Part shown: positions 1 through 40,172 of the stretch, in pieces
Position numbering within the stretch: the stretch's first letter is position 1
Layout: each line of letters opens with the position of its first letter
IMG/VR virus record: IMGVR_UViG_3300023268_000002
Span: 1 to 40,172 of that record
Strand: one strand, 5' to 3'
DNA: 40,172 bases
DNA from: a virus
Notes under the pieces: generated by a model
Seen by the model: the letters and a program-made list of their open reading frames with translations, nothing else
Told to the model about the DNA's origin: nothing
Databases searched by the model: none
Made by a program: the position numbers and the translations under genes

Positions 1-1415
1 CCAAAATAGATCTCATACCCGCGAGGCTCCACCATATGAAAATCCAGATCATCGTAGTTCGACCACGCCAACCGGCAGCACAGGTCACCTGTCACGTTGC
101 CGCCAGCCTGCTTGACACGTTCCTTGATCGCGTCGGCTACTTCTCCGACATACGACCACGAAAAGTTATTAGGCCACTTGAACAGATGTCGAGCAGTCGG
201 ATCGCTGGGAGCAATCAGCGAAACGAGGTTTGACTGATGACGGTTCTCCAGCATGATCTCGATTGATTCGACACGCGGAACGATCTCAGAGATGAACCGA
301 TCGATCGAAACCTCCTCTACCTTATCAAGGTTCTTCGGGGGCTTGGCTCTGCTTCCAGTTGTCGTGGCTAGATCATCGAACACGTCTCCGGCGATTGTCT
401 TGCGCGTAGCTCGGTCGGCAAAGAGAACATTGTTGATGGTGATATCTTGCAGGGTTGCAAAGCGACGATCAAGAGCAGAGGCTAGACCTAGTTCGCTCAG
501 CTTTTGCTTGGCCTTGTCGATCATTCCCTTTGTGATCAGAGCAGAGGGGCGCTTGTAGTTCATCGGCGCAACCTTGGCTTCGAAAGACTTTACAGCATCT
601 TCCAAGTCCTTACCCTCGCTGAGGTCGGTCAGCAGAGAGCCGATGACGGTGTTGCGGATGCGAGACAGCGCTCCGCCAGCCTCTCCAGTGACTCTCCAGG
701 CGAAGATATCCTGTTCGCGTTCCAGAGCCTCTTGCGGATAGTCATACATATCTCGAGTAACACTGTTGAACCGTCGCTTGAGATCCCTGAAGGCGAGCAC
801 GGAGGCTTTGTGCTCCTCGCCGCGATAGAGAGAGTTCTGAGCGATCAGTTCAAGCACGGTGTCGATCGCATCGTCAGTGATTTCTCGCAAGCTACGCAGG
901 AACACGTCGTGTGCAGATCGCTGCTCGCCTAGCAGAGTCGGAATGGCGGACTTGGGCTTGACGAACTTGCGGTCGATGTTCACGAAAAAGTGTGTCCAAG
1001 TTTTGACGCTGGGAGACTCAGAGACGCTGTTGGGGTCGATCTCGAAATTGCGATCCGTCCCTGCGGTTGCTTCGTAATGGAGAAAGGGCTCAGCGATGGG
1101 GCATGAGAGAGCCTGTTCAGCCAGAGCACTAACGACAGCATCGAACGTCGGATCGCCTGTCTCGACGCTCCACAGGCTTACGACTTGACCGTCGATCACA
1201 GCGACGACATCCCCCACTGTGCGGATGAACTGACGGCAGCAAGAGCAGTCGTGCTCGGTGCGCTCGCGGTAGATCGGATTCGTGCCCGGAGGAAAACTTG
1301 ACAGATAAGTATTCCAGAGCGTATCTTTGTCGATCTCCACGCGGAACATGGGATGCTGTTGGAGCAGGTTGAACTGCCGCGCTACAGCGGTTTTGATGAG
1401 GTTGAAGTTGCTCAT
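1..1415 (-). CDS. Large phage protein of unknown function, C-terminus beyond the window edge
   Basis: The frame is open from an ATG at 1415 to the left edge, giving at least 471 residues with no stop, so the gene is partial. Near residues 67-71 it has a DCSCC cluster that could bind zinc. The middle (about residues 150-400) is rich in charged helices. The last visible residues (about 440-471) read as a beta segment with the motif DDLDFHMVEPRGYEIYFG, which I recall from large uncharacterised phage proteins whose C-terminal domain resembles a DUF2135-like beta sandwich; that link is memory, not a search. The start is preceded by AAAGGCGAG about 9 nt upstream. It is the last visible gene of a minus-strand early cluster. 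I do not assign a reaction. Confidence 0.85.
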   Translation of the reverse strand, partial: MSNFNLIKTAVARQFNLLQQHPMFRVEIDKDTLWNTYLSSFPPGTNPIYRERTEHDCSCCRQFIRTVGDVVAVIDGQVVSLWSVETGDPTFDAVVSALAEQALSCPIAEPFLHYEATAGTDRNFEIDPNSVSESPSVKTWTHFFVNIDRKFVKPKSAIPTLLGEQRSAHDVFLRSLREITDDAIDTVLELIAQNSLYRGEEHKASVLAFRDLKRRFNSVTRDMYDYPQEALEREQDIFAWRVTGEAGGALSRIRNTVIGSLLTDLSEGKDLEDAVKSFEAKVAPMNYKRPSALITKGMIDKAKQKLSELGLASALDRRFATLQDITINNVLFADRATRKTIAGDVFDDLATTTGSRAKPPKNLDKVEEVSIDRFISEIVPRVESIEIMLENRHQSNLVSLIAPSDPTARHLFKWPNNFSWSYVGEVADAIKERVKQAGGNVTGDLCCRLAWSNYDDLDFHMVEPRGYEIYF

Positions 1416-1457
1416 GTCGTGTCTCGCCTTTCTTTCGTCCGTAAGAATAAGAGACTG

Positions 1458-1985
1458 CTATTCGGATTGGAGGGGCTGAAAGTCTTCTCGGTCCCACGGG
1501 CGGTACAGCGGTTGGCCGTTCTCGTCCCAGCGGTAGAATCCAGGCTTGCGCTCCCAAGGGTCTGGGAGGACGAGGGTCCAACATTCACCGTCTAGCAGTC
1601 TGACAATTCGATGAATTCGTCTTGCTGATATGCGATGTTTCTCGCCGTACCAATGACTCTCCAAAATACTAGTACCGTCCGAGTAGAAAATCTCCTCTTC
1701 ATACCCGCCAGTGATCACAAAGCTCGTAAACCCCCAGGGGTGATCGTGTGGGTCGGCATGGGGTTCAGCCTGAGTGATATAATGCAAGACAGCAGGGATG
1801 GGCAGACCTTCGATGTGATACTTGGCGAAGTGAGGACCCATCACCTCCTGGCGAATCCTGACAGGTAGACTTGCAGGGCTCGCGGCGGTGTCTTGCCGTC
1901 CAAGTTCATAGACTGCTCTCAGACCCGCTTGCCAGTCTTCGCTGTTGAGCCATGCACGTTGAAGTTCTTCGATGGATCTGTTCAC
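1458..1985 (-). CDS. Cupin-like phage protein
   Basis: This is a 175-residue protein. Residues 76-97 contain H-x3-H-x-H followed by PWGF and GGYEEE, the layout of a metal-binding cupin (double-stranded beta-helix), and a second conserved-looking strand CWTLVLPDP lies near residue 140. Cupins of this sort coordinate a metal through the histidines; the substrate cannot be told. The start is GTG in the overlap GTGA with the stop of the gene before it, and AAGGAGG sits 4-5 nt upstream, so translation is probably coupled. The N-terminal 45 residues look helical. It belongs to the tightly overlapping early-type gene chain at 1-4 kb. Confidence 0.75.
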   Translation of the reverse strand: MNRSIEELQRAWLNSEDWQAGLRAVYELGRQDTAASPASLPVRIRQEVMGPHFAKYHIEGLPIPAVLHYITQAEPHADPHDHPWGFTSFVITGGYEEEIFYSDGTSILESHWYGEKHRISARRIHRIVRLLDGECWTLVLPDPWERKPGFYRWDENGQPLYRPWDREDFQPLQSE

Positions 1986-2239
1986 TTGTCCTCCTTACTT
2001 GCGGACGCGTCCACACTGACCATCTTACTCGTTCTGAAAAAGAACGTCTCGCCACGCTGGACGATCTTGCAGGCGTGGCCGTTGTGATTGAACGGGCCGC
2101 TTGACTGGGCAGAGTCGCGGATGGCTCGCACGCACTGTGAGCGCTTGGTTAGAGCCCCCTCCAGTTCGATACGTAAGAGTTCGACATCTTTGTCGGCTTG
2201 ATCGTACTCTGCAAAGAGTGATAATAGATCAGTGTTCAT
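1982..2239 (-). CDS. Small helical protein, function unknown
   Basis: An 85-residue product starting at the ATG that overlaps the stop of the preceding gene as ATGA, with AAAGGA 5-6 nt upstream. Residues 5-45 look like one long amphipathic helix (alternating acidic and leucine positions with a KRSQCVRAIRD tail). Then comes a short FNHNGHACKIVQ segment and a beta-like end. An in-frame start 45 nt further upstream exists but lacks a ribosome site and would overlap the neighbour deeply, so I prefer the short form. Nothing in it identifies a function; the helix and HxxxC pair are the only visible features. Confidence 0.7.
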   Translation of the reverse strand: MNTDLLSLFAEYDQADKDVELLRIELEGALTKRSQCVRAIRDSAQSSGPFNHNGHACKIVQRGETFFFRTSKMVSVDASASKEDK

Positions 2240-2715
2240 GAGATCCTTTCCAATCGAGTGACTTGCCACGACCCGTAGACACATCGCTTGTGAGAGATCG
2301 GAGCATCGTCAATAGCTACTCCGTCGATCACCGCTAGTACGTGTTTCGAGACTTTGACAATGAATGTGCCTGTCGGGTTTCTACGGCAGAACGTCCCAAG
2401 GTCCAGTCGCGGGTATCCTTTGATCGCTGGATAGGATTTCCAGTCGAAATGAGAGTTGTGGAACTGATTCCCAGTCGCTTCAAGAAATCCGCGCAGATCA
2501 AACCTCTGTCCAGACTTTCGCCTAGCAACGATTCTCAGAACATCGTACACGTCGTCGTAGGACATCCCAGTGGTCAGAACCAGGGCGCGGACCACACAAT
2601 CGTTTCGTTGCTTGGGTCGCTTGGAGTGAGATCTGCCACCATCATTGAGAGTGAACGGCAGAGTAATAAGTGATTGCCGTGCAGAAGTCTCATGTGAAGC
2701 GTGTTCAATGGTCAT
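2236..2715 (-). CDS. Papain-like cysteine peptidase fold protein
   Basis: A 159-residue protein resembling the phage papain-like or C39-like hydrolases. NDCVVRAL places a candidate nucleophile at Cys40 at the start of a helix. GTFIVKVSKHVLAVIDGV places a candidate His125 on a strand with Asp131 shortly after, giving a Cys-His-Asp order typical of papain-fold enzymes. The spacing and the DxVYD motif after the cysteine (residues 54-58) fit phage versions I know. The substrate is unknown; members may cut or deamidate host proteins. The start ATG overlaps the stop of the membrane gene upstream as ATGA. Fold assignment is inference from motifs. Confidence 0.7.
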   Translation of the reverse strand: MTIEHASHETSARQSLITLPFTLNDGGRSHSKRPKQRNDCVVRALVLTTGMSYDDVYDVLRIVARRKSGQRFDLRGFLEATGNQFHNSHFDWKSYPAIKGYPRLDLGTFCRRNPTGTFIVKVSKHVLAVIDGVAIDDAPISHKRCVYGSWQVTRLERIS

Positions 2716-3029
2716 TGGATGTTCCCTTCACTCGCAGCGTCTACACAAGCTCGCCAGCCGTCACCACAAACGGTCTGGTCCTCAGCAGCGTCTTCCGATT
2801 TGACACGTAGCGCTGAGTAGCCCATGGAGACACGGCAGGTCATGTGACCCGTGTCGCAAGCGCGGACGGCTCGACGGGTCGCTACACGCTGAATAGCCAC
2901 AACGGACAACAGCAGGATGAGCAGAGCAGCAAGGCTCAGTGAGAGGACAAGCGGCCAGACGCGTACAGGCTTGCCGACCTTCCATTGGAGGGTTGAGGGA
3001 CGGGTTGAGGCGCTGATGTGCGGGTTCAT
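2712..3029 (-). CDS. Single-pass membrane protein with cysteine-containing ectodomain
   Basis: A 105-residue protein with a basic N-terminus, one hydrophobic span at about residues 24-46 (VWPLVLSLSLAALLILLLSV) and a C-terminal domain with four cysteines (residues about 58, 65, 88, 95). With a positive N-terminus the short end should stay in the cytoplasm and the cysteine domain should lie in the periplasm, where disulfides can form. GGGGAG precedes the ATG, which overlaps the upstream stop as ATGA. It could be an envelope-acting early protein such as an exclusion factor, but that is a guess from topology alone. Confidence 0.65.
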   Translation of the reverse strand: MNPHISASTRPSTLQWKVGKPVRVWPLVLSLSLAALLILLLSVVAIQRVATRRAVRACDTGHMTCRVSMGYSALRVKSEDAAEDQTVCGDGWRACVDAASEGNIQ

Positions 3030-3181
3030 GACTTGTTCTCCCCAAAAGTTTCTGTTATGTCTCCCAGGATGTCTGCCAACTGCGCAGCGACATCAGAGAT
3101 CTTGCCTGCTGGCGTATCTGGAAAGTTGATGATCAACGAATCGACAATCTTCTTCGTCATCTCTTGCTTCAACTTGTTCAC
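3026..3181 (-). CDS. Small helical protein, function unknown
   Basis: I start this 51-residue product at GTG, which forms GTGA with the stop of the upstream gene and has GAGAGGA 8 nt upstream. Longer in-frame versions would overlap the neighbour by more than 40 nt. The product looks like two helices, one basic (residues 1-17) and one containing VAAQLADILGDI near the C-terminus, separated by a short proline-containing turn. It has no cysteines and no membrane span. No family is recognised. Confidence 0.6.
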   Translation of the reverse strand: MNKLKQEMTKKIVDSLIINFPDTPAGKISDVAAQLADILGDITETFGENKS

Positions 3182-3474
3182 CGGTTTGATCCTCTCTGGA
3201 TGATCTGTTGAGCACGCTTCCACAGGCTGATATCAAGTCGCTTAGTGCGTTCCAGTTCGCCCATCAGGTAGTGGTCGATGATCTCGTCTTCGATGCTCTC
3301 GATCTCGACCCGAAGTTCCATAGAGTTGACCAATTTAAGGGCAAGGCAATTGCTCAAAACAGAATGACGTTCGACCAACCACACCAGCGGACGTTCTGAC
3401 AGGGCAAGCTCGCGCCGTGGAGGCTGTTCACAGACTTGAACGATCAAAGCTCGGTCGATTGTGTCGTGTCTCAT
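3178..3474 (-). CDS. Small protein, function unknown
   Basis: A 98-residue product whose ATG overlaps the previous stop as ATGA. The first 50 residues hold short hydrophobic strands; the second half (about 54-95) is strongly helical with acidic and basic stretches (EIESIEDEIIDHYLMGELER, then KRLDISLWKRAQQI), perhaps a dimerisation helix. It has no signal peptide or catalytic motif. Tight coupling to its neighbours on both sides is the best evidence that it is real. Confidence 0.65.
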   Translation of the reverse strand: MRHDTIDRALIVQVCEQPPRRELALSERPLVWLVERHSVLSNCLALKLVNSMELRVEIESIEDEIIDHYLMGELERTKRLDISLWKRAQQIIQRGSNR

Positions 3475-3659
3475 ACGTATTCCGTCCTTTGGTGTCCTGC
3501 TGTGTCGATAGAAACTCTGAAGATGACGGGCACTTGCAGCGCTCGAAAGTCCATCTGGTGAACACCGTCGAGACCTGTCCGCTCTGCTAGAGGTGTCAAA
3601 CCATCTAGAGCCATCGTGCGTTTCCGCTCTGAGACCTTACTGCTTTGCTTTTTAGTCAT
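3471..3659 (-). CDS. Small basic protein, function unknown
   Basis: A 62-residue product with a lysine-rich N-terminus (MTKKQSSKVSERKRTMAL) and a beta-like C-terminus (FRALQVPVIFRVSIDT). The ATG at 3659 has GGAG 9 nt upstream and overlaps the stop of the 51-residue gene before it. A longer reading of this frame, back to about 3803, is possible but would run across that gene in another frame and has a shadow-like composition, so I reject it. No function can be assigned. Confidence 0.6.
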   Translation of the reverse strand: MTKKQSSKVSERKRTMALDGLTPLAERTGLDGVHQMDFRALQVPVIFRVSIDTAGHQRTEYV

Positions 3660-3807
3660 TTGTGTCATCTCCAAGATGTATCTTCTTGATTGCTTGATAC
3701 AGCTTTTCACGATCAGAGAAGCCGAGGAGTTCGACAATCTCGTCAGCATCTTCCTGAGTAAGCCCAGTGAGACGCTTCTGGAGTTCGTAGTAGTCTGATT
3801 CAAACAT
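3652..3807 (-). CDS. Small acidic helical protein
   Basis: A 51-residue product beginning MFESDYYELQKRLTGLTQED, with AAAGGAAGAGAGG upstream of the ATG and an 8-nt overlap with the winged-helix-like gene before it. It is almost entirely helical and acidic, with a repeated L-x2-L-T pattern and a second helix around EIVELLGFSDREKLYQAI. The next gene starts inside its last codons. This frame has far better protein composition than the competing long frame over the same bases. No family is recognised. Confidence 0.65.
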   Translation of the reverse strand: MFESDYYELQKRLTGLTQEDADEIVELLGFSDREKLYQAIKKIHLGDDTND

Positions 3808-4030
3808 TCGCGGCCTCTCTTCCTTTGGCGGTGATGGTCATGCCTTCCAGCCTCTCACCTTTGTGCGACCGCGAGTAGGTCAGCAGTCCACGCGTCTCCA
3901 GAGCTTTAGCTGTTCGCCACCACGCGGATTGACTCTGCGCGTCTCCAGGAGCATCAGCGGCCCAGATACGACCGTCTTCATCCTCGCGAGCCAGAGTCAG
4001 CATTTTGTGCATTGCAGTTGACAATCTCAT
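3800..4030 (-). CDS. Winged-helix-like DNA-binding protein candidate
   Basis: A 76-residue product with the order helix, SAWWRTAKALETRGLLTYSR, then a beta wing and ITAKGREA. An alternating helix, a 'GLL' turn and a final 'T..G' strand are typical of MarR/PadR-like winged helices. A role as a small transcriptional regulator of the early cluster is therefore plausible but rests only on this pattern. The ATG has GAGAGGA about 8 nt upstream. It lies two genes downstream of the leaderless promoter described at 4548-4575. Confidence 0.65.
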   Translation of the reverse strand: MRLSTAMHKMLTLAREDEDGRIWAADAPGDAQSQSAWWRTAKALETRGLLTYSRSHKGERLEGMTITAKGREAANV

Positions 4031-4042
4031 TTTTCTTTCCTC

Positions 4043-4339
4043 TCAGATCTGCTTCAGAGCCTCAACCATCTCCTGATCCTTGACATACAGCTCATCGTAC
4101 CGCCCCTTGACTAGTCGGTGGAACGTCGCTCCCACCGACTGCTTGCTGCCTGTCTTGCTCGTGGCCTGTCCAGCCGTCAGCAGTCCGGGAAGAGTGGAGG
4201 GCACCTCACGGTAGACCCAAGCGCCCTGTCCGTCCTGGGGGAAGACGACCAGCACCCGCGAGCCAAACCCGGGCAGGGTCTGAAGGTACTTGACCGAGGA
4301 GATCCAGGAGGAGCGGTTGGAGAGCTTGGTGTTTGCCAT
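4043..4339 (-). CDS. KTSC-like domain protein
   Basis: A 98-residue product. After a short N-terminal strand region it has GSRVLVVFPQDGQGAWVY, then VPSTLPGLLTAG and SVGATFHRLVKGRYD. This strand-helix order with a GxxF..xVKGxY ending is what KTSC-type small phage domains look like. Such domains are usually stand-alone or fused to ligases and are of uncertain function. GGAG lies 8 nt before the ATG at 4339, which follows the stop of the upstream gene by one base after TAG-TC. A longer in-frame start is rejected because it would overlap that gene. Confidence 0.65.
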   Translation of the reverse strand: MANTKLSNRSSWISSVKYLQTLPGFGSRVLVVFPQDGQGAWVYREVPSTLPGLLTAGQATSKTGSKQSVGATFHRLVKGRYDELYVKDQEMVEALKQI

Positions 4340-4341
4340 GA

Positions 4342-4539
4342 CTACTTCTCCACTTCGTAGCTCTTGATCCCGCCGTGGGTAAGTTCGCTCGTAGACCAGC
4401 TTCCCTTGCTCTTGATCCAACGGAAGCCGTCAACGTAGTACGACTGGTGGAACTCGAAGAAGCGGACAGGGGAGGTTGTCTTGATCCGCTGTCCCTTGTT
4501 GGTCAGGATGATGGTCTCGCGTGCTGTCTCGGTTGCCAT
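4342..4539 (-). CDS. Small protein expressed from a probably leaderless transcript
   Basis: A 65-residue product starting MATETARETIILTNKGQR. It looks all-beta (KTTSPVRFFEFHQSYYVD, then FRWIKSKGSWS), with no recognisable family. There is no Shine-Dalgarno sequence before the ATG. Instead a -10 box ends only 8 nt upstream, so transcription would begin at or next to the start codon. It is the first gene of the minus-strand run towards position 1, so it and everything behind it are likely under the palindrome-overlapped promoter. A more upstream TTG would lie in the -35 box and is rejected. Confidence 0.7.
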   Translation of the reverse strand: MATETARETIILTNKGQRIKTTSPVRFFEFHQSYYVDGFRWIKSKGSWSTSELTHGGIKSYEVEK

Positions 4540-4547
4540 GGACAGAC

Positions 4548-4575
4548 TGTATAACAGCCTGTTATAGCCGGTCAA
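4548..4575 (-). promoter_or_regulatory. Sigma70-type promoter for the leftward early cluster
   Basis: On the minus strand a -35 box TTGACC (4570-4575) and a -10 box TATACA (4548-4553) are separated by 16 nt. The gene's ATG begins 8 nt after the -10 box. The 17-bp palindrome at 4550-4566 covers most of the spacer and the -10, so a bound repressor would block polymerase. Confidence 0.65.
4550..4566. promoter_or_regulatory. 17-bp perfect palindrome, candidate operator
   Basis: TATAACAG-C-CTGTTATA is a perfect inverted repeat about a central C. It sits inside the promoter just upstream of the 65-residue gene. This is the form of a dimeric HTH repressor operator. The nearest candidate repressor is the gene at 4753-5229. 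Confidence 0.65.
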
Positions 4576-4693
4576 TGGGCTGGGAGAGATTGGCGAAAAG
4601 TTTTACAACTCGTCCACTTGGTAGGACGATGGCTAGGTTGGCAGGTCGGAGCAGAGGAAAGAGAATAGGGAGAGGGGGCAGGCAGGAGAGGCT

Positions 4694-4723
4694 AAAGGGA
4701 GGCTCTTACGCTCGCCTCCCTTT
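4694..4723 (-). terminator. Intrinsic terminator after the candidate repressor gene
   Basis: A perfect 10-bp stem (AAAGGGAGGC pairing with GCCTCCCTTT) with a 10-nt loop lies 30 nt past the stop of the gene at 4753. T runs flank the stem on both strands (three on the minus strand, four on the plus strand), so it may work in both directions. It separates the repressor-like unit from the next promoter. Confidence 0.75.
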
Positions 4724-4752
4724 TACGTCCAGCACACGACCTGACCTGTCAG

Positions 4753-5229
4753 CTACTCCAGGTCGTCGTCGTCCAGGTCGTCATCAAACGCGCTGACATC
4801 AACCGTGGACCGCGTGCGCTCAAACTCGGGCAGTGCCGACCGACCAGATTTGACCATCTCGCTGCTGATCTTGTTCCGGGCGGAGATGAGCTTCGCCCCG
4901 GTCACGAGATCCTCCACCCCTCGGAAGTTCTCCATCAGCTCTGCGAGGTCGTCATGGCCTTCAGGGATTGGCCTGGCACCCGTGATGTAGGCCGAGACCA
5001 CAGGGGTCGTCAGCGGACCAGGGATCTTGTTCTTGGAAATGCGGATCATCAGCTTACCCAGAGCCCGCTGGCGTTCCGTATTCCAGATCAGAGCCGGACC
5101 CTTGGGACCCGAACGGCCACGACGGCGGACAGGGATGGTGCTGGTCTCGTCAGTGGTCGGATCGACGGCGGTCAGCTCCGGCTCATCAGTCGGAGTGCTT
5201 GCGGACTTGCGGTTCGTCTTGACGCTCAT
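4753..5229 (-). CDS. Candidate DNA-binding repressor with basic N- and acidic C-terminus
   Basis: A 158-residue protein. A low-complexity N-terminus is followed by VRRRGRSGPKGP (about 34-45). The core then runs RALGKLMIRISKNKIPG and LTTPVVSAYITGARPIPEGH. This looks like the recognition helix and following turn of an XRE-type HTH, where an 'S.Y.tG.r.P' pattern is common. The C-terminus is very acidic (DAFDDDLDDDD-like). AGGAG precedes the ATG. The gene is a single transcription unit: its own promoter at 5305-5332, repeats around that promoter, and its own terminator. That organisation fits an autoregulated repressor, though a non-specific nucleic-acid-binding protein is an alternative. The HTH call is inference. 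Confidence 0.6.
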   Translation of the reverse strand: MSVKTNRKSASTPTDEPELTAVDPTTDETSTIPVRRRGRSGPKGPALIWNTERQRALGKLMIRISKNKIPGPLTTPVVSAYITGARPIPEGHDDLAELMENFRGVEDLVTGAKLISARNKISSEMVKSGRSALPEFERTRSTVDVSAFDDDLDDDDLE

Positions 5230-5304
5230 GTCATGCTCCTGTCTTGTCTGATGTCGAGCAAGCCCTGTGGTGGACTTGTTCGTGGGTCTCGATCTCTAGG
5301 CAGG

Positions 5305-5332
5305 AGTGTAGCAGAGATCTAGCGAGAGTCAA
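5305..5332 (-). promoter_or_regulatory. Sigma70-type promoter of the candidate repressor gene
   Basis: Minus-strand -35 box TTGACT (5327-5332) and -10 box TACACT (5305-5310) are spaced 16 nt. Transcription would start near 5298, leaving a leader of about 70 nt before the ATG at 5229. Copies of AGAGATCTAG overlap the spacer and flank the -35. Confidence 0.65.
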
Positions 5333-5347
5333 GTAGAGATCTAGTGA
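5313..5347. repeat. Two AGAGATCTAGYGA repeats, candidate operators
   Basis: AGAGATCTAGCGA (5313-5325) and AGAGATCTAGTGA (5335-5347) are direct repeats 22 bp apart, two helical turns. A partial inverted copy, GATCTCTAG, lies at 5291-5299. Placement around the -35/-10 suggests cooperative binding of a regulator to one face of the helix. Confidence 0.55.
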
Positions 5348-5371
5348 CTACAGGTGTAGACATGCTGCTGG

Positions 5372-5719
5372 TCAGTCCCACCATCCGAGCATGTATCTTC
5401 CGAGCAGATGACCGAGATATTCGGCGTCACGACTCTTCGCTCTCATCCACGTCTTGTTTTTGGAGAAGTAACTGGGCTTCCAATTGCTTTCTTCGTCAAA
5501 CGTGTAATTGTCTTCCATCATATGACGGCACAGGACGGCACAGATTCTCATCCGTTTAGCGTCTCGTTCTGCTCCGACTGCGATACCGTGCTTCTCAAAT
5601 CGAGTTGCCATCCGATCTAACTTGAATTCTAGCATCTTCAGAAGAAAATCAGAGTCGTACCATCTGTCCTCCCAGATAATCGGCAGCCAGATAAAGACAT
5701 TGCGAATACCGCCGGTCAA
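5372..5719 (-). CDS. Conserved phage protein of unknown function with unclear start
   Basis: The frame from a TTG at 5719 gives 115 residues, with IWLPIIWEDRWYDSDFLLKM, then KLDRMATRF, GAERDAKRMRICAVL and a basic end. This matches a family of small phage proteins I recall with 'W.P.IW.DR.WD ... H/F KL' and 'DAKR.RIC.LL'; their function is unknown. The same frame stays open and protein-like for 23 more codons upstream (FPFRWFRGTGAIKNIQYAWSD), but no ATG, GTG or TTG is available there. The real start may be ATA at 5788, another rare codon, or a start lost by a sequence change. GGAG lies 4 nt before the TTG. Confidence 0.7.
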   Translation of the reverse strand: MTGGIRNVFIWLPIIWEDRWYDSDFLLKMLEFKLDRMATRFEKHGIAVGAERDAKRMRICAVLCRHMMEDNYTFDEESNWKPSYFSKNKTWMRAKSRDAEYLGHLLGRYMLGWWD

Positions 5720-5802
5720 ATCGCTCCAAGCATATTGGATATTTTTGATTGCGCCAGTACCGCGAAACCAGCGAAAAGGGAAATTTATGAATGCCGTGTA
5801 GC

Positions 5803-6225
5803 TTACTCCAGTTCGTCTAATAGATCAGCGAGCAGGTCATCGTCAGAGTCCACAGGAGAGACAGTGGCGACATCTCGCTTCGGCTTGCTTACCGACCCAC
5901 AACCTACAAGATCGATCTTTCCATCTGCCAATCTGGAGAACTCTACAGCGTGGTTGAGCAGTTCAGCGGCTAGGGTCTCACACATACGACTGATCTGAGC
6001 GAGCTGTCGTCTGACTTCTTTCTTCATCTCGTCTAGACCTGTCGGGGTGTAAGTGTCATCAAATATTGCCCCAATCCCAAACCCTCTAATTATCGGCTGC
6101 TCGACGTATAGGTTGAATCCCTCACTGGTTTCAAACTTCTCTAGTTGTACTCCAATAACACCACCTGAAGACAGGGCGACGTAATTACGATAGAGCAAAG
6201 TCTTTTGTGATGACAAGGATTTCAT
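5803..6225 (-). CDS. Unknown phage protein with acidic tail
   Basis: A 140-residue product. Residues 1-60 look beta-rich (YVALSSGGVIGVQLEKF). The middle is a long helix (LDEMKKEVRRQLAQISRMCETLAAELL). The C-terminus is a short acidic tail ending DSDDDLLADLLDELE. Acidic tails of this sort are found on many phage ssDNA-handling proteins, but no specific domain is recognised. The ATG abuts the stop of the DUF1737-like gene (TAAATG), which suggests coupled translation. Confidence 0.7.
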   Translation of the reverse strand: MKSLSSQKTLLYRNYVALSSGGVIGVQLEKFETSEGFNLYVEQPIIRGFGIGAIFDDTYTPTGLDEMKKEVRRQLAQISRMCETLAAELLNHAVEFSRLADGKIDLVGCGSVSKPKRDVATVSPVDSDDDLLADLLDELE

Positions 6226-6393
6226 TTATCCGCGTCCCAGCGGCAGATAAACAGCTTGCTGAACTGTTCTGTGAAACTCCTTGCCGACATACTTATGCCC
6301 GCCGGTCGGAATCCAATGCGCGGCAACTAGTTCTGAAACCTTCTGCTCTAAGTCATCTGTAGTAAGCGCTGATATTATTCGATACCTGATCAT
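6226..6393 (-). CDS. DUF1737-like small protein
   Basis: A 55-residue product starting MIRYRIISALTTDDLEQKVS, then LVAAHWIPTGG and a short FHRTVQQAVY strand. The pattern 'YRIISA..DLE..V..L....W.P.GG....F.QA' is that of the DUF1737 family, tiny alpha/beta proteins common in bacteria and phages with no known role. GAGGAG lies 6 nt before the ATG. Its stop touches the next ATG. The gene fills the space between the XPF-like nuclease and the gene at 5803. Confidence 0.75.
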   Translation of the reverse strand: MIRYRIISALTTDDLEQKVSELVAAHWIPTGGHKYVGKEFHRTVQQAVYLPLGRG

Positions 6394-6396
6394 TTG

Positions 6397-7290
6397 TCAT
6401 CTCCTCTTCTTCGTCAAGAACTGCACAATCGACTTCGCCAACACCTTGCCCAGCTTGCGACTCGTCCCGCTTCTGCTCTCGATTCTGATCTCAGCCCAGT
6501 CGTCAACATCCGCGCTGATCATCCTGTCAAGGCTGGGGAAGTGCTTGGCAATCGCTATAGCCCGCTCGTACCTGATCCCGGGGATGCCAGACAGGAACTT
6601 GGCGGCCTCCAGGACATCGGAGCTGAGGTCTGGAAAGGTGGACATGGTCTTGAGGCGTGTTGAACCGAGCTTGTCGCCTGAGCTGTCAAACACCCGCATG
6701 CTGCTGTGTTTGTGGAAAGGCTTGGTCCAGGTGCGATAGAGTACGCCCAGCCATTGAGCGGCTTCCTCCAGCGACTCGACGCGGACGATCTGCACCCCCA
6801 AGGACATGAGGCTTGGCGAGCACTTGAAAGCCTCTAGGTAGCCGTAGGGGACAGGTTTGTTGTCAAGACGGATGTCGTACCAGCCGTCGCGCAGACGGGT
6901 TTTGGAGCGAGACTTGTAGACCTGAACAGGGTTAGGACAAGAGAGATATTTTGACTTGGGATTGGCGCGGTACCGTCCGTATTGCAGCAGCCAGATCAGA
7001 TCATAGCAACCAGCCATACGCTTGATCTGCTCTTGCAGCCTGCCCTGATGCATCGACTGGAGCATGTCCGCGACGGACTTGATCTCGACACCGATCATCA
7101 CTTGCGACTCAGGACCGTTGCCGGCAAAGGCGACATCTCCGCTCACTAGGTTGGATAGGAATCGACCTGTCCCGCGACATGACTTACAGGGCACAGAAGT
7201 TTTGGCAGAGCAATCAGCACATACAGGGAGCATCGAGCGGACAGGCTCATGTAGGGCGAGCTGATAGGAGCCTTCCATCTTGTCGAGCAT
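6397..7290 (-). CDS. ERCC4/XPF-type nuclease
   Basis: About 297 residues. An N-terminal CxxC...CxxC pair (VCADC and PCKSC, about residues 24-38) may bind zinc. The nuclease core has GD (near 51-52), then IGVEIKSVAD, giving the GD...ExK...D order of ERCC4 nucleases (E-I-K here rather than E-R-K), followed by GRLQEQIKRM. The C-terminus (about 235-290) carries FLSGIPGIRYERAIAIAKHF, a helix-hairpin-helix fold used to grip DNA junctions. Such proteins cut branched DNA during phage replication or recombination. I start at the ATG at 7290; a TTG at 7305 that overlaps the upstream stop is the alternative. Confidence 0.85.
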   Translation of the reverse strand: MLDKMEGSYQLALHEPVRSMLPVCADCSAKTSVPCKSCRGTGRFLSNLVSGDVAFAGNGPESQVMIGVEIKSVADMLQSMHQGRLQEQIKRMAGCYDLIWLLQYGRYRANPKSKYLSCPNPVQVYKSRSKTRLRDGWYDIRLDNKPVPYGYLEAFKCSPSLMSLGVQIVRVESLEEAAQWLGVLYRTWTKPFHKHSSMRVFDSSGDKLGSTRLKTMSTFPDLSSDVLEAAKFLSGIPGIRYERAIAIAKHFPSLDRMISADVDDWAEIRIESRSGTSRKLGKVLAKSIVQFLTKKRR

Positions 7291-7301
7291 GAGCACAGGA
7301 G

Positions 7302-7523
7302 TCAACCCCAGCAGTCCAGAATATCATCGTATGGTGCTCGGAGGATGACAACTCCAGGCTTGAGGTATTGCGAGGCGAGAGACTTGTCAATCCGGTAGTA
7401 ACCGTAGCTGGCTCGTGTGAAACTGTAGACAGCTTTGGCAGCGGGATCTTTGTTGATACCTGATTTGTCTCTGACTCGATGTGAGCGGAAAGACAGGACA
7501 ATCTCGTTAGGCTGGACGCTCAT
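7302..7523 (-). CDS. Small protein, function unknown
   Basis: A 73-residue product that looks like a beta-rich single domain (NEIVLSFRSHRVRD, then YSFTRASYGYYRID and PGVVILRAPYDDIL). Its ATG lies just after the stop of the upstream gene, with only a weak ribosome site, so coupling is likely. It ends against the XPF-like gene. No family is recognised. Its position among recombination genes suggests a replication-related accessory role, which is only an inference from context. Confidence 0.6.
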   Translation of the reverse strand: MSVQPNEIVLSFRSHRVRDKSGINKDPAAKAVYSFTRASYGYYRIDKSLASQYLKPGVVILRAPYDDILDCWG

Positions 7524-7526
7524 TGG

Positions 7527-7772
7527 TCAGGCTCGCTTTGCTCTGTTGATCTGACGTTCCTTGTGATCCTCTCGCAGCAGCTCTCCCAGCCTCGCCGCAA
7601 CCGAATGCACAGACCCTCTCCTGACAGGCTTGTAGAACTCGTCCATGTCAGGATCGTCAAGCATGGACACCTCGACTTGGTACTCGCCGGTAGCAAGCTC
7701 GACAAGCCTGTAGCGGTACTGGCAGGAGGGGGAGGAACCGCCGACCCAGGAATCAACTACTCTCTGTGTCAC
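7527..7772 (-). CDS. Small protein, function unknown
   Basis: An 81-residue product starting at GTG, which overlaps the stop of the MazG-like gene as GTGA; GAGG is about 9 nt upstream. The N-terminal half has beta strands (YRYRLVELATGEYQVEVSML) and the second half a helix with basic and acidic faces (RLGELLREDHKERQINRAKR). It has no cysteines or membrane span. It is co-transcribed with nucleotide-pool and recombination genes. Confidence 0.65.
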   Translation of the reverse strand: MTQRVVDSWVGGSSPSCQYRYRLVELATGEYQVEVSMLDDPDMDEFYKPVRRGSVHSVAARLGELLREDHKERQINRAKRA

Positions 7773-8185
7773 TTGTCTTTGCCCTCAGGCTCGGGATGTA
7801 GATGCCAGTCACCATCACCACCAATATACACTCTACTGCCGACGCGATCTGATACAACATTAAACTTATCTTTGATCGCACTGCCGAGGTCAATGTCAAA
7901 TTGAAGGGCCAGAATATCGAGATAGATGTTAACATCAGCGATCTCGTCTCTGATCTGCGGTTGGAGTTCTTCGACGGTGAAATCCCCACGACGAACTTTC
8001 TTTAGAAGATTGGCTAGCTCTCCCAGTTCACCCGCAACTGCAGTAAGCCAATCATTAAACGACCAATCACCTCCAGTCGGATGAGTGTGACAGATCTCTC
8101 CCTGAGCGTTCTTGAATTCAGGCAAGCGACGGAGGTTTGCTTGCCGCAGAGTGTTGAAGGTCAGACCGTTTGTTCCGTATCCCAT
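7769..8185 (-). CDS. MazG-like nucleotide pyrophosphohydrolase
   Basis: A 138-residue all-helical protein. AGELGELANLLKKVRRGD gives E53-x2-E56, and RDEIADVNIYLDIL gives E81-x2-D84, the paired ExxE and ExxD metal-binding motifs of the MazG/dUTPase-2 superfamily. Such enzymes hydrolyse nucleoside triphosphates to monophosphates. Phage copies are thought to clean the nucleotide pool or lower alarmone levels. The ATG overlaps the upstream stop as TAATG with GGGGAG just upstream. The C-terminus (WHLHPEPEGKDK) is short and probably flexible. Confidence 0.85.
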   Translation of the reverse strand: MGYGTNGLTFNTLRQANLRRLPEFKNAQGEICHTHPTGGDWSFNDWLTAVAGELGELANLLKKVRRGDFTVEELQPQIRDEIADVNIYLDILALQFDIDLGSAIKDKFNVVSDRVGSRVYIGGDGDWHLHPEPEGKDK

Positions 8186-8496
8186 TATTGTCTCCCCGCT
8201 TGTTTGCTGAGTTCATCGTCTGACACCAAATAAGACTCATTTTCCAGCCCGAGCAGTAGAAGCTCGCTCTTGTACATCTGGACCGTGCCAGCCTCAAAGA
8301 AGTCGTCACAGAAGAATATCGCCTGCCAGCAAGAGGCTCTTTTGCAGGCTGAGCAGACTGTGACTAAATAGTCTGTAGCCTTAGCTTCTGCTGATGACTC
8401 GGGACAACACGATTCTGCTGCTCCGTCAGTATCACAGATCATACACCCTACGCCGTCAAGTATTCCGTGCGGGCAATTAGATGGATTGTTAGTCAT
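8185..8496 (-). CDS. Cysteine-rich, probably zinc-binding phage protein
   Basis: A 103-residue product with two cysteine clusters: CPHGILDGVGCMIC near the N-terminus, and VCSACKRASCWQAIFFCDDF in the middle. The second resembles a motif (C..C..ASCWQG.F.C) I recall from small phage proteins of unknown function. Zinc binding by two ribbons is the natural reading. The ATG overlaps the stop of the Sak4-like gene as ATGA; a longer in-frame start has no merit. It may be an accessory to DNA metabolism genes on both sides. Confidence 0.75.
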   Translation of the reverse strand: MTNNPSNCPHGILDGVGCMICDTDGAAESCCPESSAEAKATDYLVTVCSACKRASCWQAIFFCDDFFEAGTVQMYKSELLLLGLENESYLVSDDELSKQAGRQ

Positions 8497-9329
8497 CCGC
8501 GCCACTCCTCTGCATCCGTCTCTGTGATCATCCCCATCACATCCGGCCACTGCAACTGGTCAGGCTTGTCCCCCAGAGGGATCTCGAAATCCATGTATGC
8601 GCTATTCCACCACGGTTTGTCTACAATGGCTTTGAACTCATGCTCGCGGCGGCGGTTGATAGAGACTTCCGTGCGAATTACCACGTCAGACTTCAGATAG
8701 ACTTTCTGGCTCGCGCTCGTGTCGATACGGACGATCTTGCCCGTCTTCTTGCCAAAACCCTTCGCGTCTTCTTTCCACTCGGACTCGGTTTGGCCGACGA
8801 AAATGGTATTGCAGCGGTTGGCATCGGCTTCGTCGCGAGCATGGTTTAGCATTGAGAGCCATCGATTGTTGATCGCGGCATAGTTTTGATCCACTCTTCC
8901 ACCGTCTGGTTTCGGTGCGCCAAACTCACCTAGCCGCTCAAGCATCCAAGCTTCGTTATGCGTGTCTACGATGACGGTGGTAGCCCAGCTAAAGGAGTCG
9001 TAGTAGAAGTCTTCAAAGCGCCGCATAGCCTCGCTGGCCTTGTCGAGGATGTTGGACTCGCTGCCACGAAATGAGCCGCCCATCTTCTTCCACTTGATCT
9101 GCTTCGTCTTGGCGAACTCCTGTACGATGCCCTGGACCTTCTCGTGAAAGAAGAGATAGGCGATCGGTCCAGGCGCCGAGAGGGCGAGGGTAGACCGGCC
9201 TGAACCTGAAGGACCATAGATCTCTGACACGCAACGACGTAGCGAGAACTCGGTGGGAGCGTCGTCCCAATCCACGGAGATTGAGGAGACGCGGGAGGGA
9301 TCGACACGACGCTTTTTGATGATCGCCAC
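8493..9329 (-). CDS. Sak4-like RecA-fold ATPase (recombination)
   Basis: A 278-residue protein. A P-loop lies at residues 39-47 (GPSGSGRST, with Arg where Lys is usual), followed by LALSAPGPIAYLFFHEKVQG, the strand-and-'EK' pattern of AAA_24/Sak4 proteins. A Walker B-like strand is TTVIVDTHNEAW (about 117-128), and NTIFVGQTESEW (about 173-184) follows. Sak4 proteins are RecA-like single-strand annealing recombinases that work with a phage SSB and an exonuclease, and both are encoded nearby (11201 and 9530). The start is GTG with GGAG 7 nt upstream. The GR in the P-loop also occurs in some phage homologues as I remember them. Confidence 0.85.
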   Translation of the reverse strand: MAIIKKRRVDPSRVSSISVDWDDAPTEFSLRRCVSEIYGPSGSGRSTLALSAPGPIAYLFFHEKVQGIVQEFAKTKQIKWKKMGGSFRGSESNILDKASEAMRRFEDFYYDSFSWATTVIVDTHNEAWMLERLGEFGAPKPDGGRVDQNYAAINNRWLSMLNHARDEADANRCNTIFVGQTESEWKEDAKGFGKKTGKIVRIDTSASQKVYLKSDVVIRTEVSINRRREHEFKAIVDKPWWNSAYMDFEIPLGDKPDQLQWPDVMGMITETDAEEWRG

Positions 9330-9332
9330 AGG

Positions 9333-9542
9333 TCAGCTCCAAATGTGGAAGGGATGAGCAATTGTCATGTAAGGGACTTGAGGAAGACCGATTGGACCAA
9401 CCGCGAAAGTAGAAATATCTCTACTTGTGAGGTGTTGGATCAGGCTTGCCAAAGACTCACGATCGACACAGGCGTAGGACCGGTGTTCCTCATCAGGAGT
9501 GATGTACTTGACTAAATATCCACTCTTGTTCACGCTTGCCAC
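9333..9542 (-). CDS. Small protein between two recombination genes
   Basis: A product of about 69 residues beginning at GTG (9542, with GAGAGG 6 nt upstream), or 66 residues from the GTG that overlaps the upstream stop as GTGA. It contains SGYLVKYITPDEEHRSYACV and a helix (SLASLIQHLT), ending with PYMTIAHPFHIW. It looks like a compact beta-alpha domain of unknown role. Its placement between the Cas4-like nuclease and the Sak4-like ATPase argues for a function in the same recombination module. Confidence 0.6.
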   Translation of the reverse strand: MASVNKSGYLVKYITPDEEHRSYACVDRESLASLIQHLTSRDISTFAVGPIGLPQVPYMTIAHPFHIWS

Positions 9543-10102
9543 TGGTGTCCCTCTCTTTCCATCAGATCCGCGTGTGTCTGCAACGTTCTCCAATTGTTCA
9601 CGATCTCTGACTTGCTAAACTCCAGCTTCCAATGTCGATAGTCAACCATCTTGTCTCTATAGTCCCCGCGTGGATAGACGACTTTCAAGTTGCCTGTTGT
9701 GCTGCGGATCATCATCAGATAAGCTTGCAACTGGACAAGGTACTTCCAGAGCTTGTCAGAGTCGATGTCGTGGCGGCTGGACATCCAAGTGCATTTGATC
9801 TCATCTACAGCGTGTAGTTGGGTGTCGTATAGGTCGAGATGACCGTAGATTCCGTCGAGTTCGATCTCTGGGATTTCAATATACCTGTTGGGGTGCTCTA
9901 GACGGGTCTGAGCAATCAGCGCGTGCTCCCAGGCTTGTCCTAACCGCATGCGGGTGGTGTCCATCTCGGACTGGTCTTGCTCCTTGTAGATCCCTCGGCG
10001 TAGACAGAGATCGTAGATGATGGTGGACACGTGCCGCCCTTTTGTCCGCTCGTGGTTGAGCTGGAACAGAGGCAGCGCGGAGGAGACAAGTTCGACGTTC
10101 AT
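9530..10102 (-). CDS. PD-(D/E)xK exonuclease (Cas4/RecB type)
   Basis: A 190-residue nuclease. GQAWEHALI places a conserved helix (motif I, about 55-63). YGHLDLYD gives Asp90 and VDEIKCTW gives Glu101-x-Lys103, the D...ExK catalytic core. YLVQLQAYLMM (121-131) is the QxxxY helix typical of Cas4/RecB-type exonucleases. It has no four-cysteine cluster, so it is unlikely to carry the iron-sulfur centre of true Cas4. It would resect DNA to feed the Sak4-like annealing protein. AAGGCG precedes the ATG. Confidence 0.85.
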   Translation of the reverse strand: MNVELVSSALPLFQLNHERTKGRHVSTIIYDLCLRRGIYKEQDQSEMDTTRMRLGQAWEHALIAQTRLEHPNRYIEIPEIELDGIYGHLDLYDTQLHAVDEIKCTWMSSRHDIDSDKLWKYLVQLQAYLMMIRSTTGNLKVVYPRGDYRDKMVDYRHWKLEFSKSEIVNNWRTLQTHADLMEREGHQWQA

Positions 10103-10203
10103 TAGACGCCTTGGCTATTGAAATACTCGTTCCACTGATCGCGGTAATGATCGACAGTGTCGTCGTAGCAAGAACTTACAGGACTCCAACCAATTAGACT
10201 CAT
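10102..10203 (-). CDS. Short reading frame, perhaps the frameshifted end of the gene at 10381
   Basis: A 33-residue frame (starts MSLIGWSPVSS, ends YFNSQGV) whose TAA overlaps the nuclease ATG as TAATG. Its composition (acidic, DHYRDQWNEY) is protein-like. The competing frame of the gene at 10115-10381 over these bases is arginine- and serine-rich and shadow-like. No ribosome site precedes its ATG. It may be a separate small gene, or the true C-terminus of the upstream gene reached by a +1 shift or hidden by a sequence error. Confidence 0.4.
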   Translation of the reverse strand: MSLIGWSPVSSCYDDTVDHYRDQWNEYFNSQGV

Positions 10204-10381
10204 CGTCGCTGAAAAGAGTGTTGATGCGGCGATTCTGAATGTCGTCGGTAGTCATCCCGCACACGACGCAGATCCCCGTGTGGGCAGGACCGCGAACGAT
10301 CTCTACTCCACTGGATACGAGTCTGACTTCCAGAGCTTCGGAGCGTTCCTTCTCGATATCGATGGCATCAATTCTGCTCAT
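10115..10381 (-). CDS. Small CxxC protein, 3' end in doubt
   Basis: An 88-residue frame. The first 60 residues look real: acidic helix, SSGVEIVRGPAHTGICVVCG with a CxxC pair, then QNRRINTLFSDDES. After that the frame turns into arginine-rich text while another frame becomes protein-like up to the next gene's ATG. The start ATG overlaps the upstream stop as ATGA. I think the true product is about 95 residues and uses a frame change near 10200. Function unknown; the CxxC may be half of a zinc site. Confidence 0.6.
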   Translation of the reverse strand: MSRIDAIDIEKERSEALEVRLVSSGVEIVRGPAHTGICVVCGMTTDDIQNRRINTLFSDDESNWLESCKFLLRRHCRSLPRSVERVFQ

Positions 10382-10635
10382 TCTCTCCTCCACCGAGCGA
10401 ACATCACCGGCGTACCGTCATTCGCACCATGCGCTGCGTGATCTCCCTTGTGAGCCTTGCGGCGGGTACAGGCGTAGTGCGGGTGAGCAGAGCAGAAGTG
10501 CTCACACTCCACTTGCTCGGGAGAGGCAGGGACGAGATAGCGCGAGTCGGTGTAGGACAAGTGCTTGCCGTCTCGCAAGTTGACAAGTGGAGCAAAGCTG
10601 AAACCCGTCCTGGGTGATTCTCTGTTATCGATCAT
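10378..10635 (-). CDS. Conserved small phage protein with HPHYACTRRK-type motif
   Basis: An 85-residue protein. Residues 44-72 read ECEHFCSAHPHYACTRRK followed by AHKGDHAAHG. The pattern 'C.....C....H..C.R..GH.GDH.AHG' is one I know from many small phage and bacterial proteins and probably makes a Cys/His zinc site. The rest is a flexible N-terminus and a short W-R-R-E end. GGGGAG lies about 12 nt before the ATG. Function unknown. Confidence 0.75.
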   Translation of the reverse strand: MIDNRESPRTGFSFAPLVNLRDGKHLSYTDSRYLVPASPEQVECEHFCSAHPHYACTRRKAHKGDHAAHGANDGTPVMFARWRRE

Positions 10636-10653
10636 GTGTCGTATTATCTCCCC

Positions 10654-10908
10654 TTACTCGGCGAGAAAGAAATCGCCCTGGTTTAGCTTCTGCAGAATCC
10701 ATTCGGCCATCTGCTGTGCTGCTTGAGGACTGAGACTGAATTTGCATTCTGTCCCAATCATTTTGAGAGCAAAGACCAATTCAGAACTGACGTACACTTC
10801 GAGACCTTGTGTTCCGCTCTCTGGGAAGGGATTGATCTTGACTCCATCTACACTAGTAAATCGATCTATTGGCGGCTTAGTAATCACATTACCGTTTGTC
10901 GTTTCCAT
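10654..10908 (-). CDS. Small protein, function unknown
   Basis: An 84-residue product starting METTNGNVITKPPIDRF. A beta region (GLEVYVSSELVFALKMI) is followed by a helix (SPQAAQQMAEWILQKLNQ). The overall strand-strand-helix layout resembles small phage proteins with a final 'A..LA.WIL..L' helix. AGAGG lies 8 nt before the ATG, a good ribosome site. About 100 nt of apparently noncoding sequence separates it from the upstream gene; I see no convincing promoter or terminator there. Confidence 0.7.
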   Translation of the reverse strand: METTNGNVITKPPIDRFTSVDGVKINPFPESGTQGLEVYVSSELVFALKMIGTECKFSLSPQAAQQMAEWILQKLNQGDFFLAE

Positions 10909-11010
10909 GCCTTACACCTCTTGTGAGCTTGGCTCGTCAGTCCACCTGTAGCTAGCAGAGTGGAGACGGTTGACAGAACCCGGAGAGTCCTGCCGACCGT
11001 TTCGCCCTTT

Positions 11011-11160
11011 CTACCTCTTGGCACTCGACTTGTGGTGGAGTTGCTGCAAATCGGTCAACCACCTATTTGCAAGCTCATCTGCGTCTTCCAGTGTCACGTC
11101 TGGAGGAAGCAGCGTCCAGAGGGTAATGATGATGTGTTCTTTCATTTGTTGCTCGTTCAT
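11011..11160 (-). CDS. Small helical protein
   Basis: A 49-residue product reading MNEQQMKEHIIITLWTLLPP, then acidic and helical text (DVTLEDADELANRWL) and a basic end (KSSAKR). It fills most of the interval between the SSB-like gene and the gene at 10654. The leader before the ATG has a GGCAAGACAAGTGGACAAAG stretch of the (GACAA) type seen before other genes. It has good codon flow and no competing frame. Function unknown. Confidence 0.6.
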   Translation of the reverse strand: MNEQQMKEHIIITLWTLLPPDVTLEDADELANRWLTDLQQLHHKSSAKR

Positions 11161-11200
11161 TTCTTTGTCCACTTGTCTTGCCTTTCTGTTCGAGCTGAGG

Positions 11201-12253
11201 TTACTTGGGGTAGTACTTGCCCTCCTTCAGCTTCCACGGCTTGTCCGCTGCCTGCATCCACTTGGGGGTCTGGATCAGCTTCATCCCAGCGGACTTGTCA
11301 GAGGGGGTTTTGGCCGTGCCCACGAAGCGAGCGATGATGGCCTGGGTGGTCATGCCCTCGCCCTTCTTGGCGCCGGCTAGGATGGTCTTGATCATGCCGA
11401 TGTAGCGGGACTCGTCAGACTCGTCTTCGTCCTCAGTGTCCTCAGCGGAATCCTCAGTGTCGGTGTCTTCCAAATCCTCCAGGTCGCTGTCAGTGTCCTC
11501 GTCCTCCTCCTCCTCAGGCTCGGGCTTCGGCTTGCTCTTCTTGGCAGCGGCGGGAGCGGGCTTCGCCTTGCTGGACTTCTTGCTCGCCGCGCTGTCATCA
11601 GCAGCAAGGCTGTCGTCCTTCCCCAACGCGTCCGTAGGCACGTGGATCTGGAACGGTCCCTTGCCGTTGTCCTTCTTCTTGCGCTTGGTGCTGTCTTCAT
11701 CGACGCGGAGGAAGTGGAAGCGATAGCCCGCGAGCATGGCGTCGATGTTGAGCTGCGTGGGGAATGACGTTCCATCTGGATCAGCCTCGGGATCATCCGG
11801 CGGATAGAGATCCTTGACAGCCTTCATGAACTGAGACCAGTGGGAGTTGGGGAGCTTACGGTCTGCGCCAGACTTCGCCACGGTGACGACGAACGGACCC
11901 TTGTACAGCTCTTCCATCCCCTCCTCGATCTCAGCTTCGGGATCGTCAGCAAGGGTTTCGTAGTCCTCGATTGAGATGTCTTCTGGACCTGCGAGGGTCT
12001 TGCCGTCCAGGCTGGGGAAGTTGAACTTCAGCGAGCCGACCTTGTAAACCTCGCTGAATTCCTCAAACCCGCTGTCAGGGTCGGGCAGGAAGGTGATCTC
12101 GGCGTACAGCGCATGGCCGTACTGGCTGTTGGGCCACTTGAACGCAATGTAGCGAGCGCCTTTGATCGCACCGTCGAAGTCGTCGGGTCGGGTTGAGCCG
12201 AAGTCATCGACTCCGAGTGCTTGGAAGATGGGCTGTTCCTTGTCTTTAGCCAT
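11201..12253 (-). CDS. SSB-like phage protein with acidic linker and winged-helix-like end
   Basis: A 350-residue protein in three parts. Residues 1-200 form a beta-rich domain (ARYIAFKWPNSQYGHALYAE, RFHFLRVDEDSTKR) that resembles the OB-like ssDNA-binding proteins linked to Sak4 systems. Residues 205-285 are a lysine-proline then strongly acidic linker. Residues 288-350 (MIKTILAGAKKGEGMTTQAI ... KPWKLKEGKYYPK) look like a winged helix. It would coat ssDNA for the helicase and the Sak4-like annealase. GGAGGAC lies 12 nt before the ATG. The SSB role is inferred from context and layout. Confidence 0.7.
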   Translation of the reverse strand: MAKDKEQPIFQALGVDDFGSTRPDDFDGAIKGARYIAFKWPNSQYGHALYAEITFLPDPDSGFEEFSEVYKVGSLKFNFPSLDGKTLAGPEDISIEDYETLADDPEAEIEEGMEELYKGPFVVTVAKSGADRKLPNSHWSQFMKAVKDLYPPDDPEADPDGTSFPTQLNIDAMLAGYRFHFLRVDEDSTKRKKKDNGKGPFQIHVPTDALGKDDSLAADDSAASKKSSKAKPAPAAAKKSKPKPEPEEEEDEDTDSDLEDLEDTDTEDSAEDTEDEDESDESRYIGMIKTILAGAKKGEGMTTQAIIARFVGTAKTPSDKSAGMKLIQTPKWMQAADKPWKLKEGKYYPK

Positions 12254-12324
12254 GGGCTTGTTTTGTCCTCCTTGTCGTGGGTTGTTTGTTATCGATCAGA
12301 GATCAGCCGCAAGTCGGTCTGATC

Positions 12325-12579
12325 TTAGTCTCTGCCGAAACCTTGAGGCAGATCAAGCCCCTCAGCTTCACTGATCATGTCCTGGGCGGATTCAATGTCA
12401 AGATCGCAAACTGCCTCCAACTTCTCTCCAACCGCTGACGACTGAAGATTCTCGGGCAAGTTGTCCTTCCACTCCTGATACTCGTCTTGCAACTCTTTGA
12501 GATTTGAGAGAGCCTGATCCGCTGCCTGACAAGCGTCAGCCCAACGTGAGGCTCTACTTCCTGTCCTTTCTCTTGTCAT
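12325..12579 (-). CDS. Conserved small phage protein, helicase partner candidate
   Basis: An 84-residue product. Its ATG overlaps the helicase stop as TAATG. It is helical and acidic: SNLKELQDEYQEWKDNLPEN, LQSSAVGEKLEAV, LDIESAQDMISEAEG and a final DLPQGFGRD. I recall this 'EY..W..NLPENLQSS..GEKL' and 'LP.GFGRD' pattern in many siphophages next to replication genes; no function is established. A longer in-frame start lies inside the helicase and is rejected. Coupling suggests it is made in step with the helicase. Confidence 0.75.
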   Translation of the reverse strand: MTRERTGSRASRWADACQAADQALSNLKELQDEYQEWKDNLPENLQSSAVGEKLEAVCDLDIESAQDMISEAEGLDLPQGFGRD

Positions 12580-14147
12580 TATGTATTCTCCTTCTGCATG
12601 ATCGGTTTGACATCCGACATCTGCCGCGCTGTCTTGTAAGCCAGCCTGAGCCAGCGGTAAAAGTACTTCTTCTTTCTGAACCACTCCCAATGGCTATCCG
12701 TAATGTATGTCCTCCCCCAGTCATCCGGCGCGCGGACAATCCGCCCCATCTCTTGAATCATCGTGCGGCATGTCTCACGGTCAGCGTAGGACTTGTCGCG
12801 GGAGATGCGAGCGGCTGTCACCACGTCACGATGGTACAGAAACGGGATCTTGGGGATTATCTGGAAGCGACAGGAGTCGTATGGAAAGTCTACCCCTTCC
12901 TCCAAACTGGGGGAGAACAGGGCCACGGGTTCTGTCGAGAGCTTGAACTCTTCGATAGCTTGCGAGGTTTCACGCGAGCCGCTTTCATGAGTAATCACTT
13001 GCTCGCTAGACAGCCGGCTTTGAGAGATCATGTCTACAGCTCGCTTGTACGATCGGGTGTGGACAATACCTCTATTGCCTAACGATAGTTCGTGCTCGCA
13101 GATCTTGTCTACATGCCGCTGCCAGACTGTCCGCTCAGACTTGGACATCTGATCGTTCACGCGGATGGCAGGAGTTGAGGGGAAGAAATAGATTGCACGG
13201 TGTGCGGCTGGAAACGGGCTAGGAACTTCCGTGTAATCGTAGCCGGTGGTGATCCCGAGCGGCTTCAAGTCATCCTCGAACAAGGTGCCTGAGACAAGCA
13301 GCACTCGCTTGATCCCTCGGAACAGATACCGCTCGGTGTAGCTGCTGATGTCTAGCGGTAGGAAAGTCAGCGAGCGATATTGCGATTGCGGGTTTTGTGG
13401 CTTCAAGAGCCAGTCCACCCGGTCAGCGTCTTTGATGAACCGAGCCAGATCAATCCCGATCCGCTTGACACGCCGGATGTCTCGTGGGTCTGCCTTGGAG
13501 GCTGTCAGTGACTTGTAGCGGTCGCGGCACACTGGAATGACTTCCTGTGCCCACGAGAGACAGTCCGATAAGTCAGCCGATCTGTCAGGCAGCGACACGC
13601 CCACGTATCTTGATACGGCACGTTCGCTGAACGTGATTGACAGGTATTCGCTTAGCTTGGGAAGGATGTTGTGGGCCTCGTCTAGTACAAGAGTGTCGAA
13701 CTCGCCAAGCCTCATGGAGTCTTCGGACTTGCCGATTGAAACATGATGGGCGTAGTTGGTCGTGACAGCATCGTGTCTCAGGCTCTCGATGACAGCAGCT
13801 CGATAGTCACATTGGTCACCCCACTGACATTCTAGCTCTAGTTCATCTTCTGTGGTAAAGCTTGTCGCACAGGGATAGTTCAAATGACCATTGATGTTGT
13901 ACAAGCCTGATGACTCAAAGCTCGCCAGCAATTGTCGGCCAAGATTCTTCGTCACCACAAGGTACAAGCAACGCCCCCCCAGGACTCTAGCAACAGACAT
14001 TGAGATCAAGGATTTGCCAGTCCCGGGAGGAGCGTTGAGGCCTGAGAATCGATTGGGGCTCGCGGCGAGTTGCCAGATCAGATCTTCTTGGCCAGGACGG
14101 TAGCCGGAGAAGCCTGAGAGGCCGAGCGATGAAGGCAGGAGCGACAT
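12579..14147 (-). CDS. XPD/DinG-like superfamily 2 DNA helicase
   Basis: A 522-residue helicase. Walker A APPGTGKSLISMSVA lies near residues 39-53, DEAH (LVLDEAHNIL) near 155-164, and motif VI QEMGRIVRAPDDWG near 476-489. The fold is the XPD/DinG type, with LVVSGTLF-like and SLEEGVDFPYD segments between the two RecA lobes. Four cysteines near residues 93-117 (NYPCATSFT, LECQWGDQCDY) may hold an iron-sulfur cluster or zinc. It probably unwinds DNA in replication or recombination. I start at the ATG at 14147; a TTG at 14156 is possible. There is no ribosome site, and the upstream stop lies 5 nt before it, so it is coupled. Confidence 0.85.
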   Translation of the reverse strand: MSLLPSSLGLSGFSGYRPGQEDLIWQLAASPNRFSGLNAPPGTGKSLISMSVARVLGGRCLYLVVTKNLGRQLLASFESSGLYNINGHLNYPCATSFTTEDELELECQWGDQCDYRAAVIESLRHDAVTTNYAHHVSIGKSEDSMRLGEFDTLVLDEAHNILPKLSEYLSITFSERAVSRYVGVSLPDRSADLSDCLSWAQEVIPVCRDRYKSLTASKADPRDIRRVKRIGIDLARFIKDADRVDWLLKPQNPQSQYRSLTFLPLDISSYTERYLFRGIKRVLLVSGTLFEDDLKPLGITTGYDYTEVPSPFPAAHRAIYFFPSTPAIRVNDQMSKSERTVWQRHVDKICEHELSLGNRGIVHTRSYKRAVDMISQSRLSSEQVITHESGSRETSQAIEEFKLSTEPVALFSPSLEEGVDFPYDSCRFQIIPKIPFLYHRDVVTAARISRDKSYADRETCRTMIQEMGRIVRAPDDWGRTYITDSHWEWFRKKKYFYRWLRLAYKTARQMSDVKPIMQKENT

Positions 14148-14152
14148 TCGAG

Positions 14153-14308
14153 TCAACTGGGTTGTGGGTGGAAAAGGAGATTACATAGAGTGGTTTGAAA
14201 CCAGAACTGGCAGACGTCACAGAAGACGTCTGCATAGATCATCGAGACAAATCTCCTTTCGACCGCTCCAGGTCGATTGGGGGTGTAGCCGCAGCACTTG
14301 CAAGTCAT
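14153..14308 (-). CDS. Small zinc-ribbon-like protein before the helicase
   Basis: A 51-residue product with MTCKCCGYTPN at its start and FCDVCQFW at residues 29-36, giving a Cys-x-Cys-Cys and a Cys-x2-Cys pair of the zinc-ribbon kind. GAGGAG lies about 8 nt before the ATG. Its stop lies 5 nt before the helicase ATG, and the helicase has no ribosome site of its own, so translation of this gene probably feeds into the helicase. Function unknown. Confidence 0.7.
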   Translation of the reverse strand: MTCKCCGYTPNRPGAVERRFVSMIYADVFCDVCQFWFQTTLCNLLFHPQPS

Positions 14309-14320
14309 CACATGTCTCCT

Positions 14321-14583
14321 CTATTCGTCGGCATCACTGTGATTGACGATTAGCGTCCTGTGCTCATCATCGCCATACTGAACTTCAACCCAGTCAGTAT
14401 AGATGTGTTCTTCACTCGCAAGTTGCTTGAGACGAGAAATCAGCAAGGCTCTCTTTTTATCCCCGTCCTCGCTATGCTGCCAACCTTCTTTGGAACCATC
14501 AGGAGCGATGAAGAATGACCCGTAAGATCGATCTCAGTTGTGTTGCATGTCACAACGATTGTATGATGCCGCATGTATCCCAT
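14321..14583 (-). pseudogene. Frameshifted and shortened copy of a conserved small phage gene
   Basis: From an ATG at 14583 (GGGAGG 8 nt upstream) the frame reads MGYMRHHTIVVTCNTTEID, then loses sense and stops at 14440. A second frame, stopping at 14321, reads YGSFFIAPDGSKEGWQHS, then a helix and WVEVQYGDDEHRTLIV. I recall intact phage homologues in which 'MRHH.IVVT' and 'SF..APDGSKEGW ... EVQYGDD' belong to one protein separated by roughly 40 residues. Here only about 10 separate them and the frames differ. This looks like a deletion with a shift, or an assembly error. Both start and end signals are otherwise intact. Confidence 0.65.
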
Positions 14584-14680
14584 CAATCCAACCTCCCAAA
14601 GTCACTCATGTCTTGTCTTGTTCTGTGCTGCTGTTCAACGAGGACCATTGTCTATCCTCGCTTGACTCAACGCAATAGGT

Positions 14681-14701
14681 AAGTTGTAAACAAGTTGTAA
14701 A
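14681..14701. repeat. Tandem AAGTTGTAAA repeats
   Basis: AAGTTGTAAA occurs at 14681-14690 and 14692-14701, one helical turn apart, in a noncoding stretch between 14584 and 14756 that also holds the parS-like palindrome. An 11-mer, AGTTGTAAAAC, from the second copy recurs near the early promoter (4600-4610, other strand). They could be protein-binding sites or iterons. Confidence 0.5.
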
Positions 14702-14725
14702 ACCTTGGACGGGGTCTGAACTGGA

Positions 14726-14745
14726 GAGGTTTCACGTGAAACCTC
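14726..14745. promoter_or_regulatory. parS-like palindrome
   Basis: GAGGTTTCACGTGAAACCTC is a perfect 20-bp palindrome. Its central 14 bp, GTTTCACGTGAAAC, are identical to the core of the classic bacterial chromosomal parS site bound by ParB; only the outermost base on each side of the 16-mer differs. It lies in a noncoding region between the membrane cassette and the replication block. No T run follows on either strand, so a terminator is unlikely. Confidence 0.7.
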
Positions 14746-14756
14746 CCATCAGGATG

Positions 14757-15164
14757 TCAGTCAGCAGCTATATTGTGCTTCTTGAGCAGCGATGCAAGCC
14801 TCGTATTGATCTCCCGAAGGTCTTTTAGATCCTGCTCCTGATGGTAGATGGTACGATCCTGCTCATTAGTCCTCTTCTCCAGCTCATCAATTCTTGTTTC
14901 CAGCTCAGCATTTGTCTGGCGCATCCGCTCCACCTCGCGCTGCCAGTCCTGACGCAGACTCAAAGCCGCTTTGAGTTCTTCGGTTTTGTAGTCATGTCCC
15001 AACCCCAGCCAGCTCTTCGCGAGTGGAGCTATGACTTGCGTAAGCAGAACCGTGGCTAGGCTGACGATCCCGGATAAGAGAACGTCGAAATGGCCTGAGC
15101 CTGAGCCGAGACTAGACTGAATGTCGGGGGATTCAGCGAAGAACCAGAAACACAACAGAATCAT
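14757..15164 (-). CDS. Membrane protein with long coiled coil
   Basis: About 135 residues. A hydrophobic N-terminus (MILLCFWFFAESP) and a membrane span near 29-50 (LLSGIVSLATVLLTQVIAPL) are followed by an unbroken heptad helix from about residue 63 to 125, with ELKAALSLRQDWQREVERM and ELETRIDELEKRTNEQDR. A membrane anchor plus periplasmic or cytoplasmic coiled coil is the form of many i-spanins and holin accessories, but no family can be named. The ribosome site is weak; an adjacent GTG is the alternative start. It is the last gene before the parS-like region. Confidence 0.7.
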   Translation of the reverse strand: MILLCFWFFAESPDIQSSLGSGSGHFDVLLSGIVSLATVLLTQVIAPLAKSWLGLGHDYKTEELKAALSLRQDWQREVERMRQTNAELETRIDELEKRTNEQDRTIYHQEQDLKDLREINTRLASLLKKHNIAAD

Positions 15165-15185
15165 CACTGTGTGTCGAGATGCTGG

Positions 15186-15626
15186 TTAGCTAAAAAGCGC
15201 ATGCCGCATGTAACTCTTGAGTGACCTGTAGCATAACCAAGCATAGATCACAGCTTGTGCCGAATGTGGATTGCGTGAAAGAGATAGAAAGCTCAGTCCT
15301 ATCCACGTAGCTATCGAGACAAGGGAGATCCACCGCTGCACGCATTTGGAGATCACTGGCCGTCGCTCTTCGGCGTAGATCGCCCAGAAGCGCAACACTC
15401 CCACCACGAGCAGAGACAGCCCAATGATCAGTTCGATTTGTGATGTCAGCGGCAGCCCAATGGCTTGAAAGGAGTTCCCAGGGAGAGCCACGTAAAATCC
15501 CCATGTGACCTGCAACAGAGCTGTATCCCACTCTCTGCGATCCCAGAGGTGGGATACGAACAATCTACGCCAGCGGAAGCCATCCGCGCTCGGGCTGATC
15601 GAAGGGATGGATGACGGATCGATCAT
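15186..15626 (-). CDS. Three-span inner-membrane protein
   Basis: A 146-residue protein with a soluble N-terminus of about 50 residues (FRWRRLFVSHLWDRREWD), a span near 67-85 (QIELIIGLSLLVVGVLRFWA), another near 100-120 (WISLVSIATWIGLSFLSLS) and a weaker one near 123-138. WDTALLQVTWGFYVAL looks amphipathic. The ATG at 15626 is my choice; a GTG at 15671 would overlap the upstream gene by 19 nt. It lies in the run of small membrane proteins and could be a holin-type or envelope protein; no family is recognised. Confidence 0.65.
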   Translation of the reverse strand: MIDPSSIPSISPSADGFRWRRLFVSHLWDRREWDTALLQVTWGFYVALPGNSFQAIGLPLTSQIELIIGLSLLVVGVLRFWAIYAEERRPVISKCVQRWISLVSIATWIGLSFLSLSRNPHSAQAVIYAWLCYRSLKSYMRHALFS

Positions 15627-15652
15627 CTTGCAGGACCCCAGACCTTTGAAAG

Positions 15653-15931
15653 TCAGCCCCCTGTCATCCACGGTCGATACGCTTCAACGATTGCTTTGCC
15701 AAGCCCCTTCGGCACTAGATCTACGTGAGACAACAGCTCTTTGCTGATCTTGAGAGCGAGAGGCTTGAGGACTTCCGGACAGGCGTCCATGATGACCGAG
15801 GACAAGACTTCTGCCTGAGCATCAGCAGCAGAAATGCCCTCAGGCGGTCGGCAACACGGCAGGTCAAGCACGCAGCAGGTGCGTCCATTCAAGGTCGTAG
15901 TGGGTGAGTCAGTTTTGTTGTGAGTCTTCAT
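15653..15931 (-). CDS. Small soluble protein with paired cysteines
   Basis: A 92-residue product whose N-terminus carries CCVLDLPCC within a threonine-rich region, followed by helices (ADAQAEVLSSVIMDA, LKPLALKISKELLSHV). It has no signal peptide or span, so the cysteines may bind metal in the cytoplasm. AAAGGA lies about 13 nt before the ATG. It sits in the middle of a block of membrane proteins and overlaps the next possible start. Function unknown. Confidence 0.6.
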   Translation of the reverse strand: MKTHNKTDSPTTTLNGRTCCVLDLPCCRPPEGISAADAQAEVLSSVIMDACPEVLKPLALKISKELLSHVDLVPKGLGKAIVEAYRPWMTGG

Positions 15932-15948
15932 TCGGGTTCAGGTATCCT

Positions 15949-16269
15949 TTATTTGGCATTGGGGCTTTGTGTTAGCGGTCGAGGGTTGGTTCGCGGGACA
16001 AAGTCTTGGCGTGTCGCAATGCCAGACCTGATCAGCACATTTTCTACGTCCTCTTCATAAATCTGCAACACTCTAATTTCGCCCACGAGCTTGCTATTTG
16101 CCGTCCACACCATGAGCAATGTAAAGGAAGACAAGACGAAGCATATGACAAAACAGATCGCTAGCCATGAAGGAATCATGACTGATCCCGCTGGCAAGGT
16201 TACAGTGAGATGAACCTGCGCGGGTTGAACAGATGGCGGCACGGTTGGGTCATTGTCGTGGTGGATCAT
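15949..16269 (-). CDS. Single-span membrane protein
   Basis: A 106-residue product starting MIHHDNDPTVPPSVQPAQVH, with GGGGAGG 7 nt before the ATG. One strong span lies near 34-56 (IPSWLAICFVICFVLSSFTL), followed by a helical segment and a proline-rich C-terminus (TNPRPLTQSP). It overlaps the gene upstream by 20 nt. Together with the lipoprotein and coiled-coil proteins nearby it could belong to a spanin-like apparatus, but no spanin signature is clear. Confidence 0.65.
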   Translation of the reverse strand: MIHHDNDPTVPPSVQPAQVHLTVTLPAGSVMIPSWLAICFVICFVLSSFTLLMVWTANSKLVGEIRVLQIYEEDVENVLIRSGIATRQDFVPRTNPRPLTQSPNAK

Positions 16270-16636
16270 TGAACCGCCTCCCCGTTCTAGTATCGTCAAG
16301 GTCTCTGCCACGTTCCAGGTTGTCGATGCGAGACTTCATGGCATCTTGGCGTTCTTTGACCCGTTCCAGGTCAAGAATGCTTTTGCGAAACTCTCCTTCA
16401 AGCCCTTTGAAGTCGCGATGAAGGGTATCGAGGCGATCGTGAACACCCTTCATCGCTGCTGGAAAGTCGGTTGCCATGAAGCGCCTAACGACCGCGATCA
16501 GCCCAACGAGACCGATCAGTCCTACTACAGCTTGTCCTACAAGGACTGTCCCAGCGGTCTCGAACAGCCAGGGAGTCGAGGTTACGCCTGGAAGGTTCTC
16601 AAGCAGCAGTAGAAGCAGTATGGTCGTGGCGATCAT
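16250..16636 (-). CDS. Two-span membrane protein with coiled-coil C-terminus
   Basis: A 128-residue product. The N-terminus is very hydrophobic (TTILLLLLLENLPG). A second span at about 31-50 (VLVGQAVVGLIGLVGLIAVV) is followed by RRF, and from about residue 55 to 115 there is a helical, charged region (HDRLDTLHRDFKGLEGEF, DLERVKERQDAMKSRIDNLE). Holins and holin-like accessories often have two spans and a charged tail, so it is a second holin-type candidate beside the one at 17421. The last codons overlap the next gene. Confidence 0.65.
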   Translation of the reverse strand: MIATTILLLLLLENLPGVTSTPWLFETAGTVLVGQAVVGLIGLVGLIAVVRRFMATDFPAAMKGVHDRLDTLHRDFKGLEGEFRKSILDLERVKERQDAMKSRIDNLERGRDLDDTRTGRRFNDPPRQ

Positions 16637-16642
16637 GACTGT

Positions 16643-16987
16643 CTACTCAGGGAAGTCTTGCGGCATGATCTCTTCGTCCTCGGAGATAAACTTGTCAGGA
16701 ACCTCCTGAACGAACGATGTCTCGGGAGCGTGTAGTGGAGGAGCAGAGGCAGCTTCCTTGAGAGCTTCTGTGTTGAGCTTGGCAGCTCGCACCCGCTGTC
16801 TGCCTTCAGCGATGGCGTCGTCCGTATCGGTTATCAGGTTCGGGTCGCGAAGCATGACCAGCAGCTCAGCGTCGGGGATCTCGCTGATAGGCTTGGCGGC
16901 GCGACGTTCAAGCAGATCGACCACAAGAGGGATTCCGACCCGAACAAGCTCCGACATGACTTCAGGGCTCATCTTGAAGCTTGCCAT
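16643..16987 (-). CDS. Soluble protein with acidic C-terminus
   Basis: A 114-residue product. The first 40 residues form helices (MSPEVMSELVRVGIPLVVDL), with PISEIPDAELLVMLRDPN and DDAIAEGRQRVRAAKLN following. The C-terminus is acidic (ISEDEEIMPQDFPE). It has no span or signal. The ATG overlaps the lipoprotein stop as TAATG with a GGGGG stretch upstream. It may be a cytoplasmic partner of the membrane proteins on both sides; no family is recognised. Confidence 0.65.
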   Translation of the reverse strand: MASFKMSPEVMSELVRVGIPLVVDLLERRAAKPISEIPDAELLVMLRDPNLITDTDDAIAEGRQRVRAAKLNTEALKEAASAPPLHAPETSFVQEVPDKFISEDEEIMPQDFPE

Positions 16988-17424
16988 TACTTCACCCCCA
17001 TTGACTGTGCGAGTTGAGTGAAGCTCGTCAGCAGTTGCATGCAGTTGGTGATCTTTTCGCTCAAGCTGGTTGAGTCCTGTCCGACAAACCCGGGTTCGAC
17101 TCCCCCTGAGACGTAAGCCGTCAGAGCAATCTGTGCAGCTCGTAGGGCGAGTTCGAGTTGCTTGCCATGCTGGCGGACGGTGGCGAGTTGATCGTCAGTG
17201 AGCAGTCCCGATTCAGCAGCCCCGCCCGCAGCGATCATCAACTGCCGATGGACGGTTGCAGCCGAGACGAGCCAGTCGGCGTACGACTTGTACAGGGCTT
17301 GCTTAGGCTGCTGCTGCGTGCTGGTGGGGGTTGCAGGAGAGGGGGAGGCTGAGCACCCACCCAGCCCTAGAGAGGCTGTCAGACACGCTGCCAGAGCAAG
17401 TCGCTTGTGCTTGTTGAGCTTCAC
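16987..17424 (-). CDS. Lipoprotein
   Basis: A 145-residue protein with a basic start (KLNKHKR), a hydrophobic stretch and the lipobox LGGC near residues 20-23, followed by SASPSPATPTSTQQQP, the sort of linker seen after the lipidated cysteine. The mature part is mostly helical (YADWLVSAATVHRQLMIAAG, KQLELALRAAQIALTAY). It is probably an outer- or inner-membrane lipoprotein. It is longer than an o-spanin usually is. GTG start overlaps the holin stop as GTGA, with AAAGGA upstream. Confidence 0.8.
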   Translation of the reverse strand: MKLNKHKRLALAACLTASLGLGGCSASPSPATPTSTQQQPKQALYKSYADWLVSAATVHRQLMIAAGGAAESGLLTDDQLATVRQHGKQLELALRAAQIALTAYVSGGVEPGFVGQDSTSLSEKITNCMQLLTSFTQLAQSMGVK

Positions 17425-17753
17425 GGTTGCACGTCCTTTCTCTCGCTCGACAGAAGACTCTGCACAGCTTCGGTCTGAGCCTTCTGGTGCTGCAAGGTCT
17501 GGACGCTGGCTTGTGCGGCGAGGGCTGAGTCCTTCTGGCCGCGGGCAATCGCCAGCCGCGTGAAGATGAAAGCAAGAAAGATCAGCCCGCCGGTCAGAGC
17601 CGTAATCTGCTTCTGACTCAGTTCAATGATGTCGAACCCTGAGAGGAACATCGTCACGATCCCCACACCGGCTGTGATGTAGGTCTTGAGGTTCCCGATC
17701 CCGGCACTGAACACGTCCATGTCCGGAAGGTCGGTTCGTTGGTTTTGATCCAT
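17421..17753 (-). CDS. Holin-like two-span membrane protein
   Basis: A 110-residue protein with two spans, at about 26-46 (LKTYITAGVGIVTMFLSGF) and about 55-72 (ITALTGGLIFLAFIFTRLAI), followed by a charged, glutamine-rich cytoplasmic tail. Size and layout fit a class II-like holin. The catalytic endolysin candidate is far away at 33316, which is unusual. AAGGAG lies about 9 nt before the ATG. If it is a holin it would time lysis by opening the inner membrane; the call is by topology only. Confidence 0.65.
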   Translation of the reverse strand: MDQNQRTDLPDMDVFSAGIGNLKTYITAGVGIVTMFLSGFDIIELSQKQITALTGGLIFLAFIFTRLAIARGQKDSALAAQASVQTLQHQKAQTEAVQSLLSSERKDVQP

Positions 17754-17770
17754 CGCGAGGACTCCTTATG

Positions 17771-17869
17771 CTAGTGCTTCAATCGTCGGTACCAGTACAA
17801 GTCTTTGGCGAGCAGAGACAGGTACAGCAGCCCGACGAGAGCAAAGGTTGATTTGATGATCTCCCACAT
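17771..17869 (-). CDS. 32-residue membrane miniprotein
   Basis: Starts MWEIIKSTFALVGLLYLSLL and ends in the basic stretch YWYRRLKH. It is one hydrophobic helix with a positive C-terminus, with GAGGAT about 11 nt before the ATG. It lies just upstream of the holin-like gene, within 20 nt of both neighbours. Small single-span peptides in this place can be holin modulators (antiholins) or pinholins, but nothing proves this. Confidence 0.55.
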   Translation of the reverse strand: MWEIIKSTFALVGLLYLSLLAKDLYWYRRLKH

Positions 17870-17882
17870 GGCGAGTTGATCC

Positions 17883-18533
17883 TCAGCGCGGCTTATTCTT
17901 CGCGTCGGTTGTCAGCCGGGACAAGTCGTCATAGATCGACCGCACAACATTCACCCACTTGCCACCGCCACGAGTCGGAAGCTCGTCATAGCTGCGCGGG
18001 ATGAGTTCGAGCTTGCGGATCAGGGATTGATGATCCTTGAGCAGAGTCGTGTACTTGAGCTGAAGAGCCTCCAGAGCCACGGACACGTCTGGCTGACTCG
18101 CAGGAGGAGTGACAGGAGTGATAACAGGAGGCGTCAGAGGCTCGACAGGCGGCTTCGTCACAACCACCACATCAGGCGCGTACTTGTCCAACACCGGCTT
18201 GACAAGCTTGTCATAGGCGGTCTCACCGCCGCTCGTGATCACATAGCGACAGTCGCACACGTCCCAATAGGTCCGAACCTGATACGTGAGATTGTTCTCG
18301 ATCATGAACGGATTATCAGGATTGCGGATCACGTCCTGCAAGTCGTCACTCGGGCCGCGCTCGCCTACAGGAGATCCGTTGGTCTCTTCCAGTGTGAACC
18401 CGTAACGCTCTTTGAACGTCTTGCCGTCTGGGTTGAAGTCAGAGGTGATCCATTGGCTGTCTGACTTGCGGCGAGCCTTGGTTCCGTGAGCACCAAAACC
18501 AGCAATGACGTGTCCGAGAGTCTTCTGAAGCAT
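17883..18533 (-). CDS. Virion or lysis-related protein with proline-rich linker
   Basis: A 216-residue protein. Residues 1-125 form a mixed domain (TLGHVIAGFGAHGTKAR, FKERYGFTLEETNG, YWDVCDCRYVITSGGETAYD). Residues 127-155 are a proline-rich linker (PPVEPLTPPVITPVTPPASQ). The rest is helical. The linker suggests a two-domain structural protein or envelope-binding protein. AAAGGA precedes the ATG. It is placed between the discoidin-like tail protein and the membrane cassette, so it could belong to either. No family is recognised. Confidence 0.6.
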   Translation of the reverse strand: MLQKTLGHVIAGFGAHGTKARRKSDSQWITSDFNPDGKTFKERYGFTLEETNGSPVGERGPSDDLQDVIRNPDNPFMIENNLTYQVRTYWDVCDCRYVITSGGETAYDKLVKPVLDKYAPDVVVVTKPPVEPLTPPVITPVTPPASQPDVSVALEALQLKYTTLLKDHQSLIRKLELIPRSYDELPTRGGGKWVNVVRSIYDDLSRLTTDAKNKPR

Positions 18534-18590
18534 GATGGGGTCCTTTCCTGAAACGTTGTCTTGTCTGCCTGCAAGTGGAAGCTTGATCGA

Positions 18591-19403
18591 CTATTGATCA
18601 GCTTCCTTGAACGAGATTGAGACTTTGTACTTCTTGCTGGAGTAGGCCGAGCGGCTGATAGGCTCGCGCGTGTGACTGCCTTCGAAAGTCGCCCAGATCG
18701 CATCTGAATAAGTCGCTGGCGAGAGGGGTTCTGGGATGACTAGCACCCTGCGCGTGTTCAACGATTGCAGACATAAGTTCTCGACGGTATAAGCTTGATC
18801 CTTAGTCAACCTCTCAAGACTATACTCATGCATCCTCTGTGCCTTCTGGCTGCCCGGGACACCTTGGATGCTTGTTGAGCTTTTCCATTCCATGAATGGG
18901 AACTGCAACCCGAGACCGATGCGAGCTATGCCCCACTCTTGATAGTTGGCAGGGTTCGCGGAGTCGGATTGATGCCAGCGGGTGTACCGCTTTGAGATCG
19001 AGCTGGGGAGGACATAGATCAGCGTGCGACCCCAAAGAGGCGTGTAGATGACACGGGACTGCCCCAGGGAGAGATCCGTGGCAGCGGTGAGGGTTGCTCC
19101 CGACTCAACTACTCCAGTCGTAAATCCGGAGTCGTCGGCTGCTCGGAACCTCCTGAGAGCCTGCGGGGTGGCGTTCGTCCCCGTGAGCATGAAGACGTTG
19201 AACTCCACTGCCGCCCCCCAGTCCCAGGTCAGTTGACGGTCGGCGGTCAAGTCGGGAGTCCTCGTTCTGCTGAGGAGTTGGGAGTTTTTCAGATTCGCTA
19301 GTGGAAACCCTGAAACAGGCGTGAAATTCGCCGTGGGGGTGGTGTTTTCGCCCACACCATCAAAGAAAGCTATGAGCAGGGTGTTGGTGGTCGTGGTTGG
19401 CAT
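18591..19403 (-). CDS. Discoidin-like tail protein
   Basis: A 270-residue protein. The N-terminal half (about 25-140) reads as a jelly-roll, with FPLANLKNSQLLSRTRTPDL, LTWDWGAAVEFNVFMLTGTN and FRAADDSGFTTGVVESG. That matches a family of phage tail-tip proteins in which 'PL.NL....' and 'DLG....V.AL.L...N' are typical. The C-terminal half has a second beta domain with QKAQRMHEYSLERLTKDQAY. It probably forms part of the tail tip next to the 1226-residue protein, though it is separated from it by the plus-strand island. Its ribosome site is weak. Confidence 0.65.
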   Translation of the reverse strand: MPTTTTNTLLIAFFDGVGENTTPTANFTPVSGFPLANLKNSQLLSRTRTPDLTADRQLTWDWGAAVEFNVFMLTGTNATPQALRRFRAADDSGFTTGVVESGATLTAATDLSLGQSRVIYTPLWGRTLIYVLPSSISKRYTRWHQSDSANPANYQEWGIARIGLGLQFPFMEWKSSTSIQGVPGSQKAQRMHEYSLERLTKDQAYTVENLCLQSLNTRRVLVIPEPLSPATYSDAIWATFEGSHTREPISRSAYSSKKYKVSISFKEADQ

Positions 19404-19500
19404 CGGCTAGAGCCCCGAGAGGGTCCTGCGGGGGAGTTTAGCACACCCGCGAGGGTATAGCCGACTGACTATTTTCACCGAGGGCGAAGATTTCTCTTGA

Positions 19501-19534
19501 CCGCTGAGCAGAGCTGTAGGATGCTTTTCAGCGG
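19501..19534. repeat. Inverted repeat between divergent genes
   Basis: CCGCTGA (19501-19507) and TCAGCGG (19528-19534) are perfect inverted repeats with a 20-nt gap. They lie in the 180-nt space between the minus-strand gene starting at 19403 and the plus-strand gene at 19584. They could be an operator for divergent transcription. A TTGACC overlaps the left arm, but no matching -10 at good spacing is seen, so I do not call a promoter here. Confidence 0.4.
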
Positions 19535-19583
19535 AAAGGACAATCTTAGCCTTCCATCTTGAACCGACAAAGGAGATTAAGGA

Positions 19584-19832
19584 ATGAAGAGAAACTTGCT
19601 GCTGTGCCTCGCTATCATTCTGTGTCTGTGTGCGCTTTCGTCTGGAACGGCCGTCGCTGATGGTTACCCCTGTAGTTGGCCCGGGGACGTTTATGTTCCT
19701 GCTGCCGCGACATGCTGCTCTTGCACCCAGTGGGCCGGTGAGTGGTCCTGCAACTGCGGCGGCGGAACCTATTGCGGCACCTGCGGGAGTGGGACCGGTT
19801 GGTGTTGCTACGACCAGCAAGACGTGTGGTAG
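19584..19832 (+). CDS. Secreted cysteine-rich miniprotein 1
   Basis: An 82-residue preprotein. Residues 1-26 are a textbook signal peptide (MKRNLLLCLAIILCLCALSS followed by GTAVADG, with cleavage expected after AVA or VAD). The mature part is about 56 residues with ten cysteines (CCSC, CNC, CGTC, CC) plus many glycines and tryptophans, so it is likely a disulfide-knotted periplasmic or secreted protein. GGAGATTAAGGA precedes the ATG. It is on the strand opposite to almost all other genes here, which is typical of a moron. No homologue is recognised; roles such as exclusion or receptor masking are only guesses. Confidence 0.75.
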   Translation: MKRNLLLCLAIILCLCALSSGTAVADGYPCSWPGDVYVPAAATCCSCTQWAGEWSCNCGGGTYCGTCGSGTGWCCYDQQDVW

Positions 19833-19916
19833 CCACATCCATTGAAGTTGCGCTGTATGCTTGAAGACAACGAGGCGTCGCTAATGACGTGCTCACTTTT
19901 GAGGAGTGCCACGAAA

Positions 19917-20177
19917 ATGAAAAAGCTGCTTTGTGTTCTTGGTCTCTTGACCATCGTCCTGTTCAGTAGCCGCGAAGTTCGAGCCGGTGCCAACTGCCCC
20001 TCCAACGCACAGCTTCTCTGCGGTCGATCGTGTGATAGCGCAGCGGCGACTTGCAATTCGCGGTGTGATCACTGGACGACATGGCAAGTCACCGAAGGCT
20101 GCCGGATGGAGTGTGACACGGATCTTACTGCCTGTTATAACAACTGTGCGGTGTATGGAGGGTGTGCAGCTATCTGA
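19917..20177 (+). CDS. Secreted cysteine-rich miniprotein 2 with repeated CX3C motifs
   Basis: An 86-residue preprotein whose signal peptide is MKKLLCVLGLLTIVLFSS with cleavage expected after VRA (about residue 24). The mature part has ten cysteines. C-x3-C-x6-C-x3-C appears twice with identical spacing (CGRSC...CNSRC and CRMEC...CYNNC), predicting two disulfide-stapled helical hairpins. GAGGAG lies about 11 nt before the ATG at 19917; an in-frame start further upstream would give an extension without signal-peptide character. It follows the first secreted gene by 84 nt. The function is unknown. Confidence 0.75.
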   Translation: MKKLLCVLGLLTIVLFSSREVRAGANCPSNAQLLCGRSCDSAAATCNSRCDHWTTWQVTEGCRMECDTDLTACYNNCAVYGGCAAI

Positions 20178-20217
20178 AGAACCTGCCGAGGACTGCCGAG
20201 GACCCGAAGTTCTTTTT
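20177..20217 (+). terminator. Weak possible terminator after secreted gene 2
   Basis: AAGAAC at 20177-20182 pairs with GTTCTT at 20209-20214, followed by a T run to 20217. The stem is only 6 bp and the loop is long, containing a tandem CTGCCGAGGA repeat (20183-20202). It lies between the second secreted gene and the promoter of the third. Confidence 0.35.
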
Positions 20218-20224
20218 GGACACG

Positions 20225-20254
20225 CGCCCCTCTTGACAACCCTCAGGAGGGGCG
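20225..20254. repeat. GC-rich inverted repeat overlapping a promoter
   Basis: CGCCCCTC (20225-20232) and GAGGGGCG (20247-20254) are perfect inverted repeats. The -35 box TTGACA sits between the arms and the right arm runs into the spacer. No T run follows, so this looks like an operator and not a terminator. Confidence 0.55.
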
Positions 20255-20262
20255 GTTACGAT
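20233..20262 (+). promoter_or_regulatory. Strong sigma70-type promoter for secreted gene 3
   Basis: TTGACA (20233-20238), an 18-nt spacer and TACGAT (20257-20262) make the best promoter match seen in the window. Transcription would begin near 20269, about 120 nt before the ATG at 20391. Confidence 0.7.
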
Positions 20263-20390
20263 CTGCTCATCCGGCTAACCCGTTTGTCTCGTCTTGGGGT
20301 CTCTAAAAAAGTAAGAAGCGGTTGCGGTCGCGGTTGCGATGTTCACGCGAGGGGGCAATCAAGCCCACTCTTGTAAAGAGGAGTTGTCTC

Positions 20391-20825
20391 ATGGTACGGA
20401 AGTGTTGTGTGATCGCTGTTCTGGCCTGTTGTCTGTTGGCAGTGTGCAAGCCTGTCTCAGCCACAGACTACAACTATGGTGAACTCCAGGGGAACGTCTT
20501 TTACACGATCACCGAAAACGGACACACAGATCTGACTCTGCGAGTGAAGTACAACGGCCTCGATCAGTTCCTCGTGACGCGGTGTCCTGACAACGGTTCT
20601 GCCCTCGGGAACCTCTGCAAGGACATTTCGCTGCTCAACGGATATTGTCAGTTCTACGGTGTGTCTGGAGACACAGGCTCGACCGGCTACCGCTGTTTCG
20701 ACGGACAAGTCGGTAAATGCGTATCTGCGCGAGGCACCATCATCGCCGAGGAGAAGACTGGACAGCAGATCCTTCTGCTCGACTCGCTGTTCACGAAGCA
20801 GCAGAGCTACTGTACTCCCAAGTAA
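20391..20825 (+). CDS. Secreted cysteine-containing protein 3
   Basis: A 144-residue preprotein. The signal peptide MVRKCCVIAVLACCLLAVCK plus PVSATDY suggests cleavage after VSA. The mature domain, about 120 residues, is beta-rich (GNVFYTITENGHTDLTLRV, FLVTRCPDN, STGYRCFDGQVGKC) with six cysteines, probably three disulfides. AGAGGAG lies 7 nt before the ATG. It has its own promoter, so it may be expressed apart from the first two, including in a lysogen. It ends 66 nt before a convergent tail gene. No family is recognised. Confidence 0.75.
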   Translation: MVRKCCVIAVLACCLLAVCKPVSATDYNYGELQGNVFYTITENGHTDLTLRVKYNGLDQFLVTRCPDNGSALGNLCKDISLLNGYCQFYGVSGDTGSTGYRCFDGQVGKCVSARGTIIAEEKTGQQILLLDSLFTKQQSYCTPK

Positions 20826-20855
20826 GTCCCTCCCCCCGCAACGCTCGATGATTCG

Positions 20856-20898
20856 AAAAGGGTTGACGGACTTGTGACCACCCCGGGTCCGTCAACCC
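20856..20898 (-). terminator. Strong terminator closing the structural transcript
   Basis: A perfect 12-bp stem, GGGTTGACGGAC (20860-20871) with GTCCGTCAACCC (20887-20898), is followed on the minus strand by TTTT (20856-20859). The stem includes the stop codon of the 1226-residue gene. It can also stop readthrough from the convergent plus-strand genes, though it has no T run on that side. Confidence 0.8.
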
Positions 20899-23800
20899 CA
20901 CAGCCCCAGCTCTCCCACAAGGTCTATAATCTTCACGCTCATTGTTACAACTCTCGCAGGACGACCATCCACAAAATCAGGGTGGTTGTCAAACACTACG
21001 ATCTCGTCCCCGATCGTCAGCATTAGCAGTGCTTCCGCCAACTCTTGCACCTCAGAGTATCTAGTGCTTGGATCGAGACGGAACCTGAGCAGATCCGCTA
21101 CTGCCTGCGATCCCGTCTGATCATACAAGACACTGTTGTTGATGTGAGCTTCGCGGAATCCCTGATACTTGACTGGATCGATTCCGGTCAGAAATGGGAT
21201 GGATTGCTCAGGGTTGATCAAAGAAGCCCTCACAGCAGCCGAAACGCTCGCAACTATGTCAGCATTGGACAGGACTTGCAGGTTTGTCTGGTATGGGACT
21301 TCTACTCGAATCGCAGGTACAGGAGTTCGCACCTTCGAGAGCATTGTTGCTGCTCGTGAGTGGATCAGATCAATCACCAACCCCGGACACCACCGACATC
21401 CGTGAGCCCGTCCGTACACCCCTTGCACAGATTCGTAGGGAGCGTCTGACAGCTTCCCGTCTGTCAGAGCTGCAAGGAATCGATTCGTCCCCGCCATAAA
21501 AGGCTGAAACAACACTCCGTACTGAGCGGGGTCTTGTCCGGGCGAACCTCCAATCGTGTAGCAGATCGATCCGACAAATCCTCCCATGGGTCCGTGTCCG
21601 ATCCGTAATGGTATGCCCGTCGAATCTGTCAACGTGCCCGTAGCAACACCTGTCGAGCTGATCGATTCAATACCGAGCGATCCACCGCCAGCTACAGGGT
21701 AGATCAAATTAGACACTTTCAAATACCAACTGCCGCCTTGCACAACCGCCGAGAACCCATACCAAGTATTCGCCTTCCATGACATGTAGTTGCCGAGAGT
21801 CGTGTAGTGCAGACCGCCGCCGAAATTGATCCCGCCCGCAGCAAACCTCAAGGCTCCTGTGTCACCATCGATGCCGAGATAATAGCCGCTATTAGTGCCA
21901 GACATCTTATCAATGATCGTGTAACCGGGCTGCGAGTAATCGCCAGAGGTTGAGAGTGACAGGTCCGGCGTGATCGGTCTAGTGATTTTGAACCATCCCA
22001 ACAGACCGAAGTTGCCAGCGCTTTGAGTCAGAGCATATGATCCTGTGAGATCCGAGAACGTCACGCCTCCACTCGGCAGACCTACAAACTCTAGAAGGTT
22101 GTTCAAGTTCTGATATGGGTCTGGGTTGATCGTTGGGAGCATCGCACCTGCTGATAACCTAGCGTCTCTATCAAGCGCGTAGAAAGTTCCTGTACTGCCG
22201 AAGTGATCATCGAGAAACTTGGATGTAGTTGGGGGTTGAGGGTAGTAGAACCCCCCACGAATTGGCATGACGGTTCTGAGCCCCGCGAACGACGTCAGGT
22301 CTCCCGTGGATCTGTCAATCAAATTTCTGTCTGTGAGTGTGTCGATCACCAACTGAGGAACGTGAGTAGTCGGTGATTGCAACGTTGCGGAGTCTTTGGC
22401 CAACCCGAACGTAACAGGTTGACCGCTCGGGCTCAAGTCAGCCGTTCCAGGTCCTTCACTCAACTCCAGATAATCCGTTACAGGAGTAAGAGTAAAGCCT
22501 TGAACACGGACTTCTAGAGCTGTGCCTGTCGTCTTATCTCGATCGTTGAACCTGTAGATGTTGCGGACCGGATCGATGTTCTGAGTTGGAGCGTGAAACA
22601 GTACACCCCCGCTCATCGGCATCGGCGAACCTGTAATCTCCTGTGAGCCTAGAAAAGTCGGGTACCACGAGCGGTCTGTGTTGTTCACTCCCTGGAGAGT
22701 TCCGTGGTTGGCAATGGTGGCGTAGTCGGTGACCGTACTGCCGGTGTTGTCGTCGCCTCGGTGCATCGAGATCGTCATTGCATCAGGATCACGTCGAGTC
22801 GAGAACCTTCCAACCGCTGTCTTCTCATCCACATAACTCTCGATCCGATGATCACAGAACATCCCACCCGTCATGCCAGACAGGACCGTCACTGCTGAGT
22901 CGCCTAACTGAACTGCTTTGGAAAGAATCCCACCGTCGATATGAATCCCGTCAATGTTCAGATACCATTCACTATTACTTTTCACGCCGGCCACGATGTT
23001 GTGAAACTCAGCAGTATTGAGCAAAGGACTGCTGATGGAAGTGAATAGAACAGTGCCATCATTGGCAGTCGCCCTGAATAGCAATGTGTGCCTGCTAGAG
23101 ATGGTCGCATAGGAGGACTGAAAGACGATCAACTCCCATTGTAAGCGAGACGTAGCTGTGTGAAAACGCTGCGAGACAAGGCCGTAGGACGAGCCTGCGA
23201 ATCCTATCAACGGGACAAACACTCTACAATAGATCACGAGGCCAGTTTGATTATAATTGACGTTGCTGGGTATTGACAGGTACCCCAGGCTGGTCAGAGA
23301 TTTAACGCCCGTACTGATGCCAATGTTTCGCTTAACAGGAATCTCTTTGCTGAGAAAGGCAGTAGGTGGTCCAACCTGGAAAGAGACTTGATCACCATTA
23401 ATCTCGGGTTCTTGCGATGGAATCGAAAAACCGGCAATCTCGCTACGCCTGTGTAGGTTGCGGATTCCGCTGAGGTAGTCAGGCGAGAGTCCAGGCTTGA
23501 CCCGCCACAGCTTGCTCACCCGCACCTCGATCGGCCTCCCATAGAATGAATACCGCGACCACACACTCAACGGCCCTGCACTGTTCGGGCTCGTGGCTTC
23601 ATTCTTGACGACAATCGTGTTGCGGGTTGGCAGCGCGGCACCTGACAAGAAAGCATCCGCCTCGACCTTACTTGCAATCACTCCAGCATCTATCAGCGGA
23701 TACATGACAGTGTTGCTGGGATAATCGGTCGGACCTGTGACACGAGGATGGCTTGAGAACCACGCTTCCTGAACTTGGTCAGCATCAGGGTTGTAGAACT

Positions 23801-24572
23801 CCACCCGCACGGTCGTCTCGATCGTCTCGTCAGGCTCGACAATCCATTGCCGCATGACCTCGTCACGATCATCCTCACTGGGGGCGGTCTGGCCGTTCGT
23901 CGCGCAGGAGAAGTAATGCACCTCGGCAATCTCGCTTGACAACGTCCAGACAAGCCCCACACCGCCCGTAGCGAGCGAGCTGTCGGTGGTCGTCAGCGCC
24001 CATCCTGGCTCAACCCCCCCATCAGCCCATACCCTCGCCCACAACCGCGTGCCAGTCACCCGAAACACGACATTATAAAAAGTCCCTAGGGTCAGCGTCT
24101 TGGCGACTGAGGCGAGATCCGTCACCACACCCCCCACAACCTTGCCGATTGTCAGCCCTGTGACAACCCCCATCTTCAGATAATAGTAGTTCTCAGCGCC
24201 AGTTGTGCCGCTCGCCCGCAGACACCCTATCGATCTGTCAGTCGTCTGCTTGAGGAACCTGACGCGGAACCTCTCCTCCTGATTAGCATAGCCAAGATCG
24301 CTCGTGGGGGCTTTCCACACAACAGCCGTAGGATCTGTATTCACCCCTGCCAAGCGGAGGTAGTTCTTGTCCGCGAGTTCGATGAAATTCCCCTCCACAA
24401 CTAACCCTGTGGAGGGTTTGAAAAGCATTGTCCAATCGCCCATCAACCGCCCGCGCCGATATTCTCTGAAATCCGTCCAGTGCTGTCCTGGTGCGACCGG
24501 CAGAAGAGCGGCTACAGGAGTACCGACGTATCCCGCGTCCACAAAACCTGAAGTTACGAACATGTCAGCCAC
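20892..24572 (-). CDS. Large tail-tip protein with LamG-like lectin domains
   Basis: A 1226-residue protein. At least two, probably three, concanavalin/LamG-like sandwiches are visible, near residues 55-220 (DWTMLFKPSTG ... FYNVVFRVTG), 430-600 (LLFRATANDGTVLF, FHNIVAGVKSNSEWYLNIDG) and 860-1060 (FGLLGWFKITRP, SGYYLGIDGDTGALRF). Between 250 and 400 lies a phage tail domain with a YGRPIEVRV motif, and the C-terminus has an alpha-beta end (QELAEALLMLTIGDEIVVFD). It probably forms the tail tip or receptor-binding body, binding glycans through the lectin domains. GTG start with GAGG upstream. Confidence 0.75.
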   Translation of the reverse strand: MADMFVTSGFVDAGYVGTPVAALLPVAPGQHWTDFREYRRGRLMGDWTMLFKPSTGLVVEGNFIELADKNYLRLAGVNTDPTAVVWKAPTSDLGYANQEERFRVRFLKQTTDRSIGCLRASGTTGAENYYYLKMGVVTGLTIGKVVGGVVTDLASVAKTLTLGTFYNVVFRVTGTRLWARVWADGGVEPGWALTTTDSSLATGGVGLVWTLSSEIAEVHYFSCATNGQTAPSEDDRDEVMRQWIVEPDETIETTVRVEFYNPDADQVQEAWFSSHPRVTGPTDYPSNTVMYPLIDAGVIASKVEADAFLSGAALPTRNTIVVKNEATSPNSAGPLSVWSRYSFYGRPIEVRVSKLWRVKPGLSPDYLSGIRNLHRRSEIAGFSIPSQEPEINGDQVSFQVGPPTAFLSKEIPVKRNIGISTGVKSLTSLGYLSIPSNVNYNQTGLVIYCRVFVPLIGFAGSSYGLVSQRFHTATSRLQWELIVFQSSYATISSRHTLLFRATANDGTVLFTSISSPLLNTAEFHNIVAGVKSNSEWYLNIDGIHIDGGILSKAVQLGDSAVTVLSGMTGGMFCDHRIESYVDEKTAVGRFSTRRDPDAMTISMHRGDDNTGSTVTDYATIANHGTLQGVNNTDRSWYPTFLGSQEITGSPMPMSGGVLFHAPTQNIDPVRNIYRFNDRDKTTGTALEVRVQGFTLTPVTDYLELSEGPGTADLSPSGQPVTFGLAKDSATLQSPTTHVPQLVIDTLTDRNLIDRSTGDLTSFAGLRTVMPIRGGFYYPQPPTTSKFLDDHFGSTGTFYALDRDARLSAGAMLPTINPDPYQNLNNLLEFVGLPSGGVTFSDLTGSYALTQSAGNFGLLGWFKITRPITPDLSLSTSGDYSQPGYTIIDKMSGTNSGYYLGIDGDTGALRFAAGGINFGGGLHYTTLGNYMSWKANTWYGFSAVVQGGSWYLKVSNLIYPVAGGGSLGIESISSTGVATGTLTDSTGIPLRIGHGPMGGFVGSICYTIGGSPGQDPAQYGVLFQPFMAGTNRFLAALTDGKLSDAPYESVQGVYGRAHGCRWCPGLVIDLIHSRAATMLSKVRTPVPAIRVEVPYQTNLQVLSNADIVASVSAAVRASLINPEQSIPFLTGIDPVKYQGFREAHINNSVLYDQTGSQAVADLLRFRLDPSTRYSEVQELAEALLMLTIGDEIVVFDNHPDFVDGRPARVVTMSVKIIDLVGELGLWG

Positions 24573-24611
24573 TAGTCACCTCGTTCATGTCATGTCTACT
24601 TGTCGTGTGGA

Positions 24612-26402
24612 TCAGCGACCAATCACAATACAATTAAACTTGTAAGACGTAGAGACCGTCAAGGTCGTCGCCACGCCTCCAACAAGGTTTGTCCACGTCA
24701 GCACCGGAGCACTCAGAGACTCGGTTGTCAGTTGAATCGTAGCTCCATTCCCCCAGGACGTCGCTCCTCTGGCAAGCATACAGCTCATCACAGGAATGTT
24801 GGTCGTAAAGGGCTTTGAAAACGTCACGGTGCAAGTCCCTGTCGAGCCCGGAGTGCCTGTGCCTGTGTTGACGGTCGCTGTAAAGGCTGTGTCGCTGCCA
24901 ACGATTGTCGGGCTTGCAGGGCTGGTTCCTGTTCCTGTGCAAGCGATTGATGGAGCTGAGGCGGTTGTCAGCAAATGACCCGTGTTGTCGAAGCGAAAGG
25001 TTTCTACAGCCGTCGCGGTCGTGTTGGGAGTCACGAAGAAACTGACCTGCGTACCTTGCGCTGTGTCGGTCCAAGCCTCGGCGGTCTTGAGCTGAATCGA
25101 CACTCGTCCACCAGAAGAGTAGCCAGTCGAACCATAGCCAAATCCCGTAAAAGCCGTGATCACATCTCCCGAAGCCAGAGCAGAAGGAGAACCGAGAGTG
25201 CCACTTGACCTGCGTCCTTCGTAGCTGGATTGAGCTGCGAACGAGTCGGCTGTGATGCGTAGAGTCGTGCTGTCTGTCCCTAGCATATGCAGCAAGGTTC
25301 CTGAGAGCGGCGCGGGTGAGCTTGTACTTGCATTGTCAGACAGAGTGAGCCGCGTGTCTGGCGTCGAGACGAGCCCCAGCGACATCTTGCCGTTCATCAG
25401 CAGCCGCGACTTGATCAGCACAGGATCGGCGTTCACCTGTGGATAGCCGACGACCAGAGCATCACGGGTGTCGAAGGTCGAATCGTTCGGAAAGATCACC
25501 ACGCCTCGGCTGGCAGCGTTGTCTACACGGGCGAGAACGGCAGTTGACTCGTTGGTGGTAGCTCCGCCGAGTTGAGATCCTGAAACCCCCATGATAGCGA
25601 AGTTTTGTGCTCCCGTGCCTGCTTCAATCGCACCTTGCAGCGTGGACTCGTAGTTTGTATAGCCGCTCGGGCGCATCCCAGGAAGCTGATAGATGCAAAG
25701 CCCACAACCCCCACCTGTCTGCACCCCCAGCAAGAGTGACGTGTCGCCGCCATTGTCGGGTTGTGTGTAGCCACGGATGTCAATGCCGGTGCGCTGGATC
25801 GTACCGACGCCGCTTTGCTGAATGAAGTTGATGCCGATCACCGTGTCTTGCAGCGAGGAAGTGTTCGTGTCGAACAGGGAAAAGAGAGCGTGCCGCAAGC
25901 CTTGATTCGTCGCGCCGGTGAGAGTCGAGCCTGTCGCGAGCATCCTGAAGGGTCCGCCATTCGACGTCGGTGTAAGCGTGACCGAGTTGAGCGAGATCGT
26001 GCCTGAGGAGTTGGACGTCAGAATCCCCGCCGAGGGGCTTGCAGGCCATGTGAACAGCCCTGGGCCTGCACAGAGCCCCACAGTATTGAGCAAGTCACGA
26101 TCGAGCTCTTGGTAGGTAAGAGTCGAGGCTTTGGTGGCACAGGCGGAGCCTACAGGACAGACTTCCTGCCGCACGGTGGTGGTCCATGGGCATGTTTGAG
26201 CCCCAAGGGGTAGAGCGACAAGCCCCCAGGCGAGGCAGAGGCTCAGGCAGGCTGTCAGGGGCGAAAAAAAGGCCCCCCAGCGGCGTAGGGGGGCGGTAGA
26301 GTTGCGCTCGGACGAAGTGGAAGCCGTAGTCAGCGGCTGTCTTCCACTGCCGATCGTCTCACAGCTTGCCTCGTTCGTCAACCCCTGCACGTTACATGAC
26401 AT
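24612..26402 (-). CDS. Tail-fibre-like protein with an N-terminal signal-like segment
   Basis: A 596-residue protein. The first 43 residues are polar with a twin arginine (LRRWGAFF). Residues 44-66 are a strong hydrophobic run (FSPLTACLSLCLAWGLVALP), then GAQT and a cysteine-rich stretch. The middle and C-terminal parts are repetitive beta text; about 420-500 has SGDVITAFTGFGYGSTGYSS and VETFRFDNTGHL, typical of phage tail fibres or tailspikes. The C-terminus lacks an obvious intramolecular chaperone. AGGAGGAGGG is upstream of the ATG, which overlaps the tape-measure stop. A tail fibre with an export signal is odd; it may be a secreted or membrane-tethered adhesin. Confidence 0.7.
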   Translation of the reverse strand: MSCNVQGLTNEASCETIGSGRQPLTTASTSSERNSTAPLRRWGAFFSPLTACLSLCLAWGLVALPLGAQTCPWTTTVRQEVCPVGSACATKASTLTYQELDRDLLNTVGLCAGPGLFTWPASPSAGILTSNSSGTISLNSVTLTPTSNGGPFRMLATGSTLTGATNQGLRHALFSLFDTNTSSLQDTVIGINFIQQSGVGTIQRTGIDIRGYTQPDNGGDTSLLLGVQTGGGCGLCIYQLPGMRPSGYTNYESTLQGAIEAGTGAQNFAIMGVSGSQLGGATTNESTAVLARVDNAASRGVVIFPNDSTFDTRDALVVGYPQVNADPVLIKSRLLMNGKMSLGLVSTPDTRLTLSDNASTSSPAPLSGTLLHMLGTDSTTLRITADSFAAQSSYEGRRSSGTLGSPSALASGDVITAFTGFGYGSTGYSSGGRVSIQLKTAEAWTDTAQGTQVSFFVTPNTTATAVETFRFDNTGHLLTTASAPSIACTGTGTSPASPTIVGSDTAFTATVNTGTGTPGSTGTCTVTFSKPFTTNIPVMSCMLARGATSWGNGATIQLTTESLSAPVLTWTNLVGGVATTLTVSTSYKFNCIVIGR

Positions 26403-29400
26403 GGTCCATCCCTCCTCCTGGAGTTTGAAGTCTTGCGAGAAGTGCTTCAGTGGCGATAGCACCTCTCATAGTTTGCTGATGAATCATCCCCAGCGTCTCC
26501 GCCTGCGCTTCGCCAATGTCCACCAAGTCAGGCAGCCCAGCAACCGCCATCGGATTGAGCGCCGACCCCATCGCCATATCCGGCGCGTTCTGCTGCACCT
26601 CCGTCAGGAATTGATCCCACTGGCTAGAGATCTCGGCGAAACCCATACTCCCCCTCGGCAGCACTTGCCCAGCCAGCGACATGAACTGCTGACCGAAACT
26701 CGACAGCTCGCCTACCACGGACAAGTCCCCTGATCTAAACCGCGCCATCATCCGCTGCTCTTCCTGTTGAATCCGCGCCCATTGATCCATCGTACCGACT
26801 GTGCTGGTGTCGCCGTAGAACAGATCTCGCTGACTATCCACCACAGGCTGTAGGAAGTCCGTGACAGCCCTGTGCACGGCGGCGTTGAAAGTGTTGATGA
26901 CCTCGGGAGTGTTGCCGAGAGAGCGACGGATCAACACGAAGTCATCGTTGATCTTCCGCAGCGAGCGTGTTAGTGAGTCGAGACCGTCGTCCTGATAACT
27001 TCTCAGACTGTCCTGCGCACGTCGCAAAGCCTCCAGCGCGTCTTGAGCGGCTTGCTCTTGTCTCGCCGCCACTGCATTGATAAGATCCTGTTGAGTCTCA
27101 CCTCCACCTGCACCACCTGTGATGAAGCGAGTCGGATCAATCCCTGAGAGGAACTGGAAAGACTTGTCCAGTGCTGCCAAGACTTCCGGAGCGAGCTTGC
27201 CTTGCGCGCGTAGGATCTCGATCTCAGCGCTATAATGAGCCATCTTCAGTCCATGCTCAAGAATAGCCATGTTCTGTCTAGCGGCGAACATCTGAGCATC
27301 TGTGGCGCCGAACCGCTCCATATCCCCGAGCATCTCGCTCAGCAAGCCTCGGGCGGATTCCTGCGACATACGAGTAATTTCTGTGTTGATCTTGTCCATG
27401 ACTCGCAGAATCATACTGGCCTTGCGGGCACTTCCGAACGGACTGTCCTCGATAGACTTGATCAGCCCCTCAGCCGTCTCGCGCACCTGATCAAACGGCG
27501 TGACAAGCCCCAAGAACCCACGGAACGACTCCACCGTGCTAGCGGCTTTCTCCTTATTGATGGCAGCGACTTCAGCATTCCGCAGTGCAGTCAGTTCTCG
27601 CACAGCAGCCGCGTTCTTGCCAGCAGCTTTGATCTGCTCGGCGTAGCTGCGCATGACATCATCGATCTGGCGTTGATAATCTGTCATCCCACGCTGGGCA
27701 GCATCCCTGCGTCTATCTGTCAAGAAGGACTGGACATCATCCTGCTTCCCACCACCTCCACCAGACCTGGGAAGCTTGCCCGCTGACTGCATAGCGGCGT
27801 TGAAAGCATCGTTGAACATTCCCGCGAATTGCTCCCACCTGCCAAGCTCGATCAGCTTTAACTTGATCAGATCGAACTCAATCTGCACTCTCATGCGAGC
27901 ATACTTGATAGCCTCGGCATCGTACTTATGGTTACCCTGTACAAACCTGTAGAGGGTGTCGAAAATACCCATGCTCAACTGCTGATCACTCAGGGCCTGC
28001 GGAACCTTATCAAGCTCAGCGGTGTATTGGGCCAGAGCAGCGCGCAGACGAGCCAGCTCTTGATTCTCAATATCATCCGTCGTATCACCAAGAGCATCAC
28101 CAATCTTGCCCGGGAAATTGCCCGCCGGGTTTCTGCCGGTTCCACCGCCAACACCGCCACTTCCGGCGATCCCGCCTCCAGGCTTCGTCAACTCATGCTC
28201 TAGCCGTGTGATCTCATCCACGGTTTGATTGATCAACTGACGAAGCTGGGCTGTGGTGCTGTCTGCAACCTCCGCGATCCCTGCCGATAGAGACCTCAGC
28301 CCCTCCAGCCTGTCCGAAGCGCTCGTATCGATCCCCAGCGCGCTATTGGTGATCGCTTGAAGCTCCTTGTCACGCTTGGCGATCAGGTCCGTCAGAGCCA
28401 GCCCGAGACGCTGAGCAGCCTCGATTTCTTGCCGGTACTTATCAGAAGCTTCGACGTAAGCCGCGCCAGCATCACCGATCCGAGCATTACGAACCGTCGT
28501 AGCTGTGGCGATGTTTGCTTGCAACTCGTCTAGAGTCTTGCCAATACTTGCTTGTAAAGCTTGGGCGAGTTCCGGTCCGATCCCTTCGAATGAGGCTGTC
28601 GAGATCGCGTAGCTAACAGCTTCTTCCATCGCGGTCTGAGCATCGTTGAACATCCCCAGGAAGACACCCGCGACATAGACCGCGAACTTCTTTCCGTCAT
28701 GCCGAGCTTTGATCAGGATCTCTGGCAGATCGTCCAGAGCGCCTGTGATCGTGGACAGGATTTGATCGATCAAGTTTCGTAGAGAGCGGTTGAACTCCTG
28801 ACCAGCTCGGTCAAAATATTGAGGCGAGCTGAAGACACCATTAATCGCCTGTAGACTCGTCACTTCGCCCATGATCGCGGCGCGCTGCTTCTTGATGTTC
28901 TTGCTGACCGCGTTGTAGACTTCATAGAAGATCTGCACCACGGCAAGAATTCCGCCGGCAGCACCCCAGGACGAGCCCCCACCGATCCCTTGCACGGCTG
29001 AGCCGAGCTGATCTCCAGCCTGCTTGGCTTGTTGGATTCGTCCGATTGCGTCACCGATTTGCTTGAACACCCCACCAAAGAGGTTGCCGACTGTCGAGAA
29101 GAAACTCCCCCACTGTGACAGGTAACCGTCAAGCATCTTGGAGCGCACATCGGCGATAGCACGCTCTTTCAGCAAGACCAGATCAGCATTGTCGCCATAG
29201 TCAGCGAAGGCAGCTTCGATCTTGGCGATTTCTTGGTTGGCGTTGGTGCCGATCGACTTAAAGCCCGTGATGATGTCATCTACCAGGGCTCGATTAGCCT
29301 CTTGAGCCTCGGTCCACAGGGGATTCGCTTGACTCTGCTGGACACGGCGGAAGGTCTCGTCGCTGATCGTCCCTTGATCGCGCAGCCTAGCAGCTTCGAC

Positions 29401-31893
29401 TAGAGCTTTTGTTCTGCGCTCTGAGTCAGTAGCCATCTGCTCTGTCAGATCAGCAGCAGCCTGCAAATCATGAATGGGGATAGAAAAGTCAAACGCTCGC
29501 AGTGCCCCACGACTCATTGCATCCAAACGATCAATGCCAACCTCAAGCTGATCGATTGTGCGGCGTGTTGTCTCTTCAACAGCAAGCCACAAAGGCATGT
29601 TCTGCTTGAGCTTGTTTTCCATCTGCTCAAGAGCATTGACGGGTTCGTAGCCCAGGTTGCCAATGAGCTGCTGAGCTTTGAGAACAAGTTCCAGCTCACG
29701 TGCGTGCTGTCGCTCACCCACAACAGCAGCGGTGATCTGAGCAACTTGGCTCTCAGACAGGCTCAACCCCTCTTCGCGCAGAGAGTTTTGAGCCTGCAAC
29801 AGCTCGTCCAGCACGGCCTGCCGGTCTTCTTCGTCACGCAGGCTTACAGGACCCTTGGCAGCAGCTTTGGCGAGCGCGGCTGACTTTGCAGCTTGGCGGT
29901 TGAGACCATCAATGATCTTTTGAATCGCCGAGGCGGCCTTCTCGCCTTCCTTTGTGAGGATATTCAGATTGCCAGCGGCAGACTTGGCACTCGCACCAGC
30001 ACCAGCAACAGCCGATCCAGCTTTATCCGCGACGACAGCAGCCCCAGCGACAGCTTGACTCGCTCTCCCATAAGCTTGCTCAAGTGACTTGAGATTAGCT
30101 ACGTCCTCGCTAGTGTCTACGCCTAGGTCGGTTCCTTGCTGGATCTTCAGCTTCGCTTGGCGAATAGCAGATCTGAGATCAGCAATGTCCTTATTAGCTT
30201 GGTCTAGCTCGCTTTGATTGACAGGCTTACCAACACCCTTGTTGACACCGACCTTCTGAGCAAACCGCAGGGCTCGCCCTTCAATCTCACTCGTCTTGAC
30301 GTCATACTCGATAGCCTGATCGAGAGCCTCTTTCCAACTGGTGATGAGCTGATTGATCCCCAGCAGAAGCAGAGGAATGACGCCAAGGATGCCGCTGATG
30401 CCAAATTGAATCTTGCTCAGCACACCAATGACAGCCGGAGCCGCACCCGCGACAGCTCCAAAAGAGATCACCAATTGCCCGAGCATGAACAGGAACGGTC
30501 CCAAGACAGCCAGTCCACCGGCAATGACAACGATCACCGTCCGTACAGGCTTCGGAAGCTCAGAGAACGTCTGAGCCATCCCAGCGATCATCTTGATCCC
30601 AGGCTCTAGAGCTGAGATCAGATCGCGCAGAACTGGCAGCAGAGCTGTACCGAGTGTGATAGCAGCGTCGTTAAGACGTTGACGAGTGATCTTGAGCTGA
30701 TTCTCGAAAGTCTTGTTCTTCTTCTCAGCAGCGTCGGTGAGAGCAGTATTGTCTTGCCAAGCCTTAGCCTGAAGTTGCAAGGAGTCCCGCATCAACCCGC
30801 CAGCCCCAGCAAGTCTGACCAGCGCGTCTCGCTCGCGCATCTGAGTAATTCCCATGTCTGTCAAGACCTTGAGAACACTTCCGCCAGATGCCTTGATCTG
30901 CCCCATTCCCTCAACGAACGAGAGCAGCGCGCCAGCAGCATCCTCCTGGAACCGCTTTTTGAACTCAGATGTTGACATCCCCGCAACAGCCGCGAAGTTG
31001 TGAAGCTCTCTACCTCCCTTCTGCACTGAGACAGCCATGTCAACCATGACTTTCGAGATGGCAGAACCGCCCGCTTCAGCTTCAATGCCGACTGAGGACA
31101 GAGCATTAGCAACCGCCAGCACTTGGCCCTGACTCAACCCGACCTGATGCCCGGCACCGGCAATCCGCTGAGCCATCTCAAGAATCGACTTCTCGGTAGA
31201 AGCTCCCTTGAGACCCAGAGCGGTCAGGGTCGCACCAAACCTGTCAACTTCCTTGCCAGGAGCATCAAAGATGTACTGAAGCTGAGCGATACTCGTAGCA
31301 GCTTCATCTGCGGATAGATTCGTCACCTCGCCAAGCTGAGCCATTGTCTTGGTAAAGTCGAGGATCTTTTCTTGCGGAATGCCGAGCTGACCCGCCGAAG
31401 CAGCGATGTTGTTCAGCTCGTTGACATCCACAGGGACGGGATTGGGACCAGCCGCGAGATCTCGTAGACCCTTTTGTAGCTCGGCCCCAACTTTGGTCAA
31501 GTTACCAAGGCTGTCAGTAACGCCCTCTACAGTTCGGTTGATGTTTGAAAAGGAGGAGTCAAAGTCACTTGCAGCTTTGATCGACAACCCGCCAATAGCA
31601 GCAATAGGCAGCGTGACAGTCTTAGAAAGCTGACTGCCGATGTTCTGGATCTCACGACCTGACTTCTGAATCCTTTTAGCGGACTTGTCTAGATCATCGA
31701 TGACAGACTTGATCGCTCCTGAGATGCCTTTGTAAGACTTCTCGATAGACTTGGAAGAACCGTTGATGTCTGTCGCTGATTTGGCCAGTGAGCTTGTGAA
31801 CCTGCCGAGGCTATCCCGAGCCTTACCCAGCGGAGCTGTCAGGTTGTCCTGTAGCGAGAGAGTCGCTTCGATGGCACCGATGTTTACAGGCAT
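26392..31893 (-). CDS. Tail tape measure protein
   Basis: A 1833-residue protein. The N-terminus is coiled (NLTAPLGKARDSLGRFTSSL). Residues about 105-380 hold the TP901-type tape-measure core (FDSSFSNINRTVEGVTDSLG, VDVNELNNIAASAGQLGIPQ, TNLSADEAATSIAQLQYIF). A hydrophobic region at about 455-530 (VRTVIVVIAGGLAVLGPFLF, GILGVIPLLLLGINQLI) is the membrane-active segment. The rest is long alternating helices. By the usual rule of about 0.15 nm per residue it would set a tail of roughly 270 nm. It directly follows the chaperone frameshift genes, as in most siphophages. Confidence 0.95.
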   Translation of the reverse strand: MPVNIGAIEATLSLQDNLTAPLGKARDSLGRFTSSLAKSATDINGSSKSIEKSYKGISGAIKSVIDDLDKSAKRIQKSGREIQNIGSQLSKTVTLPIAAIGGLSIKAASDFDSSFSNINRTVEGVTDSLGNLTKVGAELQKGLRDLAAGPNPVPVDVNELNNIAASAGQLGIPQEKILDFTKTMAQLGEVTNLSADEAATSIAQLQYIFDAPGKEVDRFGATLTALGLKGASTEKSILEMAQRIAGAGHQVGLSQGQVLAVANALSSVGIEAEAGGSAISKVMVDMAVSVQKGGRELHNFAAVAGMSTSEFKKRFQEDAAGALLSFVEGMGQIKASGGSVLKVLTDMGITQMRERDALVRLAGAGGLMRDSLQLQAKAWQDNTALTDAAEKKNKTFENQLKITRQRLNDAAITLGTALLPVLRDLISALEPGIKMIAGMAQTFSELPKPVRTVIVVIAGGLAVLGPFLFMLGQLVISFGAVAGAAPAVIGVLSKIQFGISGILGVIPLLLLGINQLITSWKEALDQAIEYDVKTSEIEGRALRFAQKVGVNKGVGKPVNQSELDQANKDIADLRSAIRQAKLKIQQGTDLGVDTSEDVANLKSLEQAYGRASQAVAGAAVVADKAGSAVAGAGASAKSAAGNLNILTKEGEKAASAIQKIIDGLNRQAAKSAALAKAAAKGPVSLRDEEDRQAVLDELLQAQNSLREEGLSLSESQVAQITAAVVGERQHARELELVLKAQQLIGNLGYEPVNALEQMENKLKQNMPLWLAVEETTRRTIDQLEVGIDRLDAMSRGALRAFDFSIPIHDLQAAADLTEQMATDSERRTKALVEAARLRDQGTISDETFRRVQQSQANPLWTEAQEANRALVDDIITGFKSIGTNANQEIAKIEAAFADYGDNADLVLLKERAIADVRSKMLDGYLSQWGSFFSTVGNLFGGVFKQIGDAIGRIQQAKQAGDQLGSAVQGIGGGSSWGAAGGILAVVQIFYEVYNAVSKNIKKQRAAIMGEVTSLQAINGVFSSPQYFDRAGQEFNRSLRNLIDQILSTITGALDDLPEILIKARHDGKKFAVYVAGVFLGMFNDAQTAMEEAVSYAISTASFEGIGPELAQALQASIGKTLDELQANIATATTVRNARIGDAGAAYVEASDKYRQEIEAAQRLGLALTDLIAKRDKELQAITNSALGIDTSASDRLEGLRSLSAGIAEVADSTTAQLRQLINQTVDEITRLEHELTKPGGGIAGSGGVGGGTGRNPAGNFPGKIGDALGDTTDDIENQELARLRAALAQYTAELDKVPQALSDQQLSMGIFDTLYRFVQGNHKYDAEAIKYARMRVQIEFDLIKLKLIELGRWEQFAGMFNDAFNAAMQSAGKLPRSGGGGGKQDDVQSFLTDRRRDAAQRGMTDYQRQIDDVMRSYAEQIKAAGKNAAAVRELTALRNAEVAAINKEKAASTVESFRGFLGLVTPFDQVRETAEGLIKSIEDSPFGSARKASMILRVMDKINTEITRMSQESARGLLSEMLGDMERFGATDAQMFAARQNMAILEHGLKMAHYSAEIEILRAQGKLAPEVLAALDKSFQFLSGIDPTRFITGGAGGGETQQDLINAVAARQEQAAQDALEALRRAQDSLRSYQDDGLDSLTRSLRKINDDFVLIRRSLGNTPEVINTFNAAVHRAVTDFLQPVVDSQRDLFYGDTSTVGTMDQWARIQQEEQRMMARFRSGDLSVVGELSSFGQQFMSLAGQVLPRGSMGFAEISSQWDQFLTEVQQNAPDMAMGSALNPMAVAGLPDLVDIGEAQAETLGMIHQQTMRGAIATEALLARLQTPGGGMDHVM

Positions 31894-31921
31894 GGTGGAC
31901 TTGTTCTCTCGCTGAGCAAAG

Positions 31922-32709
31922 TTAGGGGGTGCGTGGCTTGGCTGCCATGATGATGCTCGACTTGAAGTTGTTCCAACTCTCTAATGTGATTGGCTGGTCC
32001 TCATACTCACTGTCACTGTCTCTATCGTCCACATCCTCAATCCCTCCAAACTTAGGCATAAAGTCTGCGGGTTCCATCGGCTTGTGCTTGCGGGTATCCA
32101 TGTTGACGTTGTAGATCGCAGAGGTGACTAGACCCGCTCTCCAGTCGCTACGCTCCTCTCCAAAAGGCTCCAACTGAGCGTATTCGACCCAGGCTCGGAA
32201 CTGCTTGACTGACATCTTGTCCAGCAGCCCACCCGGGTCTTCAACGTTCCATTCTCCGCAATAGAGCGCTAGTCGGTAGAGGAAGCGTAGCTCGTCACTC
32301 TGCGTCAGTCTTTTCCCGCGTTGTTGCTCATGGCTTCTACGATCTTTGACATGGACCCGAGATCGACTTCCATCCACTGTTCAAGAGTCATGAGCTGATT
32401 GGGGTTGTCAGGCCCAACCACCACGTTCTCCGCGCACATCTGAGCGGCGGTTTCGAGTTCCGTCTTGGTGGAGGACGAGTTGCGCAGAGCCGCGCTGAGC
32501 CTGACGCTGATAATCTTGTGATAGATGACAGCGGTGTTGCCGTCGCCGAATAGATCATCGATGCGGGATTCTTGGATGTTACTCTCGCGGTAAGATGCAA
32601 GGGCTTGAGCTGTCAGCGGGACTAGAACAGCCGGAACTTTTGGGGCGGAATCAACAGACTTGGTGACTCTCTTGGGACCTGTGGAGGACTTGCGGGTAGG
32701 ACGGGGCAT
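31922..32709 (-). CDS. Tail assembly chaperone GT-type fusion made by -1 frameshift
   Basis: The G-type frame is read to the slip site at 32311-32317, then the ribosome moves back one base and continues to 31922, giving about 262 residues. The added part has RLTQSDELRFLYRLALYCGE, MSVKQFRAWVEYAQLEPFGE and a DFMPKFGG segment, the layout of a gpT/DUF4035-like chaperone half ('F..W..Y..LEPFGE.R.D'). The fusion keeps the tape measure unfolded and recruits tube subunits. The T-part frame has no plausible separate start, so frameshifting is the only sensible route. Context just before the tape measure agrees. Confidence 0.85.
32305..32709 (-). CDS. Tail assembly chaperone, G-type (unshifted)
   Basis: A 134-residue product read without the shift. 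The N-terminus is basic (MPRPTRKSSTGPKRVTK). The core has VPLTAQALASYRESNIQESR, DDLFGDGNTAVIYHKII and LETAAQMCAENVVVGPDN, alpha-beta text like other G-type chaperones. The ATG at 32709 has AAGGA 8 nt upstream; an in-frame start 42 nt earlier lacks a site. The stop follows the slip heptamer by one codon, a usual layout, because termination competes with shifting. Confidence 0.85.
   Translation of the reverse strand: MPRPTRKSSTGPKRVTKSVDSAPKVPAVLVPLTAQALASYRESNIQESRIDDLFGDGNTAVIYHKIISVRLSAALRNSSSTKTELETAAQMCAENVVVGPDNPNQLMTLEQWMEVDLGSMSKIVEAMSNNAGKD
32311..32317 (-). other. Slippery heptamer GGGAAAA
   Basis: On the minus strand the frame reads GCG GGA AAA GAC TGA. GGGAAAA fits X-XXY-YYZ. A -1 slip gives GGG AAA AGA CTG, which enters the T-part frame in the right register. 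Lambda uses GGGAAAG at the same place. Confidence 0.85.
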
Positions 32710-32747
32710 GGCAGAAATCCTTTCTTGTCTTGTCATGTGACAGCTTG

Positions 32748-33164
32748 TCACGACGATTCTATCTCAATTTCCCTCAGCCCGTCCAGCAGCCTCCACAGGG
32801 CAAAAATCCTCTGCCTAGCGTCGTCGTACTTCAACGCTCGGACGACGATCTGGAAGGACAGACTAAAGGTTTTGTGTTCATCGTGGGTCTCATCTGTCGA
32901 GCTACCGCCTGTGTTGAACAGATGAGTGATAGGTCCGTCGCCGGTTGGGATCGGCGCGGATCTACCGTACCAGAGACTTGTGCCTGCGGGAGGAAGCTGA
33001 CCCAGACCGTTGGCAGCTATGTAGGAGCAGATCTCTTGCTCAAGTTTGCCAGTATACTCTTTCACGAGACAATCAAAGTTGACCGAGAACGTGGGGCGTT
33101 TGACATTGTCAGGACCAATGTCAAATGGCGGCTGGACTGCAAGAATCTCCTCGTAGTAAGACAT
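32748..33164 (-). CDS. Tail terminator-like protein
   Basis: A 138-residue product. GQLPPAGTSLWYGRSAPIPT and the strand series HLFNTGGSSTDETHDEHKTF, SLSFQIVVRALKYDDARQRI follow a helix (FDCLVKEYTGKLEQEICSYI). This matches the 'minor capsid protein' family used as tail terminators (gpU-like), which cap the tail tube. Position between the tail tube group and the chaperones is right. The ATG at 33164 has no clear ribosome site; a TTG one codon earlier is possible. Confidence 0.75.
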   Translation of the reverse strand: MSYYEEILAVQPPFDIGPDNVKRPTFSVNFDCLVKEYTGKLEQEICSYIAANGLGQLPPAGTSLWYGRSAPIPTGDGPITHLFNTGGSSTDETHDEHKTFSLSFQIVVRALKYDDARQRIFALWRLLDGLREIEIESS

Positions 33165-33181
33165 CAAGTCACACGTCGTGT

Positions 33182-33313
33182 CTATCTAGGAGACGATTTT
33201 GAATTATCACCGATCGTGATAATCTTGCCACATCTTGTGCACTTGTTGGACAAAGTCGGAATCAAGTGTCCGAAGAAACGACAAGTCAAAGAGTTAATTA
33301 CGTCGCTAGCCAT
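33182..33313 (-). CDS. Small CxxC protein, DUF1660-like
   Basis: A 43-residue product reading MASDVINSLTCRFFGHLIPT, then NKCTRCGKIITIGD. The 'L.CR.FGH' start followed by 'KC.RCGK' looks like DUF1660-type phage miniproteins, a small zinc ribbon. AAAGGA lies 6 nt before the ATG. It lies directly behind the muramidase gene and before the tail terminator. The family is found in temperate phages and has no known role. Confidence 0.65.
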   Translation of the reverse strand: MASDVINSLTCRFFGHLIPTLSNKCTRCGKIITIGDNSKSSPR

Positions 33314-33315
33314 GA

Positions 33316-33999
33316 TCATCCTTTCTGAAGAGCCAGATAAGCTGATGCTATTTTCTTAGCGTAGACTCCCTTTGCCATCGTGCCATTATACAGCTTCTCA
33401 ACAACCAACCAGTTCTTCTCTTGCAAAGCCTTGTGCAATCTCGGATCAGTCTTGATGAAACCGACAAACGCCAACAAGTGATCATCAGCCGATCTATACA
33501 TGGCATTGATGAACGATTGAAGCAGCATGTAGCCAGCTCGCTCGTGATTCACCCCGAGGATCTGAAACAAACCCCAGGACGTAGCCTTGAGAGCAGCTTG
33601 GCGATCCAGTTCAGCCGCTCTAGCCAGCTTGATATGCTGCACAAAAGGCGATCCATAGCCGCCTGGGACAGGACTTGAGATCAGACTGTTCTGAGGAGAG
33701 ATGGACGGATTCGACACTCTCGCCGCGTCGTATCTGCCTGCTGTGTAGCGATGGAAAAGATGACGCTCGAATAGAATAGTCGGCAGTCCACTTGGCAAGA
33801 AGGCTCCCCACGGTCCACCTTCAACAGCAGCAAACGCTTTGATCACATTTATAGAAACTTCCAAGATCTTCGCTGCGTGCAGATAAGACTCTTCAGACGG
33901 GAGTGGACTACGATCGATGTCAGCGTCTTGAGGCTTGACCACCGACAGCGCGTAGTGTTGATGCTCATTCGGCCATGAGGCAGATTGCGGATCAGACAT
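33316..33999 (-). CDS. N-acetylmuramidase (endolysin or virion-associated lysin)
   Basis: A 227-residue enzyme. KAFAAVEGGPWGAF places the likely catalytic Glu at residue 60, followed by PTILFERHLFHRYTAGRYD, YGSPFVQHIKLARAAELDRQ, AALKATSWGLFQILGVNHE and YNG near the end. These are the motifs of the N-acetylmuramidase family that cleaves the glycan backbone of peptidoglycan. It has no signal peptide or wall-binding domain. It lies among tail genes, 16 kb from the holin-like gene, so it might be the endolysin or a virion lysin. GGGGGAGG precedes the ATG. Confidence 0.9.
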   Translation of the reverse strand: MSDPQSASWPNEHQHYALSVVKPQDADIDRSPLPSEESYLHAAKILEVSINVIKAFAAVEGGPWGAFLPSGLPTILFERHLFHRYTAGRYDAARVSNPSISPQNSLISSPVPGGYGSPFVQHIKLARAAELDRQAALKATSWGLFQILGVNHERAGYMLLQSFINAMYRSADDHLLAFVGFIKTDPRLHKALQEKNWLVVEKLYNGTMAKGVYAKKIASAYLALQKG

Positions 34000-34000
34000 T

Positions 34001-34432
34001 TCAACCTCCCCCGTCGAGTTTCATATCATCGGCTAGTCTCTCACGCATTCCCTTAACAGCCGCTTTGACAGGCCGCTCTAGGTACTTGGGGCCATGTCCG
34101 CTCGGGCTGAACTTGACCTCCACCCCCTGCCACGATGGAGGGCTGAAACCTGAAGGGTGTTCGTGAACAGCCAGTGCGTACGCGTCCGTCTTCTCGTCTC
34201 CATAGACCAGCGAGACAGAGATGTTGTTGCCACGGACGTTCGGTTCAACTCGCCCAGAGTCCCGCAAGTCGCCCATGTCAACAGGCACGTAGTTCTCTTG
34301 GCTGTCTTGCATGATCGCGTAGGATTCGCTCAGAATAGCTGCTTTCGACTTCCGCTTGGCTTCTTTCTCTAGCGACTTGAGCTTATCCGCAAGCTGCTTG
34401 CTACCCTTGAAGGTAAAGTTGACATCACTCAC
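34001..34432 (-). CDS. HK97 gp10-like tail completion protein
   Basis: A 143-residue product with NYVPVDMGDLRDSGRVEP and VSLVYGDEKTDAYALAVHEH, then GPKYLERPVKAAVKGM. This is the 'P.DTG.LR.S' and 'YA...E.G......FL' pattern of the HK97 gp10 family, which joins the head-tail connector to the tail. GTG start with AGGAC about 8 nt upstream. A (TTGTC)3 block lies in its leader. Confidence 0.85.
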   Translation of the reverse strand: MSDVNFTFKGSKQLADKLKSLEKEAKRKSKAAILSESYAIMQDSQENYVPVDMGDLRDSGRVEPNVRGNNISVSLVYGDEKTDAYALAVHEHPSGFSPPSWQGVEVKFSPSGHGPKYLERPVKAAVKGMRERLADDMKLDGGG

Positions 34433-34450
34433 GAGACTTGTCCTGATAAG

Positions 34451-34465
34451 TTGTCTTGTCTTGTC
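34451..34465 (-). repeat. (GACAA)3 leader repeat
   Basis: Three tandem GACAA units on the minus strand lie in the leader of the gp10-like gene. The same element appears before other genes; see the separate finding. Confidence 0.6.
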
Positions 34466-34478
34466 TTGCAGGGCTTTG

Positions 34479-34928
34479 TTAAGCCCCGTACGTTACACCG
34501 TCCACGATGAACGGGCCTGAGGGACGGAACATCCCCGTAGCCTTGCGAGAGCCGGTCTTGCGAGGGTTGCTCTCCTGCCACGAGCTGAGGTAGCCCGAGT
34601 AGATCACCTCGTCACTGTTGGTCGTGCCGCCAGGGCCACGCAACCGCAGTTTGAACGTCCGCTTGTTCAGGAAGTGATTCCTGAGGGTCATGTGATAAGC
34701 CCCGACGTTCCCGTATCGATAGTTGACTTCGATCGAGAGTTCGTCAAGCTCCATCACGGCGTCGGGCTCGTACGTCGAAGCGGACAAGTTGTGCGGGGTG
34801 TTTTCTGTGCCGCCCAGCGTCCACTTTTGCGTGATGTCGCTGGTCAAGTCGCCGACTGTCTGATAGACATCAGGGGCTCCAGTCGGGTCTACCTCAATAG
34901 CAATGAGTGCTCCGTGTCCAGTTGCCAC
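34479..34928 (-). CDS. Tail tube protein
   Basis: A 149-residue product. It is beta-rich, with ELDELSIEVNYRYGNVGAYH and NKRTFKLRLRGPGG, and ends PSGPFIVDGVTYGA. The small size, beta content, and place between head-completion and chaperone genes fit a siphophage tail tube subunit. GTG start with AAGGAGG about 9 nt upstream. Related phage tube proteins have a 'GDL' and 'W......RKA.G.F...G' ending like this one, which is my reason for preferring tube over decoration. Confidence 0.75.
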   Translation of the reverse strand: MATGHGALIAIEVDPTGAPDVYQTVGDLTSDITQKWTLGGTENTPHNLSASTYEPDAVMELDELSIEVNYRYGNVGAYHMTLRNHFLNKRTFKLRLRGPGGTTNSDEVIYSGYLSSWQESNPRKTGSRKATGMFRPSGPFIVDGVTYGA

Positions 34929-34932
34929 AGGT

Positions 34933-35166
34933 TCAGCCCTCCTTGGTCTTCATGTCGATGGGGGTGAAGTTGAGATAGAAGTCCTGTCCTTCCTTGATCA
35001 CTCCGAACGCTTCCGGATTCGTGATTGTCAGAGACAGGTTTCCCGATGGCGTTGCTTGTGAAAAGGATTTGTTCTCTTCACTCCCGCTGTAAACAGGATG
35101 GGCATGAAGAGTTTCGACCCCTTCAGACTTCTGAACGTAATGACAGTGCATCTTAGCTTTGATCAT
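34933..35166 (-). CDS. Small conserved phage structural protein
   Basis: A 77-residue product: MIKAKMHCHYVQKSEGVETL, then KSFSQATPSGNLSLTITNPE, AFGVIKEGQDFYLNFTPID. I know this 'ATPSG.L...I.NP.A...F..G..Y..DFTP' text from small phage proteins next to tail tube genes; function unknown. AAGGAG lies 10 nt before the ATG. Confidence 0.75.
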   Translation of the reverse strand: MIKAKMHCHYVQKSEGVETLHAHPVYSGSEENKSFSQATPSGNLSLTITNPEAFGVIKEGQDFYLNFTPIDMKTKEG

Positions 35167-35180
35167 GTTTCGTCTACTCC

Positions 35181-35672
35181 TTAGACCGTACCGATGATGA
35201 CAACGTTGTACTTCGACTGAGCACCACCGGGATTGCTGATGTTGATCAGATCAGCAGTGGCAGCAGTGATCGTGACACCAGTCGGATCGCTCCACTCGAA
35301 CTTGCCGCCGGGGGTGACCGTCAGTCCATCACCAGCAGCAGCGAAGATGGCGATTCCATTGGCAGCAGGGCGAGTCACGACAAGACTCCCCGTGTTGGTG
35401 ACAGGAGCGAAGATGCCGATATACTTGATCTTGGTGAAGGTCAGAGATCCGCCGAGCGAGCCCGTCAAACCTCCAGCCAAATCCAGATCCTCGTTGGCAG
35501 CAGCGTTGAGAGTGCGCAAGTCGGCAAAGCGGTAGTTGGCCTGTCCCGCTCCTGTTCCGTTCGGCATGTCCACCGTGAACACGAAATCGAGCGGATCGGC
35601 AGGAGCACCGAGCAGACTAGTGCCGGTGAGGCGAGAGGTGATCTTGGTTTGAATTGAGCCTGTGTGCGGCAT
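35181..35672 (-). CDS. Conserved phage structural protein (beta-sandwich)
   Basis: A 163-residue product. The N-terminal half has an amphipathic NYRFADLRTLNAAANEDLDL. The second half is a beta domain: SLTFTKIKYIGIFAPVTNTG, VTPGGKFEWSDPTGVTITAA and NISNPGGAQSKYNVVIIGTV. I recall many phages with a 'F..IK...I.N...G.L....' and 'NPGG....Y.V.IIGT' protein in the neck or tail region, role not established. AGGAGGA lies about 11 nt before the ATG. Confidence 0.75.
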   Translation of the reverse strand: MPHTGSIQTKITSRLTGTSLLGAPADPLDFVFTVDMPNGTGAGQANYRFADLRTLNAAANEDLDLAGGLTGSLGGSLTFTKIKYIGIFAPVTNTGSLVVTRPAANGIAIFAAAGDGLTVTPGGKFEWSDPTGVTITAATADLINISNPGGAQSKYNVVIIGTV

Positions 35673-35719
35673 AGCGAAAGAGTCCTCCTGTAGGGAAGGT
35701 TGCGGGGTTAACGATTGAG

Positions 35720-36121
35720 CTAGGGCTTGCCTAGCATGACCTTGTGGGTGAAACCTCGGTTTGTCTTCGGGTCTACAACCCCACTCGGGGTGTCGATGAT
35801 CGGTCCTGTGAAGCCGTCAGGTAGAACGATGATATCTCGCGGGTCAAATGGCTCCTTACGGCCTGGAGCACCATTTGGCTCGACATCGCCCAGGAAGTTT
35901 AGCGTAGCCATGACAGTCACCGTCTCACCTGAAGCAGTCTGCACAGGTTTCTGCTGCGTCGAGACGATCGCCTTGCGCAGGATGGGTTCCGAGAAAGATT
36001 CAGTCCCACTAGCGTCTGTGTAGCCTTGCCATGCCCGGTGCTGCACCAAGACTTGAATCCCACCTGTGAGATCTTTGATCGTCTTGACGCCGTCGCGAAG
36101 GATCTCAGCCGGAAATGCCAT
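35720..36121 (-). CDS. Head closure candidate
   Basis: A 133-residue beta-rich product. LVQHRAWQGYTDASGTESFS, KAIVSTQQKPVQTASGETVT, VMATLNFLGDVEP and IDTPSGVVDPKTNRGFTHKV suggest a small barrel. Position directly behind the adaptor-like protein supports a head-closure (stopper) function, but motif evidence is weak. The ATG abuts the upstream stop and has no ribosome site, so coupling is expected. Confidence 0.6.
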   Translation of the reverse strand: MAFPAEILRDGVKTIKDLTGGIQVLVQHRAWQGYTDASGTESFSEPILRKAIVSTQQKPVQTASGETVTVMATLNFLGDVEPNGAPGRKEPFDPRDIIVLPDGFTGPIIDTPSGVVDPKTNRGFTHKVMLGKP

Positions 36122-36715
36122 CTATATAACCTCGAACAGAAATGTTGCTGTGTCATCCGCGACTGTCAAATCAACTTCTGTGTACCACGACGGAACAAGC
36201 ATCAACCTCACAGCCAGTGGCACTTGCAAGTAGGCATAGTCGCGGGAGGACTTGAGAGCGAGGTATTCCGCATAGCTACGATCTGTCTTCTGAGATTGGA
36301 ACTCAACACTCGTCCCATCCGCGTCTACCTTCTTGACGCCGGTTCTCACAGCTTGGCTCTCACTGAACAGATCTGGCGTCTCGCGTAGCAGCACAGCCAG
36401 TTCGCACTGCGCCCGCATAGTCTCGACAGGAATGACAGTACTAGACATCAGATAACCATTACGGTTGAACATCCCTGTGCGGTACCAAGCCATTGCCTGA
36501 TCTTGAGTCGTCGCTGAACCCGTCCAGTTGAAAGACATGTCCAAGACTTGAGCACTGAGCGCTAGCAAGGACTCTAGTTCGTCGTCCATCGATCCAGCAA
36601 CAGCAGCATCAAACCATTCTAGCTTCGGATGTCTCGACTGAAGATAAGACTTGAAGAACGCCAGATCAGCGTAGGTGTTAGCCGCAGAGTCGCCGGGAGT
36701 GGAGTTGAGAGCCAT
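36122..36715 (-). CDS. DnaT-like head-tail adaptor
   Basis: A 197-residue product. NTYADLAFFKSYLQSRHPKL, ALSAQVLDMSFNWTGSATTQ and DQAMAWYRTGMFNRNGYLMS, then QCELAVLLRETPDL, fit the 'Y......F..Y...R' and 'A...LD....W.G....QALAWPR.G' pattern of the DnaT-like phage family. It is mostly all-helical. Despite the name these act as head-tail connectors next to capsid genes. AAGGAC precedes the ATG. Confidence 0.8.
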   Translation of the reverse strand: MALNSTPGDSAANTYADLAFFKSYLQSRHPKLEWFDAAVAGSMDDELESLLALSAQVLDMSFNWTGSATTQDQAMAWYRTGMFNRNGYLMSSTVIPVETMRAQCELAVLLRETPDLFSESQAVRTGVKKVDADGTSVEFQSQKTDRSYAEYLALKSSRDYAYLQVPLAVRLMLVPSWYTEVDLTVADDTATFLFEVI

Positions 36716-36734
36716 GGCAAGTCACTTGTCCTTC

Positions 36735-37130
36735 TCAGACGCGGAACGACGGACGCCGCATAGGCTTATCTTCAGGCTTGCTCTCACTACCGTCCTCGCC
36801 GACCTCTTGCCACGTGATAGACTGCACCGTCTTGCCTGTCTGAGCATTGCTCGCGTAGAAAGACTCCCCAGGACCGCTCAAGTAGCACTCTTCAACCTCG
36901 ATGCCGGTAGCTTGTCCATCCTCGTCATACTGTGAGCGGATCAACTCGATCTTGATCCGTCCATCCTTACCACCCTTGACATCCTCGTCCCGCAAGTCAG
37001 TGATCTGAATCCGATCGCACGGAGCTTTGATATCATCTCGGCGACGTGGTGATCTGCGGACGAACGTAGGGATGTACTGCGCGGCCGGACGTCCTGACGG
37101 GTTGATTCCCTGATTATCATCGTGGCTCAT
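36735..37130 (-). CDS. Structural-region protein, function unknown
   Basis: A 131-residue product. The first 40 residues are polar and basic (RRSPRRRDDIKAP). The rest contains short strands: RIKIELIRSQYDEDGQATGI, VEECYLSGPGESFYASN, TVQSITWQEVG. The C-terminus is flexible and basic. GAGGAC lies about 6 nt before the ATG. The leader contains three GACAA copies. It may be a neck or decoration protein, but no motif decides. Confidence 0.55.
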   Translation of the reverse strand: MSHDDNQGINPSGRPAAQYIPTFVRRSPRRRDDIKAPCDRIQITDLRDEDVKGGKDGRIKIELIRSQYDEDGQATGIEVEECYLSGPGESFYASNAQTGKTVQSITWQEVGEDGSESKPEDKPMRRPSFRV

Positions 37131-37156
37131 GTCTTGTCCTCAAGTTCTGTAGAGCT

Positions 37157-37171
37157 TTGTCTTGTCTTGTC
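37157..37171 (-). repeat. (GACAA)3 leader repeat
   Basis: Three tandem TTGTC units on the plus strand (GACAA on the transcribed minus strand) lie in the leader of the gene at 37130. The same element appears before several other genes. Confidence 0.6.
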
Positions 37172-37178
37172 TCAAGCG

Positions 37179-37739
37179 TCACTTGTCAAGCTGCTGCATT
37201 CTCGTCTCAGCAGCCGTGATCACACCCTGCCGCTGGAGATTGGCTTTCTCGTAGTCCAGTACAGCACGGACCTCAGCCTTCGTTCCTAGAGAATTGATAT
37301 GCGTCTTTGCCTGTGGGACAGTCATCTCCCCTACAGCAGTAGCCGGACCTGGACTGGCCGGACTTCTCGTGACAGGAGCAGCTCCACTGACCAGCTCGCG
37401 ATTCGTCCCCTCGGTCGGCGCCCCTTCGTTGATGTCATCGTCACTGTCGCTCAGCACGGTCTCGTCCCCATCGCCTTCCGTCACGACCGCGACTTGATGA
37501 TCAGACTTCTCAGAACGGGTGAAGCGGGTCGGATCAGGCGGAACACTGACTACCGTTTTGTCCTCGCTCTCGACCTTTTCGAACCTGTCAAGCAGATTAG
37601 CCTCACGCACGCGGTCGTCGTCCAGCTCAACGTTCTCCCCTGCTTCCATACGACGACTCGACACAACAGCGCCCTTGTCATCCGTGACAGACACAAAGTG
37701 CCTGAAACCTTCTCGAAGCTTGTACTGACTGGTTCCCAT
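37179..37739 (-). CDS. Structural-region protein with a helical end
   Basis: A 186-residue product. The N-terminus (GTSQYKLREGFRHFVSVTDD, then a VELDDDRVREANLLDRFEKV segment) looks like the short beta-alpha domain found before neck proteins. A long acidic linker follows (about 85-125). The C-terminus (MTVPQAKTHINSLGTKAEVR, AVLDYEKANLQRQGVITAA) resembles a small three-helix domain (LEM/SAP or Rho-N-like, often used to bind DNA). AAGGGAG lies 9 nt before the ATG at 37739. A TTG further upstream is rejected. Confidence 0.6.
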   Translation of the reverse strand: MGTSQYKLREGFRHFVSVTDDKGAVVSSRRMEAGENVELDDDRVREANLLDRFEKVESEDKTVVSVPPDPTRFTRSEKSDHQVAVVTEGDGDETVLSDSDDDINEGAPTEGTNRELVSGAAPVTRSPASPGPATAVGEMTVPQAKTHINSLGTKAEVRAVLDYEKANLQRQGVITAAETRMQQLDK

Positions 37740-37777
37740 GACTGGTTGCTCCCTTCTATCTCTCAAGTCTCGCGTGG

Positions 37778-38812
37778 TTAGCTCATGTGGAAGATGCCAG
37801 ACTTGCCACTCTGAGTGCTCCGGATGATGGGGATCTGGATAGCGAAGACTTTAAACGCTATCCCAAACCCTCCATAAATGTCCCACTGCACGGGCTGGAT
37901 GTCCTCGCCCATGCCCCACTGAATGACATCCGGAGTGGCCTGGACCATCACGAGCGTGTTAGCCGCGAGCTGATCACTGAACTCGATCTTCTGAAGCCCA
38001 TCGATGGCGAGCAGACGATCCCGAATGCTGCCGGGATAGTTGGCGACGAAGTTCTTATCGAGCACGACTGAGTAGTCGGTGCCACTGTAGAGCCAGTACG
38101 GCCCAGGGAACCCGTCCGCCAGCAGAGCAGCTTTCATCGTCAGCAGATCTGCGAGCATGTTGTCGCCGGTCTTGGCAGCCTGGAGCCAGTTGCCGTTGGT
38201 GCCAAAGGTGCCAGTGTTGCGCTGCGGGTGGGTCGTGTAGCCGTAGATGGTAGACCCGCCGAACTTCGCACCACCCTTGAACAGCATCCGCTCCAGCATC
38301 TCCGAGACCTTGCGGGTGCTGATGCGGATCTGCGTGGTGTCGAGACCCTCGCGGACGGTTGAGCCAGAACGGCCCCCATTGCGTGAGGCAGCCAGGGTGC
38401 GGATTCCGATGTCGAAATCCTTGTGGGTTATGGGGAGGGGCACATTATTGGCCCCAAACTCGACACGATCGTTGTCAGAACGAGCCAGACCGTCCATCGA
38501 CACGACGGCATCGTCCATATCCCCGATGCCAGAGTATTCGAGCAGGGTTTTGCCCATTGCGTTGGGGATGTCCTTGGTCAGCCCAGCAGCGATCAGATCC
38601 GCCACCCCACGAAGTCTCAACCCAGCTTCCTGAACAACCGTGGTGTCGATCTCGATCCACTCGTCACGACGGAGAGTGTCGCAGGACCTCAGCTCAGCGG
38701 GCGACAGTGGGCGCCCCTCAGTCATGGCTCGGAGCAGTCGCTCACCAGCCCAGCGCCCACCAGCAGCGCTGAGAAACGTTCTTCCAGTATCGATCAGTGC
38801 CTCGGTACCCAT
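37778..38812 (-). CDS. Major capsid protein, encapsulin-like HK97 fold
   Basis: A 344-residue protein. DEWIEIDTTVVQEAGLRLRG and GVADLIAAGL, NVPLPITHKDFDIGIRTLAA, GLDTTQIRISTRKVSEMLER, MLFKGGAKFGGSTIYGYTTH and an end of IPIIRSTQSGKSGIF match the family of phage capsids close to encapsulins (PF04454-like: 'VPLP...HKDF.I..R' and 'LDTT.A......V.E..E..L..G'). ATG at 38812 has GAAAGGA upstream; a TTG 33 nt further up is rejected. It sits after the decoration and scaffold genes, as expected. It forms the icosahedral shell. Confidence 0.9.
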   Translation of the reverse strand: MGTEALIDTGRTFLSAAGGRWAGERLLRAMTEGRPLSPAELRSCDTLRRDEWIEIDTTVVQEAGLRLRGVADLIAAGLTKDIPNAMGKTLLEYSGIGDMDDAVVSMDGLARSDNDRVEFGANNVPLPITHKDFDIGIRTLAASRNGGRSGSTVREGLDTTQIRISTRKVSEMLERMLFKGGAKFGGSTIYGYTTHPQRNTGTFGTNGNWLQAAKTGDNMLADLLTMKAALLADGFPGPYWLYSGTDYSVVLDKNFVANYPGSIRDRLLAIDGLQKIEFSDQLAANTLVMVQATPDVIQWGMGEDIQPVQWDIYGGFGIAFKVFAIQIPIIRSTQSGKSGIFHMS

Positions 38813-38879
38813 TTGGTTTGATCCTTTCTCCCCTCTTATGGTCAAGTTCGAATGTTTCGGTTTCGAGCAGTCAGACGGG

Positions 38880-39332
38880 TTAGACGATCACGACACGATG
38901 CCGCGTGACACCAGCAGTTGCCCCGCCCGTGCTCTCGGCAGATCTCGCGACAATCGCGTTACGCTGGGTGTCGTCGGTGGAAGCATCGGTGACAACAGCT
39001 CGCAGCGTGCCATCTCCCGCCGACTCCAGGAACTCGACACCCGTCAAGGTCTGTCCAGCCCCCACAAGCGCATTGACGCCATCACCAGGAGCAAACCTGC
39101 CCAGCTTCACACGATCGCCGATCGCATAAGCCGTGTCGATCGTCTTGCCCATCTCATCACGCTCCAACGCGAACACAGGAGCGGCATTGGCGGCTGCCGT
39201 GGCGTGCTTGCGAACCTGCCCCAGCGCAGGCAGGTTGGGCTGGCAGAGCATGCCAGGGGTGATCGCCTCGCTGGCGGCGTTCTGCTCATCAACGATCGGT
39301 TCACCTCTGAGTGCGATAACGTGACTTGCCAT
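38880..39332 (-). CDS. Head decoration protein
   Basis: A 150-residue product. HVIALRGEPIVDEQNAASEA, ITPGMLCQPNLP, then DRVKLGRFAPGDGVNALVGA, TLTGVEFLESAGDGTLRAV and AGVTRHRVVIV give the 'EA..AI.PG.L......G.V', 'I..Y..GD.V' layout of small phage head-decoration proteins between scaffold and capsid genes. AGGAGG lies about 8 nt before the ATG. It probably binds the capsid outer face after expansion. Confidence 0.8.
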   Translation of the reverse strand: MASHVIALRGEPIVDEQNAASEAITPGMLCQPNLPALGQVRKHATAAANAAPVFALERDEMGKTIDTAYAIGDRVKLGRFAPGDGVNALVGAGQTLTGVEFLESAGDGTLRAVVTDASTDDTQRNAIVARSAESTGGATAGVTRHRVVIV

Positions 39333-39376
39333 CTAGCGTTCCTCCTATTTGCTTACTGGATAATTAGACGAATAGG

Positions 39377-40162
39377 TTAGTTGGACTTGCTCTGACCACC
39401 GCCGCTTGCACGATTCTTGATCAGGTCGCTGAGCTTCGGCATGACAGGTGCACTGCTCTCGTCGTCAGTGGAGATGTCCTCGCCCTCGCCGATGAAGCGA
39501 GACGCGGAGTAGTCCAAAGAACGATTGGGCTTGTTGCTCTCACCCACACCCACCGTCTCAGCCAGCACGGTCAGGTCGTCCAGCGGCATCTGCTTCAGAC
39601 GCTCCTCGCTGAACTTGGTCGCACCCTTCAGAGCTGCGAGCAGGCTGTCCCGCTTCTTGTTCTCCTGCGCCTGATACCTCGCGGCCATTGCTCGCAGGGT
39701 CTTCAGCTCCTCCTGATCGATCTCGACGGTGTTGGTGGTCGTCGTGGTCGTGGTGACAGGAGTAGAGGGCTGAGCAGGCTGTTGAGGGGCTTCAGGAGCC
39801 GCAGGAGTGGCCTGATCGCCTTCCTTCTTCTTGTCGTCGTCGTCAGGCTTGTTGTCGCCCAACAGGCGAGCGGAGTTCGTGTTTGCGTTCTGGTTTACCA
39901 TGGTTCCTCCCTTGCAGGCACAGGTTGAGTGAGTATCGGTTGAGACGTGCGGGTCTTGAACTTGATCGCTCACGGTGGATTGATCGATTGCGGCGCTGAG
40001 GGTCGGATCGGCAACATCAACAGCAGCGGCGCTATCAGCCTTGGGTTTCCAGCCCTCGAAGTATTCTAGCTCGATTCGATCGTCATTGATAGTCACGTTT
40101 TCGGCAGCATCCACCGAGAAAGTCCGCTGGTAGTAGTGGTATTCTGGCTTCCAGTCGTCCAT
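39377..40162 (-). CDS. Scaffold region protein, N-terminus beyond the window edge
   Basis: The frame is open to the right edge (three more codons precede the ATG at 40162), so the true start may be outside. Residues 1-85 have a small beta domain (EYHYYQRTFSVDAAENVTIN) and a disordered stretch ending CACKGG. From the internal ATG at 39901, preceded by AGGGAGGAACC, a 174-residue scaffold-like protein could be made alone: disordered acidic N-terminus, a threonine run, then helices (VEIDQEELKTLRAMAARYQA, FSEERLKQMPLDDLTVLAE). The layout recalls nested protease/scaffold genes such as lambda C/Nu3. No protease motif is visible in this window. Confidence 0.65.
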   Translation of the reverse strand: MDDWKPEYHYYQRTFSVDAAENVTINDDRIELEYFEGWKPKADSAAAVDVADPTLSAAIDQSTVSDQVQDPHVSTDTHSTCACKGGTMVNQNANTNSARLLGDNKPDDDDKKKEGDQATPAAPEAPQQPAQPSTPVTTTTTTTNTVEIDQEELKTLRAMAARYQAQENKKRDSLLAALKGATKFSEERLKQMPLDDLTVLAETVGVGESNKPNRSLDYSASRFIGEGEDISTDDESSAPVMPKLSDLIKNRASGGGQSKSN

Positions 40163-40172
40163 CCAGTAGTCA

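Follow-up and report, generated by a model that had tools for sequence, protein, structure and literature searches.

The window, i.e. the whole stretch of DNA analysed here, spans the full 40,172 bases of an IMG/VR virus record and harbours a real, non-random and previously undescribed cassette of three genes for putatively secreted, cysteine-rich proteins. Judged by its sequence anatomy, the site is a slot for an exchangeable accessory cassette, of a general kind that is already known, and one of the three proteins belongs to a new family that is linked to a host lineage. As the best explanation, we tentatively propose that the island is a moron-like, fast-changing accessory cassette in a cargo slot of the tail cluster, whose exported acidic disulfide proteins may interfere at the envelope during infection; we give this reading somewhat less than an even chance.

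The three adjacent genes are encoded on the plus strand at positions 19584-20825 and, as claimed in an earlier note on this DNA, run against all neighbouring genes, which lie on the minus strand. The island is flanked on one side by a gene for a 270-aa protein (18591-19403, minus strand) and on the other by a 1226-aa tail gene of the tail cluster (20892-24572, minus strand). Gene 1 (P0001; 19584-19832, plus strand) encodes 82 aa with a Sec-like signal ending in AVA before DG and a mature part of 57 aa with ten cysteines, a pI of 4.05 and no Lys or Arg. Gene 2 (P0002; ATG, 19917-20177, plus strand) encodes 86 aa with a Sec-like signal ending in VRA before GA and a mature part of 63 aa, again with ten cysteines, and a pI of 4.52. 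The 144-aa product of gene 3 (P0003; ATG, 20391-20825, plus strand) shows a Sec-like signal ending in VSA before TDY and cysteines at positions 65, 76, 86, 102, 110 and 141. In their mature form, all three have an acidic pI (4.1, 4.5 and 5.2) and contain few or no Lys/Arg. The reported cysteine counts of 10, 10 and 6 were confirmed and exceed the background of 0.69% Cys in the 18 other window genes (binomial p ~7e-12, ~2e-11 and ~2e-4 for genes 1, 2 and 3, respectively). When both strands of the 40 kb were scanned with a crude Sec-type pattern, four ORFs emerged, three of which are the island genes, in line with the signal peptides proposed earlier; signal-peptide use as well as transcription of the island are predicted.

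In terms of gene content, the window is siphovirus-like (capsid, adaptor, endolysin, tape measure, helicase, Sak4-like annealing protein and ERCC4-type nuclease). No relatives of the window were found by megablast among 50,697 phage records; the sole relative was found in IMG/VR via the tape measure (82% identity) and is a sister phage of 60,147 bases (G001), which additionally encodes terminase, portal, protease and DNA polymerase. Neither the window record nor the G001 record has terminal repeats, so both may be incomplete. The replication genes are those of a self-replicating phage, and the proteins scanned in the window and its 60-kb sister, which cover part of the small ORFs, include none recognised as an integrase or repressor. 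For this reason, we dropped the lysogeny reading of the earlier note, according to which the island would give a lysogen a new trait.

Window and G001 are collinear at ~80% nucleotide identity (70-88% in most aligned blocks), and the alignment breaks at window positions 19528-21088, i.e. at the island. The proteins flanking this break are 73% (tail protein) and 93% identical between the two phages. In G001, the slot is bordered by homologous genes for 1233 aa and 270 aa and likewise holds opposite-strand genes: one encodes a homologue of protein 3 with 149 aa (38% identity, E = 1e-20), and genes 1 and 2 are replaced by two different genes. The slot contains a 188-aa protein with a signal peptide, eight cysteines and no family (L003:21101-21667, minus strand) and, under the promoter block shared by both phages, a 64-aa ORF beginning MKKKLRKLALTSETLRSLRGGED... 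(L003:21857-22051, minus strand) with a RiPP-leader-like start resembling the lanthipeptide model TIGR04149. Recurrence of the triplet in other phages, which had been considered before, was therefore not observed, since the sister keeps the third gene only. The picture of an inserted cassette rests on one comparison, between the two phages in which the slot was seen. We also considered the 188-aa protein (protein 5) as a paralogue of protein 3 and rejected this, because the cysteine spacing is alike but the score of 2.7 bits compares with up to 15.4 for shuffled sequences. Elsewhere in G001 (L017:9238-9801 and 17183-17713), two proteins match PHROG 4786 (cysteine dioxygenase-like cupins).

The slot appears to carry its own expression signals. 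A putative island promoter (19485-19530, plus strand; GAAGATTTCTCTTGAC...CTGTAGGATG) is conserved 5' of the first slot gene in G001, where the flank alignment revealed a block common to both phages (GAAGATTTCTCTTGAC...CTGTARGATG). The TTTCTCTTGAC core occurs in only three copies on both strands of window and G001 (~100 kb), every copy lying upstream of slot genes and the third one inside the G001 slot upstream of the 188-aa gene. The -35/-10 spacing of this putative promoter is not ideal, and it is absent from the window list of a consensus scan. Upstream of gene 3, where the consensus scan gave one match compared to 0.5 expected, lies a promoter-like TTGACA-18-TACGAT (20233-20262, plus strand). 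A stretch of 25 nt around it (window 20218-20242) recurs without mismatch in a promoter-like region of genome G365, which belongs to the same Acidobacteriota order as the putative host family described below; this suggests that the phage may rely on a promoter of host type or has acquired one. In G365, the stretch sits upstream of an ORF beginning MCSILGLLDLHTDPK. Between the converging island and tail gene we found a strong terminator-like hairpin (20860-20898, z = -3.3) with a T-run on the minus-strand side and none on the plus strand; in G001, a T-tailed hairpin of 19 bp (z = -5.9) marks the end of the slot.

The slot content of the sister phage bears on the main rival reading, according to which the exported disulfide peptides would be released or secreted as bacteriocin-like effectors inhibiting neighbouring bacteria, and the lanthipeptide-like precursors of the sister could be matured by host enzymes. 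Besides the 64-aa ORF in the slot, a second leader-like ORF of G001, located outside the slot, contains RRLSLNRETLRYLNGG. A 70-aa ORF of G001 beginning VKKTQIRRLSLNRETLRYLNGG... (L015:5055-5267, minus strand) has a Cys/Thr/Gly-rich core and an upstream TTGACG-N18-TAGAAT; it is encoded on the opposite strand behind an 863-aa fibre-like protein with a PcRGLX-like domain at threshold. We derived a strict leader pattern from both G001 peptides and searched 84,980 genomes with it. Of the four loci matched, three belong to Acidobacteriota MAGs (labels Thermoanaerobaculum or Holophagales) and are real Cys-rich precursor-like ORFs; two of these three precursors exceed the cut-off of the class I lanthipeptide model NF038153. 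In addition, LANC_like proteins were detected in all four genomes of the putative host family (16 in G002, 4 in G003, 10 in G004 and 5 in G005), compared to 1/14 control genomes. Many of the LANC_like matches in G002-G005 lie in frames of at least 1000 aa, and locus L020, from the Thermoanaerobaculum-labelled MAG of this family, carries a tandem pair of class I lanthipeptide-like precursor ORFs. These findings make killing of competitors a serious contender, which we nevertheless regard as doubtful: the three proteins of the window bear Sec-like signals instead of RiPP leaders, their acidic composition, poor in or free of Lys/Arg, is unlike that of most killing peptides, and no immunity gene was identified. 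The peptides of the sister phage themselves fall short of the curated models, as P0006 reaches 14.2 bits against TIGR04149 (cut-off 25) and P0007 matched no NCBIfam model.

Next to the sister phage, gene 3 has relatives in bacterial chromosomes. The earlier note had recognised no family for any of the three proteins; this holds for proteins 1 and 2 and had to be revised for protein 3, as homologues of it were found on chromosomes of one Acidobacteriota family. A profile built from the two phage sequences matches chromosomal genes in 3/4 genomes of this family. All phage and chromosomal members have an N-terminal signal and share six invariant cysteines. For two of the three homologues tested, none of the shuffles with fixed cysteines reached the observed score (0/2970 and 0/2980), whereas the third one, in G002, is weaker and scores 8.2 bits alone against the mature phage profiles, a value reached by 9/2989 shuffles. 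Across the 72 genomes of the order, a six-member profile gave three matches, all within the family of four and none in the 68 others, and among 101 genomes drawn from the class it matched G002 alone. The near-empty result of a phylum-wide search with the two-row profile was disregarded, as too few candidates were scored per genome and G002 itself was missed. No match to protein 3 was found in Pfam or NCBIfam, nor by a PDB profile search. Judged by these comparisons, protein 3 represents an undescribed secreted six-cysteine family. Its restriction, among cellular organisms, to one bacterial family is good but inconclusive evidence for both host and source: the host is most likely a member of this family of soil-type Acidobacteriota, which belongs to the class Thermoanaerobaculia, and protein 3 was probably captured from the host lineage. 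DNA matches between the phage and genomes of the host order comprised chance-level short ones and the promoter-like identity described above; no prophage or spacer was evident.

The shared family raises the possibility that protein 3 substitutes for the secreted homologue of the host or competes for its partner, thereby keeping or altering envelope physiology, with genes 1 and 2 being accessory. That the homologues are chromosomal genes of the host lineage with the same six cysteines speaks for this reading. We consider it unlikely, however, as the chromosomal contexts differ (L024, L025/L026 and L027) and offer no conserved neighbours pointing to a function, and as the homologue is absent from one of the four host-family genomes.

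Structure prediction had been suggested as a check. The AlphaFold model of protein 3 from the two-row alignment has a pLDDT of 37 and gives a beta-beta-beta-alpha order only; an OB-like fold would be a guess, and Foldseek returned nothing. In mature protein 2, the cysteines form two CX3CX6CX3C units with one further cysteine at either end, and two helices with four cysteines on one face of each are therefore predicted. The single-sequence AlphaFold2 model is in line with this arrangement, with helices at residues 31-50 and 56-80 and a pLDDT of ~81-92 for residues 31-80. Protein 2 is thus predicted to be a two-helix hairpin with a cysteine ladder, for which we infer nested disulfides 27-83, 35-77, 39-73, 46-66 and 50-62. 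For protein 1, no fold was obtained. Searches of Pfam, PHROGs, INPHARED, IMG/VR and the four host-family genomes yielded no homologues of proteins 1 and 2, and NCBIfam gave none above cut-off. A scan of IMG/VR for the cysteine pattern of protein 2 returned more than 120 matches, all of which were low-complexity or repeat reads not resembling protein 2.

Under the preferred reading of envelope interference, the cassette would be transcribed during infection from promoter-like signals of its own, against the direction of the structural genes. Its three products would be exported via their Sec-like signals, the signal peptides removed, and disulfides formed in the periplasm or outside. Protein 3 would share its fold with the secreted protein of the host lineage, and genes 1 and 2 would be exchangeable cargo. 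Given their acidity, small size and predicted disulfide locking, the mature proteins would most likely bind an envelope or extracellular protein rather than pierce membranes; the acidic pI and the lack of Lys/Arg in protein 1 argue against membrane-disrupting cationic peptides. Based on the location, the rapid divergence and the exchange of cargo, we infer a role in interference during infection, which may consist in blocking the entry of competing phages or the envelope response of the host.

A broader view would combine both phages, and we hold it to be rather improbable: in phages of lanthipeptide-rich Acidobacteriota, the slot could be reserved for cargo consisting of exported peptide effectors. 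The window would then supply Sec-exported disulfide miniproteins and the sister a stand-alone lanthipeptide-type precursor matured by host synthetases, i.e. two borrowed host chemistries of peptide stabilisation doing the same extracellular job.

All readings that involve genes 1 and 2 presuppose that these are real. It could be argued that one or both are not and that gene 3 alone is expressed, since neither has homologues, the codon usage of gene 2 is neutral (-0.015) and an antisense ORF (19407-19838) overlaps gene 1. We find this scenario hard to maintain. Shine-Dalgarno-like AAGGAG/GAGGAG sequences lie 8-15 nt 5' of all three island genes, the starts of genes 1 and 2 are Sec-like, their cysteine content is far above background, and the conserved promoter block lies just 5' of gene 1. 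Codon usage also prefers gene 1 to its antisense ORF (0.074 versus -0.123, and -0.19 along the shared stretch). For gene 3, codon usage is supportive (0.137), and the homologue in the second phage provides further backing. Finally, although the island sits inside the tail-gene cluster, it is very improbable that its products are virion or lysis parts, such as tail-displayed small disulfide proteins or an adaptor that serves the neighbouring 1226-aa tail protein, since they are encoded on the opposite strand with separate promoter-like signals, carry Sec-like signals whereas virion proteins assemble in the cytoplasm, and are subject to gene replacement in the sister although the tail protein is 73% identical; their sequences likewise uphold the earlier view that they are not virion-like.

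To our knowledge, few Acidobacteriota phages have been characterised, and the accessory proteins exported by such phages are largely unknown. By way of an undescribed family of secreted proteins that both share, the island connects a virus with one specific bacterial family, and the slot points to mutual replacement of exported disulfide miniproteins and lanthipeptide-like precursors. If phages do borrow host lanthipeptide synthetases for their own peptides, this would represent a novel means by which a phage arms or alters the cell it infects.

Compared to known systems, no known moron or exclusion protein matches the island proteins by sequence. The helix-loop-helix with CX3C pairs predicted for protein 2 recalls the plant alpha-hairpinins, and the best sensible PDB neighbour of the model is the alpha-hairpinin nigellin-1.1 (2nb2; TM 0.69 to target), with a non-significant Foldseek E-value of 2.6. 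Protein 2 differs from this group in its ten instead of four cysteines, its helices of ~20-25 residues, its phage origin and its acidity. The alpha-hairpinin motif reads CX3CX4-20CX3C with a helix-loop-helix; protein 2 has two CX3CX6CX3C units and a helical-hairpin model, with each unit placed within one model helix. With ten cysteines it falls outside the definition that allows no three or more cysteines beyond the 4C/6C core (PMC11591084). Given the non-significant fold match and this exclusion, the likeness is probably at most convergence. Similarity to class I lanthipeptide leaders (NF038153 and TIGR04149) is confined to P0006 and P0007 of the sister phage, which resemble precursors of the putative host lineage yet stay under the curated cut-offs; the three window proteins are devoid of such a leader. 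The closest parallel is to phage morons. The island departs from them in that no sign of a temperate lifestyle was recognised in the scanned phage proteins, its base composition is not distinct (55.5% GC versus 54.7% for the genome) and no empty slot was seen, as the sole close relative also carries cargo there. It resembles them in its orientation opposite to the structural operons, its own promoter- and terminator-like signals, its products predicted to be aimed at the envelope, and a content that varies between related phages while the flanks are conserved.
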